In this document: one piece after another, positions 1 through 64,000 of the stretch
Layout of the letters: each line of letters starts with the position of its first letter
Position numbering within the stretch: position 1 is the stretch's first letter
Assembly: GCF_000585335.1 (NCBI RefSeq)
Contig: NZ_KK073872.1
Span: 1,541,283-1,605,282 of the forward strand
From: Cloacibacillus evryensis DSM 19522
GTDB lineage: Bacteria; Synergistota; Synergistia; Synergistales; Synergistaceae
Length of the DNA: 64,000 bases
Reading direction: 5' to 3'
Made by a program: the position numbers and the translations under genes
Notes under the pieces: generated by a model
Databases searched by the model: none
What the model was told of the DNA's origin: nothing
The model's input: the letters and a program-made list of their open reading frames with translations, nothing else

Positions 1-1
1 G

Positions 2-1732
2 CGCGGGGAGACCGGAGACATGATAAATCTCGTCTCGCTGCTGGCGGAGCCGGAAAACGCACTGTACCTCGGCGGCTGGCTCGCCTCGCCCTTCAGCGGT
101 GTTCCCCAGGAAGAGACGGAATGGCTGCTGGCGGCCGCGCTCTCCCGCGGCGGCGGCCAATTGCCTCTGGCACAGGTCGTGCGCGGCGAACGTCCGCAGT
201 TATGGACGCGGCTGGACGCGCTTCGCCGCAGGGCGCTGCTGGCCGGTGCCTCCTCCGTGATACTCGAAGTGCTGAAAGAGCCCTATTTCCTTGAAAATTA
301 CAGCGGCCTGCGCCGGCGGCGCGTCAACGCCAATATCATACATCTCGCCCAGCTTGCCGAGGAATATGAAAAATCGCAGGGCAAATCTTTAAAGGGATGC
401 GCCGAATACCTGCTCTCCGAGGCCGCGTCGCAGGGGGCTAAGGAAGAGCCGGATTACGCCGACGAAGACACTGACGCCATTCGCGTAATGACGATCCACG
501 CCTCGAAGGGGCTGGAATTTCCCGTCGTCGCCCTTAAATACGCTGATAAAAACAAGACGGAGGGCGGCAAGATCCTAGTCTCAAAAAAATATGGCATCAC
601 GGCGAAGGATATCCCCGCCTTTATCCTCGACGGCGGCACATCAGGCGGAAAAACCGTCGCCGCCGGCTGGGAGCTAAGAGAAGAAAAGGCGGCCGAGGCC
701 GAAGAACGCGAGCGCCTGTGGTACGTTGGATTCACGCGCGCGAAAGACAAGCTCATAGTCTGCTCCACATATAAGGAGCCTAAAGACCCAAAAACGGAAA
801 GAACGACCTTCCTAAGCCGCATAATCAAAGAAGGGACCTTTGAAAACGCCATCAACGTGACGGAGGACGCGGAGCCTGCCGCTAAATACGCAGGGTACCG
901 CGGCAAAAGCCCCGCGCGCGAACTTGAGCTTAAAACCGTCAGCCCCGCAAAGCTGGCCCGTATCTCGGCTTCGGCCTACGCGCTTATCTCGTGGTGTCCG
1001 GCCTCCTACCGTACCGTATACCGCCAGGGCAGGACTCTGAGATGGACGGTAAAGGGCGGAGAGGGCGGCGGTTCCGATTTCGGCTCTTTGACGCACTGGC
1101 TCCTGGCGCGTTGGGATTTTCGCGCCGAGAGCCTGCCCCGCTGGCTGCCATTCAATCGTGGGGGAGAGCTGTACGAATCGCTGATGAGCCGCGTGCCGGT
1201 CGAGCTCAGAGAAGAATTCGCCTCCAACGCCAAACGCCGCGAGATACGCGAACTTCTGCTCGAATATGCGAAAAGCGGGGAATGTTCCCGTTTCGCGGAA
1301 CTTGCGTCTGATGAGGGCGCGGCCCGGCTCTTTCGTGAGACGCCCTTCCGCGTGCCAGACCGGGGAACCGTCCTTATCGGCGCGACGGACCTTTTCTGGC
1401 GCGACGCCTCCGGGCTCCACCTGCGCGACTGGAAAAGCTCGCCCGAGGAATACGCTCCCTCTTACTACTACGAGCGTCAGCTTGAGTTCTATGCCTACGC
1501 CCTGCACAAATTCTTTGAACCGCGCGGCGGCGCCGTTCCCATCGACTCCGCCGTCATATACCTGCGCTCACCGGAGGAAGGCAGAGCTGTGCGTATATAT
1601 CGTCCCGACGATATCGCGGCGGTCGGCGACTCGATAGAGGCGGCGGCTGTCGCCGCGCTCTCCGGAACGTTTAACGGCAGAGAGGATAGGTGCGCGGTCT
1701 GCCCATGGCGCGGCGAGTGCGCGGGGCGATAG
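2..1732 (+). CDS. AddA/RecB-like UvrD helicase-nuclease, C-terminal part (5' end outside window)
   Basis: The reading frame is already open at the left edge, so the gene begins upstream. About the first 290 residues are the end of a UvrD-type superfamily 1 helicase: a motif V-like stretch (TIHASKGLEFPVV) and a motif VI-like stretch (LWYVGFTRAKDKL). The C-terminal third is a RecB-family PD-(D/E)XK nuclease, with GATD, then RDWKSS, then a QLEFYAY helix. This combination is that of AddA/RecB, which resects double-strand breaks for RecA. The last residues contain a C-x2-C-x5-C cluster, a spacing known from AddB and Cas4 iron-sulfur nucleases. A possible fourth cysteine lies before the nuclease core. 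Whether an addB partner lies upstream cannot be seen. Confidence 0.85.
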   Translation, partial: RGETGDMINLVSLLAEPENALYLGGWLASPFSGVPQEETEWLLAAALSRGGGQLPLAQVVRGERPQLWTRLDALRRRALLAGASSVILEVLKEPYFLENYSGLRRRRVNANIIHLAQLAEEYEKSQGKSLKGCAEYLLSEAASQGAKEEPDYADEDTDAIRVMTIHASKGLEFPVVALKYADKNKTEGGKILVSKKYGITAKDIPAFILDGGTSGGKTVAAGWELREEKAAEAEERERLWYVGFTRAKDKLIVCSTYKEPKDPKTERTTFLSRIIKEGTFENAINVTEDAEPAAKYAGYRGKSPARELELKTVSPAKLARISASAYALISWCPASYRTVYRQGRTLRWTVKGGEGGGSDFGSLTHWLLARWDFRAESLPRWLPFNRGGELYESLMSRVPVELREEFASNAKRREIRELLLEYAKSGECSRFAELASDEGAARLFRETPFRVPDRGTVLIGATDLFWRDASGLHLRDWKSSPEEYAPSYYYERQLEFYAYALHKFFEPRGGAVPIDSAVIYLRSPEEGRAVRIYRPDDIAAVGDSIEAAAVAALSGTFNGREDRCAVCPWRGECAGR

Positions 1733-1796
1733 GTATTTTTATCATCTTTGTGCAGCGACACAAAAATTAAGAAACTCACAGATTGCTGTAAACAAG

Positions 1797-1829
1797 GAGG
1801 CCGGCAAGTTCAGCCCGGCCTCTTTTTTC
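1797..1829 (+). terminator. Intrinsic terminator after the helicase-nuclease gene
   Basis: An 8-bp GC-rich stem (GAGGCCGG pairing with CCGGCCTC) with a 10-nt loop is followed by six Ts. It sits 65 nt after the stop codon. The rest of the interval up to 2150 is AT-rich, has no convincing gene, and holds two promoter-like sequences described separately. Confidence 0.85.
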
Positions 1830-1860
1830 TGACCTGTTTTCTGCGGAATAGAGATAGCCG

Positions 1861-1889
1861 TTGACTTGTAAAAAGTATTCGGATAATAA
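1861..1889 (+). promoter_or_regulatory. Candidate upstream promoter of the V-ATPase operon
   Basis: TTGACT and TAATAA are separated by 17 bp in AT-rich DNA just after the terminator. It would give a leader of about 260 nt before the first V-ATPase gene. It is weaker than the promoter at 2080 and may be a second start site. Confidence 0.4.
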
Positions 1890-2079
1890 AAGTCGAAATT
1901 TCGTCAGCTTTTATAAAAAATGTAAGGCACGTTCCGTTATTAGGCGTATAAAATAGCGTCCTTGTTGAACTTTAACAGTTGTTTATCTTTACATACTCTT
2001 TTCAGTAAAAAGGCTCTTAAAAATAATAAAAATCCGGTCTAAGGAAAGTTTAGGGATATTTTATAGTAATGTGTGAAAA

Positions 2080-2108
2080 TTGACGCAATTTAGAGATGCG
2101 GTTAAAAT
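2080..2108 (+). promoter_or_regulatory. Promoter of the V-ATPase operon
   Basis: TTGACG (2080-2085), a 17-bp spacer and TAAAAT (2103-2108) form a near-consensus housekeeping promoter about 50 bp before the first start codon. AT-rich sequence lies upstream. The predicted RNA start is near 2115. Confidence 0.7.
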
Positions 2109-2159
2109 CATACGGTGTAATATGGGTGACCCTATGATTATGGAGGGGAGGTGATCTTA

Positions 2160-2495
2160 TTGGCAGAGAATTTGGCACAGGAGATCAGAGATCAGGAGGC
2201 TCTTGCGAAGAGTATTGTTTCAAACGCCAAAAGCGAGGCGGCGAAGATGGTCGCCGCGGCTCAAGCGGACGCGGAACAGTCTGTCAAAAGCACAAAACAG
2301 CAGTGCCACAGACAATGGCGGGAACGAGTCGCCGCCGCGGAGCAAGAGGCTGAGGCCAAAGCACGGAAAATAACCGCGAACGGCGAGGCCGAAGCCAAAG
2401 TATTCTACGAGAAGAAGAAAAACGAAACAGACGAAGTTGCAAATTGGCTGGTTAGAGAGGTGATGTCGGCTTATGGCTCTCGCCGAGATGTGTAA
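2160..2495 (+). CDS. V-type ATP synthase subunit H/G (peripheral stalk)
   Basis: A 111-residue, highly charged, Ala/Glu/Lys-rich protein predicted to be a single long coiled coil. This is the character of the small peripheral-stalk subunit (H in bacteria and archaea, G in eukaryotes) that pairs with subunit E and ties the catalytic head to subunit I. I chose the TTG at 2160 because an almost perfect Shine-Dalgarno (AGGTGATC, about 2149-2156) precedes it. A GTG at 2151 lies inside that site. It is the first gene of the operon and overlaps subunit I by 23 bp. The identity rests mainly on composition and position. Confidence 0.75.
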   Translation: MAENLAQEIRDQEALAKSIVSNAKSEAAKMVAAAQADAEQSVKSTKQQCHRQWRERVAAAEQEAEAKARKITANGEAEAKVFYEKKKNETDEVANWLVREVMSAYGSRRDV

Positions 2496-4488
2496 AGCGC
2501 GCATAGCTGTTCATAGGGCTGTCGCGGACGAACTGGCGGCAAAGCTGCAGGCGCTCGGCTGCTGCGAATTTGTAAGCAAAGAGGGCGAAGCCGGGCACAG
2601 CGAGGCGATGTTCAGGATCCGCGAGAAGCGGCGCCGCGTCGACGAGCTTATCGGCGACGCTAAATTCCTTCAGCGCCTGCTGGAACCCTACGAGGTGAAA
2701 AAAGAGAGCTCACTGGCAAAGATGCTCGGGGAGGTCCCGACATTCACCTTTGATCAGCTTGCCGCGCAGGTCAACGAAAAGAAATTTACGGAGTTTACCT
2801 CTTCGATGAGGGATATCGAGCGTCGTCTTACCGAGACCAGAGCCGATATATCGCGTCTGAAGGGGCTGCTTTCCCAGATAACGCTGCTTGAAAGCGTCGA
2901 ATACCCGCTTGAATTCTTCACCACGGGCACCGATTTGGTCGCGGGCGCCATCTATTCGGCTCCGAAGGCTGCGGCGCAGGCCATGGCCGAGCGTATTGTG
3001 AAAGAGCTCGGAGATATGGTCGAAATGCAGCGGCTTGCGGGGAGCGAAAAGGACCCGAACGAGACTTTCGCTGTGCTCTGCCGTAAGAGCGAATTGGAAC
3101 GTCTGCAGGATACGGCCGCCGGATTCGGCGCCGCCCGCATCGATGTGCCCAAGGACTTCGCGCTGACGGCGGCCGCGGAAAAAGAGACTCTCTCTTCGGA
3201 GATATCCGGCCTTGAGAAGAAGGAAGAGGAGCTTATCGGGGAGCTTTCAAGCTCCGCCGACGAAGGGCTCCGCATGGCGCGCAACTACGGCGACTACTGG
3301 ACGATCCTCCACAACCGGCTTGAGGCCATGGAGACCGGAGAACCGACGGAAGAGGTGCTCATATGGGAGTTCTGGACGCCTAAGTCGTTTATGAAAAAGG
3401 TCGAGTATACGGTGGACGCATATTCCGCCTATACGGAGCTTGCCGCCGTCGAACCGGATGAGGGCGAGGAGCCGCCGACGCTGCTGAAAAACGCGCCGTG
3501 GGCCTCCTGCATCGAGCCGCTTACGATAATGTACGGCACGCCGACCTACGGCAAGGTGGACCCCACCTCGCTGATGGCTCCCTTTTTCTTCGTGTTCCTC
3601 GGCATGTGCTTCGGCGACGGCGGCTACGGCCTCGTTGTTGCCGGTATACTCGGTTATTTCCTCGTCAAGCACCGCCTGTCGCCGACGCTTCGCAAGTTCT
3701 TCGTGATGATGACGGTCGGCATGGGGATGTCCGTCGTCATGGGAGCGCTCACCGGCTCCTGGTTCGGCGACGCCGTCACGGCGTTTCCCTTCCTCGGCTC
3801 GCTCGTTCCGCTGGTGCAGAGCGTGCAGGTGCTCGATCCGATGCGGGACCCGATGACGCTGCTCATGATATCGCTCGCGCTGGGGTTCATTCAGGTACTG
3901 TTCGGCCTTGCGATAGCTTTCAGTGAGAACTGGAAGTCCGGAGATAAACTGGCTGCCGTTTCAGACCAGGGCGGCTGGATCATCTTCCTCTGCGGCCTCG
4001 TGCTCTACGGCTGTGCCGTTTCCGGCTCGCTTGCTCCCGTATGGCTCCTGCCAGGAAAGATCGCCGCGATCGGCGGCGCGCTTCTGCTCGTGCTCACGCA
4101 GGGCCGTGAGAAGAAGGGGCTGGCATCCAAGCTTTTCTCAGGCGTCCTGAGCCTCTACAACGTCACCGGTTTTCTCGGCGACGTGCTGAGCTACAGCCGT
4201 CTGCTCGCGCTCGGCCTCGGCTCCGCGGCTGTCGGGATGGTCATCAACCTTCTGGCCGGGCTCGTCGCCGGCGTACCGTACGTGGGAATAGTGCTCGCGG
4301 TGCTGATTTTCGTAGTCGGACACACATTCAGCATCGTGGTAAACCTTCTCGGAGCTTTTATACACTCGCTGAGGCTCCAGTACGTTGAGTTCTTTGGCAA
4401 GTTCTATAACGCCACGGGAAGAGATTTCACGCCGCTTCGCAACGCGGCTCAATATTCACGGATCCAGGAAGATTCTTCCGTAAACTAA
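2473..4488 (+). CDS. atpI: V-type ATP synthase subunit I (membrane stator)
   Basis: A 671-residue homologue of V-ATPase subunit a/I. The N-terminal half (about 1-370) is cytoplasmic, helical and rich in Glu/Lys. The C-terminal half has seven or eight hydrophobic segments. The conserved arginine that faces the proteolipid ring is visible in the SYSRLLALGL segment (about R576). Subunit I forms the ion half-channels and anchors the peripheral stalks. GAGGTGATG precedes the ATG. The gene overlaps subunit H and is followed by the proteolipid gene, the usual order in bacterial V-ATPase operons. Confidence 0.95.
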   Translation: MALAEMCKARIAVHRAVADELAAKLQALGCCEFVSKEGEAGHSEAMFRIREKRRRVDELIGDAKFLQRLLEPYEVKKESSLAKMLGEVPTFTFDQLAAQVNEKKFTEFTSSMRDIERRLTETRADISRLKGLLSQITLLESVEYPLEFFTTGTDLVAGAIYSAPKAAAQAMAERIVKELGDMVEMQRLAGSEKDPNETFAVLCRKSELERLQDTAAGFGAARIDVPKDFALTAAAEKETLSSEISGLEKKEEELIGELSSSADEGLRMARNYGDYWTILHNRLEAMETGEPTEEVLIWEFWTPKSFMKKVEYTVDAYSAYTELAAVEPDEGEEPPTLLKNAPWASCIEPLTIMYGTPTYGKVDPTSLMAPFFFVFLGMCFGDGGYGLVVAGILGYFLVKHRLSPTLRKFFVMMTVGMGMSVVMGALTGSWFGDAVTAFPFLGSLVPLVQSVQVLDPMRDPMTLLMISLALGFIQVLFGLAIAFSENWKSGDKLAAVSDQGGWIIFLCGLVLYGCAVSGSLAPVWLLPGKIAAIGGALLLVLTQGREKKGLASKLFSGVLSLYNVTGFLGDVLSYSRLLALGLGSAAVGMVINLLAGLVAGVPYVGIVLAVLIFVVGHTFSIVVNLLGAFIHSLRLQYVEFFGKFYNATGRDFTPLRNAAQYSRIQEDSSVN

Positions 4489-4532
4489 ACACAATAAAAA
4501 GCTACTAATCTTTCAAGGAGGTAAGGTTCATT

Positions 4533-5033
4533 ATGGAAACAATTCTCGCAACAATGGCTGATCAGCTTGGACAGATGCTCGTTATACTGGGGGCGGCTCT
4601 CGCCGTCGGCTTCGCCGGTTCGGGCTCCGCTTGGGGCATCGGCCTCGCAAATGAAGCGGCGGCCGGCATAATGACGGAAGATCCGAAGAAATTCGGATAC
4701 GCGCTCGTCCTTCTCGCGCTCCCCGGCACGCAGGGCATCTACGGCCTGCTTGTTGCAGTCCTCGCGATGCAGAAATCAGGGCTTCTCGGCGCCGGCGGCG
4801 CGGCCATCACCGTATGGCAGGGGCTCGGCATCTGCTTCGCGTGCCTTCCGATCGCGATATCGGGCTTCTATTCCGCCATATGGCAGGGCAAGTCCTCCGC
4901 GGCTTCGATCCTCATGATCGCCAAACGTCCCGAGCAGATCGGTAAGGCCGTTATCCTCCCGGCCATGTGCGAAACCTACGCCGTTTTCGGACTCCTTATC
5001 AGCATCCTGCTGCTCAACGGGATCAAGCTTTAA
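4533..5033 (+). CDS. atpK: V-type ATP synthase subunit K (proteolipid), Na+-type site
   Basis: A 166-residue membrane protein with two fused hairpins (four transmembrane helices), the length of the duplicated V-type proteolipid. The ion-carrying carboxylate is E147 in CETYAVFG. The first half has G65 in LPGTQG where the second half has the glutamate region, so each protomer carries one site. T66, Q67, Q118 and E147 match the Na+ ligands T64, Q65, Q110 and E139 known from Enterococcus hirae NtpK. Na+ coupling is therefore predicted from sequence but not proven. A strong AAGGAGGT site precedes the ATG. Confidence 0.95.
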   Translation: METILATMADQLGQMLVILGAALAVGFAGSGSAWGIGLANEAAAGIMTEDPKKFGYALVLLALPGTQGIYGLLVAVLAMQKSGLLGAGGAAITVWQGLGICFACLPIAISGFYSAIWQGKSSAASILMIAKRPEQIGKAVILPAMCETYAVFGLLISILLLNGIKL

Positions 5034-5051
5034 TAGAGAAGACGTGGACTC

Positions 5052-5636
5052 ATGTCTTTAGCCCAGATTACGGAAAAGATAAAAAACGACGCTCAGAAAG
5101 AGGCCGATGAGATCCTCTCAAAGGCTAAGGGACAGGCTGAAGTCATCACCCAAAAGTCAGGACAGGAATGTGATGAAATAAGGGCCGACTTTGACGCCCG
5201 TTTTGAAGCTGAGCATCCTGAGATAATAAAGCGCAGGGAGATCGGGGCCAATCTTGACGTTGAAAAGATGAAGCTGCGCGCCAAGAGGGACCTTATCGCG
5301 GACGTCTACCGCCAGGCTCTCGTTAAGATGGCCGAGCTCCCGAAGGACGAATATCTCGGATTCTGCGCCCGCCTCCTTGACGAAGCCGTCAGTACGCGCG
5401 ACGAGAAGGTCCTCGTCGGCCGCGGCGAAAAATACATCGACGGCGAATGGCTGGCCTCCTACAATTGCGAACATGGCTCAACCCTTGAGCTTTCCGAGGA
5501 AAAAGCCGATATCGCCGGCGGCTTCATCCTCTTAAGGGGCCGCACCAGCATAGACTGCTCATGGGATATGCTCGTAAAAGTCCTACAGGAAAAACAGGAA
5601 GCCGACGTTGTAAAGCGTTTGTTCCCGTCAGAATGA
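5052..5636 (+). CDS. atpE: V-type ATP synthase subunit E (peripheral stalk)
   Basis: A 194-residue protein with a charged helical N-terminus (about 1-100, rich in Lys/Glu/Ala) and a compact C-terminal domain ending near the GGFILLRGR-like segment typical of subunit E. It pairs with subunit H to form the peripheral stalk, whose C-terminal head docks on the catalytic A3B3 ring. It starts 18 bp after the proteolipid gene, with only a weak ribosome site. It is followed 16 bp later by subunit C, which has a strong one. Confidence 0.9.
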   Translation: MSLAQITEKIKNDAQKEADEILSKAKGQAEVITQKSGQECDEIRADFDARFEAEHPEIIKRREIGANLDVEKMKLRAKRDLIADVYRQALVKMAELPKDEYLGFCARLLDEAVSTRDEKVLVGRGEKYIDGEWLASYNCEHGSTLELSEEKADIAGGFILLRGRTSIDCSWDMLVKVLQEKQEADVVKRLFPSE

Positions 5637-5652
5637 TGAAGGAGGTGGTCTG

Positions 5653-6669
5653 ATGTCACGTAAGGAGGCTTATGGTTACGCCGTAGCGCGCATTCGCGCT
5701 ATGGAGCAGCGCCTTCTTGATGCCGCGGCCTTCGCAAGGCTGCTGGATGCCGAAGACACGGCCTCCGTCCTCAAGATCCTTGGGGAGACATCCTACGCGT
5801 CTGTGCTGACATCAGTCTCCGGCGAGAGCGGTTTTGACAAGGTACTTGAAACCGCCCTTCACGATACCTATGAGGAGATCGGCTCCTTTGTTCCAGACAA
5901 GGAACTGATAAACCTGCTTCGCCTGCAGTATGACTTCAGCAACGTCAAGGTGATGCTGAAGAGCCTCTTCAACGCCAGGAGCGGCGGCAAAAAGAGATGG
6001 GACCTTCTCACCTCTCTGGCCTCCTATCCCGTCGACAGGCTCATTTCAGACGCGGAGGCTGAGGAATATCAGCTTCTGCCCTTCGGCCTCAACACCCTCT
6101 ATCCAAAATGCATCTCTGTCTGGGAACAGAGCAAAGATGTGCTTGAGACGGAGAGGCTGCTTGACCGCCAGATGTTCGACGTAATGCTGAAAGAGGCTCA
6201 GGCGCTGGGTATGCCGGAGATACTTGGCTGGGTACGCACGAGGATCGACGGAGAAAACATCCGCTCGCTGCTGCGGCTCAAAAGGTTCGGCTTCGAGGCC
6301 GCGCGCGCGGCTGCCTTCATGCACGAAGGCGGGAAGATCGATCTGAACATCCTTGTTCCGATGATCTCCGAGCCCTTTGAAACATGGGGCAGGATGATCG
6401 ATTTCACCGATTTTTCGCCGCTGCTTGGCCGGGTCGACAGCGCGGCGGGCTTTGCCGAGATAATAATGGACATCGAGAGGGAGCTCGACGACTTCTACCT
6501 CGAGATCGCGGCAAAGAGCAAATACAGCCCCGACGCACCGGGCAATGTGATTGCCTATCTGTGGGCGAAGGAGCTTGAAGTAAAAAATATTCGGATGATC
6601 GCTGTCTCAAAGGCCAACAGGCAGGACAAAGATCAGGTAAGGAGGCTCCTGCGCCATGCCTACGTCTAA
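5653..6669 (+). CDS. atpC: V-type ATP synthase subunit C (central stalk/rotor cap)
   Basis: A 338-residue, mainly helical, soluble protein of the V-type C/AC39 (d) family. This subunit is a funnel that connects the proteolipid ring to the D-F central shaft. Conserved features include an early LLDAEDTASVL-like segment and a C-terminal YLWAKELEVKNIRMI segment. GAAGGAGGT lies just ahead of the ATG, suggesting efficient translation. The 3' end overlaps subunit F by 14 bp. Confidence 0.93.
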   Translation: MSRKEAYGYAVARIRAMEQRLLDAAAFARLLDAEDTASVLKILGETSYASVLTSVSGESGFDKVLETALHDTYEEIGSFVPDKELINLLRLQYDFSNVKVMLKSLFNARSGGKKRWDLLTSLASYPVDRLISDAEAEEYQLLPFGLNTLYPKCISVWEQSKDVLETERLLDRQMFDVMLKEAQALGMPEILGWVRTRIDGENIRSLLRLKRFGFEAARAAAFMHEGGKIDLNILVPMISEPFETWGRMIDFTDFSPLLGRVDSAAGFAEIIMDIERELDDFYLEIAAKSKYSPDAPGNVIAYLWAKELEVKNIRMIAVSKANRQDKDQVRRLLRHAYV

Positions 6670-6997
6670 ACAGAGGGCGCCAATGGCCGCCGTCGGCAGC
6701 TATGAGAGCATACTGCCCTTCAAGGCTATCGGCCTGGACGTGGTCGTTCTCACGGAGGAGAACAGCGAGGGCATAGCCCCCGTCCTTCATAAATTTTCGC
6801 GTTCAGGCTATGCCGTGCTCTTCCTCGAAGAGGAGCTCTTCGTGAAGTACCGGGATACCGTGGATGAGATAAACGAATATACGGACCTTAGCATTATACC
6901 CGTGCCAAACCAGAAAGGCTCGCAGGGTATAGGGCTTGAATCGATACGCCGCAACGTCGAACGCGCGGTCGGCATGGATATATTTGGTGAGAAATGA
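6656..6997 (+). CDS. atpF: V-type ATP synthase subunit F (central shaft)
   Basis: A 113-residue protein with the small alpha/beta fold of V-type subunit F. It contains FSRSGYAVLFLEEEL in the middle and the IIPVPN segment that precedes the mobile C-terminus. Subunit F binds subunit D to form the rotating shaft. AAGGAGG (6639-6645) lies 10 bp before the ATG inside the end of the subunit C gene, which supports this start and suggests translational coupling. Confidence 0.9.
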   Translation: MPTSKQRAPMAAVGSYESILPFKAIGLDVVVLTEENSEGIAPVLHKFSRSGYAVLFLEEELFVKYRDTVDEINEYTDLSIIPVPNQKGSQGIGLESIRRNVERAVGMDIFGEK

Positions 6998-7020
6998 TGA
7001 TAATGATGGAGGCGATGTAA

Positions 7021-8820
7021 TTGACCACACCCAACGCCGTTACCGGGTACATCGAAAAGATATCCGGCCCGCTTGTGATCGCAGGCGGAATGGCCGGCGC
7101 CTGCATGTTCGATGTCGTTAAGGTCGGCAAAGCAGGCCTTGTTGGTGAGATAATCGAACTAAAAGACGACAAGGCGTCAGTTCAGGTCTATGAGGAAACA
7201 TCGGGACTGGCCCCCGGCGAGCCCGTCGTCAGCACCGGCGAGCCGCTCAGCGTCGAGCTGGCCCCCGGACTCATAGAGGAATTCTTCGACGGGATACAGC
7301 GTCCCCTCGAAGCGATAGAGGAAAAGGCCGCCAGCCCCTATATTTTACGAGGGATCAGCGTTCCCGCGGTAAGCCGGACCCGCAAGTGGCCCTTTGAGCC
7401 CCTGCTTAAAGAGGGCGACGAAGTCGGCCCCGGAGACATTATCGGCTCCGTTAAGGAGACCGTGCTCGTCGATCACCGGATAATGGTCCCGCACCGCGTC
7501 AGCGGAAAGATAAAAGAGATCAAAAGCGGCGAGTTCACCGTCGAAGAGACAGTCGCGGTCATCGTGGACGAAAAGGGGAAAGAGCACGAGATCAAGCTGC
7601 TCCAGCGCTGGCCCGTCCGCAGCCCGCGTCCCGTCGTCAAGCGCCTGCCGCCTGAGGTCCCGCTCACTACGGGACAGCGCGTCGTCGATACATTCTTCCC
7701 GATCGCGCGCGGCGGCACCGCCTGCGTCCCCGGCCCCTTCGGATCGGGGAAGACGGTCATCCAGCACCAGCTCGCGAAGTGGGCCGACGCAGAGATCGTC
7801 GTCTACATCGGCTGCGGCGAACGCGGAAACGAGATGACCGACGTCCTTCTCGAATTCCCGGAACTCGAAGACCCGCGCTCGGGACAGCCGCTCATGAAGA
7901 GGACGCTGCTCATCGCGAACACCTCGAACATGCCCGTCGCCGCCCGTGAAGCCTCCGTATACACCGGCATCACGATCGCGGAATACTTCCGCGACATGGG
8001 CTACTCCGTGGCCCTCATGGCCGACTCCACCTCACGCTGGGCCGAAGCTCTGCGCGAGATGTCGGGACGCCTTGAGGAAATGCCCGGCGAAGAGGGATAC
8101 CCCGCCTACCTCGGCACGCGCCTCGCCTCCTTCTACGAAAGGGCCGGCCGCGCGATCTGCTTCGGCAAAGACGGCCGCGAGGGCGCGGTCTCAGTCATCG
8201 GAGCCGTTTCGCCTCCAGGCGGCGACCTTTCCGAGCCTGTAACGCAGAACACCCTCCGCGTCACGAAGGTCTTCTGGGGCCTCGACGCGCAGCTCGCCTA
8301 CCAGCGCCACTTCCCGGCGATCAACTGGCTCAACAGCTACTCGCTCTACGCGCAGAAGCTCGGCGAATACTGGGACGGGTTCTACGACGGCGAATGGAGC
8401 GTCTACCGCACCGAGGCGATGGCCCTGCTCGAAGACGAAGACAAACTGAAGGAGATCGTCCGCCTCGTCGGCGTCGACGCCCTTTCAAAAGAGGAACGCA
8501 TGGTGCTTGAGACCTCGAAGTCGATTCGAGAGGACTTCCTTCACCAGAACTCGTTCCATGAGATAGACACCTACGCCTCGATGGACAAACAGTTCAAGAT
8601 GCTGCGCAACATCCTCACCTTCCATCAGCTGGGAATGCAGGCGCTGAAGCGCGGCGGTTCGCTGCGCTCCGTCATCGACCTTCCGATACGTGACGAGATC
8701 GCGCGTATGCGCTACACGGAAGAGGCGGACATCGCGAAACTCGACGAACTTGAGACAAAGATAAAAGCCGAACTCGGCAAACAGCTTGCAATTGGAGGTG
8801 AGCACGATGAGGTTGCCTGA
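7021..8820 (+). CDS. atpA: V-type ATP synthase catalytic subunit A
   Basis: A 599-residue catalytic nucleotide-binding subunit. The Walker A motif GPFGSGKT lies near residues 238-245, and the [12 protein letters not shown]-like segment just after it reads here as [11 protein letters not shown]. The V-type insertion between the N-terminal barrel and the nucleotide domain is present, separating it from F-type beta subunits. The start is TTG, with GGAGG about 8 bp upstream. The 3' end overlaps subunit B by 14 bp. With subunits B, D and F it forms the V1 motor. Confidence 0.98.
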
Positions 8821-10225
8821 GAAGTACAGGACGATATCGAACCTTTCGGGCCCGCTTATGATGGTCAACAAGGTGCATGACGTCAGCTATGACGAGCTTG
8901 CGGAGATCACGCTCGGAGACGGCGAACACCGCCGCGGGCGCGTGCTCGAAATAGATCAGGACAGGGCCCTCGTCCAGGTATATGAGGGAAGCAGCGGCAT
9001 AGACGTCAACTCGACGGAAGTCCGCTTCCTCGGAGACGTCCTCAAGCTCCCGGTCTCCAAAGACATGCTGGGGCGCATCTTCAACGGACGCGGAGACCCC
9101 ATCGACGGCGGCCCCGGCATAATCCCCGAGACCTACCTTGACGTCAACGGAAACCCGATGAACCCCTTCTCGCGCGACTTCCCCTCGGAGTTCATCCAGA
9201 CCGGCATATCGACGATAGACGGCATGAACCCGCTGGTACGCGGACAGAAGCTGCCTATCTTCTCCGGAAGCGGCATGCCCCACAACAAGATGGCGGCGCA
9301 GATCGCGCGCCAGGCGACGGTCATCAGCGGACACTCGGATTTCGCGGTCGTCTTTGCCGCGATGGGCATCACCTTTGAAGAGGCATCCTTCTTCATGGAC
9401 GACTTCCGCAAGACCGGCGCTCTCGAACGTACCGTCATGTACGTCAACCTCGCCGACGACCCCGCGATCGAGCGTATCTCCACGCCGCGCCTCGCGCTGA
9501 CCGCCGCGGAATACCTCGCCTTTGAAAAGGGTATGCACGTCCTCGTCATCCTCACCGACCTTACGAACTACTGCGAAGCTCTGCGAGAGATTTCGGCGGC
9601 GCGCAAGGAAGTCCCCGGACGCCGCGGCTATCCCGGATACCTCTACACGGACCTCGCGACCATGTACGAGCGCGCCGGACGTCTGCGCGGCAAAAAGGGC
9701 TCCATCACGCAGATACCGATCCTCACGATGCCGGAAGACGACAAGACCCACCCGATCCCCGACCTGACGGGATACATCACGGAGGGACAGATCATCCTCG
9801 CGCGTACGCTGCACCGCAAGGGCATCTACCCGCCGGTCGACGTCATGCCATCGCTCTCGCGCCTCAAGGACAAGGGCATCGGCAAGGGCAAGACGCGCGA
9901 AGACCACGCCGACCTCATGAACCAGCTCTTCGCCGCCTACTCGCGCGGTAAAGAGGCCAAAGAACTCGCCGTGATCCTCGGCGAAGGCGCGCTCTCCGAC
10001 GAGGACAAGGCCTTCGCGAAGTTCGCCGACGATTTTGAGGACAAATACGTGCGTCAGGGCGAATATGAGAACCGCACCATCGAAGACACGCTGCTCCTCG
10101 GATGGGAGCTGCTGACGATAGTCCCGGTGCGCGAACTCAAGCGCGTAAGAGACGAATACATAGAGAAGTATCTGAAGCCGCTCGTCGCCGCACAAGAGGA
10201 TCTCGAACAGCTGGCTAAGCCGTAG
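8807..10225 (+). CDS. atpB: V-type ATP synthase regulatory subunit B
   Basis: A 472-residue non-catalytic V1 subunit. It has the alpha/beta ATPase architecture but lacks a Walker A lysine motif, with SGSGMPHN standing in that place, as is normal for the B family. The ATG at 8807 was chosen because GGAGGTGA (8794-8801) sits 5 bp before it, inside the end of subunit A; a TTG at 8786 lies upstream of that site. Three B subunits alternate with A and contribute residues to the catalytic interfaces. Confidence 0.97.
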
Positions 10226-10241
10226 GAAGGGGTGACCTCTG

Positions 10242-10868
10242 ATGGCAAAGGCGCTTAATGTCAACCCCAATAGAATGGAGCTTTCGCGGCTCAAGAGGCT
10301 GCTCGTCGTCGCCAAGAGGGGACACAAACTTCTCAAGGACAAGCAGGACGCCCTTGTAAAGGAATTCCTCGTCCGCGCGCGGGCCGTCTATGAGCTGCGC
10401 AAAGAGGTGGAGCGCGAGCTTGGCGACTGCTACGGCGGTTTCCTCATGGCCCGTGCCCAGACGCTGCCGCAGATGCTCGAACAGACGCTGATGGCCGCCG
10501 GCGGCGACCTTAGAGTCGAGGTCGAATACAAAAATGTGATGAGCGTGCGCGTCCCCGAATACGAACTTCCCGAGCAGCACGCGGAGCTCAATTACGGCCT
10601 CGCGACCTCGCCGGGCAGCCTCGACGTCGCCCTTGAAAAGTTCCTCAAAGTCATGCCGAAACTCGTCCACCTCGCGGCGGAGGAGAAGGCGGTGCGCGCG
10701 ATGGCCCTCGAGATCGAAAGGACGCGCCGCAGGGTCAACGCCCTGGAGCACGTCATGATCCCCTCCTACACCGAGGCGATCCGTTCCATCTCCATGAAGC
10801 TCGAAGAGATGGAGCGTTCGACGCTGAGCAGGCTGATGGTAATCAAGGAGATCGTCAGAAACCACTGA
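10242..10868 (+). CDS. atpD: V-type ATP synthase subunit D (central shaft)
   Basis: A 208-residue, almost entirely helical protein of the V-type D family, beginning with a conserved NPNRMEL-LKRLL-like segment and ending with a long antiparallel coiled-coil partner. It is the rotating axle inside the A3B3 ring. AAGGGGTGA precedes the ATG. It is the last gene of the operon and is followed by a terminator. Confidence 0.93.
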   Translation: MAKALNVNPNRMELSRLKRLLVVAKRGHKLLKDKQDALVKEFLVRARAVYELRKEVERELGDCYGGFLMARAQTLPQMLEQTLMAAGGDLRVEVEYKNVMSVRVPEYELPEQHAELNYGLATSPGSLDVALEKFLKVMPKLVHLAAEEKAVRAMALEIERTRRRVNALEHVMIPSYTEAIRSISMKLEEMERSTLSRLMVIKEIVRNH

Positions 10869-10895
10869 CGCTCACACAGTCAAAAGATAAAAGGC

Positions 10896-10923
10896 GGTGC
10901 GTCCTTCGGGCGCACTGTTTTTT
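10896..10923 (+). terminator. Intrinsic terminator of the V-ATPase operon
   Basis: An 8-bp stem (GTGCGTCC with GGGCGCAC, one G-U pair) closes a three-base loop and is followed by six Ts. It lies 28 bp after subunit D. A TATAAT box at 10934-10939 just downstream may serve the next gene, but no matching -35 box is visible. Confidence 0.85.
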
Positions 10924-10974
10924 ATATTGAGGCTATAATTAAGAGACAGTTGAATCGAAAGCGGGGATGGATAA

Positions 10975-12069
10975 ATGGAATATATCGATTTTGGCAGGAC
11001 CGGCATGAGGGTGTCGCGCTTCGGCCTCGGCTGCATGAGGCTGCCCGCCGACGAGGCGGAGGCCGTAAACATCGTTCGCCGCGCGATCGACGGCGGCGTG
11101 AACTACCTTGACACGGCCTACGTCTATCCGGGCAGCGAAGAGCTGGTCGGCAAAGCGCTGGCTGGCGGCTACCGCGACAGGACTTACCTTGTGACGAAAT
11201 GCCCAGTGATCAATGTGGAGAAATACGAGGACATGGAAAAATTCCTCGACGAGGAGCTGCTGCGTCTCAAGACCGATTATGTTGACGTCTACATGCTGCA
11301 CAACCTCAGCCCAGGCGTCTGGGGCAAGGTCAAAAAGCTGGAGGGGTTTAAGTTCCTTGAAGAGATGCAGAAAAAGGGCAAAATACTTCACAAAGGTTTT
11401 TCCATCCATAATACCTTTGAGGCGTTCAAAGAGGTCATAGACCTGTATAACTGGGACATGGCGCAGATACAGCTCAACATTCTTGACGAAAAACCCCAGG
11501 CAGGCGGCGTCGAAGGGTTGAGGTACGCGGCCTCGCGCGGGCTGCCGGTGACGATCATGGAGCCGCTGCGCGGCGGTTCGCTCGTCTCCGACCTCTCGCC
11601 GGAGGGCAAACGGCTGATAGAAAACTTTCCGGTAAGGCGCTCACTGGCGGAGTGGGCTTTCCGCTGGCTCTATGACAAGCCGGAGGTCTCCGTCATCCTC
11701 AGCGGCGTTTCTTCAATGGAACAGCTCAATGACAACCTGCGTATCTTTGAGAATTCCGCCCTCGGTGTGATGACCGGGGATGAGGAAGAATTGATAGAAA
11801 AACTTCGTGCGACGTTTGAAACGCAGAAACATATTGGATGTACGGACTGCAAGTATTGTATGCCCTGCCCGAAGACGGTGCTGATACCGAGCGCTTTTTC
11901 CTATTACAACAAGTATATGCTGACTAAAGACGAGTCGCTTAAAAAGGCCTACCGCGAGGGACAGAGAAAGGCCGATAAATGCGTCTCCTGCCATATATGC
12001 GAATCACACTGTCCGCAGGGTCTGAAGATAGCGGAGCTGCTAAAGGAGGTTCACCGCGTTCTGATGTAA
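10975..12069 (+). CDS. Aldo/keto reductase with C-terminal 4Fe-4S ferredoxin domain
   Basis: A 364-residue protein. Residues 1 to about 280 form an aldo/keto reductase barrel. GLGCMRLP is at the N-terminus, the catalytic Asp/Tyr lie in DTAYVYPGSE, Lys in VTKCP, and His in YMLHNL. Two ferredoxin-type cysteine clusters follow, CTDCKYCMPCP and CVSCHICESHCP, each able to bind a 4Fe-4S cluster. Such fusions are common in anaerobes and probably pass electrons between NAD(P)H or ferredoxin and a carbonyl substrate. The physiological substrate cannot be read from sequence. It seems monocistronic. GGGGATGG precedes the ATG. Confidence 0.9.
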   Translation: MEYIDFGRTGMRVSRFGLGCMRLPADEAEAVNIVRRAIDGGVNYLDTAYVYPGSEELVGKALAGGYRDRTYLVTKCPVINVEKYEDMEKFLDEELLRLKTDYVDVYMLHNLSPGVWGKVKKLEGFKFLEEMQKKGKILHKGFSIHNTFEAFKEVIDLYNWDMAQIQLNILDEKPQAGGVEGLRYAASRGLPVTIMEPLRGGSLVSDLSPEGKRLIENFPVRRSLAEWAFRWLYDKPEVSVILSGVSSMEQLNDNLRIFENSALGVMTGDEEELIEKLRATFETQKHIGCTDCKYCMPCPKTVLIPSAFSYYNKYMLTKDESLKKAYREGQRKADKCVSCHICESHCPQGLKIAELLKEVHRVLM

Positions 12070-12159
12070 AAAACACGCTCTAGCCGTACATTCTTGCAGG
12101 ATCATGCTCCGAAACTTCTTGCTGTTATGTGCGTGTTTGGAGTGATATGTATTAATCGA

Positions 12160-13035
12160 TCAGTCCTTCAGCGCCGTGATCGGTATCACAAACACGCCGT
12201 CCGTGCGCCGGTAGGCGGCGTTTGCCATGCCGCAGAGGACGCAAAGAACGGCGGGCGCCATGCCGTTAGTGTCAGCGGCAATCTGTTTTTGAATCCCTAT
12301 CAGGTTAGCGGCCGCGGCATCGATTTGGTTGGCGCCTAATTTGATCTCAAAGGCGCACCAGCGTCCGTCCGGCAGCTCGATAACTGCGTCGATCTCCTGG
12401 TTTCTATAATCCTGATAGTGGTACAAATTAGCTCCGAAGGATTCTGCGTAAATGCGCAGGTCCCGCTCACAATGGGCCTCGAATAAAAATCCAAGCGTTT
12501 CCAGGTCGTTCAACAAACTGACGGATGTTGCCTTTAGCAGAGCGCAGGCCAGCGAGGGGTCGGAAAAATGCCGTTTTTCCGCCTGCTTGATGCGAATGGA
12601 TGAACGGATGCCGGTGGAAAACGGCGGCTGATTGTCCGTGATGAACAGCCGCCTGAAAATATCCAGATAGGCCGAGACAGTGTTTGAGTTAATTTCCTCG
12701 TCGTCCACAGACTTGATGTCCTTCTTCAGCGTTTTATTGGTGACAGTGGTGCTCTCATTTCTGGCCAGCGAGCGAAGCAGCAAGCGCATTTTGGACGTGT
12801 CGCGCTTGATGCCGTCGATGCGGTACACGTCGTCGTCAATGACGGCATTCAAGTATTCCGTGGGCAGCAGTGCCGCTTGCTTCTGAGACAACCCCAGACT
12901 GCCTGGCCAACCGCCGCGGATAATTAACTCAATGAGCTTTTTAAGATCTGCCTCGCCGGTCATGGCCGGTGTCAGTTAGCCGTCGCACAGTTTTGCCAGC
13001 GAAACCTTTCCGCTGGATTCACCTGATTCTATGAT
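12160..13035 (-). pseudogene. Remnant of a DUF4143/AAA-family ATPase
   Basis: The open part (12160-12963) encodes a DUF4143 region with RGGWPGS, YLDIFRRLF and a C-terminal restriction-endonuclease-like core (EIDAVIE ... CAFEIKLG). The usual N-terminal AAA ATPase domain of this family, about 150-200 residues, is absent. Upstream of the first ATG the same frame still reads a family-like stretch (ESGESSGKVSLAKLCDG). A TAA at 12976-12978 then interrupts it, and coding resumes without a frame change. So the gene has a 5' deletion ending near rnpB and an in-frame stop. Intact relatives are thought to be toxin- or defence-like accessory ATPases of unclear function. Confidence 0.75.
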
Positions 13036-13040
13036 ATAAT
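13032..13040 (+). promoter_or_regulatory. Extended -10 promoter element of rnpB
   Basis: TGATATAAT matches the extended -10 consensus (TGn plus TATAAT). It lies about 8 bp before the predicted 5' end of RNase P RNA. No good -35 box is seen. The element lies within the remnant of the opposite-strand ATPase gene. Confidence 0.6.
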
Positions 13041-13047
13041 TACCTAT

Positions 13048-13397
13048 CGGAGTATCTAATCCAGCCGCCGGCGCACAGCGCGGGAGGAAAGTCCGGGCTC
13101 TACAGGGCAGGATGCAGGAGAAATTCCTGCGGGTGCGAACCCAGGGAAAGTGCCGCAGAAAAGCAAACCGCCGCTGATATCAGCGGTAAGGGTGAAAAGG
13201 CGGGGTAAGAGCCCACCGGCCGTCAGGGGAACCTGCGGGCCTGGCAAACCCCATCCGGAGCAAGGTCGAATAGGGAAGGTTGAGGCGGCCCGCTGACTTC
13301 CGGGTACGACCGCTCATTCCCGTATGCAAGTACGGGGTTAGATAAATGGCTGGAGGGAGCGTAAGCTCTTTACAAAACCCGGCTTATTGGGTGCTCT
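13048..13397 (+). ncRNA. rnpB: RNase P RNA (bacterial class A-like)
   Basis: The hallmark core GAGGAAAGTCCGGGCT is close to the 5' end, and ACAAAACCCGGCTTAT is close to the 3' end. These are the universally conserved P4-forming regions. A GGTAAGGGTGAAAAGG-like segment and AGATAAATGGC are also present. The terminal helix P1 is visible: GAGTATCTAAT (13050-13060) pairs over 11 bp with ATTGGGTGCTC (13386-13396), allowing G-U. The RNA is the catalytic part of RNase P, which matures tRNA 5' ends. Ends are estimated to within a few bases. Confidence 0.97.
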
Positions 13398-13400
13398 TTA

Positions 13401-13446
13401 TGACGCCGCACAGCTCTTTTGAGCGTGCGGCGTCATTATTTTTTTA
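13401..13446 (+). terminator. Intrinsic terminator of rnpB
   Basis: An 11-bp perfect stem (13401-13411 with 13425-13435), with an inner GCTC/GAGC extension and a TTTT loop, is followed by a T-rich run. Confidence 0.9.
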
Positions 13447-13518
13447 TCCTGTTAAGTAATATTGCTTAAATAAATAAGGAAACGCCGCATTTCTTGTATG
13501 CATACTTTTAGATAGTAT

Positions 13519-13604
13519 TTGTTGAAAACAGACCAAAAAAGTAGTTAAAATCCGCATGGCAACTGACCTTTTTCAACAATAGTTCTATAGACCCTATTTT
13601 GGTC
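13519..13604. repeat. Two interleaved inverted repeats upstream of mraZ
   Basis: TTGTTGAAAA (13519-13528) is complementary to TTTTCAACAA (13570-13579). GACCAAAA (13531-13538) is complementary to TTTTGGTC (13597-13604). The arms alternate (A-B-A'-B'), so both cannot form as simple nested hairpins. They could be protein-binding half-sites or a pseudoknot if transcribed. The whole 13447-13660 interval is AT-rich and has no gene. Confidence 0.6.
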
Positions 13605-13663
13605 ATCACTTTGGATTCCTTTGCGTTGCGAAATCAACTTTGAGAGTATAAGGTGTTGCATAG

Positions 13664-13688
13664 TGGGATAAAGTGGTAGAAAGTGGGT
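13664..13688 (+). promoter_or_regulatory. MraZ operator: three TGGGN-type boxes
   Basis: TGGGA (13664), TGGTA (13674) and TGGGT (13684) are spaced exactly 10 bp apart, directly before mraZ. MraZ is known to bind direct repeats of TGGGN separated by 5 bp upstream of its own operon. The third box merges with the ribosome site of mraZ. A TATAAG sequence at 13647-13652 is a possible -10 for the operon. Confidence 0.75.
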
Positions 13689-13697
13689 GAATTGTCG

Positions 13698-14123
13698 ATG
13701 CTAGTGGGGAGTTATAACCACAAATTGGACAGCAAGGGCAGAACGGTTCTTCCGGCGAAGTTTCGCGGAGAGCTGGGTTCGTCCGTTGTCGCTACTATCG
13801 GCATCGACCGCTGTATCGCTCTTTACCCCGTACCGCGCTGGGAAGAGCTGCTTCTTAAACTCAAAGACCTCTCTTCTTTTAAAAAGAAGACGCGTGATTT
13901 TCGCCGCGTGCTGCTTTCGATGGCTACGGAGCAGGAGATAGACGGCGCGGGCAGGATACTGATACCGCAGATACTTCGCGATTACGCGGGGGCGGAGACG
14001 GAGATCACGCTGATCGGCGCCGAGGATCACATGGAGATATGGGATACGGCGAAGTGGGAAGAGCACCGCAGAGAGGTGCTTTCGGATTTCAGCGAACTGG
14101 CTGAGGACTTAGAGGAGATATGA
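13698..14123 (+). CDS. mraZ: MraZ transcriptional regulator of the dcw cluster
   Basis: A 141-residue protein with two SpoVT/AbrB-like repeats. The first holds HKLDSKGRTVLPAKFR and the second EQEIDGAGRILIPQILR, the paired DXXGR signatures of MraZ. It represses the dcw operon in Escherichia coli by binding repeats like those just upstream. The ATG at 13698 was chosen because family members begin only a few residues before HxLDxKGR; a GTG at 13683 would add five residues. It overlaps rsmH by ATGA. Confidence 0.95.
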   Translation: MLVGSYNHKLDSKGRTVLPAKFRGELGSSVVATIGIDRCIALYPVPRWEELLLKLKDLSSFKKKTRDFRRVLLSMATEQEIDGAGRILIPQILRDYAGAETEITLIGAEDHMEIWDTAKWEEHRREVLSDFSELAEDLEEI

Positions 14124-15058
14124 AAGAACATCTGTCGGTAATGCTGGACGAGGTGCTTGCGGCCGTTGAATCGCCGGATTCGGTAGAGACCGTCATTGAC
14201 GCGACGCTCGGTCTTGCCGGCCACAGTATTGAAATATTGAAGAAATGCCCGCGGGCTTTTCTTTATGGCTTCGACCAGGATGCCGAGGCCCGCGAGATCG
14301 CCCTGGAGCGGCTATCTCCTTTCGCGCCGCGTTTTGAGATTGTCGCGGATAATTTTAGAAACATCGGCTTGTTGAAAGAAAAAGAGGGTTTCTCGGGCGC
14401 GGATGTCATCCTGTTCGACCTTGGAGTCTCAAACCTGCAGATAACGGAGCCTGAGCGCGGCTTCTCTTTCCAGTATGACGGCCCGCTCGATATGAGGATG
14501 GACGCCGGCGACGAGGAATCTTGTCATCCAAAGGCTGAGGAGATACTGCGTACCGCCGACATCAGGGAGCTGACGGAGATCTTCCGCGACTATGGCGAGG
14601 AACGCTATGCCTTTCAGATCGCCAAGGGCATCGTACGCCACCGCGAGCATGGCGGCGAGCTTCACAGCACGACGGAGCTTGTGGAGCTTATCAGGAGGAT
14701 ACTTCCGGCGCCGGTCCAGCGCAAGATGGGCGGACATCCGGCGAGAAAGATCTTTCAGGCTTTGCGGATAGCAGTAAACGACGAGATAAACGCTCTCAGC
14801 GAGGCGTTGGACGGCGCGGCCGAGCTGCTGAATCCGGGCGGAAAGGCGATCGTCATCTCCTATCATTCGCTGGAGGACCGGATGGTGAAGCACCGCTTCC
14901 GTAAATGGAAGGAAGATGAGCTCGGAGAGCCGGTCCCGCGAAAGGCCATTCTGCCGACAGAGGAAGAGATCGAAAGAAATTATAAGTCACGCAGCGCAAA
15001 ACTGAGGATCTTTCAGAGATACGAAGAAGACGATGAGAAAGAGGGGGATGAAATATAA
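14120..15058 (+). CDS. rsmH: 16S rRNA (cytosine-1402-N4) methyltransferase RsmH
   Basis: A 312-residue SAM-dependent methyltransferase. The SAM-binding segment reads LGLAGHS where most relatives have GxGGHS. VILFDLGVSNLQI and GFSFQYDGPLDMRMD follow, and the C-terminal region has ISYHSLEDRMVKHRF. It methylates C1402 in the ribosomal decoding centre. The gene starts in an ATGA overlap with mraZ and ends in a TAATG junction with ftsL. Confidence 0.97.
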   Translation: MKEHLSVMLDEVLAAVESPDSVETVIDATLGLAGHSIEILKKCPRAFLYGFDQDAEAREIALERLSPFAPRFEIVADNFRNIGLLKEKEGFSGADVILFDLGVSNLQITEPERGFSFQYDGPLDMRMDAGDEESCHPKAEEILRTADIRELTEIFRDYGEERYAFQIAKGIVRHREHGGELHSTTELVELIRRILPAPVQRKMGGHPARKIFQALRIAVNDEINALSEALDGAAELLNPGGKAIVISYHSLEDRMVKHRFRKWKEDELGEPVPRKAILPTEEEIERNYKSRSAKLRIFQRYEEDDEKEGDEI

Positions 15059-15456
15059 TGCGTTACAAGGAGCACAAGCATGAAAGCGAGACAAAGCATT
15101 CGTCGCTTTTAGTGATAAGTTTTCTTTGCGTTTTCCTCTGCGCGGCGGCGCTGGGGACGCTTAGACTTTATGGCCTTTATCTGGAACACCGCATCTCGGA
15201 GACTGCAAGCAGAATAGAGCTCAGCAAGGAGGAAAACCTCGTTCTCTCCCGCCGCTACGCGCAGCTTCTTTCTCCCGCCAGGGTCTATAATTACGCTCGC
15301 TGCAGCCTCGGCATGAACAACGCCGAGAATATAAAGGTGATCAAGCTTGACGAACGGTCTGTAAGGCTGGCGCAGGTGAAGGAAGAGGCTGTGGAAAAGG
15401 GCGGGTTTATCGAAAACCTGAATCCCTTCGTAAAGCAGGCTCATGCCAAGAATTAG
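15058..15456 (+). CDS. ftsL: FtsL-like division protein
   Basis: A 132-residue bitopic membrane protein: a short charged N-terminus, one hydrophobic segment (about residues 19-39), then a helical, coiled-coil-like periplasmic part with SKEENLVLSRRYAQL and a YARCSLGM segment typical of FtsL. FtsL with FtsB and FtsQ activates septal peptidoglycan synthesis. Sequence conservation in this family is low, so position between rsmH and ftsI is important evidence. No separate ftsB is seen in this cluster. Confidence 0.8.
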   Translation: MRYKEHKHESETKHSSLLVISFLCVFLCAAALGTLRLYGLYLEHRISETASRIELSKEENLVLSRRYAQLLSPARVYNYARCSLGMNNAENIKVIKLDERSVRLAQVKEEAVEKGGFIENLNPFVKQAHAKN

Positions 15457-17134
15457 AAGAGAGCCGGCCGATGAGCGGCGCAGCTCAAAATCGGTGTGGC
15501 TGGCGGCCTATATAGTCCTGGCCGTGCTGGCAATAGGGACGGCCAAGGTACAGCTCTGGCCGGACCGCCGCATTGTGCTGCAATCCCAAAAACAATACTG
15601 GGCGAATGTCGCGGTGAGCGCGTCGCGCGGTAAAATAGAGGACCGCAGGGGGGTGCCGCTCGCCATATCGGTACCCTCCACAAGTTTTTTTATCGACCCT
15701 AAATACTGGGACCCCGCGAGCGCCGACGTGCTGAAAGGCACATTCGGAGCGGCGGCGGCTAAAAAATTTTCCCGCGAACTGCCCGGACGCTTTCACTGGG
15801 TGGGGCGCAGCCTGCCGAAAGAGCGGGCGGATAAGCTTGCGGATATGAAGGTCCCCGGCCTCTATACATTATCCGAAAAAAGACGGATATACCCGCATGA
15901 ATCACTGGCTTTTCATGTGCTGGGCTTTTGCGATATAGATGAATACGGTCAGGCGGGAGTTGAGCTGGCGTGGAACCATATACTATATTCGCCGCCCAGG
16001 ACCCGCTTCCTGGCCCGCGATTCAAAGGGCAACGCGATGGATATTATGAGCGGCCGGTCTGGAGTGGTGAAGGATACGGCCGGCTCGATAAAGCTGACGA
16101 TAGATTCCAGAGTACAGCAGATCATGGAGTGGCGGCTCAGCGAAGGGGCGAAGGCCGTAGACGCGGCCTGGGCCTCGGGCGTATGCGTCGACCCATATAC
16201 CGGCGAGATAGTCGCGCTTGCCAGCTATCCCACCTTAAATCCCAACAACAGGAAGAATCTCGCAAACACGAATGCCGTGCGCAATAACGCCGTGGGGCGT
16301 GTCTTTGAACCGGGATCGATCTTCAAGCCGATCACGATGTCGATCGCGCTGGAAACCGGCAGCGCCGGCAGAAACAGCAGCTACACCTGCCACGGCACGA
16401 TGAAGCTGTTCGACCGCACGATGAGCGACGTCAACAAAAGGGCTCACGGGAAGCAGGACCTGACGCATGTCCTGATGAATTCGTGTAATATCGGCATGTC
16501 TTTAATGTCCATGGGGGTGCCGAAATACCAGGCTTATGGTATGCTGAAACAGTTTGGCTTCGGCGACAAGACCGAGGTGGAAATCGCCGGGGAAGAATCC
16601 GGACTGATAAAGCAGCCGGAAGAGTGGCTGGGAACCGTTCCCGCAAACATCTTTATCGGTCAGGGCATCGCCGTAACGCCGCTGCAGATCGTCATGGCTA
16701 TTTCGAGCCTCGCAAACGGCGGCACTCTGCTTAAACCGTATGTGATCGACGAAGTGCGCGACAGCCTTGGCAAAGTGATACATAAGGGTACGCGCCGCGT
16801 CCGCTATCAGGTCGTATCCAGGCAGACCTCGGATTTTATCAGAGAGGCGATGCGGCGAGTCGTCGCCGAGGGCGGCGGGAAGCTTGCCAAGTCTGATAAG
16901 GTGTCGATCGCCGGAAAGACCGGCACCGCGCAGATCGCAGCTTCCGGGCAGTATGCTAAGGGACAGTATGTGGCCTCTTTCGTCGGTTTCTGGCCCGCCG
17001 AGAAGCCTCAATATGTGATGCTCATCAGCATCGGCGAGCCTAAAGGCGCACGTTATTACGGAGGCCAGATCGCGGCTCCAGTCTTTAAATCGATAGTGGA
17101 AGATATAGTTCAGATCGCTCCCGGAAAGATCTAG
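15443..17134 (+). CDS. ftsI: Septal peptidoglycan transpeptidase (class B PBP, FtsI type)
   Basis: A 563-residue class B penicillin-binding protein. One transmembrane segment (about 18-38) is followed by the PBP dimerisation domain and the transpeptidase domain. Catalytic motifs are S292-x-x-K295 (EPGSIFKP), S347-C-N349 and K492-T-G (AGKTGTAQ). There is no PASTA domain. It crosslinks septal peptidoglycan with FtsW, encoded further along. It overlaps ftsL by 14 bp. A small GCCGT/ACGGC hairpin follows the stop at about 17142-17154 and may weakly limit read-through. Confidence 0.95.
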   Translation: MPRIRREPADERRSSKSVWLAAYIVLAVLAIGTAKVQLWPDRRIVLQSQKQYWANVAVSASRGKIEDRRGVPLAISVPSTSFFIDPKYWDPASADVLKGTFGAAAAKKFSRELPGRFHWVGRSLPKERADKLADMKVPGLYTLSEKRRIYPHESLAFHVLGFCDIDEYGQAGVELAWNHILYSPPRTRFLARDSKGNAMDIMSGRSGVVKDTAGSIKLTIDSRVQQIMEWRLSEGAKAVDAAWASGVCVDPYTGEIVALASYPTLNPNNRKNLANTNAVRNNAVGRVFEPGSIFKPITMSIALETGSAGRNSSYTCHGTMKLFDRTMSDVNKRAHGKQDLTHVLMNSCNIGMSLMSMGVPKYQAYGMLKQFGFGDKTEVEIAGEESGLIKQPEEWLGTVPANIFIGQGIAVTPLQIVMAISSLANGGTLLKPYVIDEVRDSLGKVIHKGTRRVRYQVVSRQTSDFIREAMRRVVAEGGGKLAKSDKVSIAGKTGTAQIAASGQYAKGQYVASFVGFWPAEKPQYVMLISIGEPKGARYYGGQIAAPVFKSIVEDIVQIAPGKI

Positions 17135-17196
17135 GGAGAAGGCCGTAAAAACGGCTCTTTGGTATTGAGTGTCTAATTGGAGAAGGGGTGCTGGTT

Positions 17197-18699
17197 ATGA
17201 ATTTGTGCAAGCTCATTTTGACGTTGGAGAAGGGCCCGATAGAGTATAGGATACATATCCCGGAGGGATGCGCCGCGGACGAGATAGAACTGAAAGGCAT
17301 GGTCTGTGACAGCCGCAAGGCCGGCCCGGGCGTGATCTTTGCGGCGACGAAGGGCGGCCATAAGGACGCCCATGACTTCATTCCCTCTGCGGTGGAGGCC
17401 GGGGCGCCGGTGGTGCTCTGCGAGCGTGAGGCAGACGTTCCTGTACCGCAGATAATCTGCCGCAACGTGCGCTCGGCGATGGGAGAGGTGGCCTCCCTGC
17501 TTCATGACGAACCCGCGAGGAAGATGACGATGATCGCCCTTACCGGTACGAACGGCAAGACTACCTCCACCTTTATGACCCAGGCGATCTTGAATCGCGC
17601 GGGTATAAAAACGGGATTGATGGGCACCGTCCTCTACGACGACGGAGAAAAAATAGAAGAGGCCGAGCATACGACCCCCGAGGGCTGCGACATTCAGAAC
17701 ATGCTTGCCCGCATGGTTGAAAACGGCTGCAAGGCCTGCGTGATGGAGGCCTCGTCGCACGCGATCGTGCAGGGGCGCATAGACGGCCTTCGTTACGACC
17801 GCGCCGGTTTCACAAACCTCACGCTCGATCACCTTGACTTCCATAAAGATATGGAGCATTACTTCCTCGCGAAGAAAACGCTTTTTGACGGTTACATGAG
17901 AAACAACTGGCAGGCTTCGGTAAATATCGACGACCCTTACGGACGCCGCCTTTACGAGGCGCTCGGCAAAAGAGCACTTTCATATAGTATGCTTAACGAG
18001 GAGGCCGATTTCTTCGCTGCGGTGAAGAACGTAACGGTCGAAGGGTTGGATATAGAGGTAAAAACCCCTGAATCTCCTGAAAAGAAATCTATAAAACTGC
18101 CCATATTGGGGGCATACAACGTAATGAACGCATTGCAGGCGCTTTCGCTGGCCTGGTCGATAGGTGTCTCCGCGCAGTCGGCGCTTGATGCGCTGGGGCA
18201 GATGCCGCAGGTGCCGGGACGCCTCGAACGCTATCGTCTGGATAACGGGGCCTCGTGTGTGATAGATTTCGCGCACAGCTCCGACGGGCTGGAGAAGGTC
18301 CTCGGCGCGGTGCGTCCGATCTGCAAAAGGAAACTCTACGTCGTCTTCGGCGCGGGCGGGGACCGCGACACCTCAAAGCGTCCAGTGATGGGCGAGATCG
18401 CCTCGCGTCTGGGGGATTTTGTCGTTATCACCTCGGACAACCCGCGCAGCGAGGACCCCGCCGCGATCATGGCCGCGATAGAGCCGGGAGTCAAGGAACA
18501 CGACACCCCGTACGCGGCGATCGTCGACCGGCGTCAGGCCATCTATTACGGGCTTGACCAGGCGGGAGCTGACGATGTCGTTGTGATCGCCGGACGCGGT
18601 CCCGAGACCCATCAGATATTGAAGGACGGGCCGATACCGCTCGTCGACAAGGAGATCATGGAGGACTGGTGCCGCATCAACCGCAGGGAGATTCTGTAG
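17197..18699 (+). CDS. murE: UDP-MurNAc-tripeptide synthetase, first copy (MurE1)
   Basis: A 500-residue Mur ligase. GTNGKTTS (about 116-123) binds ATP. LDHLDFHKDMEHYFLAKK contains the conserved DHLDxH and the carbamylated-lysine region. GGDRDTSKRP is canonical. SDNPRSEDP carries the DNPR motif associated with meso-diaminopimelate as the third residue. The ATG at 17197 was preferred because the GTG at 17188 lies inside the ribosome site (AGAAGGGG). It is directly followed by a second, closely related murE. This copy keeps the canonical residues at all motifs I checked, so it is the likelier housekeeping enzyme. Confidence 0.95.
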   Translation: MNLCKLILTLEKGPIEYRIHIPEGCAADEIELKGMVCDSRKAGPGVIFAATKGGHKDAHDFIPSAVEAGAPVVLCEREADVPVPQIICRNVRSAMGEVASLLHDEPARKMTMIALTGTNGKTTSTFMTQAILNRAGIKTGLMGTVLYDDGEKIEEAEHTTPEGCDIQNMLARMVENGCKACVMEASSHAIVQGRIDGLRYDRAGFTNLTLDHLDFHKDMEHYFLAKKTLFDGYMRNNWQASVNIDDPYGRRLYEALGKRALSYSMLNEEADFFAAVKNVTVEGLDIEVKTPESPEKKSIKLPILGAYNVMNALQALSLAWSIGVSAQSALDALGQMPQVPGRLERYRLDNGASCVIDFAHSSDGLEKVLGAVRPICKRKLYVVFGAGGDRDTSKRPVMGEIASRLGDFVVITSDNPRSEDPAAIMAAIEPGVKEHDTPYAAIVDRRQAIYYGLDQAGADDVVVIAGRGPETHQILKDGPIPLVDKEIMEDWCRINRREIL

Positions 18700-18762
18700 C
18701 GTCATTCTCCGCGCTCCCGCGGGCCGTGCGGACCGGATATGTGGAAAGGTGGGATTACATAG

Positions 18763-20271
18763 ATGGCGATACTTTTAAGCGGGCTGCTTTCGGAGCTCGC
18801 GAAAAATTCGATAAAATTTGAGACGTTCCTTCCCGACGGATGTGATCCCGCTTCGATAGAACTCGGCGGCATGGTCTGCGACAGCCGCAAGGCGGGGCCC
18901 GGCGTAATGTTTGCCGCGACGAAAGGCGATCACAGCGACGCGCATGAATTTACGGCCCAAGCCGTATCGGCGGGAGCTCCGGCGCTGCTGTGCGAACGCC
19001 GGTGCGCTGCCGCCGTTCCGCAGATAATCATCCCCGACGTCAGGTCCGGGATGGGCGAGGTCGCCTCCGTGATACACGGATATCCGTCGAAAAAGATGAC
19101 GATGTTCGCGGTGACCGGTACCAATGGAAAGACGACCTCGGCCTTTCTGACGCGGGCGATCCTGGCTTCCGCGGGCGTGAAGGCGGGACTTGCCGGGACC
19201 GTGATCAATGACGACGGCGAAAAAAAGGAAGAGGCCGAGCATACGACCTCCGAAGGGGCGGATCTGCAGGGCCTGCTGGCGAGAATGGTCGAAAACGTAT
19301 GCGGCGCCTGCGTGATGGAGGCCTCTTCTCATTCGATCGCCCAGGGGCGTATCAGCGGCATTTCTTTCGACAGGATCGGATTTACAAACCTGACCCCAGA
19401 GCACCTTGAGTACCACACGGATATGGAAAATTATTTTTCCGCGAAGAGGGCTTTATTCGGTAAATATATGAAAGACGACGGCATCGCCGCGATAAATATC
19501 GATGACGAGTATGGAATGAGGCTCCGGCGTGAGTTGGGCAAAAGGGCCGTCTCGTACAGTATGCGGATGGAAGAGGCCGATTTTTTCGCCAGAGTGCTGA
19601 GCGTCTCCGAAGAGGGGCTCGCAATAGAGGTGAAAGCTCCGGGCTTGTCCGGTAATAAAGGCATAAAGCTGCCAGCCCTTGGAGGCTATAACGTTATGAA
19701 CGCGCTGCAGGCGCTCTCCCTTGCCTGCGCAGCCGGTGTCCCGGCCGCGGCCGCGATCGAGTCCCTTGAGGCGATGCCGCAGGTCCCCGGGAGGCTTGAA
19801 CGCTATCGGCTCGATAACGGCGTGACCTGCGTCATAGATTTCGCCCACACGTCAGACGGCCTTGAAAAGGCGCTGGGCGCGGTGAGGCAGGTCTGCGGCG
19901 GGAGGCTTTACGTCGTTTTCGGCCTTGGCGGAGAGCGCGACATATCCAGACGTCCGATAGTTGGGGAGACGGCGTCGAGGCTCGGCGACTATGTGGTGGT
20001 GACTTCGGACAATCCAAGGGGCGAAGATCCGGAAGCGATCATCGCGGGTATAGAGCCCGGGGTGAAGAGGCACGCCACGCCCTATAAGCTTATAACGGAC
20101 AGGAGAGAGGCCATCTGCCTGGCGCTCGACATGGCGTCGGCCGGCGACATCGTCGTGATCGCGGGACGCGGTCCGGAAACGCGTCAGGTATTCAAAGATT
20201 TCTCTATACCGCTTGTCGACAGAGAAATAATGGAGGACTGGTGCCGGATGAGAGGAAGGAGAGTTCTATGA
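18763..20271 (+). CDS. murE: UDP-MurNAc-tripeptide synthetase, tandem second copy (MurE2)
   Basis: A 502-residue paralogue that aligns with MurE1 end to end with no large gap. GTNGKTTS (about 118-125) and SDNPRGEDP are kept. However, several usually invariant positions differ: LTPEHLEYH in place of DHLDxH, GGERDISRRP in place of GGDRDxxKRP, and HTTSEG in place of HTTPEG. The changes are conservative and the frame is intact over 500 codons, so it is probably active and may differ in substrate or regulation. It begins after a 63-bp gap with its own AAAGGTGGG site and overlaps murF by ATGA. Confidence 0.93.
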   Translation: MAILLSGLLSELAKNSIKFETFLPDGCDPASIELGGMVCDSRKAGPGVMFAATKGDHSDAHEFTAQAVSAGAPALLCERRCAAAVPQIIIPDVRSGMGEVASVIHGYPSKKMTMFAVTGTNGKTTSAFLTRAILASAGVKAGLAGTVINDDGEKKEEAEHTTSEGADLQGLLARMVENVCGACVMEASSHSIAQGRISGISFDRIGFTNLTPEHLEYHTDMENYFSAKRALFGKYMKDDGIAAINIDDEYGMRLRRELGKRAVSYSMRMEEADFFARVLSVSEEGLAIEVKAPGLSGNKGIKLPALGGYNVMNALQALSLACAAGVPAAAAIESLEAMPQVPGRLERYRLDNGVTCVIDFAHTSDGLEKALGAVRQVCGGRLYVVFGLGGERDISRRPIVGETASRLGDYVVVTSDNPRGEDPEAIIAGIEPGVKRHATPYKLITDRREAICLALDMASAGDIVVIAGRGPETRQVFKDFSIPLVDREIMEDWCRMRGRRVL

Positions 20272-21662
20272 TGCCGCTATTCACAGTTTCAGAGGGAGCG
20301 CGCCTGTGCGGAGGCAGCTATTACGGGCCGGACGTCAGAATTTCCCGCGGCTGGAAGTGCGACAGCCGCGACGTGGCTCCCGGCGACGCCTTCGTCGCGA
20401 TAAAGGGCGCCGTTACGGACGGGCACCTCTATCTCCATCAGGCGATAGAGCGCGGCGCCAAGCTTTTGCTTGTCGACGCCGCGGAGCTGGAACGCCTCAA
20501 TGTCCGCGGCGCCGAATATTCAGGCGTCAGCTTCATCGCCGTGGATGATACGCAGAGGGCGCTTGCCGTGCTGGCGGAGGAGTACCTGCGGCGTGTTTCG
20601 CCGAAGGTGGCCGCGATCACCGGCAGCGTGGGCAAGACTACGACGCGGGAGCTGACGGCGGCGGCCCTGAAAAAGAAATCCCGCGTGCACAGCGCGGTAA
20701 GGAGCTTCAACACGCTGATCGGATGCAGCCTCACGATACTGGCTATGGCCGAGGATACGGAGGTGCTCGTCCTGGAGCTCGGCACCAGCCATTTTGGCGA
20801 GATCGCCGAGATGGTCAGCCATTTCCCGCCTGAGATCGCCGTCATTACGGAGGTCGCCCCCTGTCATTTGGAGGGCTTCGGCAGCCTTGAGGGCGTTCTG
20901 CGGGCCAAGCTCGAAATATGTAAAAGCCCCCGGCTTACGGCTGTAGTCTTCAATAATGACAATGAGCTCTTAAATGGTTATATGTCTTATAATTTGGATA
21001 ACATTAAAAAAATCTCCGTCGGGACCAAAGAGGGCTCCGCTTTCAGGATCAAGGAGGCAAAAGTCAGGCTCGATGAAAACGGTCCCAGGACCACGGCGCT
21101 GCTCAGCCGCGAGGGAAGGGATATCGTCCTTTCCTGTTCGCTCTTCGGCATGCAGCACGCCCATAACATGGGCTATGCCGTCGCCGTCGCCTCATATCTC
21201 GGTCTTACGGAGCCGGAGGCGGCCGAGGGCATCGCGGAGCTGGCTCCGATTTCGGGACGCGGCCTTTGTAAGCGCAGCTCGCCCCGCGGCTGGGTGATAG
21301 ACGAAGCCTACAACGCGAACCCGGCATCGATGAGCGCCGCTATCGGCAACACCCGCGCGGCCGCCGAAAGCCTCGGCGTCAGGAAGCTGGCCATCCTCGC
21401 GGGGATGCGGGAGCTGGGGGAGGGCGCTCCGGCGTGGCACCGCGGAATAATAGAAGAGGTAAGGGATTTCGACGGCGTCATGCTGCTCGGCGAAGAGTGG
21501 CGCGCGTGCGCTCCGCTGCCGGCGGGGATGACGCTGTTTTCCTCGTTGGAAGAGCTGATCTCCAAAATCGATTACGGCGACCTTGATAATAAGATGATCC
21601 TCGTCAAGGGCTCGAACTCTTATGGCCTGAAGAAGGTCGTGGGCGCGCTGACGGAGGCCTGA
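20268..21662 (+). CDS. murF: UDP-MurNAc-tripeptide:D-Ala-D-Ala ligase MurF
   Basis: A 464-residue Mur ligase with Walker A GSVGKTTT (about 118-125), AVRSFNTLIG, LELGTSHFGEI and IDEAYNANPASM, all typical of MurF. It adds the D-Ala-D-Ala dipeptide in the cytoplasm. The ATG at 20268 was chosen because AGGAAGGAGA lies 5 bp upstream and it overlaps the MurE2 stop as ATGA; the adjacent ATG at 20271 is equally possible. No ddl gene for making the dipeptide lies in this window. Confidence 0.96.
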   Translation: MMPLFTVSEGARLCGGSYYGPDVRISRGWKCDSRDVAPGDAFVAIKGAVTDGHLYLHQAIERGAKLLLVDAAELERLNVRGAEYSGVSFIAVDDTQRALAVLAEEYLRRVSPKVAAITGSVGKTTTRELTAAALKKKSRVHSAVRSFNTLIGCSLTILAMAEDTEVLVLELGTSHFGEIAEMVSHFPPEIAVITEVAPCHLEGFGSLEGVLRAKLEICKSPRLTAVVFNNDNELLNGYMSYNLDNIKKISVGTKEGSAFRIKEAKVRLDENGPRTTALLSREGRDIVLSCSLFGMQHAHNMGYAVAVASYLGLTEPEAAEGIAELAPISGRGLCKRSSPRGWVIDEAYNANPASMSAAIGNTRAAAESLGVRKLAILAGMRELGEGAPAWHRGIIEEVRDFDGVMLLGEEWRACAPLPAGMTLFSSLEELISKIDYGDLDNKMILVKGSNSYGLKKVVGALTEA

Positions 21663-21663
21663 G

Positions 21664-22632
21664 ATGTTCATTGAATTCACAGCCATCCTATTCTTTGCCT
21701 TTGCCCTGGAGATATTCCTCCAGGGCAGGTGGATCAGCGTCATGCACAGCCTGAAGATCGAACAGGTGACGAAGTTGTACGGCCCTTCATGGCACGAAAA
21801 GACGAAGATGGGGACGCCGACGATGGGCGGCATCGTCTTCATCCCCGTGCTGCTGCTCGCCGTTCCCCTGATAGTGATGATGGACGCCGAATTTTCCCCG
21901 CTTTACGCGGCGCAGGTCGTCTCCTATCCGGTGCTTGCGGCGGCGGTCGGCTTCGTAGACGACTGGCTCAAATACAGCCGCCATTCAAGCGACGGCCTCA
22001 AGAGCCTGCAGAAGCTTGCGCTGCAGGTCGCCGTCACCCTGCCGTGGGCGCTGTGGGTCTCGCAGCCGCCGTTCTTCATCTTCCCCGGCCTTGAAGTCTC
22101 GCATATTTCCTATGTCGCGCTGGTGACCTTTATCGGCGTCGGCCTTCAGAACGCGGTGAACGTAACGGACGGCCTCGACGGCCTGGCCGCTGGCTGCGCC
22201 CTGATCTCTTTTATGTGCGCGCTCTCTTTCATCGACGGAGGGCCTACCATGATGCTCGTCATCGCCGCGGCCTGCGGCATCTGCCTCGGCTTTCTCTGGC
22301 ACAACACAAACCCCGCCTCGGTATTTATGGGCGACGTCGGCGCGCACTTTCTCGCGGGGCTGCTGCTCTCCATCTGCCTCAATTCCGGCGTCGTCATATT
22401 CGTGGTCCCGCTGGGCTTCTTCTTTGGGGTGGAGATATTGTCGGTCACGATCCAGATCATCGCGATCAGGTGCTTTCACCGCAAGGTCTTCAAGATGAGC
22501 CCGATACATCATCATTTTGAGATGTCCGGCTGGAAAGAGACGCAGATAGTAACGCGTTTCTGGGTGATGCATATTATTGGCATCTGTGTTTTGATGAGCC
22601 TCTTATTTTATTTTGCACTTCGGAATTTTTGA
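21664..22632 (+). CDS. mraY: Phospho-MurNAc-pentapeptide transferase MraY
   Basis: A 322-residue polytopic membrane enzyme with about ten hydrophobic segments. The catalytic aspartates are visible in FVDDWLK and NVTDGLDGLA. FMGDVGAHFLAG and MSPIHHHFE are further family signatures. It makes lipid I at the inner face of the membrane. It starts right after the murF stop (TGAGATG). Confidence 0.97.
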   Translation: MFIEFTAILFFAFALEIFLQGRWISVMHSLKIEQVTKLYGPSWHEKTKMGTPTMGGIVFIPVLLLAVPLIVMMDAEFSPLYAAQVVSYPVLAAAVGFVDDWLKYSRHSSDGLKSLQKLALQVAVTLPWALWVSQPPFFIFPGLEVSHISYVALVTFIGVGLQNAVNVTDGLDGLAAGCALISFMCALSFIDGGPTMMLVIAAACGICLGFLWHNTNPASVFMGDVGAHFLAGLLLSICLNSGVVIFVVPLGFFFGVEILSVTIQIIAIRCFHRKVFKMSPIHHHFEMSGWKETQIVTRFWVMHIIGICVLMSLLFYFALRNF

Positions 22633-22640
22633 GTTATGAT
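22613..22640 (+). promoter_or_regulatory. Candidate internal promoter for murD and downstream genes
   Basis: TTGCAC, a 16-bp spacer and TATGAT overlap the last codons of mraY and lie about 40 bp before murD, in a locally AT-rich patch unlike the surrounding coding sequence. It would let the second half of the dcw cluster be transcribed apart from mraZ control. Confidence 0.4.
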
Positions 22641-22678
22641 AATAGCTTAGATTTTTAATAGTTGGAAGGCTGTTGGTG

Positions 22679-24061
22679 ATGATGACGGAAAACATGCAGT
22701 TAGCTGGAAGACGGATATCGGTGGTTGGAGCGGGCGTCAGCGGACGCGCGCTTGCCGAGCTCGCGGCCGGGCTCGGCGCGGAGGTATTCGTCTCTGATGT
22801 AAAAGAGCCGGACGCCGCGGTAACCAAGGCATTTGCGAAGAAGTGGATAAAATGGGAGGGCGGAGGCAATACGGAACGCGTGCTTGAGGCGGACGAGATA
22901 TTGGTCAGCTCGGGCGTATCGCCGAAAGCCCCGATACTTGAGGCGGCCGCCGCTAAGGGCATTACGGTGACGGGCGAACTTGATTTCGTCTCGCCCTATC
23001 TTTCCGGGATCGTGATAGGCGTCACCGGGAGCAACGGCAAGACGACCACCACCTCAATGATAGGTTACTACCTTGAGCGGCTCGGCTATTCCGTAATGAC
23101 TGGCGGCAATATCGGCAACGCCGTCGCCCGCGCGGCGGGAAAAGAGTACGACTTTATCGTTCTTGAACTCTCCAGCTTCCAGCTCTGCTGGGCGAAGAAA
23201 TTTATCTGCGACCTCGCCGTGGTGACGAACCTCGCCCCCGATCATATCGACTGGCACGGCTCCTATGAAAATTACGTCGCGGCAAAGGCCAATCTCGTCA
23301 ATTGCCTCGCGCCTGGCGGGGCCGTGATATACCAGGAGCGTGACGAAGAGGCGCTGAATATAGCGGCCAGAGAGGAGATCGTGAGATATCCGCTCCGCTG
23401 GGGCGAAGATGATCCGCACAAGAGGGGGCTCTACCTTGACGACGGGGTGCGCGCCTCCTGGATAAACGGCGGCGGCTGCCGCATGAAGCGCCGCCTTTTC
23501 TTCTTCGACGACGTGAAGCTGCTGGGCAGGCATAACCTCGAAAATACGGCGATGGCTCTGGGGGTGCTCGCGCTTTTCAATATGCCGGAGCTTTCTCCCG
23601 AACTTATCGCATCATACGTGCCGCCTAAGCACCGCTGTGCCTTTGCGGGAAAAACGCGCGGCGTGACATTCGTCGACGACTCCAAAGGAACCAACGTGGC
23701 GGCGACCGTTACCGCGATGACATCTTTGCCCGGCGCGAAGGTCATCATCCTTGGCGGCCAGGGCAAGGGAGAGGATTACGCTCCGTTGGCCGAGGCGGTC
23801 AGGGAGAATACGCGCGCGGCGGTGCTGCTCGGTTCCGAAAAAGAGAAGATAGCCGCGGCCCTTTCCGCGGCCGGGGTTTCCGGCTGCCGGCTCGTCAACG
23901 ACATGGAGGAGGCCGTCAAAACGGCATACAGCCTTGCCTCCGAGGGAGACACGGTCCTTTTGTCGCCGGCCTGTACCAGCTGGGATATGTATCCGAGCTA
24001 CAACGTCCGCGGAGACCATTTCTGCGCGATCGTAAAAGAGATAATAAAGTCAGAGGAATAA
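22679..24061 (+). CDS. murD: UDP-MurNAc-L-Ala:D-Glu ligase MurD
   Basis: A 460-residue Mur ligase. An N-terminal Rossmann-like segment (VVGAGVSGRALAEL) binds the UDP-sugar. GSNGKTTTT (about 116) is the ATP loop. LAPDHIDWH and DSKGTN are MurD signatures. It adds D-glutamate to UDP-MurNAc-L-Ala. GGAAGG (22664-22669) is 9 bp before this ATG; TTG, GTG and a second ATG in frame nearby leave the exact start uncertain by a few codons. Confidence 0.96.
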   Translation: MMTENMQLAGRRISVVGAGVSGRALAELAAGLGAEVFVSDVKEPDAAVTKAFAKKWIKWEGGGNTERVLEADEILVSSGVSPKAPILEAAAAKGITVTGELDFVSPYLSGIVIGVTGSNGKTTTTSMIGYYLERLGYSVMTGGNIGNAVARAAGKEYDFIVLELSSFQLCWAKKFICDLAVVTNLAPDHIDWHGSYENYVAAKANLVNCLAPGGAVIYQERDEEALNIAAREEIVRYPLRWGEDDPHKRGLYLDDGVRASWINGGGCRMKRRLFFFDDVKLLGRHNLENTAMALGVLALFNMPELSPELIASYVPPKHRCAFAGKTRGVTFVDDSKGTNVAATVTAMTSLPGAKVIILGGQGKGEDYAPLAEAVRENTRAAVLLGSEKEKIAAALSAAGVSGCRLVNDMEEAVKTAYSLASEGDTVLLSPACTSWDMYPSYNVRGDHFCAIVKEIIKSEE

Positions 24062-24065
24062 GAAT

Positions 24066-25211
24066 ATGGAACCGAGGCTCGATGGCTTGCCGGACAACAG
24101 ATACAAGGCAAATCCATTTATATGGGTGATCCCGCTGATACTCAGCGGGATCGGCATCCTGATGATCACCTCCACCACGAGCCCGACCTCGTTCCTCTAT
24201 ACCGGCACCCCCTTCCAGATGGGGATAAAGCAGCTTCAGTGGCTGGGGATCGCGATGCTGGGGATGTTCTTCGTCTATTCGGTGCCGGTGCGGATATGGT
24301 ACCGCTTTTCCGGCCCTCTGCTTATCTTTATGTGGCTGCTGGCGTGGCTGCCGCTCGTGCCGGGAGTTGGGGAGGCCATCGGCGGCGCGCGGAGGTGGAT
24401 ACGGCTGCCGGGGCTCGGCGTCTCGCTGCAGCCGGGAGAGCTTCTCTGCCTCGCCGTCGCGCTGCACCTCGCGAAGCTGCTCTCACGCGACGCGGAGCGT
24501 GATCCGCTCAAGAGTTTTGTACACACGATCATCCTCGTCGTACTCGCGGTGCTGCCTCTACTCGCGCAGCCCGACCTTGGCACGACGATCTTGATATTCA
24601 CCGTCTCGATGGGCATGTATGTCGAAAAGATCGGCTGGCGTTATCCGGTGATCGCGGGCGGCGTTCTCGGCGGCGTGATATTCCCGCTGCTTATACTGAT
24701 CGAGCCATACCGGATGAGGCGCGTCACGGCCTTCCTTGACCCCTGGCAGGACCCGCTGAACAAGGGCTTTCAGGCCATACAGGGGCTGATCGCCTTCGCC
24801 AACGGCGGACTGTGGGGCTCCGGGCTTGGTCACGGCTTTCAGAAACTCAACTATCTGCCCGCCGCCTATACCGACTTTATCTACGCGGCGGTGGGCGAGG
24901 AGCTCGGCCTTGTCGGCACCCTCTGCATACTCGGGCTGTTTGCGTTTTGGCTCATGCAGACCCGCGCGAGCTACTTCCGCACCGGCGACCCGTTTAAATC
25001 GTCGCTGATCTGGGGGATTTCGCTGACGGTGCTCCTGCCCCTCGTGATAAATGTCGCGGGAGTCACGAAGATGATACCGCTGACGGGAATGCCGCTGCCT
25101 TTCATCAGCTACGGAGGCACCTCGCTCGTCACCATGTGGTCGCGCGTCGGCCTCATGCTGCGCCTGGAAAAGGACAGTTGGCTGGAGGATGATGAAAATG
25201 ACGGAATATAA
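24066..25211 (+). CDS. ftsW: Septal glycosyltransferase FtsW (SEDS family)
   Basis: A 381-residue polytopic membrane protein with about ten transmembrane segments. Family marks include a GGARRWIRLPG segment, LAQPDLGTT, the GLGHGFQKLNYLP loop, DFIYAAVGEELG and a C-terminal LPFISYGGTSL. SEDS proteins polymerise lipid II and work with a class B PBP, here the upstream FtsI. The gene is 5 bp from murD and overlaps murG. A RodA assignment is less likely because of the cluster position. Confidence 0.94.
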   Translation: MEPRLDGLPDNRYKANPFIWVIPLILSGIGILMITSTTSPTSFLYTGTPFQMGIKQLQWLGIAMLGMFFVYSVPVRIWYRFSGPLLIFMWLLAWLPLVPGVGEAIGGARRWIRLPGLGVSLQPGELLCLAVALHLAKLLSRDAERDPLKSFVHTIILVVLAVLPLLAQPDLGTTILIFTVSMGMYVEKIGWRYPVIAGGVLGGVIFPLLILIEPYRMRRVTAFLDPWQDPLNKGFQAIQGLIAFANGGLWGSGLGHGFQKLNYLPAAYTDFIYAAVGEELGLVGTLCILGLFAFWLMQTRASYFRTGDPFKSSLIWGISLTVLLPLVINVAGVTKMIPLTGMPLPFISYGGTSLVTMWSRVGLMLRLEKDSWLEDDENDGI

Positions 25212-26346
25212 GGAGCGCAGGCTTCTGCTGGCGGCGGGAGGCACCGGCGGCCACATCTGGCCGGCGCTCTCCTTCGGCGCATGGATAAAAGAGCACCACC
25301 CAGAGTGCGAGGTCGGATATATATGCGGTTCACGGCCTCTCGAACTGGAAATATACCGCGCCGCCGGCGTCGAGCCGACGGTGCTGCCGATGGAGGGCTC
25401 TCCGCTTTCCGGCGGTATCGTGCGGAGCGGCAGGCGTATCGCCTCGCTCTTCTCCGCGTACCGCGCGGCCTCCGACGCCATCGCGCGTTTTCGCCCCGAC
25501 GCGGCGCTGCTTTTTGGCGGATACCTCTCCTTTCCCGTGATAATGGCCTGCAAGAGAGGCGGGATATACTGCGCGATGCACGAACAGAACGCGCGCGCCG
25601 GCAAGGTGACGCGGCTCGCCGCGAAGCTGGGGCTTGACATCTACAGCGGCTGGAAGGAATGTCTGCCGCTCCTCCCGCATAAACATCTGCGGACGGGAGT
25701 GCCCGTGAGGGATTTTGTGCCGCTCCCTCAAAAAGAGGCCTGGCGTAAACTGCCGCTTGCGGCAGGCGCATCCGTATGCTTGCCCCCTAAGGAAATTTTA
25801 GATGCCCGCGCGGAGCGCGTACAGGGGGCGGCGCTGGCTGAGGACATGCCGGCGGGACCGAAGGTCGTGGTCTTTTCGGGTTCGCTGGGCAGCCAGTCCA
25901 TAAAGGAAAAAATCTGTGAGATCGCGGCAACGGCTGAGTTTCGCGGGTGGAACTTCATCATTCCGGCGGTCGCCGAAAAGACGGAGCGCTGCGGCGGCAA
26001 CGTCTGGCTGCTTCCTAAGATATGGGACGCCTCGCTGCTTTACGCGGCGGCGGATATGCTGGTGCTGCGCGGCGGCGGCTCGACCCTGACGGAGGCGGGA
26101 GTGCTTGGGATTCCGGCGCTCATCATACCGTGGAAGGGAGCGACCGATAACCACCAGTACCACAACGCGCTCTCATTTGTCAGCGAAAACGCCGGCCTTA
26201 TATGGACCGGCGACGAGGGAACGGATATCCTCGTCTCGTCCCTGCTGCGTCTGAGGACGATGGGCGGAAAAGGCAGAGGCCGCGGCCTCTACGGACAGGG
26301 GAACATAATCTGCGAGAACCTGTGGAGCGCAGTATGGAGCCGTTGA
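25198..26346 (+). CDS. murG: Lipid II-forming GlcNAc transferase MurG
   Basis: A 382-residue GT-B glycosyltransferase. GGTGGHIWPAL is the N-terminal glycine-rich loop. LLFGGYLSFP, MHEQNARAGK and RGGGSTLTEAG (the UDP-GlcNAc-binding side) follow. It converts lipid I to lipid II. About 30 extra residues, roughly 180-210, lie between the two domains relative to compact homologues. ATGs at 25189 and 25192 are also in frame, but GGAGG (25184-25188) is best spaced for 25198. It overlaps the end of ftsW. Confidence 0.93.
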   Translation: MTEYKERRLLLAAGGTGGHIWPALSFGAWIKEHHPECEVGYICGSRPLELEIYRAAGVEPTVLPMEGSPLSGGIVRSGRRIASLFSAYRAASDAIARFRPDAALLFGGYLSFPVIMACKRGGIYCAMHEQNARAGKVTRLAAKLGLDIYSGWKECLPLLPHKHLRTGVPVRDFVPLPQKEAWRKLPLAAGASVCLPPKEILDARAERVQGAALAEDMPAGPKVVVFSGSLGSQSIKEKICEIAATAEFRGWNFIIPAVAEKTERCGGNVWLLPKIWDASLLYAAADMLVLRGGGSTLTEAGVLGIPALIIPWKGATDNHQYHNALSFVSENAGLIWTGDEGTDILVSSLLRLRTMGGKGRGRGLYGQGNIICENLWSAVWSR

Positions 26347-26380
26347 CGGCCCATTATTTTCTACCTTTTGAAGGGAGCGT

Positions 26381-27802
26381 ATGATCACGTTGGACAACAG
26401 GGACATCAACCTAAAAAATAAAAGCATCCACCTCATGGGGATAGGAGGGGCCGGCATGAGCGGCCTGGCCATCCTTTTGGATCAGATAGGCGCTAAGGTC
26501 TCGGGATGCGACACGATAAAGACCGCCTATATGAAACATCTTGAAGAACGTAACATTCCTATTATTATAGGACATGAAGCGAAGCACATCGATGAGTTCA
26601 TGCCGAACATCCTCGTCTACTCAAGCGCGCTGCCGAACGACCACCCGGAGATCCTCAAGGCGTGGCAGCAGGGAATACAGGTTTCGCGCCGCGCCGAGGT
26701 GCTGAGCCAGATATTCAACGTCCGCCGCGGAGTCGGGGTGGCCGGTACACATGGCAAGACCACCACCTCCTCGATGATATCGCTCGTTGCGGAAAAGGCC
26801 GGGCTTGACCCGACCGTGGCGATCGGCGGCGAACTGCTCCAGATCGGCACCAACGCGAAGCTCGGCACAAGCGACTATATGGTGGCAGAACTCGACGAGA
26901 GCGACCGTTCGTTCGTCTATTTTCATCCCGAGATCGCCATTGTCACAAACGTTGACTGGGACCACCGTGATCATTACATGACGTTCAAAGCCGTAACCGA
27001 CGCCTTTGCCGAATTTCTCACGCATGCCAAGAGCGAAGGCAGGGTAATCATCTGCATGGAGGACGGCGGCGTGCGCAAACTCTGTGAAGAGTACAATGTC
27101 TCTCCCTCCGTCGTCACCTACGGCTGGGGGCGCGGCTGGAACTGGGGCGCGGCGGAGGTAAAGCATTTCGTCGGGGGCGGGGTCTCCTACACCCTCTTCC
27201 ACGACGGTGAAGAGCTCGGAGCGGTGGAACTCTCAGTCTCCGGGGAGCACAACGTGCTGAACTCGCTCGCGGCGTATGCCGCCTGCCACGAGATGGGCAT
27301 CGCGCATGACGACATCGTAAAGGGGCTGAAAATATTCAGCGGCGCGAAACGCAGGCTGCAAAAGACGGGCGAAGTGGGGGACATCCTCATCTACGACGAT
27401 TACGGCCACCATCCCAACGAAATATCGGCGACGCTGAACACCGTGCGCAATATATTCCCCGAGCGGCGCATCGTCGCCATCTTCCAGCCGCACCGTTTCA
27501 GCCGCACCGCCGCCCTTTATAAAGAGTTTGCGGATGCGTTGTCTCTTGCGGACAGGGCATTCATACTGCCCATATACGGTTCCGATGAAATGCCGATGGA
27601 GGGCGTCTCCTCCAAACTGATCTTTGACGCCGCCTCCGACGACATGCGCTCGCACTATGAGCTCTCGGGCAACTTTGACGACCTCATCACCTCGGTGTGC
27701 AAAGCCGCCCGCTCGGGAGACGTCATTCTGACCGTCGGCGCCGGCTCGGTGGGGACTCTTGGCAAGAAGATCGTTGAAAAATTGACAGAGATGCAGGCGT
27801 AG
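26381..27802 (+). CDS. murC: UDP-MurNAc:L-Ala ligase MurC
   Basis: A 473-residue Mur ligase with the N-terminal GIGGAGMSGLA loop, Walker A GTHGKTTT (about 121-128), ELDESDRSF and YDDYGHHPNEI, all typical of MurC. It adds L-alanine, the first residue of the stem peptide. GAAGGGAG precedes the ATG. It is followed directly by murB. Confidence 0.97.
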   Translation: MITLDNRDINLKNKSIHLMGIGGAGMSGLAILLDQIGAKVSGCDTIKTAYMKHLEERNIPIIIGHEAKHIDEFMPNILVYSSALPNDHPEILKAWQQGIQVSRRAEVLSQIFNVRRGVGVAGTHGKTTTSSMISLVAEKAGLDPTVAIGGELLQIGTNAKLGTSDYMVAELDESDRSFVYFHPEIAIVTNVDWDHRDHYMTFKAVTDAFAEFLTHAKSEGRVIICMEDGGVRKLCEEYNVSPSVVTYGWGRGWNWGAAEVKHFVGGGVSYTLFHDGEELGAVELSVSGEHNVLNSLAAYAACHEMGIAHDDIVKGLKIFSGAKRRLQKTGEVGDILIYDDYGHHPNEISATLNTVRNIFPERRIVAIFQPHRFSRTAALYKEFADALSLADRAFILPIYGSDEMPMEGVSSKLIFDAASDDMRSHYELSGNFDDLITSVCKAARSGDVILTVGAGSVGTLGKKIVEKLTEMQA

Positions 27803-28684
27803 ATGGAAAAAGGGGCGCTGATCACCAACTGCTCTTTAAAAGAGCTCAACACCTGGCAGTGCGGAGGCCGCTGCCTTTGGCTCGCCGCGCCCGCCTCGGC
27901 CTCCGAAGCGGTTTCGTTGATAGAAGAGGCCCGCGGCTCGTCTACCCGGCTATACACGCTGGGCGGAGGGTCTAACATCCTTGTGCAGGACGGCCTGCTG
28001 AACGCCGGGGTGATCTCGTCCGCGGCGCTGGATTCGCTGGATATCCGCGAAGACGGCGGGGCCGTGTCTGTCGAAGCCGGCGCCGGAGTCCAGGTGCGAA
28101 AGATGCTTGCCCTGGCTTTGGAAAGAGGGCTGGGCGGGCTCGCCTTCCTTACCGGCATACCGGGCACGATCGGCGGCGCTCTATACGGTAACGCGGGGGC
28201 GGCGGGCGAGAGCTTCGCCCCTCTTGTCGAGTGGATAGAGACGGTGTCGCACGCCGGGGAGCTGCGCCGCTGGCAGAGAGGGGATTTGTCCTGGCAATAC
28301 AGGGAATCGCCTTGGAGAGAGCCGCCTCTTCTCATAACGAAGGCGTTGTTCCGTCTATTTTATGAGCAGAAAGATAACATTATAAAAAATATAAGACATT
28401 TTGCCGAACTGAAGAAAGGACAGCCCATCGGCGCCAAGACTGCTGGCTGCGTCTTTAAGAACCCGCCGGGCGAAGCAGCCGGGCGTCTGCTGGAGCAATG
28501 CGGCTGTAAAGAACTCTCCGTAGGAGGAGCGCGGGTATCTCAGCGTCACGCAAATTTTATTGAAAATCACGGATGCGCGCGCGCGGAAGATATATATAAT
28601 TTGACCCGTATGTGTCAAAAAAGAGTCTATGAGGAGTTTGGAATAAAACTGGCCTATGAAATTAAATTCTTTGGGGCGTTTTAG
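27803..28684 (+). CDS. murB: UDP-N-acetylenolpyruvoylglucosamine reductase MurB
   Basis: A 293-residue FAD enzyme. GGGSNILV and TGIPGTIGGALYGNAGA are FAD-binding signatures. KTAGCVFKNPPG holds the catalytic-side serine/cysteine loop, and GARVSQRHANFIEN is the C-terminal signature. It reduces enolpyruvyl-UDP-GlcNAc to UDP-MurNAc. The ATG follows the murC stop with no gap (TAGATG). The 3' end overlaps the next gene by 29 bp and becomes noticeably AT-rich. Confidence 0.95.
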   Translation: MEKGALITNCSLKELNTWQCGGRCLWLAAPASASEAVSLIEEARGSSTRLYTLGGGSNILVQDGLLNAGVISSAALDSLDIREDGGAVSVEAGAGVQVRKMLALALERGLGGLAFLTGIPGTIGGALYGNAGAAGESFAPLVEWIETVSHAGELRRWQRGDLSWQYRESPWREPPLLITKALFRLFYEQKDNIIKNIRHFAELKKGQPIGAKTAGCVFKNPPGEAAGRLLEQCGCKELSVGGARVSQRHANFIENHGCARAEDIYNLTRMCQKRVYEEFGIKLAYEIKFFGAF

Positions 28685-29543
28685 GCGTCGAAAAAGATTA
28701 AGAAAAATATTGCTGGTCCTGTGCGCGTTGTTTATCGGATTTCTGATCGCGGCCGAGAGCCGTTTTGCCTTTATGCGCATCGGCGACATCCGGCTCGAAC
28801 CGGCCCACGTCCTGCCGCAGTACGCGGTATGGGGCACTCTCACGCCGGATCAGGAACGTTTCTGGCCCGCTTTATGGCTTGCGAAGGGCGATTACGAGAG
28901 GCTCATCGAGGCTTTTTATCCGGTGGCCGTCGACTTGGATCTGCGCGGCTGGGGCCGCTTCGGCCTTACCGTGACGCCGCTGGTCCCGATTTATAAGGTG
29001 TATTGGGGAAGCAAATTCTGGTACCTTTCGGGGAGCGGCAAACTATGGCTTTCCTCGCTGCCTGAGAATAAGATACTTGCGGAGCACACGGCGGAAAACA
29101 TGCCCGTGCTGACCTGGGGCGCGGACAGGGCCACGCCGATAGACATCTCCAAGGTCGAGGGCAATATATACGAGTCGAGCTTTCCCATCCCGCTGATAAA
29201 GAGTTGGTACAGGATGGCGGAGGAGCTCGGCTGGATCAAATATGTGAAGTTTCTCCAGGCTGAGGTAAAAGAGGGCACCCCGGTGGTAAGGGTGATATTT
29301 TACACGGCGGGAAATGAAAACGGCGCGCAGCTTCTGCTGCCGAACGAGGCCGATAAATGGGCGGAGACCGGACTGGCGGTCAAAAAACTCTATGGCGGCA
29401 TCTCCAACCTGCCGCCCGACGTGTTTATAGACGGCACTTACAAAGGAAAGATCCTGATCCGCAATCTCAAACATGAGAAAAACGACGATGCGAATAAGGC
29501 GGCGGGGGAGGCGAAGGGAAAAGCAAAAAGCGGGAAACCATAA
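28656..29543 (+). CDS. ftsQ: FtsQ/DivIB-like division protein (divergent)
   Basis: A 295-residue bitopic protein with a basic N-terminus, one transmembrane segment (about 17-35) and a periplasmic domain. A segment YPVAVDLDLRGWGRFGLTV followed by PIYKVYW and SGSGKLW resembles the FtsQ pattern in which a preceding POTRA-like unit leads into a beta domain. The C-terminus is lysine-rich and probably disordered. Position between murB and ftsA is exactly that of ftsQ. Primary sequence similarity looks low, so the assignment depends on topology, pattern and context. Confidence 0.65.
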   Translation: MKLNSLGRFRRRKRLRKILLVLCALFIGFLIAAESRFAFMRIGDIRLEPAHVLPQYAVWGTLTPDQERFWPALWLAKGDYERLIEAFYPVAVDLDLRGWGRFGLTVTPLVPIYKVYWGSKFWYLSGSGKLWLSSLPENKILAEHTAENMPVLTWGADRATPIDISKVEGNIYESSFPIPLIKSWYRMAEELGWIKYVKFLQAEVKEGTPVVRVIFYTAGNENGAQLLLPNEADKWAETGLAVKKLYGGISNLPPDVFIDGTYKGKILIRNLKHEKNDDANKAAGEAKGKAKSGKP

Positions 29544-29597
29544 ATACGTATTTGTCTGAAATAATCTCTTTATCGTATATATTTGTAGAGAAAGAAT

Positions 29598-29603
29598 TAT
29601 AAT
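29598..29603 (+). promoter_or_regulatory. Possible -10 element before ftsA
   Basis: A perfect TATAAT lies about 47 bp before ftsA in an AT-rich 106-bp gap. No good -35 hexamer is found 16-18 bp upstream, so the call is tentative. Confidence 0.35.
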
Positions 29604-29649
29604 GTAAAATATAGGGAGAGTAAATCCCTAAGAAGAGGGGGCAATTGTT

Positions 29650-30993
29650 TTGTTTAAAAAGGCATCAAATTACCCGCAGAGCCGCGAGCCTGATCTGCTA
29701 GTCGGCCTTGACTTGGGGACAAGCAAGGTGACGGTGGTGGTGGCCGAGCGCGAGGCCGAGGGCGACGAGGCTCAGGTGATCGGGGTGGGGCAGGCCCCGT
29801 CCAACGGGATACGCAAAGGTCTTATCGTAAACCTCGACCAGGCGGTAAGATCTGTACGCCAGGCGGTAAGCGACGCCCAGAATATGGTCGGGCAGGACCT
29901 CAGCGAAGTGACGGTCGCCTTTGGCGGCGGCGAGGTCACGAGCATCCGTTCAAAGGGAATGGTCTCCCTGGGACGCACGCCGCGCCCCGTTATGCGCCTC
30001 GATATAGAACGCGTCATCGACGCCGCCCAGGCCGATGTCGTTGTGCCTACGAACCAGAGTATCCTTCATACGATACCTGTCGAATATTCGCTGGACGGCA
30101 ATATCGGCATCGACGACCCCCTCGGTATGAATGCCATGCGTCTTGATATTGAGGTACAATCGATAATCGTTCCGACCGCGACCATTCAGAACGTATATAA
30201 CTGCGTGAATAAGGCCGGGCTCAAAGTGAACAGCCTGGTTATAAAGCCGCTCGTATCGGCCCTCGGCGTGCTCTCGCCAGAGGACGCCCTCGCCGGCGCG
30301 GTCGTCGTCGATATTGGCGGCGGCACCACCGGAGTTGCGGTATTCGCCGACGGCAGGCCGAAGCACCTGGCGCTGCTGCCGGTAGGCGGAGACCATATCA
30401 CGAACGACCTCGGCAGCGTGCTGCGGCTGCCGCTCAACAAGGCGGAAGAGCTCAAGCGCTCCGTCTCGCTGAAGGCGGATTTCGACGCCGAGGAGACCCT
30501 CAATTTTACCCACCTCACCCGTGAGTACAGCATCTCGAAGGAGGACCTTTACGATATCGTCCGCTGCCGCTTTGAAGAGCTGACGGACGACCTCGTCAAA
30601 CCGGAGATAAAGGCGGCGAAGATAACCATGCTTCCCGGCGGCCTGCTTCTCACCGGCGGAGTCTCCAAGACCGAGGGGATAGACGATTTCATCATCGAGA
30701 AGATGGACCTTCCGGCGCGCGTGGCGATGCCGGTGGACGCGAACCGTATGCCTCCCGGGCGCAATACCCAGGAATATTCCTCGGCGGCCGGCATCATAAA
30801 ATATATCCTTGAGCGCGAACGCGATCCTTTCCGCTACCTTGACAACCCGACGGTCGGCAAGACGGAGCAGCTCAAGGGGACGCCGACCTACGCGCCGCTG
30901 TCGGAGGGCATACCGATCGGGCAGAAAGATAAGGACGCTCCAGGTTTCAATCCCGTGGACGCCGTGAAGAAACTCTTCGGAGATCTTTTTTGA
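29650..30993 (+). CDS. ftsA: Cell division protein FtsA
   Basis: A 447-residue actin-like ATPase. GLDLGTSKVTVVV is the phosphate-1 loop, VVVDIGGGTTGVAVF the phosphate-2 loop and LLTGGVSKTEGI the adenosine region. The 1C domain lies between them. It tethers FtsZ filaments to the membrane; the usual amphipathic tail is not obvious, the C-terminus ending in VDAVKKLFGDLF, which may serve. The start is TTG with AAGAGGGGG about 8 bp upstream. Confidence 0.96.
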   Translation: MFKKASNYPQSREPDLLVGLDLGTSKVTVVVAEREAEGDEAQVIGVGQAPSNGIRKGLIVNLDQAVRSVRQAVSDAQNMVGQDLSEVTVAFGGGEVTSIRSKGMVSLGRTPRPVMRLDIERVIDAAQADVVVPTNQSILHTIPVEYSLDGNIGIDDPLGMNAMRLDIEVQSIIVPTATIQNVYNCVNKAGLKVNSLVIKPLVSALGVLSPEDALAGAVVVDIGGGTTGVAVFADGRPKHLALLPVGGDHITNDLGSVLRLPLNKAEELKRSVSLKADFDAEETLNFTHLTREYSISKEDLYDIVRCRFEELTDDLVKPEIKAAKITMLPGGLLLTGGVSKTEGIDDFIIEKMDLPARVAMPVDANRMPPGRNTQEYSSAAGIIKYILERERDPFRYLDNPTVGKTEQLKGTPTYAPLSEGIPIGQKDKDAPGFNPVDAVKKLFGDLF

Positions 30994-31017
30994 GAGCGTA
31001 TGGAGGAATAAAAAGTT

Positions 31018-32349
31018 ATGGGTGCCATGTCAGAAATTTTCCAGCTTGACAAATCGAACTTCCCGGCTAGGGAGGTCATAAAGGTAGTAGGAGTGGGCGG
31101 CGCGGGCAACAACGCGCTGAACCACATAATCCGCGGCGGCGTCAGCGGCGTTGAGTTCATCGCGGCGAACACGGACATCGCCCACCTCGAGCTTTCGGAG
31201 GCCAGCTGCCGCATAATACTCGGCAAAGAGCTGACGAAGGGCCTCGGAGCCGGTTCCGATCCAGAGATCGGCAACAAGTCGGCGATGGAGTCGCGCGAGG
31301 AGCTGCGCGCCGTGGTCGAGGGTGCGGATATGGTATTCGTCGCCGCCGGGATGGGCGGCGGCACAGGCACAGGGGCGGCTCCGGTCATCGCCGGGATCGC
31401 CAAAGAGGCGGGAGCGCTCGTGGTGGCGGTCGTTACGCTGCCCTTCACCTTTGAGGGGCGCAGGAGGATAAGGCAGGCGAATTCCGGCATCGTGCAGCTG
31501 CGCGACAAGGTCGACGCGCTGATCATCATTCCGAACGACAGGCTGCTCGGCGTCACCGACAAAAAGACCTCCGTAAACGATGCCTTCAGAATGGCAGACG
31601 GCGTGCTGCATCAGGCGGTACAGGGCGTGACGGACCTTATCAAGCGCCCCGGCCTCGTCAATGTAGACTTCGCCGACGTTAAAACCATCATGTCGAACGC
31701 CGGCACCGCGATAATGGGGATCGGCGAGGGCTACGGAGAAAAGCGCGCGGCGACGGCGGCCTTCAACGCCATCAACAGCCCGCTGATGGACAGCAAGATG
31801 AGCGGCGCGAAGGGGATACTGTTTAATATCACCGGCGGCGCAAGCGTCGGCATCCACGAGATCAACGAGGCGATAAGCATTATCACCGAGGCCGCCGACG
31901 AGGACGCCTTCATAATATGGGGCCACGTATTCGACCCCGAGATGGAGGACTCCATCCAGATCACGGTCATCGCCACCGGTTTTGACGATAACGATAAACA
32001 GGAATCCGGCGTTCCTAAGACCGCCGCCTTCTCCGCGCCCGAACCGGCGCCGGTACGCGCCGCGGCGCAGAGCGTCAGAACGAATTCTACCGGCGTGACG
32101 ACCAAAGGGCTGGATATCGCCGCCGTAAAAAACCTCAACAGCTATACGGCGGCCAAGAGCGCGCCGGTGCATCAGCCCGAGCCTGTTCAGACAGAACAGC
32201 CGGCAGAACAGAAACCTAAACGTCATGAACAGGTGATAAAAACTGCCCCGAATGTAACAGTCACGGACGAGGACCTCTTCAAGCAGAGCGGGGCTCCCGT
32301 GGACCAGTACGACATTCCGGCCTATCTCAGAAAGAGGCGGCAATCCTGA
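31018..32349 (+). CDS. ftsZ: Cell division GTPase FtsZ
   Basis: A 443-residue tubulin-like GTPase with the tubulin signature GGGTGTGAAP (about 113-122) and GVGGAGNNALNHI at the N-terminus. A Pro/Ala/Gln-rich linker of about 90 residues leads to the conserved C-terminal peptide DIPAYLRKR, which binds FtsA and other partners. It forms the division ring. GGAGG lies ahead of the ATG. The TGA stop overlaps the likely start of the next gene. Confidence 0.98.
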   Translation: MGAMSEIFQLDKSNFPAREVIKVVGVGGAGNNALNHIIRGGVSGVEFIAANTDIAHLELSEASCRIILGKELTKGLGAGSDPEIGNKSAMESREELRAVVEGADMVFVAAGMGGGTGTGAAPVIAGIAKEAGALVVAVVTLPFTFEGRRRIRQANSGIVQLRDKVDALIIIPNDRLLGVTDKKTSVNDAFRMADGVLHQAVQGVTDLIKRPGLVNVDFADVKTIMSNAGTAIMGIGEGYGEKRAATAAFNAINSPLMDSKMSGAKGILFNITGGASVGIHEINEAISIITEAADEDAFIIWGHVFDPEMEDSIQITVIATGFDDNDKQESGVPKTAAFSAPEPAPVRAAAQSVRTNSTGVTTKGLDIAAVKNLNSYTAAKSAPVHQPEPVQTEQPAEQKPKRHEQVIKTAPNVTVTDEDLFKQSGAPVDQYDIPAYLRKRRQS

Positions 32350-33884
32350 AAAAAGAGAGCCGCACCCCTCCTCGTCGGCCCGCGAAGATAACGGCGTGGC
32401 AGAGCTGGGAAGACTACAGAAGAGACGAAGAGTGGATCACGGAGCTGCCCAAGGGAGGAGATTTGCCTTGGGCTCTCTTTTATCCCGCGGATTACGCGAT
32501 CGGCTCCGCCAACCTCGGCTTTCATTATGTGTTTCAGCGGCTGCGCGAGTCGGGTGTGGCGGCGGAGCGCTTCTTCGCCGCTCCGGTGCCCTACCGTTCG
32601 GTCGACGCGGACACGATGCTCGAACGTTTTTCCGTCATTACCGCGAGCGTCGCCTATGAGGGCGACATCCCCGCCTTTTACCGCTGGCTCTCGGGAGCCA
32701 ACATCCCGCTGCTGGCGGAAGACAGGATCGCGGGCTCTTTCCCTGTGATCGGGATGGGCGGCGCGCTCTCCTATATCAACCCTCTCACCGTCTCCGGCGT
32801 GTGCGACTTTATAATCCTCGGCGACGGCATGGAGGTCATGGATCATGTCATTGAATCGCTGCGGGCCTACGAGGGCGGCTGCGGACGGAACGAACTCTGG
32901 CGCCGGCTTTCGGAAAACCCATGCATCCTGGTGCCGCCTGTCGACATCAAAGAGGGCAAATTGGTCCGAGACCTAAAGATCGGCCGGTTGCTCGACCTCA
33001 ACGGCCCCTATCCCGTGCACAGCGCCTGGATGACCGAAAGGGGGGCTTTCGGCCGGACGCTGCTGCTGGAGCTGCAGCGCGGCTGCGCGCGCTCCTGCAG
33101 CTATTGCACCCTGCCGCAGTGTTTTGGCAAGATGCGCTGGCGGAAGTTCGAGGTGATCGAGGAGGCGCTCGAAAAGATCACCGCTCGTTTCGACGTGCCG
33201 CAGGCCGGGCTTGTGACGCCGGAGGCGGGGGACTATCCCTTTCTTCCGCAGCTGGTAGACAGGCTGATAGAAAAAAAAATAGGGGTGTCATTTGCCTCCC
33301 TGCGCCTTGACCGTCTCAGCGAACAGATGATCACGGCGCTTGCGGGCAGCGGCAGACACAGCATAACGGTCGCCCCCGAGACGGGCGGCGAGGCGCTGCG
33401 CTTTGGCTGCGGCAAAAAATTCACCGACGACCTGATACTGGAAAAGCTTGCGATGGCTAAAAATTTGGGAATAGACCGCGTCAAGCTGTACTTCATGATC
33501 GGGCTGCCGGGCGAGAGCGACGAGGACGTCGCGGCGATGACCGGCCTATGCCGCCGCATAATCGCGGAGACGGGACAGTCCCTGACGCTTTCGATCAATC
33601 CATTTATCCCCAAGCCGGGGACTCCCTGGAAGGATGAAATTTTCTGCGGAAAGCACACAATCAGGCAAAAGTATGAGAAAATAAAAAAAGATATGAGAAC
33701 TATTGTAAAAAAGACGCCCCAACTGAGGCTTACGGGAATAAAAGAGGCCGAGACGGAGTTCAATCTTGCGTGGTACGGCTATAATGAAAGCCGTAAACTC
33801 GCGGAATATATTGAATCCGGCATAACTAAACTGCCCGAATCGGACAGAGAAAGGACTCGGACGGAACTCGGACGTTTTATGTAG
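32346..33884 (+). CDS. Radical SAM protein with N-terminal B12-binding-like domain
   Basis: The radical SAM cluster motif is CARSCSYC (about C247, C251, C254). The following GLVTPEAGDYPFLPQ, TVAPETGGEALR and KLYFMIGLPGES segments fit the radical SAM barrel. The first 200 residues resemble a B12-binding Rossmann domain (FYPADYAIGSANLGF). The first standard start is TTG at 32463. However, the frame upstream of it reads protein-like sequence (AWQSWEDYRRDEEWI), and GGAGG is only 3 bp from that TTG. I therefore place the start at CTG 32346, which overlaps the ftsZ stop as CTGA behind an AAGAGGCGG site. The substrate is unknown. Confidence 0.8.
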   Translation: MKKESRTPPRRPAKITAWQSWEDYRRDEEWITELPKGGDLPWALFYPADYAIGSANLGFHYVFQRLRESGVAAERFFAAPVPYRSVDADTMLERFSVITASVAYEGDIPAFYRWLSGANIPLLAEDRIAGSFPVIGMGGALSYINPLTVSGVCDFIILGDGMEVMDHVIESLRAYEGGCGRNELWRRLSENPCILVPPVDIKEGKLVRDLKIGRLLDLNGPYPVHSAWMTERGAFGRTLLLELQRGCARSCSYCTLPQCFGKMRWRKFEVIEEALEKITARFDVPQAGLVTPEAGDYPFLPQLVDRLIEKKIGVSFASLRLDRLSEQMITALAGSGRHSITVAPETGGEALRFGCGKKFTDDLILEKLAMAKNLGIDRVKLYFMIGLPGESDEDVAAMTGLCRRIIAETGQSLTLSINPFIPKPGTPWKDEIFCGKHTIRQKYEKIKKDMRTIVKKTPQLRLTGIKEAETEFNLAWYGYNESRKLAEYIESGITKLPESDRERTRTELGRFM

Positions 33885-33903
33885 CATGGGAGGAGGAGGC
33901 TGA

Positions 33904-34578
33904 ATGGTGATTTCCCGCAAGACGCGCGCGCGCGACTACAAAGAGAAAAAACCGATCACGGCATTCGGGCAGGTGATACTGCCCCTGACGCTGATCATGG
34001 CGCTCGCGCTGCTCTATTTCAGCGTAAAACTGCTTTTCTTTGCCCCCGACAAGTTTGCGATGGAACAGTTCACGCACGGCGTTTCCAAGGATGAATTCCT
34101 GACCCTGCCGGGCGACAGGCAGCCGCCCGCTGACGAAGGCCTTATCGACGACGGCGGCCTGGAGGACGAAGCAACGATCACTCCCAAAAAGAAGGAACAG
34201 CCCAGGAAAACGGCCCCTCCCGCGGCGGCGGTAAAGAAGCCGGCGCAGCCGGTAAAGCCCAAGAGAGAGGACCCTACTAAGAGGAACGATCCGAAACCGG
34301 TCCAAATCAAACCGGCGACAAAGGCGATAAAACAGGAGAATGAGGCGAGATGGGACATCCAGATCGGCGGCTTCTCCGCGAAAGAGGGGGCCGAACTCAC
34401 CGTCAAACAGGCGAAGGCGGCCGGCTGCTCCGCATATATCGTGGATTCCGTACTCAACGGCAAGCCCTTCTATAAGGTGAGGGTGAGAGGTGAAAAAGAT
34501 AAAAAATCTTCAGCGGAGCTCTCAAAACGCCTTGAAAAGGCAGGGTTCCCCGTCTATCTGGTGGAAGTAAAACGTTAA
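33904..34578 (+). CDS. SPOR-domain membrane protein
   Basis: A 224-residue protein with a basic N-terminus, one transmembrane helix (about 20-43), a long Lys/Pro/Glu-rich linker and a C-terminal SPOR domain (about 150-224: WDIQIGGFSAKEGAE ... GKPFYKVRVRG ... PVYLVEVKR). SPOR domains bind denuded septal glycan and bring proteins to the division site, which suits its place at the end of the dcw cluster. GGAGGAGGAGG precedes the ATG at good spacing. Confidence 0.88.
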   Translation: MVISRKTRARDYKEKKPITAFGQVILPLTLIMALALLYFSVKLLFFAPDKFAMEQFTHGVSKDEFLTLPGDRQPPADEGLIDDGGLEDEATITPKKKEQPRKTAPPAAAVKKPAQPVKPKREDPTKRNDPKPVQIKPATKAIKQENEARWDIQIGGFSAKEGAELTVKQAKAAGCSAYIVDSVLNGKPFYKVRVRGEKDKKSSAELSKRLEKAGFPVYLVEVKR

Positions 34579-34599
34579 ACATGGAAGGTCGCTGATCAT

Positions 34600-35838
34600 A
34601 TGGCGGGTTTTGTAAAAGAGGTGACGTCGAGGAGGAGCGCGCTGGAAGATATATCGAAGCGCCTTCTTTTTCCGTGGGAATATCCCGTCCGGGAGCTTCA
34701 GCTTGGAGAGGCGGTCGGGAAAAGAAGCGCCTGCGAAATAATAAACGACATGCCCTATCCTCCCTTCTGCCGAAGCCTGCGCGACGGCTACGCCGTCAGG
34801 CATGGCGACGCCGCGGGCGCGACGCCGGGGACGCCGCTCTTTCTGACGAAGAGGGGCGAGGTGCTTATGGGGCAGGATCCCGACTTCGGGATATCCTCCT
34901 CGGAGGCCGCTTTGATACCGACGGGCGGCATCCTGCCCGAGGGCGCGGACGCCGTCGTGATGCTTGAGGATACCGAGCTTGCAGGCGGATGGATAGAGGT
35001 GCGGCGCGGCGTGCAGGCCGGCGAGAACATCATATTTAAAGGCGAGGAGATCCCGCAGGGGGAGAGGTTGCTCGCGGCCGGCGGAATGGTGGATTTTCAG
35101 ACCATCGGCATGCTGGCGACCGCCGGCGTCTCGCGCCTCCCCGTGATCGGCCTGAAAATATCGATCCTTTCCACCGGCGACGAGATCGTCCCTGTGGAGA
35201 TGAAGGAACTGCCGCCGGGCTGTCTTCGTGACGTCAACGGCTGGAATCTCAAGGCGCTGCTTTCCCGTTACGGTTTTGAGGCTGAATACCGCGGCATCGC
35301 CAACGACGACGGAGCCGAATTTGAGCGGCGCTTTCATGAGGAGCTGGCGGGCTGCGACCTGCTCATCCTCAGCGGCGGCTCCTCGGTCGGCGTGCGCGAC
35401 CATTGCTCGGAGATGCTGGCTTCGCTGCCGGAGCCGGGGCTGCTCGTGCGCGGTTTGAACATCGTCCCGGGAAAGCCGACTCTGATCGCGGCGGACGCGG
35501 CGGCGAAAAAACTGGTCGTCAGCCTTCCGGGCCACCCGCTCTCCTGCCTGACCGTCGCTTTTACCGTGCTGCTGCCGCTGCTGCTGCGCCGCATCGGCTC
35601 GGAGAACGCCGTGTGCGGCACGCGGACGCGGCTGCCGCTTTCGCGCGACCTTGCGGCCCGCACGGGACCGGAAGAATTCGTCCCCTGCGTTCTTGGCGCG
35701 GACGGGAGCGTCGCGCCGGTCGCCGCCAAATCCGGCTACATTTCAGTATTGGCAAAAGCCTCCGGCCTCATCTGCGTGCCGGAGGACCGTGAAACTATCA
35801 GAGCGGGCGAAGATGCGGAGGTCTGGCTATGGCAGTAA
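34600..35838 (+). CDS. moeA: Molybdopterin molybdenumtransferase MoeA, first paralogue
   Basis: A 412-residue MoeA. DGYAVRHGD (substrate-side loop), PTGGILPEGADAVVMLEDT and the domain III segments STGDEIV and LSGGSSVGVRDH are typical, as is LPGHPLSCL. MoeA inserts molybdate into adenylylated molybdopterin. It follows the SPOR gene by 21 bp and overlaps the second moeA-like gene by 10 bp, so it heads a molybdenum cofactor operon joined to the end of the dcw cluster. Confidence 0.93.
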   Translation: MAGFVKEVTSRRSALEDISKRLLFPWEYPVRELQLGEAVGKRSACEIINDMPYPPFCRSLRDGYAVRHGDAAGATPGTPLFLTKRGEVLMGQDPDFGISSSEAALIPTGGILPEGADAVVMLEDTELAGGWIEVRRGVQAGENIIFKGEEIPQGERLLAAGGMVDFQTIGMLATAGVSRLPVIGLKISILSTGDEIVPVEMKELPPGCLRDVNGWNLKALLSRYGFEAEYRGIANDDGAEFERRFHEELAGCDLLILSGGSSVGVRDHCSEMLASLPEPGLLVRGLNIVPGKPTLIAADAAAKKLVVSLPGHPLSCLTVAFTVLLPLLLRRIGSENAVCGTRTRLPLSRDLAARTGPEEFVPCVLGADGSVAPVAAKSGYISVLAKASGLICVPEDRETIRAGEDAEVWLWQ

Positions 35839-37745
35839 AATTCCCTGAACATATAACGCTCGGCGAGGCTTGGGAGATACTATCCTCGGCTTTTGAGGGC
35901 TATTCGGAAAGGTTCGGCACAAGGCTTGAAATATCGGCGGCGCTCGGACATGTGCTGACGGAGGACATCACCGCCGCCCGCAACGTCCCGCACTACGCCG
36001 CCTCTGCTGTGGACGGCTACGCGCTGCGCGCGTCCGCGACGGCGGGGGCCACCGCAGCCACCCCGGCGCGGCTGCCGGAGGGCGGCTGGCAGTGGATGAA
36101 CACCGGCGCGGCGCTGCCTGACTGGGCCGACGCGGTGCTGATGGTGGAGGATTCGTCGCTAGAGGAGGGCGAACTTATCGTCTATAAAGCCCTCACGCCC
36201 TCCGCGAACGTGCGCCCCCTTGGCGAAGACGTCATGGCGGGACAGATAATCGCGCGGGAGGGAGAGCCTGTCACGCCGGCGCTGATCTCTCTCTTCCTCT
36301 GCGCCGGCATCGACGAGGTGCCGGTAAAGAGAAGGGCGAAGAGCCTCTTCATCCCTACGGGAGACGAGATAATCTCACGCGAGGAATGGCTCGCGCAGGA
36401 AAGCCAGCGTTCCGGCACGGTGGCGGAGAGCAATTCGCTCTTCATCGCCGCCTCATTTCGGAGGTGGGGCTTTGAAGTAGACGTCGCGCCGATACTTCCC
36501 GACGTGCCGCAGATACTTAAAGAATATGTTGAAAAAGGCGCGGCGGAATACGATCTCGTGCTTGTCGGCGCGGGTTCGGCGAAGGGAAGGCGCGACCACA
36601 CGATAGAGGTATTCAAGGAGCTCGGCGAGGTCCTCTTCCGCGGCGTGCGCATGAAACCGGGGCGTCCGGCGATGGCCGCGAAGATATCGGGCAAGCCGGT
36701 GATCTGCCTGCCCGGCTTCCCGATGTCGACGGCTGTGGCCCTCTGGTCGCTCGTTTATCCTCTGCTCAGGCAGTTTGCCGGAGAGCGCGGCCCTCTGTTG
36801 GAGCTGGCGCGCGAAGCCATCGGCGTGAAAAAGATCATAGAGACGCGGCTGCTCGTGCAGCATTCATCACCCGCCGGCATCGAGGAGTGGCTGCGCATGA
36901 AGACGGCGCTCGTCGGCGGCAGGCTATATTCGTGGGCGCTGACCTCCGGCGCGAGCGTCCTCTGGGCCCTCGCGGAATCGGACGGCATCGCGCTGCTTCC
37001 CGCCTCCGCGCTTGAATGCGAACGGGAAACGCCCGTAGAGGTCTGGATGACGCGTGAAGTAGACCTCGCGAAAAGGGTACTCTTCCAGGGGTCGGACGAT
37101 CCCGCCATACAACTGCTCGTAACGCCGATACGCCGCCGCGGCGCCGACTTCGCCGCGCGCGCCGTCGGCAGCATGGGCGGACTGGCCGCGCTCTCGCGCG
37201 GAGAATGCCACCTCGCCGCCGCGCACCTGCTGGACGAAAACACCGGCGGCTACAACGACGTCTTTATCGAACGCTTCTCAAAAGGACAGAAATGGAGGCG
37301 CATCCTCGTCTTTTACAGGACGCAGGGCATCATCGTCCAACGGGGAAACCCGCTGGGCATAAAAAATTTCCATGACCTGTGCGCGCAAGACATCGTCTTC
37401 TCCAACAGACAGCCGGGAGCGGGAACGAGGGTGCTCTTCGACCATCTGCTCAGGGAGGAGGGCGTCTCTCCTGATAAGATCAAAGGCTATTCCCAGATCT
37501 GCACAACTCACATGGAGGCGGCCAACCGCGTCTATACGGGGCTGGCAGGCGCCACGCTCGGCATAAAGTCCGCGGCGGACGCCCTCGGCCTCGACTTCAT
37601 ACCGATCACGGAGGAGCCGTACGAACTCGTCATCCCCGAGGAATACATGGAACATCCCGGAATCAGGGCCCTGTGCGACAGCCTTGAAGACGCGGAGTGG
37701 CGCGGAAAAGTCGACGAGATGGGTGGATACAGATGGCCGGATTGA
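35829..37745 (+). CDS. MoeA-family protein fused to a PBP-like (substrate-binding) domain
   Basis: A 638-residue protein. Residues 1 to about 400 are a second MoeA domain (SAVDGYALRAS, MNTGAALPDWADAVLMVED, PTGDEI, VGAGSAKGRRDH, CLPGFPMS). Residues from about 415 are a PBP-like domain resembling molybdate/LysR-type binding proteins, with LAAAHLLDENTGGYN, VQRGNPLGI, FSNRQPGAGTRVLFD and AGATLGIKSAA. There is no signal peptide, so the binding domain acts in the cytoplasm. It may sense or deliver molybdate, tungstate or another ligand; that is inference. The 3' end overlaps moaA. Confidence 0.9.
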   Translation: MAVKFPEHITLGEAWEILSSAFEGYSERFGTRLEISAALGHVLTEDITAARNVPHYAASAVDGYALRASATAGATAATPARLPEGGWQWMNTGAALPDWADAVLMVEDSSLEEGELIVYKALTPSANVRPLGEDVMAGQIIAREGEPVTPALISLFLCAGIDEVPVKRRAKSLFIPTGDEIISREEWLAQESQRSGTVAESNSLFIAASFRRWGFEVDVAPILPDVPQILKEYVEKGAAEYDLVLVGAGSAKGRRDHTIEVFKELGEVLFRGVRMKPGRPAMAAKISGKPVICLPGFPMSTAVALWSLVYPLLRQFAGERGPLLELAREAIGVKKIIETRLLVQHSSPAGIEEWLRMKTALVGGRLYSWALTSGASVLWALAESDGIALLPASALECERETPVEVWMTREVDLAKRVLFQGSDDPAIQLLVTPIRRRGADFAARAVGSMGGLAALSRGECHLAAAHLLDENTGGYNDVFIERFSKGQKWRRILVFYRTQGIIVQRGNPLGIKNFHDLCAQDIVFSNRQPGAGTRVLFDHLLREEGVSPDKIKGYSQICTTHMEAANRVYTGLAGATLGIKSAADALGLDFIPITEEPYELVIPEEYMEHPGIRALCDSLEDAEWRGKVDEMGGYRWPD

Positions 37746-38716
37746 GAGAGCTTAGAGACGACTACGGGCGAAAGCTGAACTACGTCCGTATATCGGTGAC
37801 CGATAGGTGCAACTATCGCTGCGCCTACTGTATGCCGCCGGAGGGTGTCAAATGCCTGAGCCACGCGGACATCCTGCGTTATGAGGATATAAAATTCCTC
37901 TGCCGCGTATTCGCCGGCATGGGTGTCGGCAAATTCCGCTTTACGGGCGGAGAGCCGCTTGTGCGCAAAGGACTTGTGCCATTCCTCAAAGAGCTGCACG
38001 GGGAACTGCCGGGAATAAAGACGGCGCTTACGACGAACGCCTCGCTGCTGGACGAATACTCCGCGCAGCTCGCGGAGGCGGGGATACACTCGCTCAACAT
38101 CAGCCTCGACACGCTGGACCCCGAAAAATTCGCGCGCATCACGAGGATCGGCACGATAGACAAGGTATTCGCGGGCATACGCGCCGCCAAGAGCGCCGGC
38201 ATCGGCAACATCAAGCTCAACGCCGTCCTCATCAGGGACTTCAACGACCATGAAATTGCGGAGATGCTTGCCTTTGCGCGGCGCGAGGGGCTCCTCCTGC
38301 GGCTCATCGAATTCATGCCGCTTCAGGACAGCGTATGGAACAAAGATTCCTTTATCGGCGGGGAGGAGATCCTTGCGATGCTCCCGGGAGGCGACGCCTG
38401 GAAAAAGTCCGCGGGAGGCGGGAACGACGACGGCCCGGCCCAATACTACTTCAATGAAAAGACGGGGGACACGATCGGGATAATCACGGCGGTCTCAAAC
38501 CATTTCTGCAAAAACTGCAACCGGCTTCGTGTCTCCGCGGAGGGGAATTTAAGGACCTGCCTCTTCAACCCCGATGAGACCGCCCTGAAAGAGCTGATCC
38601 AGAAAAGGGACGCGGCGGCTCTGCGGGAGACGATCCTGCGAAGCGTCCATGAGAAGCCGCGCTGCTGGAGCGACATAAACACCGGCAATCTTCAGATGTC
38701 GGGAATTGGAGGATAA
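37733..38716 (+). CDS. moaA: GTP 3',8-cyclase MoaA
   Basis: A 327-residue radical SAM enzyme. C26, C30 and C33 (CNYRCAYC) bind the SAM cluster. FCKNCNR plus a cysteine 13 residues later (LRTCLF) bind the second 4Fe-4S cluster that holds GTP. The protein ends in Gly-Gly, which is essential in the family. It performs the first step of molybdopterin synthesis. The ATG at 37733 places these motifs at normal distances; a GTG at 37697 would add twelve unlikely residues. Confidence 0.97.
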   Translation: MAGLRELRDDYGRKLNYVRISVTDRCNYRCAYCMPPEGVKCLSHADILRYEDIKFLCRVFAGMGVGKFRFTGGEPLVRKGLVPFLKELHGELPGIKTALTTNASLLDEYSAQLAEAGIHSLNISLDTLDPEKFARITRIGTIDKVFAGIRAAKSAGIGNIKLNAVLIRDFNDHEIAEMLAFARREGLLLRLIEFMPLQDSVWNKDSFIGGEEILAMLPGGDAWKKSAGGGNDDGPAQYYFNEKTGDTIGIITAVSNHFCKNCNRLRVSAEGNLRTCLFNPDETALKELIQKRDAAALRETILRSVHEKPRCWSDINTGNLQMSGIGG

Positions 38717-38719
38717 ACG

Positions 38720-39214
38720 ATGGGAGAATATACGCACTTCGACGCCGACGGCCGTCCGACGCTGGTGGACGTCAGCGGCAAGGCGGTCACGAAACGCACC
38801 GCCTGGGCCGAGGGATGGCTCTATCTGCCCGAGGGGATATACAGGACCGTCTCGCAGGGGGCGGTCAAAAAGGGAGACCCCTTTTCGATCGCGGAGCTCG
38901 GCGGCATCATGGGGGCGAAGAGGACGCCAGACCTCATACCGCTCTGCCACACCATCAGGCTTGACAACGTCAAAGTCAAATGTGACCTGGACCATGAAAA
39001 AAAAGCCCTCAGAATAACCTGCGAGGCCACGGCCTCAGAGGTGACCGGCGTGGAGATGGAGGCGCTCACGGGAGTCTCCGTCGCGGCGCTCACCTTCTAT
39101 GACATGTGCAAGGGGATAGACAAGGGCATGATAATCAAGGACATCCGCCTGCTGAAAAAGACCGGCGGCAAAAGCGGAGAGTGGAATGCCGCCGAAGGAG
39201 GCTATGCGAAATGA
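38720..39214 (+). CDS. moaC: Cyclic pyranopterin monophosphate synthase MoaC
   Basis: A 164-residue Moa[10 protein letters not shown] and [13 protein letters not shown] contain the conserved active-site residues, including the lysine near the end of the second motif. With MoaA it produces cyclic pyranopterin monophosphate. GGAGGATAAA precedes the ATG. The stop overlaps the next start as ATGA. Confidence 0.97.
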
Positions 39215-40035
39215 GAATATTGAGATTATGGGCCCCGTCGCTGATAGGCGACCATACCCTCTGCTACATCCACACCAACCGCGGGGGCAATACCTGCATA
39301 AACGACGTGGAGATCCCGGTCAAATACGCCCGAGCGGGCGAATCGCTTGACGGTGAAGAACACGCCGGCGCGATGACGATAGTCCTGCCGCCGGAGGCGG
39401 AGATAGACGGCGGCGGTTTTCTCGCCGTGGGGGATAACAACGAAACACTGCTGCGCTGGCATAGCGACAGCTCCTCGTTCAAAGTCTGCACGGCGGGATT
39501 CCTCGGCGTCTCCGAGCGCGCGGAAATATGGAGCCCGATCAGGACGGCGGTGCTCACCGTCAGCGACAAGGGCAGCCAGGGCCAGCGCGTCGATACGGCG
39601 GGGCCCGAGCTTGAGCGGTTCGCCTTCGCGCAGGGCTGCGTCACGGAAGAGAGGAAGATAGTCCCAGACGACAAAGAACAGATATGCGAGACCGTCCGCG
39701 AGTGGGCGGGGAAGGGAATAAACCTCATCCTCACGACGGGAGGGACCGGCCTTTCGCCGCGCGACAACACGCCCGAGGCGCTGCTCTCCGTCGCGGACAA
39801 GACCGTCCCCGGATTCGGCGAGATGATGCGCATCGAAACGCTCAAATACACGCCGCGCTCCTTCCTCACGCGCTCGGTGGCTGTGGTGAAAGACCGTTCG
39901 CTCGTCATCGCCTTCCCTGGCAGCAAACGCGGGGCGGGACAGTGCTTCGAGGCGATCACCGGCGGCCTGCGCCATGCCGTGGAGACGCTGACCGGCAGCG
40001 CGTCTGAATGCGGAAACAACCATCACGGGAAATAA
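39211..40035 (+). CDS. MogA/MoaB-domain protein with an unassigned N-terminal domain
   Basis: A 274-residue protein. Residues from about 106 are a MogA/MoaB molybdopterin adenylyltransferase-type domain: [38 protein letters not shown] and [17 protein letters not shown]. Residues 1-105 do not match a family I can name with confidence. They are beta-rich in appearance and end with a [14 protein letters not shown] stretch. Position after moaC suggests the domain belongs to cofactor synthesis, perhaps a reduced MOSC-like module. The ATG at 39211 has GAAGGAGGC upstream and an ATGA overlap with moaC. Confidence 0.88.
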
Positions 40036-40180
40036 AGGGGCATCGGTTTTTTCTCTGCCTTTATGACGGCCTCTTCACGCCGCTCCGGCCTGTTGAGCAG
40101 AAGCGAGCCGAAGACGCCGTCATGTTATATGTTTTTAAATCCCCGTCTCTGAAGCATTCCTTTGTGGCCGCCGCGCCCGG

Positions 40181-40804
40181 TCATGAGTTTTTCATGACGA
40201 CTCCTTCCACGGCGTCGGCCACGTGTTCGCAGGCGTCCACACATTTTTCCAGGTAGATGTAGATCTCTCTCCAGGTGATGACCGCGATCGGGTCGCCGCA
40301 GGTCACGTGCAGCGTGTGCATGCTGGAGATAAAGAGCCGGTCGGCCTCCTCTTCCATCGTGTTGATATGCACTATATGGTCGTGAAGGCTTTTTGAATGT
40401 TTGAAATTCGCGAATTCCGTGATCATCTTCTTGGTCTCTTCGCAGCAGTTGATCGTCAGCCCCACCAGCGTCAGCGCGTCAGGCCTGATCTCACGGATAT
40501 TGTTGCAGTAGATGCGAAGCATGACGTCCTCTATCTTGTCGGTCATCTCGTCGATGTTCTGGCTCAACTGGATGATGTCCTCGCGCTCGATCGGGGTTAT
40601 GAAGGCCTTTGCCAGCACGTTGAGGAGCTCGTGCTTTTTTTCGTCGGCGGCGTGTTCGACCTTGTGGATATCCGCCAGCTTCTCTTCCATGAGGTCGGGG
40701 TTGAAATCGACCAGCGCTTTTTGCAGAAGGTGCGCGGCCTGACAGGCGAAATCGGTGCAGGTGATAAAGTTCTCGAAGTAAAAGGCGTCATTTTTCCGGG
40801 CCAT
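40181..40804 (-). CDS. DUF47 (PhoU-like) phosphate transport accessory protein
   Basis: A 207-residue helical protein of the DUF47 family, related to PhoU. It contains HKVEHAADEKKHELL, ITPIEREDIIQLSQNIDEMTDKIED and a C-terminal WREIYIYLEKCVDACEHVADAVE. These proteins accompany PiT transporters and probably modulate them. The transporter gene is directly upstream on the same strand, separated by 82 bp; in many genomes the order is the reverse. AGGAGAC lies 9 bp before the ATG. Confidence 0.93.
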   Translation of the reverse strand: MARKNDAFYFENFITCTDFACQAAHLLQKALVDFNPDLMEEKLADIHKVEHAADEKKHELLNVLAKAFITPIEREDIIQLSQNIDEMTDKIEDVMLRIYCNNIREIRPDALTLVGLTINCCEETKKMITEFANFKHSKSLHDHIVHINTMEEEADRLFISSMHTLHVTCGDPIAVITWREIYIYLEKCVDACEHVADAVEGVVMKNS

Positions 40805-40886
40805 CTCGTGCTTGTCTCCTTATTTATGATACTGTGTTCATATAACCGCTTGTTAAATCATTTTATCCGGCAGCGCCTGCGTCTGA

Positions 40887-41939
40887 TCAGAGAACGGCCA
40901 TGAACAGTTTTGCCATGGCGAAGCTGATGAGTCCGCAGCCGGGGAAGGTGAATATCCAAGTGAGCATCATGTCCGAAACCACGCCGAAGTTGATGGCTGA
41001 AAGGCGCTTGACCGACCCGACGCCCATGATCGCGCTGGTCTTGGTATGCGTCGTGGAGACGGGGATGCCGAAGAGGCTCGAGAGCAAAAGGCAGCCCGCC
41101 GCCGCGAGGTCCGCGGAAAAGCCCTGGTATTTTTCGAGCCGCACCATATCCATGCCGACCGCTCTGATGATATTCTCCCCGCCGACGCTCGTCCCCAGGG
41201 CCATCGTCGTGCTGCAGAGGACCATCAGCCATACTGGGATCGCCAGCCCGGATACGCTCGTTTGACCGTCGCAGAAGGCCATTCCGAGAAAGAGCACGCC
41301 GATGAATTTCTGCCCGTCCTGAGCGCCGTGCATGAAGCTCATCGCCGCCGCGCCGAAGATCTGCGCGTATTTAAAGAAGACGTTCGTCTTTCTTCTGTCC
41401 ATATCGGCGCAGACGACGGTCAGCAGTTTGCAGACGAGCCAGCCGCTCACGAAACCGAGAAACAGGCTCAAGCCAAGGCCGTAGAGGACCTTGACCCACT
41501 CGCTCATATTGATGCCGCCGATGCCGTCCTGAATGGCGATCGCCGCCCCCGAGAGGCCGGCGATCAGGCTGTGGCTTTCGCTGGTCGGTATCCCGAAGCG
41601 GGCGGCCCCGACACTGTATACGACGATGGAAAAAAGCGCCGCGCATAACGCGATCAGCGCCGCGCTTGTATTGCCTCCGAAATCGACCATGTTGCTGATA
41701 GTGGCCGCCACAGAGCTGTTGATCTGCGTCATCACCAGCACTCCGAGAAAATTGAATACGGCGCTGGTCAATATCGCGGAGCGGACGTTCATGCAGCGGG
41801 TCGTGACGCAGGTGGCGATCGCGTTGGGGGCGTCGGTCCAGCCGTTGACGAAGATGACGCCCAGCGTCAGCAGAACGGTGATCGTGAGAATGGGACTGGC
41901 GGCCATCTCACGAAAAAAGTAGAAAAGAGATACGTCCAT
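40887..41939 (-). CDS. pit: PiT-family inorganic phosphate transporter
   Basis: A 350-residue polytopic membrane protein with about ten transmembrane segments. The two PiT signature repeats are visible: NGWTDAPNAIATCV near the N-terminus, and MSFMHGAQDGQKFIGV in the second half. ALGTSVGGENIIRAVG and PVSTTHTKTSAIMGVG are also typical. It imports phosphate (probably metal-phosphate) using an ion gradient. An in-frame TTG at 41945 is an alternative start. A structured leader with a promoter and terminator precedes the gene. Confidence 0.95.
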   Translation of the reverse strand: MDVSLFYFFREMAASPILTITVLLTLGVIFVNGWTDAPNAIATCVTTRCMNVRSAILTSAVFNFLGVLVMTQINSSVAATISNMVDFGGNTSAALIALCAALFSIVVYSVGAARFGIPTSESHSLIAGLSGAAIAIQDGIGGINMSEWVKVLYGLGLSLFLGFVSGWLVCKLLTVVCADMDRRKTNVFFKYAQIFGAAAMSFMHGAQDGQKFIGVLFLGMAFCDGQTSVSGLAIPVWLMVLCSTTMALGTSVGGENIIRAVGMDMVRLEKYQGFSADLAAAGCLLLSSLFGIPVSTTHTKTSAIMGVGSVKRLSAINFGVVSDMMLTWIFTFPGCGLISFAMAKLFMAVL

Positions 41940-41983
41940 AAACAAAACACGCCCGCTTCCTTATACATTTTCATTGTCATTGC

Positions 41984-42022
41984 CAAACAAAAGAGCGGGA
42001 CCTCTTTCGACAGAAGTCCCGC
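41984..42022 (-). terminator. Intrinsic terminator inside the pit leader
   Basis: On the minus strand a 7-bp all-GC-rich stem (GCGGGAC with GTCCCGC) with a 14-nt loop is followed by TCTTTTGTTTGG. It lies between the pit promoter and the pit start codon, about 45 bp before the latter, as expected for an attenuator. Confidence 0.6.
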
Positions 42023-42133
42023 CCCACAATCATCAAAGACAGGGTATAAGATACCCTTCCAACGATCATCGCGCCGCGGATAAATAGAGACACATTCGTG
42101 CTCTATGACAGACTCCACCGTTTATCCCAGCGG
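42023..42133 (-). promoter_or_regulatory. Structured 5' leader upstream of pit, candidate riboswitch-like element
   Basis: Read on the minus strand, the predicted transcript contains three elements. First, a helix of GGATAAA (42127-42121) with TTTATCC (42084-42078). Second, within it, a hairpin TAGAG-CAC/GTG-CTCTA (42105-42085) with one bulged A. Third, a 7-bp hairpin AGGGTAT/ATACCCT (42057-42041). The last is flanked by two GATGAT direct repeats. It is followed by the terminator at 41984-42022. I could not match it to a known riboswitch class. Confidence 0.5.
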
Positions 42134-42139
42134 TTGTTT

Positions 42140-42168
42140 ACGATAGCACCAATTTAAAGCCCAGTCAA
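42140..42168 (-). promoter_or_regulatory. Promoter of the pit-DUF47 operon
   Basis: On the minus strand, TTGACT (42168-42163), a 17-bp spacer and TATCGT (42145-42140) form a plausible housekeeping promoter. The RNA start would be near 42133, giving a leader of about 190 nt. Confidence 0.55.
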
Positions 42169-42171
42169 TAG

Positions 42172-42213
42172 CGGCGGTCGGGACAGACGCGTAAAAATCT
42201 GCCCCGGCCGCCG
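42172..42213 (-). terminator. Terminator hairpin after the YjiL-like activator gene
   Basis: A 16-bp near-perfect stem (one C-A mismatch, one G-T pair) with a 10-nt loop lies just after the stop codon. The following minus-strand sequence has only a short T-rich stretch, so the hairpin itself is the main evidence. Confidence 0.65.
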
Positions 42214-42217
42214 TATC

Positions 42218-42976
42218 CTACATCCCCGCTCCGATCAGCGCCGCGCCGAGGGCGCCCGCGTACTGCGCGCGTTCGGGGATTATCACCCTCCGTTTAGTCT
42301 TTTTCTCTATCAGCCTGCCGAGCAGACTGTTCTGCGCGCAGCCGCCGGTGAAGCAGATGTCCCCATAGTCGGATATCCTTGATATCAGGTTCGCCGCGCG
42401 CTGGGCGACGGCGTCCAGCAGGCCGAGGCAGATGGATTCTTTCGCCACGCCTCGCGCGAGCAGGCTGACTACTTCCGACTCCGCGAAGACCGTGCACATG
42501 TTGTTTATCGGCTGAAAGGCGGTATCTTCCGAAACCGCGCAGAAGTCGGAGAGCGAGCAGCCGAGGTGCACCGCCATGTTCTGCAGGAAACGTCCCGTAC
42601 CGGCGGCGCATTTGTCGTTCATAAGGAAGTCGGTCACCTTTCCGTCCGGCCCGAGCGTTATCACCTTGGAATCCTGTCCTCCTATGTCAAGTACGGTGGA
42701 GGCCTGCGGCGTCAGGTAGTGCGCGCCGGCGGCGTGGCAGGTTATCTCTGTGACCCGCTTGTCGGCCTCGAAGACGTTCCGTCCGTAGCCTGTGGCCGTT
42801 ACGTGGAGGTCCTCGTCTTTTAAGATATGCCCGCGCCGCTTCACGTGAGCCAGCGCCTTTGCCGCGCTTTCGCCCGGCGTCCAGCCGGTGGGCGTGAGGT
42901 AGAATTCAAAGCCGCCGCCGTTCCAGAGGACGCCTTTGGTCGCCGTAGAGCCGATGTCTATCCCGATGCTGGCCAT
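42218..42976 (-). CDS. yjiL: ATP-dependent activator of the double-cubane-cluster protein (YjiL/HgdC-like)
   Basis: A 252-residue ASKHA-fold ATPase. GIDIGSTATKGVLW is the phosphate-1 loop, TVLDIGGQDSK the phosphate-2 loop. C123 (NDKCAAGTG) and C161 (MCTVFAES) correspond to the cysteines that hold the 4Fe-4S cluster at the dimer interface in 2-hydroxyglutaryl-CoA dehydratase activators. It would use ATP to pass a low-potential electron to the partner encoded just upstream. The ATG at 42976 is almost contiguous with the partner's stop, suggesting coupled translation; in-frame upstream codons are not protein-like. Confidence 0.92.
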   Translation of the reverse strand: MASIGIDIGSTATKGVLWNGGGFEFYLTPTGWTPGESAAKALAHVKRRGHILKDEDLHVTATGYGRNVFEADKRVTEITCHAAGAHYLTPQASTVLDIGGQDSKVITLGPDGKVTDFLMNDKCAAGTGRFLQNMAVHLGCSLSDFCAVSEDTAFQPINNMCTVFAESEVVSLLARGVAKESICLGLLDAVAQRAANLISRISDYGDICFTGGCAQNSLLGRLIEKKTKRRVIIPERAQYAGALGAALIGAGM

Positions 42977-42977
42977 T

Positions 42978-44132
42978 TTAGAGCATCTCCGTAAAGGCGC
43001 CGAATCTTGTGGCGAGCTGCCCAAGGTCGCCCTGCGAGTAATCTGTCTCCACGGCGATGTATGGAACACCGTCGTCAGCCAGGAACTGCCGTATGGAATA
43101 AGATTCTACGTTGTATGTGTGGCAGGCCTGGAGGATGACGTCGACGACGCCGTCCGCGCGGTATTTTTCCGCGTAGTGGCGCAGCAGCTCCAAACGGCCC
43201 GTGTTGGGGGACATTACGGAGCAGGGGATCGAGAGGTACTTTTCGGCCAGCGCGTCGAGCGGGGCGATCTCCTCGCTGACCCTGAAGTGCGAGCATTTGA
43301 GGTTGCCGCAGTTTTCAAAGCCGACGACGATCGAGGCGCAGTCGGGGGATTCAAGGACGTCGACGATCTTTTCGAGCGATTTGCCCATCGGGCAGCCGGT
43401 GATGAGGATGCGGTGGGCGGCGATGTCCTGGCGGCGCTGTCCGTTGATGTAGTTTTCCAGTATTTTATCGACAAGCTCGTTTACCTTCGCAATGCTCTTT
43501 TCGTAGTCGAAGGTGAACTTGAGGTAGTCCGACACGAGCATGATCTCTTTACCCGTTATGACGGCGTCCGGCAGCTTTGAGAGGTCATAGAAGCGCATCG
43601 CCGCGGCGTGCATCGCGTTTCTGAGCGATATGGAGGCCGCCAGCTTTTCGTCCGTTATCCTGGTCCCGCAGAGCTTTTCCAGCTCTTCTTTGAGCGCCGT
43701 TATCTCGTGTTTCCACAACTCCAGGCTTTTGGGGTGGCCGGCGCGCTGGGGCAGCTGCATCACATGGGTCGGGCGCAGCTTTCCGAGCAGCTCGTACATC
43801 TTCTTTTTGCCGTCGCAGGTGGTCTCCCCGACGACCATGTCGCAGAAGTGAAAGTACGGGCAGGTGTCGGTCAGGGCAAAGCCGTAGCTTGATTTTATCA
43901 GCGGGCAGAGGTTGCGCGGCAGATGTTTTTCCGCCGCCGCGATCGGCTTGTCGCTGGTGCTGCAAAGTGAGACGGAGATGCCGCCGGCGGCGTTTATCAG
44001 CTCCCACGGCGTGAAGGTGCAATAGGTGCCGATCACCGGACGTCCCGCCTCTTTCAGTTCTTTTATCGCGACGGGGCCGTTGTGGACGGCCTCACGCATC
44101 TCTTCAAATATTTTGTCTATGTCGTTATACAT
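42978..44132 (-). CDS. yjiM: Double-cubane-cluster protein, YjiM / 2-hydroxyacyl-CoA dehydratase-like
   Basis: A 384-residue member of the HgdB family that strongly resembles Escherichia coli YjiM. Shared stretches include VGTYCTF-like GTYCTFTPWELI, LPRNLCPLIKSSYGF, VVGETTCDGKKKMYE, RILITGCPMG and DVILQACHTYNVES. Relatives of this type bind an Fe8S9 double-cubane cluster and reduce small molecules such as acetylene in vitro when driven by the ATPase activator. The natural substrate is not known. It is not an obvious dehydratase because no second dehydratase subunit is present here. GGGGAGA precedes the ATG. Confidence 0.9.
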   Translation of the reverse strand: MYNDIDKIFEEMREAVHNGPVAIKELKEAGRPVIGTYCTFTPWELINAAGGISVSLCSTSDKPIAAAEKHLPRNLCPLIKSSYGFALTDTCPYFHFCDMVVGETTCDGKKKMYELLGKLRPTHVMQLPQRAGHPKSLELWKHEITALKEELEKLCGTRITDEKLAASISLRNAMHAAAMRFYDLSKLPDAVITGKEIMLVSDYLKFTFDYEKSIAKVNELVDKILENYINGQRRQDIAAHRILITGCPMGKSLEKIVDVLESPDCASIVVGFENCGNLKCSHFRVSEEIAPLDALAEKYLSIPCSVMSPNTGRLELLRHYAEKYRADGVVDVILQACHTYNVESYSIRQFLADDGVPYIAVETDYSQGDLGQLATRFGAFTEML

Positions 44133-44250
44133 ATGGTTCTCCCCTTTGGTTTGGTCGGTGGTTATTTCAGGCCGCGGCGGAACAGAGACTAGTCGGCGGC
44201 ATATAGTATAGGGGGAGGCGGTTGGAAGGGTCCCCGGCTTTATCAGCCGT

Positions 44251-44349
44251 TTATATGCCGTGATCCAGGTATGAAAGAAAATGCAGTCCCTGCATTAGCA
44301 CCGGCTCAAGTAAAGAATATCGCTGCATACGGCATATGGATTCACCTCC
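44251..44349 (-). promoter_or_regulatory. Leader region of the yjiM operon with two overlapping mini-ORFs
   Basis: On the minus strand GGAGGTGA (44349-44342) is followed at ideal spacing by ATG (44335) opening a nine-codon frame, MPYAAIFFT, that stops at 44306. A second ATG at 44328, in another frame, opens 25 codons that end at 44251. ACGGCATAT (44329-44337) and ATATGCCGT (44253-44261) are perfectly complementary over 9 bp, enclose the second frame and include the first start codon. A small AATGCAG/CTGCATT hairpin with a T-rich tail (44280-44296) lies between them. This looks like a translated, attenuator-type leader. Confidence 0.45.
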
Positions 44350-44416
44350 AATAATAACTGCGATGTATTTTACTATATAATATTCGTTCTGATAAACATT
44401 CGCGGGGAAGATTTGT

Positions 44417-44446
44417 TATAATGCACATAAACGAAGATGTGCATTA
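44417..44446 (+). promoter_or_regulatory. -10 box of the rapZ operon overlapped by a perfect dyad
   Basis: TATAAT (44417-44422) lies about 107 bp before rapZ. It overlaps a 10-bp perfect inverted repeat, TAATGCACAT (44419-44428) and ATGTGCATTA (44437-44446), with an 8-bp spacer. No strong -35 box is visible. The dyad is a good operator candidate in the divergent region between rapZ and yjiM. Confidence 0.55.
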
Positions 44447-44528
44447 TTCCCGTTGTTTGTTATCCGCAGTATCCTGATATACTGGTCTCAAACGTGGATA
44501 TGCCAAAAACCGCTTCCGGCAAAGAGAG

Positions 44529-45422
44529 ATGATCTACTTGGAAAGAAAGAGAGAAATCAAACGCTGTATCATAATCACCGGCATGTCGGGCGCGGGGAAG
44601 TCTTCCGCCCTCAATGTCTTTGAAGATCAGGGTTTCTACGCGATAGACAACCTGCCGCCCACGCTTCTGCCGCAGCTCCTTGAGGTGCTTGAGAGCCATC
44701 AGTCGGCGGTGCGCAGCGGGGTGGCGGCGGTGGTGGACGTCCGCGGGCAGGACCTGCTGAACGACCTTGTAAACGTCGCCGCCAGACTCAGGGAAAAGGG
44801 TGTGCGGACGGATATACTTTTCGTTGATTCATCGGACGAGACCCTTGTGCGCCGTTTTGAAACGACGCGCCGCCGTCACCCGCTGGCCGAGGGGATGACG
44901 ATATTCCAGGGGATTCAGAACGAGCGGGAACTTTTGAGCAGTATTATAAAAAATGCCGATATCATCATAGATACAAGCGGACTCAAACTGCCCGATTTTA
45001 AAACGCGGCTTCTGGAGGCGACGGGGATGTCGATCGAGGAGCCGGCGGTGATCGTCAGCTCTTTCGGTTTTAAGTACGGGGCGCCGCAGGACGCGGACTA
45101 CATCCTTGATGTTCGGTTCCTGCCGAATCCCAACTATGTCGACGAGCTTCACCACCTTTCTGGCAGGGACGAGCCTGTGAGAAACTATCTGAAGGGTTTT
45201 CCCGCGCTGGGGGAATTTTTGTCCCGCGCGGAATCACTGCTAGATTATGTGGCTTCGGTCTATTGTGATACGGGGAAAAAACAGCTCCATATCTGTATAG
45301 GCTGCACGGGCGGCCGCCATCGCTCTGTCGCCGTTACGGAGATGCTCGGCGCTTACCTCAAGGCGGCGGGACGGCGCGTCAAGGTGCAGCACCGGGACAT
45401 AGATAAAGGAAACCTCTGGTGA
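44529..45422 (+). CDS. rapZ: RNase adapter/nucleotide-binding protein RapZ (YvcJ)
   Basis: A 297-residue RapZ/YvcJ protein. Walker A GMSGAGKSSA (about 18-27) and IDNLPPTLLPQL are at the N-terminus, and CIGCTGGRHRSV lies in the C-terminal domain. In enterobacteria RapZ guides decay of the small RNA that controls GlmS, so it ties sugar-nucleotide supply to envelope synthesis; in Gram-positives YvcJ is a nucleotidase/GTPase of less clear role. The gene overlaps yvcK by GTGA. A TTG at 44538 is an alternative start. Confidence 0.96.
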   Translation: MIYLERKREIKRCIIITGMSGAGKSSALNVFEDQGFYAIDNLPPTLLPQLLEVLESHQSAVRSGVAAVVDVRGQDLLNDLVNVAARLREKGVRTDILFVDSSDETLVRRFETTRRRHPLAEGMTIFQGIQNERELLSSIIKNADIIIDTSGLKLPDFKTRLLEATGMSIEEPAVIVSSFGFKYGAPQDADYILDVRFLPNPNYVDELHHLSGRDEPVRNYLKGFPALGEFLSRAESLLDYVASVYCDTGKKQLHICIGCTGGRHRSVAVTEMLGAYLKAAGRRVKVQHRDIDKGNLW

Positions 45423-46537
45423 GCTTCATCCTCTGGATACTTACCTTCATAACCGCTTTCCTTCTCGGCGGAGCGCTGGTATATTTCGCCGCGCCCAGAC
45501 GGCGCAGGCTATGGAAAAGGCCCGCCGAGCGCCACCGCATAATGTCGAACGCCCTCGAATACCGGCTCTCGCTGGGGCCGCGCGTCGTCGCCATCGGCGG
45601 CGGCACGGGACTGTCCACATTGCTCGGCGGCCTGAAGGGATTCACGCGGAATATCACCGCGGTGGTCGCCGTCACGGACGAAGGCGGCAGCTCCGGCAGG
45701 CTGCGTCAGGAATGGGGCATGCTGCCTCCGGGAGACATCCGCAACTGTATCGTCGCGCTTGCGGAGAACGACAGCTCTCTCAACAGTCTGCTCAATTTCC
45801 GTTTCGACCGCGGCGAGCTCAAAGGGCACAGCCTGGGAAACCTTATCCTCCTCGCGACGACGGAGATGATGGGCGACTTCCAGCGCGCGGTGGAAGAATT
45901 AAACAAACTTCTCGCCATACGCGGGCAGGTGCTGCCGGTAACGACGGATAACGTTACGCTCAAGGGGGAGACGGCGGATGGCAGGCTGGTATCGGGCGAG
46001 CTTGAGATATCTGACAACGGCAGCCGGCTGGCGAAGCTGTGGATAGAGCCCGCGGACGCCGAGGCGCTGACGGGTGTGAAGAGGGCCTTTTCGGAGGCGG
46101 AGATCATCGTGCTCGGCCCGGGAAGCCTGTTCACCAGCGTGCTCCCAAACCTTCTGCTAAGCGACATGGCGAAGCTGCTCCGGGAATCGAAGGTGCCGAT
46201 CGTCTATATCGCGAACCTGATGACGCAGCCGAGGGAGACGGAGGGAATGAACATCGTCGCCCATGTCGACTGGATAACCGGCATTTTGGGGACCGTCCCC
46301 GATTACGTGCTGGCGAACCAGTCCGCGATACCGGCCGAGTTTTTATCACGCTACAGCAAGATCGGCGCGGAGCCGCTCTATCTCTCCGCGAAAGAGGAAA
46401 ACTATCTGGAATCGCTCGGGACGACGGTGGTCTACGGCGATTACTGTGAGATAAAGAACGGGAAGTATCTGCGGCACAACGCGCAGAACCTCTCGGAGAC
46501 GATCATGGAACTTGTGCGCGAGAACAGGAAGAGCTGA
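45419..46537 (+). CDS. yvcK: Gluconeogenesis/envelope factor YvcK with N-terminal membrane segment
   Basis: A 372-residue CofD-like protein. VAIGGGTGLSTLLGGLK is the nucleotide-binding loop, VTDEGGSSGRLRQEWGMLPPGDIRNC a family signature, and LGPGSLFTSVLPNLL follows. YvcK (GlmR) binds UDP-GlcNAc and directs carbon to peptidoglycan precursors in Bacillus. The N-terminus carries a hydrophobic segment (about 3-24) followed by arginines, which many YvcK proteins lack, so this one may be membrane-anchored. The start is GTG in a GTGA overlap with rapZ. Confidence 0.95.
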   Translation: MSFILWILTFITAFLLGGALVYFAAPRRRRLWKRPAERHRIMSNALEYRLSLGPRVVAIGGGTGLSTLLGGLKGFTRNITAVVAVTDEGGSSGRLRQEWGMLPPGDIRNCIVALAENDSSLNSLLNFRFDRGELKGHSLGNLILLATTEMMGDFQRAVEELNKLLAIRGQVLPVTTDNVTLKGETADGRLVSGELEISDNGSRLAKLWIEPADAEALTGVKRAFSEAEIIVLGPGSLFTSVLPNLLLSDMAKLLRESKVPIVYIANLMTQPRETEGMNIVAHVDWITGILGTVPDYVLANQSAIPAEFLSRYSKIGAEPLYLSAKEENYLESLGTTVVYGDYCEIKNGKYLRHNAQNLSETIMELVRENRKS

Positions 46538-46548
46538 GGGCGTATGCA

Positions 46549-47460
46549 ATGGAAGGTCTGAATCACACGATCTGGGACGAATGGAGCGCGCTTCCCGCGG
46601 CTCAGCCGGTAAAGGACGAGATCGCCGGAATTATCGACGGCATGAGTTACAGCGCGGAGGGCGAGGCGTACCTTTTCACCTCGCCGCGCCTTTTCGTCGT
46701 TAGGCGGCTGATGCGTCTCTGGGGCGAGTGCGAATGGAGCGGCTCCGGCGGCGAGGGCATCCGCCTTATCCACACGCAGCAGAAGGGGCGGATCGTATTC
46801 TCGATCGGCAGGCGCGCGGCCGCGGAGGTCTTTTCCGTCACGAACGCGATGGCGAAACGCACGAGGAACTGGAATTGGGTGCGCGGCCTCTTCGGCGGCT
46901 GCGGAGCCCTTTATATACCGAAAGCGGGGTATTACCTCGTCATCCGTCCGCCCGCGGGGAAGGGGTCCGCGGAGCGCGTCCAGGCGATCCTCAAGTCCTG
47001 CGGCTTTGCGGTCGGCGTAAGAAAGAAGATGGAATGCCGCGAATTGATGCTGAGAGATCAGCAGCAGATCGTCACCTTCCTTTCGCGCATCGGACTTGTC
47101 AAGACGGCCCTCGATCTGGAAGAGACGGCCATCTACCGTTCGATGAGAAGCCACGCGAACAAGCTGGTGAACTGCGACGCCGCCAACATCAACAAGAGCC
47201 TCGAGGCCGCGCGCGGCCAGATGGAGCTCATTCGCCGGATGGAAGAACTTGGGATAGTCGAAGAGCTGCCCGCGCCGCTTTTTGAGCTGGTAATGGCGCG
47301 GAAAAAAAATCCGAGCATAACTTTAAAGGAACTTGGGCAAACTTTACCGAGACCAATTAGCAAAAGTACGGTAGAATATAGATGGCGGAAATTAGAAACC
47401 ATGCTTAGAAAGCAATCAAAGGGGGATGATGCCAATGTACTTAGGAAAGGCAGACGTTAA
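46549..47460 (+). CDS. whiA: WhiA-family DNA-binding protein
   Basis: A 303-residue WhiA (DUF199). The N-terminal two thirds resemble a LAGLIDADG-type fold, with RRLMRLWGECEW and WVRGLFGGCGALY. The C-terminal part is helix-turn-helix-like (ARGQMELIRRMEEL ... SITLKELGQTL ... SKSTVEYRWRKLE). WhiA controls division and sporulation genes in actinobacteria and links to division in Bacillus. The rapZ-yvcK-whiA order is the one known from Gram-positives. It overlaps the start region of the next gene by 26 bp. Confidence 0.95.
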   Translation: MEGLNHTIWDEWSALPAAQPVKDEIAGIIDGMSYSAEGEAYLFTSPRLFVVRRLMRLWGECEWSGSGGEGIRLIHTQQKGRIVFSIGRRAAAEVFSVTNAMAKRTRNWNWVRGLFGGCGALYIPKAGYYLVIRPPAGKGSAERVQAILKSCGFAVGVRKKMECRELMLRDQQQIVTFLSRIGLVKTALDLEETAIYRSMRSHANKLVNCDAANINKSLEAARGQMELIRRMEELGIVEELPAPLFELVMARKKNPSITLKELGQTLPRPISKSTVEYRWRKLETMLRKQSKGDDANVLRKGRR

Positions 47461-49414
47461 CACCTATGACAAAGGCGCCGGGAGGGAGTTCCTTGTCTCC
47501 AACGGGCGCGGAAGCTACGGGTTTTCCACAGTCATAGGGGCAAACACAAGGAGAGAGCACGGTCTTCTCGTCGTGAGGCCTGAAAGCGAAAGGCAGCACT
47601 CGGTCCTGGTCAGCAAAATCGAAGAGACCATATTTGACCGCAACAAGAAATACCAGCTCTCCACAAACCGTTATAAAGATTTGGTTTACCCAGACGGCTA
47701 CAGGTATCTGCAGGAATATCAGGGAAATCCGTTCCCCAGCATGCTCTTTGTAATCCATAGTATCCTCCTCAAAAAATCGATTTTTATGCCGCACGGAAAA
47801 GAATGCACGGTAATAAAATATGAGCTTTTGGCAGCTCCTGATAAGGTCCGCCTTGATCTGCGCCCGCTCTTCGCCCACAGGCTGAGCGACTCGGTATGTC
47901 CCGAATCTGGTAAAACCGAATTCGGCGTATCCTCCGAAGACGCGCGCGGCATCAGCGTCAAAGGCAGGGGATATGCAAGTTGCTGCACGGCCACAGCCGG
48001 CACCTGGTCGCTGAAGCCGCTCTGGTTTGAAAATCTCATCTACGAACAGGATGACCGCCCCGAGTCCGCCTGTGTCGATCATCTCTGGTCGCCCGGATTC
48101 ATCTCCAACGAGCTGTCCGAGGGAGACGTCGTATACGTGGTGCTTTCAGAAAAACCGCAGAGCTTCACCCTCAAAGAGCTCGCCGCGATGGAAAAAGAGA
48201 CAGCGGAGCGTTTTGAAAATATCCTGGAACAGGCGAACATCCCGGCGCTCAACAGCGCGGAGCAGGATATGATCGCGTCCTCGTACCATCTCGTCGATGA
48301 CCGCCCCGAGAGCATCGCGCCCATCTACACCGGATACCCCTCCGTCGATACGAAGGCGCGCGACACCTTTATCTCTCTTCCCGGACTGCTCCTTGCCACC
48401 GGCAGAGAAGCGGTGGCGTTAAAGACTCTCAAATACTGGCTTGAAATAGCCGAGAAGAACGGCTGGGTCATGCCGGAAAAATTCGTCGGCGACGGCTCCT
48501 GCGAATACGGCTGCATCGACAACGGACTCTGGTTCATATACGCCGCGGACAAATACCTCGCGCACCATAAAGAGGCCGACGCTCAGGACAGAGCCGAGCT
48601 TGCTCACGCGATAAAGGAGATCGTTGAAAAATACCTTTCCGGAGCCGCCGAGCTTGACGTTGTGTGCGACGCGAACATGCTCCTGAAGATGACTTCGGCG
48701 AACCCCGCTAGGTACTGGATGAGCGCCCTGGCCGGCGGCGAAGTCGTCGTTCCGCGCAAGGGATACCTCGTGGAGGTCAACGCGCTCTGGTACAACGCGC
48801 TGAAATGCGCTGAAAAATACGCGCTGGAATACGGCTGCGCCGATTTGGCGAAGAAGTTTGAGGCGGCGGCGGAGAAGTGCGCCAAATCCTTCAACGACAC
48901 ATTCTGGAGCTTCGATATTAAAGGGCTCTACGACAGCGTCGACCCAGAGACCTTTAAGAGCGACGGCACGATCCGCCCGAACCAGATATTGGCGGCCTCG
49001 CTGCCCTTCAGCCCGCTTTCTTCCGAGGCTGCGCAGAATGTGGTGCGCCTCTGCTGGAACGAGCTGTACACGACCTACGGCCTCCGTACCCTCGACCCGC
49101 GCCATGACAAGTTCAAGGGCCGCTCGGAGGGACGCCTGGACCAGCGCCTCAAGGCCCGCTACCGCGGCATGGCCTGGACGTGGCTGCTTGGACAGTTCAT
49201 CACCGCCTACCTTAAATACAACCCCTCGCGCAAGGATCTCGGATGGGTGTTCATCCGTCCCTTCAATTCACACCTGCGCCACGGGTGCCTCGGCGGGGTG
49301 GCAGAACTCTTTGACGGTATGATGCCGTACCGCCCGCACGGCGACGTCCTTAGCGCCGTATCGCTCGGAGAGCTTCTGCGCGTGCTGCATGAGAATCTTG
49401 AGACCGGGGAATAA
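47435..49414 (+). CDS. Glycogen debranching enzyme (amylo-alpha-1,6-glucosidase family)
   Basis: A 659-residue protein. The N-terminal part (GREFLVSNGRGSYGFSTVIGANTRREHGLLV) is the N-terminal domain of archaeal/bacterial-type debranching enzymes. The C-terminal (alpha/alpha)6 domain has DTFISLPGLLLATGR, DGSCEYGCIDNGLWFIYA, EVNALWYNAL, RPNQILAASLPFSPL and FIRPFNSHLRHGCLGG. It hydrolyses alpha-1,6 branches of glycogen-like polymers. AAAGGGGG best fits the ATG at 47435; ATGs at 47426 and 47429 are alternatives. It is co-oriented and overlaps whiA, suggesting shared transcription with carbon-flux regulators. Confidence 0.9.
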   Translation: MYLGKADVNTYDKGAGREFLVSNGRGSYGFSTVIGANTRREHGLLVVRPESERQHSVLVSKIEETIFDRNKKYQLSTNRYKDLVYPDGYRYLQEYQGNPFPSMLFVIHSILLKKSIFMPHGKECTVIKYELLAAPDKVRLDLRPLFAHRLSDSVCPESGKTEFGVSSEDARGISVKGRGYASCCTATAGTWSLKPLWFENLIYEQDDRPESACVDHLWSPGFISNELSEGDVVYVVLSEKPQSFTLKELAAMEKETAERFENILEQANIPALNSAEQDMIASSYHLVDDRPESIAPIYTGYPSVDTKARDTFISLPGLLLATGREAVALKTLKYWLEIAEKNGWVMPEKFVGDGSCEYGCIDNGLWFIYAADKYLAHHKEADAQDRAELAHAIKEIVEKYLSGAAELDVVCDANMLLKMTSANPARYWMSALAGGEVVVPRKGYLVEVNALWYNALKCAEKYALEYGCADLAKKFEAAAEKCAKSFNDTFWSFDIKGLYDSVDPETFKSDGTIRPNQILAASLPFSPLSSEAAQNVVRLCWNELYTTYGLRTLDPRHDKFKGRSEGRLDQRLKARYRGMAWTWLLGQFITAYLKYNPSRKDLGWVFIRPFNSHLRHGCLGGVAELFDGMMPYRPHGDVLSAVSLGELLRVLHENLETGE

Positions 49415-49465
49415 GGCAGTCGAATAAAGAAAGAGTGTTAATATAAAGAAAATAGACTTTTCTGT

Positions 49466-49494
49466 TTGACATAAACGCAATATGGTAGCACAAT
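49466..49494 (+). promoter_or_regulatory. Candidate promoter of gap-pgk
   Basis: TTGACA (49466-49471), a 17-bp spacer and CACAAT (49489-49494). The -35 box is perfect and the -10 box is moderate. The predicted RNA start is about 49500, at the base of the hairpin described next. Confidence 0.5.
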
Positions 49495-49498
49495 CATC

Positions 49499-49532
49499 AA
49501 AGAGGGATAAATAATAGGTTTATCCCTCTTTT
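49499..49532 (+). terminator. Strong terminator-like hairpin between the debranching gene and gap
   Basis: A 13-bp perfect stem (AAAGAGGGATAAA, 49499-49511, with its complement at 49519-49531) with a 7-nt loop ends in TTTT. It can end transcripts from the upstream operon. Because the only good gap promoter lies just before it, it would also form the extreme 5' end of the gap mRNA. Confidence 0.75.
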
Positions 49533-49570
49533 CACAAAGTATTGGCAAAAATTTTAAGGAGGCACTTACA

Positions 49571-50590
49571 ATGGCTAAGTACAAGGTTGCAATCAACGGG
49601 TTTGGACGCATCGGACGTCTTTCCCTCCGCGCGTTTTTCACGAACGGGAAAGACAATGAATTTGAAATCGTGGCAATAAACGACCTCACGCCGCCAGCAT
49701 CTCTTGCATATCTGCTTAAGTATGATTCAGTTTTCCGCCGTTTCCCCGGAACGGTCGAAGTCGACGGAGACTATCTCGTCGTAAACGGACAGAGGATCAA
49801 GGCCCTTGCGGAACCCGATCCCGCGAAGCTGCCATGGAAAGAGATGGGCGTCGACCTCGTCATCGAGTCGACCGGCCGCTATACCGACGCCAATCAGGCG
49901 AAGGCGCATATCGAAGCCGGCGCGAAAAAGGTCATCATCTCCGCTCCCGCCAAGAACCATGACGCCACGATAGTCATGGGCGTAAACGAGGGAGTATACG
50001 ATCCCAAAAAAGACAACATCATCTCCAACGCCTCCTGCACCACAAACTGCCTCGCCCCCGTCTGCAAGGTCCTTCAGGACAAGTTCGGCATCAAAGAGGG
50101 GCTTATGAACACGATACACGCCTACACGAACGATCAGAAGACGCTCGACTTCCCGCATAAGAACTATTCACGCGGCAGGGCGGCGGCCCTCTCGATCATT
50201 CCGACAAGCACCGGCGCCGCGAAAGCGATCTCCGAGGTAATGCCCGAACTTAAGGGCAAACTCAACGGTTTCGCGCTCCGCGTCCCCACCCCCGACGTCT
50301 CGGTCGTAGACCTCACGGTCGTCCTTGAGAAGCCGGCCACGGTGGATGAAGTCAACGCCGCGATGAAAGAGGCGGCCGCAGGTTCGCTGAAGGGAATCCT
50401 TGAATACGAGCCGGAAGACCTTGTCTCGATGGATTTCGTCGGCGACACCCATTCGTCGATTTTCGCGCCGATGCACACCATGGCTATGGGAGACAGAATG
50501 ATAAAGCTCCTTTCATGGTACGACAACGAGTGCGGATACAGCAACAGAGTCATCGACCTCGCGAACTACATCTTTAAAAAGGGACTTTAA
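49571..50590 (+). CDS. gap: Glyceraldehyde-3-phosphate dehydrogenase
   Basis: A 339-residue NAD-type [17 protein letters not shown] binds the dinucleotide. The active-site cysteine is about C156 in [12 protein letters not shown]. The [18 protein letters not shown] and [12 protein letters not shown] signatures are present. It is a central glycolytic and gluconeogenic enzyme. TAAGGAGGC lies ahead of the ATG. pgk follows after 3 bp. Confidence 0.98.
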
Positions 50591-50593
50591 GCC

Positions 50594-51784
50594 ATGCGCC
50601 TGAAGACCTTTTCACCATCGGACGTTTCGGGTAAAAAGGTTCTGGTGAGGGTGGACTTCAACGTGCCCCTCGCCGACGGACGGGTCAGCGACGACACTCG
50701 CATCAAGGCCCATATCCCCACGCTTACGGCTCTGCGTGACGCCGGAGCGAAGGTCGCCCTGATCTCACATCTCGGCAGGCCGAAGGGGACGGTCAACCTT
50801 AAATATACCCTTGAACCCGTATGCGAAGAGCTTGCGAAGCTCACGGGATGGCCCGTGCGGTTTGTCCCAGACTGCGTGGGTGAAAAGGTTGACGAGGCCG
50901 TAGCTTCATGGAAAGAGGGCGAGGTGCTGCTGCTGGAGAACGTGCGCTTCTATCCTGAAGAGGAGAAGAACGACATGGAATTCGCCGGGCGGCTCACGAA
51001 GGATTTTGATGTATTCGTGATGGACGCCTTCAGCGCCTCCCATCGCGCGCACGCCTCAACGAGAGCGGCGGCGGAGATATTGCCCTCCTATTCCGGCAAG
51101 CTCATTGACCGCGAAATAACGATGCTCTCGGCGGCGCGCGACGAGCCGAAGAAGCCCTTCGTCCTCATCCTCGGCGGCGCAAAGGTATCCGACAAGATAG
51201 CGGTGGTGGAGAACATGCTCCAAAAGGTCGATACGATCCTCATCGGCGGCGGTATGGCCTTCACCTTCCTCAAGGCGCAGGGCAAAGAGATCGGCAAGTC
51301 GCTTTGCGAGGCGGAGAAGCTCGACTTCGCGGCCAAGATGCTTGACGAAGCAGCCAAGCTCGGCGTGAGGATAATTCTCCCCGAGGATGTCGTCGTTGCG
51401 CCGGAGTTTAAGGCTGATTCGCCTGCTTCGACGGTCGCCGCCGACGCCATGCCAGCCGGTCAGATGGGACTCGATATCGGCCCAGCGACCGCCGGACTCT
51501 TTGCGAAAGAGATCAAGGCGGCCAAGACCGTGCTATGGAACGGACCGATGGGCGTATTCGAGATGCCAGCCTTCGCGAAAGGCACGGAGGCCGTTGCCAA
51601 AGCGCTTGCCGAGGCCACCGCGAACGGCGCGCTGACCGTTGTCGGCGGCGGAGACTCTGCCGCCGCGATAGCGCTCTTTAAGATGGAGGACAAAGTCTCG
51701 CATGTCTCGACCGGCGGGGGAGCCAGCCTAGAATTCTTTGAGGGAAAAAGCCTGCCCGGCATAGAGCCATACGTCTTAAACTAA
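50594..51784 (+). CDS. pgk: Phosphoglycerate kinase
   Basis: A 396-residue PGK with VLVRVDFNVPL, SHLGRPKG, LLLENVRFY, LGGAKVSDKI, a GNGPMG-equivalent WNGPMGVFE, and a GGGDSAAAI loop near the C-terminus. It makes ATP from 1,3-bisphosphoglycerate. A 9-bp hairpin with only a short T run (51805-51827) follows and may be a weak terminator before tpiA. Confidence 0.98.
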   Translation: MRLKTFSPSDVSGKKVLVRVDFNVPLADGRVSDDTRIKAHIPTLTALRDAGAKVALISHLGRPKGTVNLKYTLEPVCEELAKLTGWPVRFVPDCVGEKVDEAVASWKEGEVLLLENVRFYPEEEKNDMEFAGRLTKDFDVFVMDAFSASHRAHASTRAAAEILPSYSGKLIDREITMLSAARDEPKKPFVLILGGAKVSDKIAVVENMLQKVDTILIGGGMAFTFLKAQGKEIGKSLCEAEKLDFAAKMLDEAAKLGVRIILPEDVVVAPEFKADSPASTVAADAMPAGQMGLDIGPATAGLFAKEIKAAKTVLWNGPMGVFEMPAFAKGTEAVAKALAEATANGALTVVGGGDSAAAIALFKMEDKVSHVSTGGGASLEFFEGKSLPGIEPYVLN

Positions 51785-51804
51785 AAAATAAAGCTGATGA
51801 TCTG

Positions 51805-51827
51805 AAGGGCGGAGAATATCCGCCCTT
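51805..51827 (+). terminator. Weak hairpin after pgk
   Basis: AAGGGCGGA pairs perfectly with TCCGCCCTT around a 5-nt loop, followed by TTAACA rather than a real T tract. Partial termination is possible. Confidence 0.4.
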
Positions 51828-51862
51828 TAACATATAAGCTGTGAGAACGATATCCGGTAATA

Positions 51863-51892
51863 TTGACAACAAAACTGCCCTGAGCATTTAAA
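51863..51892 (+). promoter_or_regulatory. Candidate tpiA promoter
   Basis: A perfect TTGACA (51863-51868) is followed after 18 bp by TTTAAA, with TAAAAT two bases further on. It lies about 60 bp before the tpiA start, after the pgk hairpin. Confidence 0.45.
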
Positions 51893-51947
51893 ATCTTGAA
51901 ATAAGACAGAAACTCGATCATTGATTATAGAAGGGAATGTATCTGGT

Positions 51948-52733
51948 ATGCGCAGAAAATTTATCGCGGGCAACTGGAAGATGTTCAACGGACCGAAAGC
52001 TACAAGTGAATTTCTTAACAAGTTTGAGGCGGAGATAAAGAGTGCTCCCGAGGTACAGAAGGCCGCGGCGGACGGCACGGAAGAGATCGCCTTCTTCGTT
52101 CCCGCCGTATCGCTTCTCACGGCGGTATGCGGCGCCAAAGAGATGCCGGTGATAATAGGCGCGCAGAACACCCATTGGGAAAAGAGCGGCGCCTTCACAG
52201 GCGAGATCTCCGTGCCGATGATCACGGAGATCGGCGCGACGCACGTCCTGATCGGCCACAGCGAGAGGCGTCACATATTCCGCGAGATCGACGAAGAGCT
52301 CAATAAAAAGGTGCACGCCGCCGTGGAAGGCGGACTGATCGCCGTCCTTTGCGTTGGCGAGACGCTTGAGGAGCGCGAGGCCGGAAAGGCCTTTGAGGTC
52401 ATCAAGAGGCAGTTCGTTGAGGGCCTTAAGGGCATGGAGGGTAAAACCGTCGCCGAAAAGGTGATCATCGCCTATGAACCGGTCTGGGCGATCGGCACGG
52501 GCAAGACCGCGAGCGACGCCGACGCGGAAGAGATCTGCAAATTTATCCGCGGGCTGGCCGCGGAAAGTTATTGTCACAAGACGGCCGAAGAGCTTATCGT
52601 CCTGTACGGCGGCAGCGTAAAACCTGAAAATACCAAATGCATCATCGCGCAGCCTGATATCGACGGCGTGCTTGTCGGCGGAGCCTCGCTGAAGCCGGAA
52701 AGCTTCATCCAAATAGTAAAGAACGCGCTGTAA
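51948..52733 (+). CDS. tpiA: Triose-phosphate isomerase
   Basis: A 261-residue TIM barrel with GNWKMF (active-site Asn/Lys), VLIGHSERR (His), AYEPVWAIGTG (catalytic Glu) and YGGSV near the C-terminal phosphate site. The ATG at 51948 places GNWKMF at residues 7-12, as usual; an upstream in-frame start at 51921 would add nine residues. Confidence 0.98.
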   Translation: MRRKFIAGNWKMFNGPKATSEFLNKFEAEIKSAPEVQKAAADGTEEIAFFVPAVSLLTAVCGAKEMPVIIGAQNTHWEKSGAFTGEISVPMITEIGATHVLIGHSERRHIFREIDEELNKKVHAAVEGGLIAVLCVGETLEEREAGKAFEVIKRQFVEGLKGMEGKTVAEKVIIAYEPVWAIGTGKTASDADAEEICKFIRGLAAESYCHKTAEELIVLYGGSVKPENTKCIIAQPDIDGVLVGGASLKPESFIQIVKNAL

Positions 52734-52831
52734 AACGATCACGCCGATAGCGGAGGCAGCGTAACATAAACGCAAAGATATAAGACAAAAACCTCCAGCG
52801 AGCGCTCTCGAAAAAACGGCATATAATCAGG

Positions 52832-52868
52832 ATTAAGCCCCTCTCATATGATTTGAGAGGGGCTTAAT
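52832..52868. repeat. 15-bp perfect inverted repeat between tpiA and the convergent HIT gene
   Basis: The arms ATTAAGCCCCTCTCA and TGAGAGGGGCTTAAT close a 7-nt loop. No T tract follows on either strand, so it is not a standard intrinsic terminator. It may still end or stabilise tpiA transcripts. No gene is seen in 52734-52971. Confidence 0.6.
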
Positions 52869-52969
52869 GTAACATAAGATAAATTATAGGACATTATTAT
52901 AAAAGCGCTTCCCCATCCTGCGTATGGTGCGTGAATATGCGCTTCCTTATGTGCGGCGCCAGCCGAAAG

Positions 52970-53000
52970 TATAAAAAATCTGGCGGGAGGGCCCGCCAGA
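52970..53000 (-). terminator. Intrinsic terminator of the minus-strand HIT operon
   Basis: On the minus strand a 9-bp stem (TCTGGCGGG with CCCGCCAGA, 4-nt loop) is followed by TTTTTTATAC. It begins 30 bp after the HIT stop codon. Confidence 0.85.
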
Positions 53001-53029
53001 CGAGGTAACTGTTTTGTGTCTTTGCGATA

Positions 53030-53401
53030 TTATTTCTTAACGTAGGCCATCTTTTCGGGGATGACTCCGCGGACGCCGCCGAGCGGCGATTCCGTATCGC
53101 CCTTATAGCGCGGTATCAGGTGCATGTGGACGTGCATCACCGACTGTCCGGCGCATTCGTTGCAGTTCACGCCGAAGTTGTATCCGTCCGGATGGTATTT
53201 TTCATCGAGTAGTTTTTTACCTCTGTGAAGCAGCTCGTGCATCGCCGACTCTTCTTCGGGGGTGATGTCAAAGTAGCTTTGCACGTGCCTTTTGGGGATT
53301 ATCAGCATATGCCCCTCGTTTACCGGCATAACGTCGAATACCGCGTAAGCGAGCTCGTTTTCAAGGACGTAATCCTTTAATTTACAGAAGATACACGGCA
53401 T
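53030..53401 (-). CDS. HIT-family nucleotide-binding hydrolase
   Basis: A 123-residue histidine-triad protein. The triad HVHMHLIPR is near the C-terminus and a CIFC pair, typical of zinc-binding HIT proteins, is at the N-terminus. HIT proteins hydrolyse nucleotide conjugates such as adenosine phosphoramidates or dinucleoside polyphosphates. It is the last gene of a minus-strand run and follows rsfS by 5 bp. Confidence 0.93.
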   Translation of the reverse strand: MPCIFCKLKDYVLENELAYAVFDVMPVNEGHMLIIPKRHVQSYFDITPEEESAMHELLHRGKKLLDEKYHPDGYNFGVNCNECAGQSVMHVHMHLIPRYKGDTESPLGGVRGVIPEKMAYVKK

Positions 53402-53406
53402 GGCTG

Positions 53407-53772
53407 TCAGTCGTCCTTGTCGGCAAATTTCTTTGTCGGCGCGTCGCCCCAGAGCGAATCGAGCCTGTAAAAGTCGCGTCCTTCGCGGCTAAGTATGTTC
53501 ACGATAAGATCTCCCGCGTCCACCAGCGTCCACCGGGAGCTGTTTTCGCCCTCGACGCGGTATTTTATGCCCATGTCGTCGAGCACGTCGCCGACTGTGT
53601 CTTTCAGCGTTCTGGCGTTGAGCTCCGAGCGGGCGATCGCGACGATAAATACGTCGGCGAAACCGGAAATCTCGCTCAGGTCGTGTACGCTGACCTCGGA
53701 CGCGTGCTTGTCAAGCAGCGCCTCTACCAGGGGCATGTACGGCGCGCAGAAGTCTTCGTTTTTTTCCGTCAT
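53407..53772 (-). CDS. rsfS: Ribosomal silencing factor RsfS
   Basis: A 121-residue RsfS (Iojap/DUF143) protein with DLSEISGFADVFIVAIARSE, VEGENSSRWTLVDAGDLIVNIL and DFYRLDSLWGDAP. It binds L14 and blocks subunit joining when nutrients are low. The start at 53772 was preferred because AAAAGGAGTGA lies 8 bp upstream; an ATG at 53793 overlaps that site. The gene next to nadD and an LCP gene is a common arrangement. Confidence 0.95.
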   Translation of the reverse strand: MTEKNEDFCAPYMPLVEALLDKHASEVSVHDLSEISGFADVFIVAIARSELNARTLKDTVGDVLDDMGIKYRVEGENSSRWTLVDAGDLIVNILSREGRDFYRLDSLWGDAPTKKFADKDD

Positions 53773-53793
53773 CGACAAATCACTCCTTTTCAT

Positions 53794-55221
53794 TTACTGA
53801 TTGCTGATCTTCAGCATATTATCCAATAATGTTATTAGTTTCTTATAGTCATGTCCCGCAATTATTGAGGCGTAAAAGGCCTGCTGGCTGGGACGCACGA
53901 GGTTTTTGGGGATATTGAGCAGCGTCCCCAGCCGCTGCGCCGTCGTCTTGACCTTTTCGCTCGCGTTGGTCGGATAGACGATGTTGCAGTGCTGATAGTC
54001 GAAATGCTTTGCGTTGCCCGAATGGATCACGTCGACGCCCAACTGCTGCAGGCGCGTCGATATCTCGGAGCTTACGCCGGCCTTGCCTGTTCCGTTAAGG
54101 ACGGCGACCGATTCCGGCATCGACTTTATCAAGGTCAAGAGCTCTTCTTTGGTCATCTCGTCCTTTTTTGCGGCGGGGGCTCCGTTCTGCGCGGCTTCCG
54201 CCGGCTGGCCGCCGCCGTCTTTAGAGGCCGCGATGTCGTCGCCGGCGGTCGAGAAAGGAACCTGCTTCGCGTTTCTGCCGTTGCCCTCCGTGACGTCGCC
54301 TGAGACCAGCGCCTCGACGGGAGCGTTGAGGAAGGCGTTCGCCGCCTTGACGTCTCCCATCCAGTAGCTCAGGCGGTCGATCATAGCCGGCTCTCCCGGC
54401 AGCATGGAAAAGAACATCCTCTCACGGCCGAGTTCGTTCTGTACAAAGCCGGCAAGCTGTACGGCAAGGGTCGGCGACATGTCCGTTTTGAATATTTTCA
54501 TCGCCTGTGCCGCGAGCTCGGGGAACTTGATCAGGACGCGCGGGTCGTAGGCTTTTTTGACGAGCGATTTGATGAACTGCTGCTGGCGCTGTATGCGCCC
54601 GATGTCGCCAAGGGCGTCTTTCCTGAAACGGACATATTTCAGGGCAGTTTCTCCGTTGAGCAGCTGCCGACCGGGCTGGATATTGATGTCAAGTCCGCCG
54701 GCCCTGTCAACGTAGCGCATCCTCTTTTGCACGTCTATCTCTACCCCGCCGACCATGTCGACAAACTCCGGGAAACTGTCATAGTCGATCACGACATAGT
54801 AAAGTATCGGCTGTCCAAGGTAGTTTTCGACCGTCGCCTTCAGCAGGTCTGGGCCGCCGTAAGCAAAGGCGTGGTTCAGTTTCTGCGTGCCGTGGTGCGG
54901 GATCTGGACGCGCGTGTCGCGCGGCAGCGATATCACGCGCATGTTTTTGTCGTCGATGTCGATGGTGATGAAGAGTACAGTATCGGAGCGGCGCGATCCC
55001 TCGACGTCATCCTCCCCCATCAGGAGGATATTGAATCTGCCCTGCTCCTTCAGGAGCGCCGAATAGCTCTCGTTTTCTTTTTTCTGGCTCTCATTCTCGA
55101 ACGCCTTGCGGATATCGTCCTGGGAGGTGTGCCACGCAAAGTAAAGCCGCAGGCCGGCGCCGCCTAAAATGGCGATCAATCCGCAGATTATTATCAGAAT
55201 GATAGTTCTTGAACGTTTCAA
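53794..55221 (-). CDS. LytR-CpsA-Psr (LCP) family protein with LytR_C domain
   Basis: A 475-residue bitopic protein with one transmembrane helix near the N-terminus (about 6-28). The LCP domain follows with SDTVLFITID, VISLPRDTRVQIP and ALKYVRFRKDALGDIGRIQRQQQF, which contain the arginine/aspartate set that binds polyprenyl pyrophosphate. An Ala/Glu-rich linker leads to a C-terminal LytR_C domain (VAVLNGTGKAGVS to the end). LCP enzymes attach glycopolymers to peptidoglycan; the substrate here is unknown. The start is TTG with GGAGGAAA 7 bp upstream. Confidence 0.92.
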   Translation of the reverse strand: MKRSRTIILIIICGLIAILGGAGLRLYFAWHTSQDDIRKAFENESQKKENESYSALLKEQGRFNILLMGEDDVEGSRRSDTVLFITIDIDDKNMRVISLPRDTRVQIPHHGTQKLNHAFAYGGPDLLKATVENYLGQPILYYVVIDYDSFPEFVDMVGGVEIDVQKRMRYVDRAGGLDINIQPGRQLLNGETALKYVRFRKDALGDIGRIQRQQQFIKSLVKKAYDPRVLIKFPELAAQAMKIFKTDMSPTLAVQLAGFVQNELGRERMFFSMLPGEPAMIDRLSYWMGDVKAANAFLNAPVEALVSGDVTEGNGRNAKQVPFSTAGDDIAASKDGGGQPAEAAQNGAPAAKKDEMTKEELLTLIKSMPESVAVLNGTGKAGVSSEISTRLQQLGVDVIHSGNAKHFDYQHCNIVYPTNASEKVKTTAQRLGTLLNIPKNLVRPSQQAFYASIIAGHDYKKLITLLDNMLKISNQ

Positions 55222-55236
55222 AAGTGTTTCCTCCGT

Positions 55237-55848
55237 CTAGTCTTTATACAGGGATTTTTTTCTTATGAATTGTTCCACCGCGGATGGAACCATAAAGCGG
55301 ATGCTGCGGTTGTTTCTGATGCGTTCGCGCAGTTCGGTGCTCGATATTGCCAGAAGCGGTATCTCAAGGGGAATGATCCTGCTGCGCAGCTCGATCGGCA
55401 GCTCTTCCATCCTTTTGTGTGTGTAACCGTAGCGGCTGACCGCGACGAATTTGCACATTTCCATTATCTCTTCGGGATTCTTCCAGGATACTATATCCAG
55501 GACGGCGTCCAGTCCAGTTATAAAGTAGAACTGTACTCCCTCGTATTCCGGTATCGCGCGCAGCCTTCTCAGCGTGTCTATCGTGTAGCTGCTTCCCTCT
55601 CTGTCGATCTCCACGCGCGAAACCTTAAAATATGGGCAGCCCACAGTGGCAAACTCTGTCATCATGTAGCGGTCCTCCGCCGAGGTGACCCGCTGGTTTG
55701 TCTTGTGCGGCGGCTGCCCCGTGGGAACGAATATGACCTCGGAAAGGCCAAAGGCCGCGTGAGCCTCGTCCGCGGCCAGAAGGTGGCCATTGTGAATCGG
55801 GTCAAAGGTTCCCCCCATGATGCCTATTCTGCGGTTTTCCTCGGTCAT
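55237..55848 (-). CDS. nadD: Nicotinate-nucleotide adenylyltransferase NadD
   Basis: A 203-residue nucleotidyltransferase. GIMGGTFDPIHNGHL holds the (H/T)xGH motif, FVPTGQPPHK binds substrate, and ISSTELRERI is the C-terminal phosphate loop. It makes deamido-NAD from nicotinate mononucleotide. AGGAGC precedes the ATG. It lies between obgE and the LCP gene. Confidence 0.96.
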   Translation of the reverse strand: MTEENRRIGIMGGTFDPIHNGHLLAADEAHAAFGLSEVIFVPTGQPPHKTNQRVTSAEDRYMMTEFATVGCPYFKVSRVEIDREGSSYTIDTLRRLRAIPEYEGVQFYFITGLDAVLDIVSWKNPEEIMEMCKFVAVSRYGYTHKRMEELPIELRSRIIPLEIPLLAISSTELRERIRNNRSIRFMVPSAVEQFIRKKSLYKD

Positions 55849-55865
55849 ATCAATGCTCCTATTTG

Positions 55866-57320
55866 TTATTGATCTTTGTCTTCGTCGAAGGCTTCTTCTT
55901 CGCCGGCGGTTTCGCCGTCAGCTTCCGCGGAATGCTCTTCCTCTTCCATGAGCTCCGCGTCGCCGCTCTCCAAGAGCTCTTCGGGTTCGTCCTCTTCAGG
56001 AAGGTCTTCCGGGTAATAGTCGGGATAGAAGTCGAAATCCTTATACCCGATGCTTACCGAGTCGCCCGGCTGAGCGCCCGCCGCTTCGAGAAGCTCCTCT
56101 ACCTTAAACTTCCGCAGCAGCCTCGTGAAGCGTGCCACGTTCTCTTCCTGGCTGAAATCATAACGCTCGACGGCTGTTTCCAACTGGCGGTGCATCACCC
56201 GGTAGCCCCCGCCATGCAGCGTGATGATCTGGATCCTGTTGCGCTTGCGGAGCGGCGTTTTTTCCTGCACCCTTTCCTCCAGCGCGTACAGCCTCACGTT
56301 GCTCTCGGGACGCGGGTGGTCCTTCACGAACTTGATTATCTCTTTGACGAGTTCGGGGATGCCCTCCTCCGTCAAAGCGCTTGCCGCGATCATACGGATA
56401 TTTTTCCCGCCAAAATAGACGGTCAGCCTCTCCGCCAGCTCCTTTGCCGTTTCCTCGTCCACTTCGTCAAGCTTATTAGCCACGACAAAATATGGACGCT
56501 TTTCCAGCTCGGGATCGTATTTCTCCATCTCCTGGCGAACGACCTCAAAATCCTGGATTATTGTATCATAATCACCGCTTTCGAGGCTCAAAACATGAAC
56601 GAGAAGTCTAGTTCTGTCCACATGGCGCAGGAACTCGAGCCCCAGCCCTTTGTTAAGATGGGCTCCTTCGATGAGTCCCGGAATGTCGGCGATGACGATC
56701 CGCTCGTCGCCGGTGTTCAGCACGCCGAGATTGGGAGAGAGCGTCGTGAAGGGATAGTTGGCGATCTTTGGCTGCGCGTTGGAGATGGCGGCCAGGATGC
56801 TCGACTTGCCGACATTCGGCAGTCCCACGAGCCCTACGTCGGCGATGAGCCGCAGTTCGAGGCGCAGCATCACCTCTTCTCCAGGGCTGCCCTGCTCGCA
56901 GAAACGCGGCGCTTTGCGCGCCGAGCTGGCGAAATAGCGGTTGCCGCGTCCTCCGCGTCCGCCGCGCGCCGCGACGAAACGATCGTGCGGCTCGACGAGG
57001 TCGGCATATCCCTCCCCCGTCTCCGTGTCGTAAATCACCGTTCCGCAGGGCACGTAGATAACTTTATCCTCGCCGGCGGGGCCGTTTCTGGCGGCGCCTT
57101 TGCCGTGTCCGCCGTTTTCGCCTCTTACATGGTGCATATATTCAAGGTCCGCGAGTGTCTGCAGGTTGTTGGTCGCCTCGAAAATGACGCTGCCTCCGCG
57201 CCCGCCGTTGCCGCCGTCGGGGCCGCCGTTGGGCTTGAAGCGCTCGCGCAGGAAGCTCATGCAGCCGTTCCCGCCGCGTCCGGCTTTGATGGACATTCGC
57301 AGTGAATCGACAAATTTCAT
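55866..57320 (-). CDS. obgE: GTPase ObgE/CgtA
   Basis: A 484-residue protein. The glycine-rich Obg fold covers about 1-158 (GRGGNGCMSFLRERF, GGNGGRGGSV). The G domain has GLPNVGKSS (G1), DIPGLIEGA (G3) and NKLDEVD (G4). A C-terminal OCT domain follows, and the last 45 residues are extremely Glu/Asp-rich. ObgE acts in 50S ribosome maturation and stress signalling. GAGGTGAAA precedes the ATG. A terminator separates it from rpmA upstream. Confidence 0.97.
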   Translation of the reverse strand: MKFVDSLRMSIKAGRGGNGCMSFLRERFKPNGGPDGGNGGRGGSVIFEATNNLQTLADLEYMHHVRGENGGHGKGAARNGPAGEDKVIYVPCGTVIYDTETGEGYADLVEPHDRFVAARGGRGGRGNRYFASSARKAPRFCEQGSPGEEVMLRLELRLIADVGLVGLPNVGKSSILAAISNAQPKIANYPFTTLSPNLGVLNTGDERIVIADIPGLIEGAHLNKGLGLEFLRHVDRTRLLVHVLSLESGDYDTIIQDFEVVRQEMEKYDPELEKRPYFVVANKLDEVDEETAKELAERLTVYFGGKNIRMIAASALTEEGIPELVKEIIKFVKDHPRPESNVRLYALEERVQEKTPLRKRNRIQIITLHGGGYRVMHRQLETAVERYDFSQEENVARFTRLLRKFKVEELLEAAGAQPGDSVSIGYKDFDFYPDYYPEDLPEEDEPEELLESGDAELMEEEEHSAEADGETAGEEEAFDEDKDQ

Positions 57321-57340
57321 AGTTTCACCTCATTCCTAAA

Positions 57341-57376
57341 AGATTACAAAAGGGGGCCTGCTCTATGAGGGCCCCC
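57341..57376 (-). terminator. Terminator between rpmA and obgE
   Basis: On the minus strand a 7-bp GC stem (GGGGGCC with GGCCCCC, 11-nt loop) is followed by TTTTGTAATCTTTT. A second inverted repeat, CTGATTATA/TATAATCAG (57394-57402 and 57419-57427), lies between it and rpmA. Partial read-through into obgE is likely, since no strong obgE promoter is seen. Confidence 0.7.
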
Positions 57377-57443
57377 GAAAAATTCTGATGCCGCTGATTA
57401 TATCTGTTGAAACTGCCGTATAATCAGTGATTTCTGGATTCAG

Positions 57444-57701
57444 CTAAAGTGTTTCCGGCTCGATCGTGACGTACTTGCGGTTTGCCTTCGTCTGGAAGCG
57501 GACCTTGCCGGGTACCAGCGCAAAGATCGTGAAATCGCGGCCAAGGCCGGTGTGCTGTCCGGGATGGAACTTGGTGCCCCTCTGACGGACGATGATCGTT
57601 CCCGCGTTTACAAATGAACCGTCTCCGCGCTTGATGCCAAGGTATTTAGGCTGACTGTCGCGGCCGTTGGTTGAGCTTCCTTGTCCTTTTTTATGTGCCA
57701 T
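57444..57701 (-). CDS. rpmA: 50S ribosomal protein L27
   Basis: An 85-residue L27 with [16 protein letters not shown] at the N-terminus and [10 protein letters not shown] in the body. The mature-type N-terminus reaches the peptidyl transferase centre directly. There is no cleavable N-terminal extension of the Firmicutes type and no Prp protease gene between rplU and rpmA, so the two features agree. It is co-transcribed with rplU, 25 bp upstream. Confidence 0.98.
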
Positions 57702-57726
57702 AACTCAATATCCCCCTTGCGTAAAA

Positions 57727-58038
57727 CTAACCGTTGATCGCTTCTATCTGAACGAGCGTGTACTGCTGGCGGTGTCCGCGGAATTTGCGATAGTTCTTCT
57801 TTCTGCGGTACTTGAAAACGATGACTTTGTCATCCTTGCCGCTTTCGAGAATCTTCGCCGTTACCGTAGCCCCTTCAACATAAGGAGCGCCGATCACCGC
57901 GCCCTCGTCTTTGCCGAGGATGATGACCTTGTCAAATTCTACCTGCGTACCGTCTTCGGCGTGGATCTTCTCCAACCTGAATTTGTCGCCCGCGGCAACT
58001 CTGTACTGCTTTCCACCCTGTTCGATCACTGCGTACAT
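57727..58038 (-). CDS. rplU: 50S ribosomal protein L21
   Basis: A 103-residue L21 with YAVIEQGGKQYRVAAGD at the N-terminus and VIVFKYRRKKNYRKFRGHRQ near the C-terminus. It binds 23S rRNA. It is the first gene of the L21-L27 operon, with GGAGGAGGGA ahead of the ATG and a consensus promoter about 85 bp upstream. Confidence 0.98.
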   Translation of the reverse strand: MYAVIEQGGKQYRVAAGDKFRLEKIHAEDGTQVEFDKVIILGKDEGAVIGAPYVEGATVTAKILESGKDDKVIVFKYRRKKNYRKFRGHRQQYTLVQIEAING

Positions 58039-58121
58039 ACTATAAATTCCCTCCTCCGCTGCGTGTCAGGCAGTCAAACGACATTTTTAAGCCCACACCA
58101 AGCGTATTCTAAAACCTGACA

Positions 58122-58150
58122 AGTATAGAGATAAAAGGCGGCCGTGTCAA
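58122..58150 (-). promoter_or_regulatory. Strong promoter of rplU-rpmA
   Basis: On the minus strand TTGACA (58150-58145), exactly 17 bp and TATACT (58127-58122): the best promoter in the window. It gives a leader of about 75 nt. Inverted copies of TGTCAGG at 58115-58121 and 58064-58070 flank the leader, but one overlaps the predicted start site, so an L21-type leader fold is uncertain. Confidence 0.8.
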
Positions 58151-58166
58151 GGGCGCGGATGCGCCG

Positions 58167-59618
58167 CTAATCTTCCATTCTTGACGAATAGAAGACGGCG
58201 TTGTTTTTGCCGCCGCGTTTGGCGCGGTAGAGCGCTTTGTCCGCTTGGCGGTAGAGTTCGTCGAATGTGCTTGTCCCGGTCCTGCCCACGGCGATACCGA
58301 TGCTTACGGAAAGCGGAGTGTCGTTGTCTTTGCCGATCCTGACTGCCGCCAGCCTGCTGAAGAGCGACTCCATCATCGTGCCGAGCTGGGCTTTCGTCCC
58401 CACCCCGTCGAGAAAGACCATGAATTCGTCGCCTCCGATGCGGCCAGCGATGTCCGTCCGCCGGAACTGGGCTTTCAGTTTTTCCGCCATCTGCATGATC
58501 GCCCTGTCGCCCTCGGGGTGCCCCAGCGTGTCGTTTATCCGCTTGAGCCCGTCAAGGTCGGCGACCAGCAGCGCGCAGGGGATTCCCTGTGTTTCCGAAA
58601 GCCGCCCGGTTATCAGCGCTTCGGTCGTTATTTTATTGTAAAGGCCGGTTTTGCCGTCTCTTTCGGCCTTCCGCAGCAAAGCCTGTTCGTTCTCAACGGC
58701 GCAGGCCTCTTTCATCCGCTGATCTGTGATGTCGGTGAAGGATATCACGGCGTGCGCGGGAGCTCCCGTCTCGGAAAATACGGTGGTAAAACAGGCACTA
58801 AGCCAGCGCCAGCCCTTCGCGGTCATCACCTGAAAGGAGGCGGCCCCGTTTTCGTGTCCGCACACGATGTCCTCATGAAAGCCGGTGAAGGCCGCCACGC
58901 TTTCCCGGGAGACCAGCCCCCGCCGCACCGGCGAACATGGCACGTCCGTCACCTTCTCCGATCCGGCGGCGAACATGGCCGCGATCTCCGGCGTCATGTT
59001 CAGCGACCTGTCGGCTATGTCGTAGCGCATGATGACGCAGCCCGCGTGTTCAAGCGCCAGGCGGTACAGTTCCTCGCTGAGCCGCAGCTTCTCCTCCGCC
59101 TCCTTTTGCTCGGTGACGTCCAGAATGACGGCGTTGAAGATGACCCTGTCGGCGTATCGATCTGATACTGACCCTCTCAGGTTGACCCATTTAAAGCCGC
59201 CGCTTTTGGTGTGGATGCGGTACGAGCAGTTTATCGGTTCGCCGTCACGCGCCATCGCGGCCACCCGCTCCCGCAGGATGTGTCTGTCTTCCTCAAAGAC
59301 GAGGGTGCGCGGGCCGTCCGCGCCGCAGACCTCCATGCGTTCCTCCTCCGCGTATCCGGTAAGCGCCTGGACGCCGCCGCTGATATAAAGATCGCGTATC
59401 CCTTCGGGCGAACTCTCATATATCCCGATCCCCCCGGGAATGTTGTCCATCAGCGTCTTGAGCTGTTCCAATGCCGCCTGGTACAGCGTATTTGACGATT
59501 CTTCGCCGGTCCCGCTGTCCGGCGCGCCGCATTTGGCGTTAGGCGCCGGCCGGAACAGGCGCCGTCCCTTTTGAAAATCGTCACATATCCGCATCTTCCT
59601 CCGCATGGTCTGCCGCAT
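58167..59618 (-). CDS. PAS-PAS-GGDEF diguanylate cyclase
   Basis: A 483-residue cytoplasmic protein without a transmembrane segment. Two PAS domains (about 50-175 and 182-305) each end in a PAC-like FNAVILDVTEQ or ISFTDITDQ stretch. The GGDEF domain follows, with the active-site GGDEF at 395-399 and an RRTD inhibitory I-site five residues before it. It should make cyclic di-GMP with product inhibition. No EAL or HD-GYP domain is seen. It starts 18 bp after the hybrid kinase gene, so its input is probably linked to the same signal. Confidence 0.93.
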   Translation of the reverse strand: MRQTMRRKMRICDDFQKGRRLFRPAPNAKCGAPDSGTGEESSNTLYQAALEQLKTLMDNIPGGIGIYESSPEGIRDLYISGGVQALTGYAEEERMEVCGADGPRTLVFEEDRHILRERVAAMARDGEPINCSYRIHTKSGGFKWVNLRGSVSDRYADRVIFNAVILDVTEQKEAEEKLRLSEELYRLALEHAGCVIMRYDIADRSLNMTPEIAAMFAAGSEKVTDVPCSPVRRGLVSRESVAAFTGFHEDIVCGHENGAASFQVMTAKGWRWLSACFTTVFSETGAPAHAVISFTDITDQRMKEACAVENEQALLRKAERDGKTGLYNKITTEALITGRLSETQGIPCALLVADLDGLKRINDTLGHPEGDRAIMQMAEKLKAQFRRTDIAGRIGGDEFMVFLDGVGTKAQLGTMMESLFSRLAAVRIGKDNDTPLSVSIGIAVGRTGTSTFDELYRQADKALYRAKRGGKNNAVFYSSRMED

Positions 59619-59635
59619 CCATCCTGCCTCTTATG

Positions 59636-62437
59636 TCACCGGCCCAGCAGCGAGCTCAGCGTTTCGAATAATTTCTCGAAGTCGATCGGTTTGGCGACGT
59701 GCGCGTTCATGCCGGCCTCAAAGCATTCCCGCTTATCGTCTTCAAAGGCGTTGGCGGTTAGGGCGACGATGGGGATGGTCTTCGCGTCGGGCCTCTCCAT
59801 GGCGCGGATCGCCTTTGCCGCCTCGATCCCGTCCATCACCGGCATTCTGATGTCCATGAAGATCGCGCCGTAATATCCGGGGGCGGAGGCCATAAATTTT
59901 TCAACGCCCTCTTTGCCGTTCTCCGCGCAGTCCACGACGCAGTTCATCTTTTGCAGGAAGCCCCTGGCGACGATGGTGTTCATATGGTTGTCCTCGCAGA
60001 GGAGGAGCCGCGTGCCTGCGGGGATCTCCCTTTGTGCCTGGCGCGCCGCCTCTCTCGCCGGCTCTCCGGCGCATCTCTCAAAGGCCAGGCAGACGGTGAC
60101 CGTCGTTCCCGCGCCTTTGACGCTCCGCACCTCTATCGTGCCGCCCATGAGCTCCACAAGTCTTTTGGTGATGGCCATGCCTACCCCGCTGCCGCCGAAG
60201 TCCATCGTGGTGAGGTCCTTCTCCTGCTCGAACGGCTCAAATATTTGGGGCAGAAATTCCCTGCTCATCCCCACGCCGTGGTCGGTTATGACAAATTTAT
60301 CACAGGCCCTGCCGCCGCTAAGTTCGCGGCATTCTATATCCAACTCCACGGTGCCGCCCTCATGGGAGAATTTGACGGCGTTGGACATGATGTTCATGAG
60401 GATCTGCTGGACCCGCAGCTTGTCCATCCTGACGAAGCCGTGATCCATGTTTTTGGTCCTGACGAGGCAGGCGACGTTTCTTTCTCTCGCGTAGGCCCGT
60501 ATGAGCGCGAGCGTCTCTTCCGTCGCCGCGCGCGAATCGACGGGCCGTTCGTTGAGCGTGAGCTTGCCGGCCTCTATCCGGCTCATGTCCAGCGTGTCGT
60601 TGATGAGCCCCAGGAGGAATTCTCCCGCGCCCGTTATTTTAGCCATCGTCTCTCTGGCGGCGGCCGACATCTCCATCTCCTTCGCGAGCTCGACGAGCCC
60701 CAGTATGGCGTTCATCGGCGTGCGCATATCGTGGCTCATGCGCGAGAGGAATTCGGATTTTGCGGCGTTCGCGTGCCGCGCCTCTTCGGCGGCACGCCTG
60801 GCTTCCTCCTCTTTGAGCGCTATCCGCGTGATCGCCAGCTTTTGCAGCCTTAAATACCAGAGCCAGCCGCTCAGAAGGATGATGAAAAAGGCCGTGACGG
60901 CGGCCAGCAGCCAACGGTTTTCATAGAGCCGGTCTGGCAGGGTGGCGTCGTATTGCAGAAATGAGCCGTAGACGCGCACGATGCGGTCGGTCTCCGCGCG
61001 CGATATCAGGGCCATGCCGTTATTGAGCACGTTGTACAGTTCGTCCGGGGCGTCGGGCCGCATGGCGATGCCGTGCTCGATCGGACAGCTTAAGGAATAG
61101 GATACGTGCAGCCCCTCGTTTCGCGGGCTTTTCAGCCAATATTCCAGCTCGTACATGGTGGCGGCGTAGGCGTCGGCCTTACCGGCCTTCAGAGCGCCGA
61201 TACATTCTTCGGACGTATCGCAGAGCTTGAATTTCATGCCTTTGAAATAAGAGGGCATCACCTTTCTGATCCCGTAGTTGGCTTTGGTCACGGCGGCGGT
61301 AAAGTCCTTGTCGTCGATCCTCCTGCCGCTATCTGTGACCGCCATCGCCGCCGTTACCGTGTAGAGCGGGTCGGTGACGCGTATCGGGACGTCGTAATAT
61401 TTCTCCCCTACCGCCGGTACCGACAGGTCAGCGCCGCCGTCTTCAAGCATTGCCCGGGGAGATTCTCCGGCCCGCGCCGGCACGTATTCAAAACGCAGGC
61501 CGGTGACTTCGGAGAGCCGGTCCATCATCTTGATCGCCACTCCGTTGAAGCTGCCCGTCTTTTCGTCATACCATGAGAGCGGCTTGCGGTTGGTGAAGAC
61601 GGCGACGCGCAGCCTGGGGGCTTTTCTGATGTATTCGGCCTCCCTGCGGGTGAGCAGCATGTTGCCGTAGAGCTGTCTGTTGGCGAGATAGCCGTATTGC
61701 TCGGCGATCATCTCCGGGTCGCGGGAGAACATCTCTTCAATGGCGAAGTCCAGCCTCTTCATGACCTCCGAGCCTTTTTTCGCCATGATGTAATTCGGGT
61801 CGGTGTTGTAGATGGATATGACTTTGAGGTCGCCGGTATATAGGTGCGTGTCGCCGCCGAAGGCGTCGATCTCGCCCCTTTTCAGCGCCGCGCGCAGGTC
61901 GGAGGCCGAAGGATATTCCCTCGTATCCGCCTTAAAGCCGTGTTTGGCCGCGTATTGTTCGTAAAGCAGCCTGTTCTGCGAGTCGTATTCAAAGCCGACG
62001 CGCAGTTTTTTCATAACGCCGTAATCGTCGAAATAGATATCTTTCATCTCCTGGGGCACGAAGACCGCCGCCTGTATCTGGCCGATGTTCTGCACGGAGA
62101 AATCATATAGTTTTTCCCTCTCCGCCGAGCGGCGCGCGTCCGTAACGATGTCGATGCGCCCCGAGAGCAGTCCCTCCATGCACTCGCCCCATGAGAGGCG
62201 GACATATTCATACCTGACGTTAGCGTACTTAGCGAGCCGTTCCATGAACCTCGCCCCGTAGCCCGTCATCTCACCGCCGTCGCTGAGGGCGATAAAGCCG
62301 TTGCTCTCAAAGACGCCGATGCGGACAGTCAGCGGAGCCTCGGTCTTAGGAGCCGCCGCGCAGCAGATCAGGGGAAGGAGAAGGATGACGGCGGCGGCAA
62401 GCATCGCTTCCGCCGCGCGCCGCAGGTTTTTTTTCAT
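59636..62437 (-). CDS. Hybrid histidine kinase with two periplasmic solute-binding domains
   Basis: A 933-residue protein. A signal peptide-like segment (about 8-30) is followed by two SBP_bac_3-type domains (about 35-260 and 275-500), one transmembrane helix (about 508-528) and a linker coiled coil. The HisKA domain has H569 in RMSHDMRTP, and the HATPase domain has N686 (N box), D719 (DHGVGM) and GGSGVGMAI. The C-terminal receiver has phosphoacceptor D862 and acidic pair E815/D816. This is the BvgS/EvgS arrangement, without the Hpt domain. The ligand is unknown, perhaps an amino acid. The ATG at 62437 has GGAGGAGGGG upstream. Confidence 0.93.
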   Translation of the reverse strand: MKKNLRRAAEAMLAAAVILLLPLICCAAAPKTEAPLTVRIGVFESNGFIALSDGGEMTGYGARFMERLAKYANVRYEYVRLSWGECMEGLLSGRIDIVTDARRSAEREKLYDFSVQNIGQIQAAVFVPQEMKDIYFDDYGVMKKLRVGFEYDSQNRLLYEQYAAKHGFKADTREYPSASDLRAALKRGEIDAFGGDTHLYTGDLKVISIYNTDPNYIMAKKGSEVMKRLDFAIEEMFSRDPEMIAEQYGYLANRQLYGNMLLTRREAEYIRKAPRLRVAVFTNRKPLSWYDEKTGSFNGVAIKMMDRLSEVTGLRFEYVPARAGESPRAMLEDGGADLSVPAVGEKYYDVPIRVTDPLYTVTAAMAVTDSGRRIDDKDFTAAVTKANYGIRKVMPSYFKGMKFKLCDTSEECIGALKAGKADAYAATMYELEYWLKSPRNEGLHVSYSLSCPIEHGIAMRPDAPDELYNVLNNGMALISRAETDRIVRVYGSFLQYDATLPDRLYENRWLLAAVTAFFIILLSGWLWYLRLQKLAITRIALKEEEARRAAEEARHANAAKSEFLSRMSHDMRTPMNAILGLVELAKEMEMSAAARETMAKITGAGEFLLGLINDTLDMSRIEAGKLTLNERPVDSRAATEETLALIRAYARERNVACLVRTKNMDHGFVRMDKLRVQQILMNIMSNAVKFSHEGGTVELDIECRELSGGRACDKFVITDHGVGMSREFLPQIFEPFEQEKDLTTMDFGGSGVGMAITKRLVELMGGTIEVRSVKGAGTTVTVCLAFERCAGEPAREAARQAQREIPAGTRLLLCEDNHMNTIVARGFLQKMNCVVDCAENGKEGVEKFMASAPGYYGAIFMDIRMPVMDGIEAAKAIRAMERPDAKTIPIVALTANAFEDDKRECFEAGMNAHVAKPIDFEKLFETLSSLLGR

Positions 62438-64000
62438 CTTTGCCCCTCCTCCGGCGCAGGCCCGGCGGAGCCGTTTTTCCTCTCTGACAAAGAGCCTCTC
62501 TCCGCCCGCTTGATGTCGCTGATATCGTCGAGGCGTCCGACGACGCGGTAGACCGCTCCCTCGTCGTCGGCGAGGCTCACGTATTTCGCGCGGTACCAGC
62601 GCATGCCGTTCCCGTAATAATCCCACTGGAAGTCAAATGTGCCGCGCGTCGGCGCCGAAGAGGCCAGCTTCAGCGTATCAAGGAAGCTGTCTCTTGTGTC
62701 CTCCTGAATGTGGTCGTTGGTGAGGACCTTTTTCATGTAACGTTCGACGACCTCTTCCGAGCTTCCGCCGGCGGGGTTTATCATAACTATGCGCATCACG
62801 TCCTCCTGCGGCGCGTAGTCGAAGGTTATCATGTCGGCCGATTCGCTGAGTATCTTGTACATTTCCGCCTGCAGCATGTATTTCTGTTCGTTCTCGACCT
62901 CGGCGCTGACGTCCGCGAGTATGGCGTAGCATAGGGTCGTGCCGTCCTCCTTTTTGTTCATGCTGTATGTGGCGCGAAGCCAGAACTCGCCGCCGTCTTT
63001 TCTGTGGGCGCGTTCCCTCCTGATGACTAGCGGCTGTCCGGAGAGCATTTTTTCGACGCTGCCCCGGGGCAGGGCGTCCAAGTCGGGCATGAACCCGATC
63101 GGCTCGCTGTTGGCGATGCGGAGGTTGCATTCATTTCTCGTGAAGCCGAACATTTCGCAAGTCCTGTCGCTGGTGTAGATCGGGTATACGTTTTTCTCCC
63201 TTATCTCATAGATCGCGACGCCGGCGGGTATGTTGGCGATTATCTGCCGCAGCCGGTCGGAAATTTCGTTGAGGGCCGCTTTCGCGCGCACCTCGTCGTC
63301 AACGTCCGTAAAGGTGCCGATGACGCGCAGCGGCCTTCCGCTTTCGTCTTTGATGAACGTGCCGGCCATCTTCGTCCAGCGGAAACTTCCGTCCGTCATC
63401 CGGACGCGCAGGACGCTCTCCGCGTAGGGCGCGCCGCTCTCGGTGTCGGCGAAGAATTTTTCCAGCAGCTTCTGGTCTTCTTCATGAACGAGCTGACGGT
63501 CGCCGGTGTTGGAGAGCATCTCCCGATAGCTGTAGAGGCTGCCCGCGTACTTGTGATAGGCCTCCGAACAGGAGAAGTCGCCGGTCTTGTAGTTCATTTC
63601 AAAGACGGCCGTTCCGGTCTGTTCGACGACGATACGGTAACGGTCCTGCGCTTCGGCCTGGGACTGGAGCATCAGCATCTCGTCTTTCAGCCGCTCCGCC
63701 CTTTTCTGCTCCGTGACGTTTTTCGTACAGCAGAGGTAGCGCCCCGCGTCGAGTTGCAGCAGCGTGCACTGGAGATAATAGAGCGAGCCGTCCGGCAGTG
63801 TGAGGCGGTATGTGAGCGTAGGCGCGCGTCCCTCAGAGAACGTCCTGCGGATGTATTTTATATCCGTAAATTTGGCAAGAGCCTCGCGGTCGTCTTTATG
63901 CACATAGCGTTCCGCCCACTTGTCTATGGTATCCCGCAGCTCGGAGGCCCCGCCGTCCGAGATCGAACGCGGGAACTTTGTCTGGAGCAGCGTGAACAGA
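62434..64000 (-). CDS. Multi-PAS protein, N-terminus outside window
   Basis: The frame remains open to the right edge, so the 5' end is missing. At least four PAS/PAC units are visible: one ending in YLCCTKNVTEQKRAE, then units ending in VIGTFTDVDDE, YAILADVSAEVENE and VVGRLDDISDIKRAE. After the last PAC the protein ends within about 25 residues, with no GGDEF, EAL, kinase or methyl-accepting domain. Either an output domain lies at the unseen N-terminus or it is a sensor that works through a partner. Its stop overlaps the hybrid kinase start as ATGA, implying coupled expression. Confidence 0.85.
   Translation of the reverse strand, partial: LFTLLQTKFPRSISDGGASELRDTIDKWAERYVHKDDREALAKFTDIKYIRRTFSEGRAPTLTYRLTLPDGSLYYLQCTLLQLDAGRYLCCTKNVTEQKRAERLKDEMLMLQSQAEAQDRYRIVVEQTGTAVFEMNYKTGDFSCSEAYHKYAGSLYSYREMLSNTGDRQLVHEEDQKLLEKFFADTESGAPYAESVLRVRMTDGSFRWTKMAGTFIKDESGRPLRVIGTFTDVDDEVRAKAALNEISDRLRQIIANIPAGVAIYEIREKNVYPIYTSDRTCEMFGFTRNECNLRIANSEPIGFMPDLDALPRGSVEKMLSGQPLVIRRERAHRKDGGEFWLRATYSMNKKEDGTTLCYAILADVSAEVENEQKYMLQAEMYKILSESADMITFDYAPQEDVMRIVMINPAGGSSEEVVERYMKKVLTNDHIQEDTRDSFLDTLKLASSAPTRGTFDFQWDYYGNGMRWYRAKYVSLADDEGAVYRVVGRLDDISDIKRAERGSLSERKNGSAGPAPEEGQR

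Follow-up and report, generated by a model that had tools for sequence, protein, structure and literature searches.

The window analyzed here is a 64,000-nucleotide stretch of the genome of Cloacibacillus evryensis DSM 19522 (3.49 Mb, single contig). The leader under study lies on its minus strand, at about 42135-41985, between a gene encoding a BadF-type ATPase and pit, whose product is a PiT/PHO4 family transporter with 6l85 as the nearest solved structure (cf. Table 1). A GC-rich hairpin without a T tract stands immediately upstream of the pit promoter and may mark where the preceding dehydratase-activase transcript ends. The molybdenum-cofactor cluster located on the opposite strand is convergent with pit, and no link between it and the pit leader was found. 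Elsewhere in the window, there is an RNase P RNA gene.

Table 1. Features of the pit leader and its surroundings in the window (positions count from the first letter of the window).
Feature	Position	Strand	Details
Promoter	42140-42168	-	-35 TTGACT 42168-42163, 17-nt spacer, -10 TATCGT 42145-42140
Conserved domain, candidate aptamer	42073-42135	-	P1, invariant bulge and P3; matches of covariance models R1/R2, covariation
P1, 5' strand	42122-42133	-	CCGC 42133-42130, TG bulge 42129-42128, GGATAA 42127-42122; covariation
One-sided bulge	42107-42119	-	GGUGGAGUCUGUC, near-invariant; putative ligand core and antiterminator strand
P3 hairpin	42084-42106	-	AUAGAG CAC - GAAU - GUG U CUCUAU; 7-8 of 9 pairs changed on both sides
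P1, 3' strand	42074-42083	-	UUAUCC GCGG; covariation
Spacer	42026-42072	-	GATGAT / AGGGTAT-ATACCCT hairpin; lineage-specific
Intrinsic terminator	41985-42025	-	left arm GGGGCGGGACUUCU 42025-42012, loop, right arm 42005-41992, T tract to 41985
pit, PiT/PHO4 family transporter	40887-41939	-	ATG at 41939; Pfam PF01384, E 5e-77
PhoU_div (DUF47) gene	40181-40804	-	second in operon; Pfam PF01865, E 5e-22
GC-rich hairpin	42171-42212	-	GGCGGCCGGGGCAGA/TCTGTCCCGACCGCC
Upstream operon	42218-44132	-	2-hydroxyglutaryl-CoA dehydratase D-component protein, then BadF-type ATPase
Molybdenum-cofactor cluster	35829-40035	+	MoeA fused to PBP-like domain (PF12727), MoaA, MoCF_biosynth protein, 164-aa ORF taken as MoaC
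RNase P RNA	13049-13401	+	bacterial class A, 268.7 bits

The sequence-only reading of this DNA had described a structured, attenuator-type leader with a promoter and, ahead of pit, a GC-rich terminator hairpin followed by a T-rich tail, and both elements were found where it had placed them. The enclosing helix that it proposed is also present, as GGATAA/TTATCC, and is extended outward by CCGC/GCGG, but what it had taken for a bulged hairpin inside is a continuous helix of P1 and P3 with a one-sided bulge of 13-15 nt. Similarly, the 7-bp hairpin between two GATGAT copies (AGGGTAT-CTT-ATACCCT) does exist and is stable on its own (z -4.4), but it belongs to a spacer that varies in both length and sequence among relatives and hence falls outside the conserved domain. 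The latter is about 63 nt long, and the predicted transcription start, near 42133, is the first base of P1. The minimum free energy of the 155-nt leader was -66.9, as compared with -45.6 ± 4.1 for shuffled sequences (z -5.2, 0 of 200 shuffles), a score to which terminator and spacer hairpin contribute a large part.

That the leader is real is settled by comparison, first with a homologous leader and then with a family of more than 100 loci showing strong covariation. The second leader precedes a pit operon in a Synergistaceae metagenome-assembled genome of a different genus (G020, locus L122); it is 76% identical to that of the window over 102 nt (E 6e-12), and its substitutions in the predicted P1 and P3 preserve pairing. 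The same pit was found in four of 61 genomes, those of the host and its relatives, and the G020 genome is the only one besides the window to carry the homologous leader. Close pit homologs from two other Synergistaceae genomes (L004-L006, 83-85% identical) have no switch and are preceded by plain promoters; their promoter region is common to one another, and in one of these genomes pit is present twice, on small contigs. A covariance model built from the two sequences (R1) retrieved only the two pit leaders from 188 Synergistota genomes, its matches in G089, G067 and G074 and at a second site of G020 being at chance level.

Outside Synergistota the picture is different. Scanning of 84,980 species genomes with the pattern GGTGGAGTCTGTCATNGN{8,30}CNAT returned at least 116 stretches, and at least about 83 of these places are supported as homologs by R1. 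Nearly all members come from Oscillospirales and other Clostridia, including Gemmiger, Fournierella, Pseudoflavonifractor, Agathobaculum, and many metagenome-assembled genomes, while further ones were found in Lachnoclostridium (a few Lachnospirales) and in relatives of Faecalitalea. In mismatch-tolerant scans, the Fournierella order had matches in 28 of 394 genomes, some few being judged to be due to chance, the Lachnoclostridium order in 4 of 275, and the Faecalitalea class in 4 of 277. The loci L172, L188 and L190 were rejected as chance matches, and a repeated pattern search of an order already sampled yielded little beyond chance matches with three mismatches. A covariance model search over 291 Clostridia genomes had few members among the matches listed. 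In total, the family exceeds 100 loci, all totals being lower bounds, and lies almost wholly outside Synergistota, whose share is tiny (2 of 188 genomes). The window PiT protein is 86% identical to that of G020 and 77-84% identical to Clostridial PiT proteins, and the window-type pit is missing from most related genomes; judging from these sequences, the pit operon and its switch probably moved jointly between Clostridia and Synergistota. No pit homologs were found in viral contigs.

The consensus of the family consists of P1, often with a UG bulge, the one-sided bulge N-GGUGGAGUCUGUC, and P3, with no unpaired base in the opposite strand. Covariation in homologous leaders, whose absence had been set beforehand as one of the outcomes that would refute the sequence-only reading, turned out to be strong. 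When 82 distinct members were aligned, 94.2% of the cells were paired, 16 of 19 pairs showed double-sided changes, and the covariation score was 0.383, as compared with 0.168 ± 0.007 for shuffled alignments (0 of 500); sliding of the partner strand made the score far lower. An independent set of 26 loci from outside the training data, two of them probably spurious, was 91% paired and scored 0.581 versus 0.229 for shuffled alignments (0 of 500). Both alignments were fitted to the model and are thus biased in its favor, yet given the effect size and the slid controls, the covariation can hardly be doubted. The earlier observation was therefore confirmed, and the phenomenon is more extensive than first described.

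Judging from the alignments, the bulge is the most conserved element of the RNA. Although its invariance in the first set is a product of the search pattern, it was near-invariant also when three mismatches were allowed, with a single position varied once in 19 members, and members with one altered bulge base are known from L170, L239 and L247. The two A-U pairs flanking it are nearly invariant as well, while the adjoining stem changes in a compensatory manner (AUAG to AUAA or ACCG) and the bulge stays constant. A hairpin within the bulge (P2, ACGG/CUGU), suggested by the minimum free energy fold, was rejected as unsupported: the second genome does not preserve it, and in other members its strand is for the most part invariant.

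In 98 of 102 members the core is preceded, at a distance of about 25 nt, by a promoter matching at least 9 of 12 positions, compared with about 11 of 102 in shuffled sequence; from this register, transcription is expected to start at or within P1. Of 103 members, 100 have an intrinsic terminator, which starts 46-180 nt past the core and whose left arm, in most cases GACAG-R-ACUUC or GACAGAAUCC, shows complementarity to the bulge. In the window, GGAGUC of the bulge (42116-42111) can pair with GACUUC of the left arm (42018-42013). Across the family, the mean pairing energy of bulge and left arm was -11.2 kcal/mol, as against -7.2 ± 1.0 for shuffled bulges (0 of 300) and -7.9 for 421 other terminators from the same loci (p 3e-23). 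When transcripts were folded up to a point before the right arm, the bulge paired with the left arm in 57 of 100 folds versus 12-18 for shuffled bulges, whereas full-length folds formed the terminator in 85 of 100; the window's own cut transcript gave just 4 bp between bulge and left arm. The left arm varies yet remains complementary, and the bulge is constant, as expected if the latter is the recognition core and the former serves only for capture.

These data are consistent with the following mechanism. Transcription is predicted to start at P1, and P1 and P3 make up one helix with its one-sided bulge. In the absence of ligand, the emerging left arm would be captured by the bulge, P1 would open, and the terminator would be blocked, so that the operon is ON; ligand binding would lock the bulge in the P1/bulge/P3 fold, allowing the left and right arms to pair and transcription to stop (OFF). 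In the window, such a switch would govern pit and the phoU_div gene. We infer the sign, termination in the presence of ligand, by analogy: the terminator is separate from the domain, and the sole link between them is pairing of the core with the left shoulder, as in c-di-AMP riboswitches (PMC9337991).

The genes that follow the RNA are diverse. Among 103 members, the first downstream gene encodes PiT in 26 cases, which makes it the largest single target class with about a quarter of members, followed by a membrane pyrophosphatase (21), a transporter of the CitMHS/ArsB superfamily (20), KtrB/TrkH (11), pyruvate kinase (6), a DUF1538 (UmpAB-type) antiporter (5), a Na+/Ca2+ antiporter (2), and singletons; no Mg2+ transporter class occurs among these targets. 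Added targets are the beta subunit of a Na+-translocating decarboxylase (L171), a Na/Pi symporter (L186), and a P-type cation ATPase (L251). KtrB, with the Ktr system as its nearest solved relative, is also downstream in the Faecalitalea relatives L249 and L250. One genome (G871) carries separate RNA copies before KtrB-KtrA and before a pyrophosphatase, and another (G767) carries three copies. Several features expected of a riboswitch are hence present: (i) a conserved, covarying domain in a 5' leader, (ii) an expression platform with two mutually exclusive pairings, as judged computationally, and (iii) a coherent set of downstream genes across taxa, mostly for ion transport and ion-coupled energy metabolism.

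The sequence-only reading had recognized no known class in the leader and would have been refuted by a match to an Rfam family, but a scan against Rfam 15 agreed with it: searched at gathering and permissive thresholds, the window leader and its relatives, 16 of them at the former and two at the latter, gave chance matches only. One of these, to EF3314_EF3315 (17.8 bits, gathering 100), was rejected, as its alignment misses the core. A description of the motif was also sought in the literature, including the surveys PMC11109978 and PMC8632094, and none was found in the texts searched; an unnamed supplementary entry is possible. The RNA family is thus likely new, i.e., previously uncatalogued.

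Several known classes deserve comparison. The Na+-I riboswitch (DUF1646 motif) is likewise a terminator-controlled 5' leader, found before Na+/K+/Ca2+ transporters and Na+-bioenergetic genes, e.g., oxaloacetate decarboxylase, so that the kinds of regulon overlap. However, it consists of P1 and P2 stems with conserved clusters at the P1 base and the P2 loop, aptamer and terminator stem overlap, and the switch is of the ON type (PMC9337991). The candidate does not have this two-stem architecture but a single continuous helix that carries a bulge of 13 nt, a separate terminator 46-180 nt downstream, and a predicted OFF response. The Li+-I / Na+-II class (nhaA-I motif), which senses alkali cations, shares with the candidate an intrinsic terminator in some members; its consensus resembles Na+-I, with P1/P2 and a linker, and terminator variants have been reported only from Deltaproteobacteria (PMC9646797). 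The orphan nqrA-II motif, described before a Na+-pump gene, has four stem-loops, is confined to Pasteurellaceae, and lies immediately 5' of the nqrA start codon (PMC11109978); both are orphan riboswitch candidates, but they do not resemble each other. The covariance model of Na+-I matched neither the window leader nor the 16 relatives at the gathering threshold nor the two at the permissive one, and those of nhaA-I, ydaO/yuaA, and the M-box / Mg2+ riboswitches had no match in the window leader or relatives. The negative result for nhaA-I is weaker than that for Na+-I, since rare Na+-II variants may fall outside the Rfam model. KtrAB-type K+ transporters are targets of c-di-AMP, and the ydaO/yuaA aptamer is much larger and pseudoknotted; pyruvate kinase and pyrophosphatase, as far as is known, do not rank among the classical targets of this riboswitch. 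The proposed platform logic of the candidate is nonetheless identical to that of the c-di-AMP riboswitch (ydaO/yuaA), in which pairing between the aptamer core and the left shoulder of a separate terminator is confined to the ligand-free state, giving an OFF switch (PMC9337991).

Taken as a whole, we consider it likely that the leader belongs to a new class of transcription-attenuating cis-regulatory RNAs, probably a riboswitch in which bulge and left arm form a two-state switch and the ligand reports alkali-cation status. That it should be an ordinary terminator accompanied by chance hairpins, without any regulation, is hardly conceivable: terminator-like sites are indeed frequent in the region (13 found vs 4.6 expected), but chance does not explain covariation, a promoter in register, and bulge/left-arm complementarity across about 100 loci. 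Very improbable, too, is a leader-peptide attenuator, in which the conserved GTG GAG TCT GTC would encode the first residues of a short peptide. An 83-codon GTG frame does span the window leader, but a second frame is comparably open (24 codons to a stop in the median, against 28 for the GTG frame), the third one stops after 4 codons, the conserved codons show nearly no variation, synonymous or not, in the mismatch-tolerant set, the hairpin length varies in all three registers, and conservation tracks base pairs rather than codons.

Another alternative is a leader read by a protein, i.e., an antiterminator or terminator protein or another RNA-binding regulator that binds the bulged helix and frees or blocks the left arm. 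The candidate aptamer is small for a riboswitch and could be read by a protein, a bulged helix with an invariant bulge being a typical protein site too, and the bulge is too conserved for a mere pairing strand. Yet the same core recurs across several orders and two phyla with differing downstream genes, no co-conserved regulator gene adjoins the RNA in the clusters examined, and the pairing logic suffices by itself, so that we regard a protein reader as rather unlikely. As for the ligand, the sequence-only reading had proposed phosphate or Mg2+ on account of pit, a proposal that found no support, since PiT is only one target class and the rest point to alkali-cation homeostasis. PiT being the commonest single target, together with PhoU_div and the Na/Pi symporter, and an OFF logic that suits a phosphate importer, would all agree with a riboswitch for phosphate or pyrophosphate, as would, more loosely, the membrane pyrophosphatase, which yields Pi from PPi; but phosphate supply is no direct function of KtrB/KtrA, the DUF1538 and Na+/Ca2+ antiporters, the decarboxylase beta subunit, the P-type ATPase, or pyruvate kinase, and we consider such a ligand unlikely.

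For a riboswitch of the kind preferred here, the varied ion pumps, antiporters, and K+ transporters suggest alkali-cation homeostasis rather than phosphate, and a ligand reporting K+ or Na+ status is the most likely one, this being the weakest step of the interpretation. Na+ is a possible ligand: it fits most gene identities, but several targets (Na+ pumps, antiporters) are expected to be ON at high Na+, and exporters would thus favor an ON switch. K+, which we hold to be possible with more reserve, fits the OFF logic for KtrB and for pyruvate kinases, which in this family carry the K+-dependent TKGPE motif; the case is weakened by the GNTVKA motif of the family's pyrophosphatases, which we take to be a signature of K+ independence. 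The remaining probability, apart from phosphate or PPi, is split among Mg2+/Ca2+, nucleotides, c-di-AMP, and a protein reader, and all these weights are our judgement rather than computed values. Somewhat speculatively, the RNA might sense K+ or the K+/Na+ balance directly and, once there is enough K+, turn off the uptake of K+ and phosphate as well as ion pumping and pyruvate kinase. We know of no direct K+ riboswitch, and if this doubtful proposal were true, it would be the first of its kind.

Whatever the ligand, this orphan riboswitch candidate, which is absent from Rfam 15, counts over 100 members and combines a clear consensus with a testable two-state platform. Its regulon would join phosphate uptake, K+ uptake, membrane pyrophosphatase, antiporters, a Na+-pumping decarboxylase, and pyruvate kinase under one signal. 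The identity of the ligand would reveal the ion or metabolite by which gut Clostridia set their membrane energetics and would aid in assigning functions to the CitMHS/ArsB-type and DUF1538 transporters, while the candidate domain itself may serve as a small portable sensor.

Some loci of the family have an unusual arrangement. In Faecalitalea cylindroides, two RNA copies face apart (L150, 1642-1688 on the minus strand and 1846-1901 on the plus strand), and the same pair is present in L238; one copy precedes KtrB, and the other is followed by no intact open reading frame but only by a brief MGWIYYIIQMLFDST remnant that may derive from a target now decayed. At L068, L140, L111 and L176, transposase-like or unrelated open reading frames either separate the RNA from PiT or follow the RNA immediately, suggesting that some switches may have been cut off from their gene by insertion.
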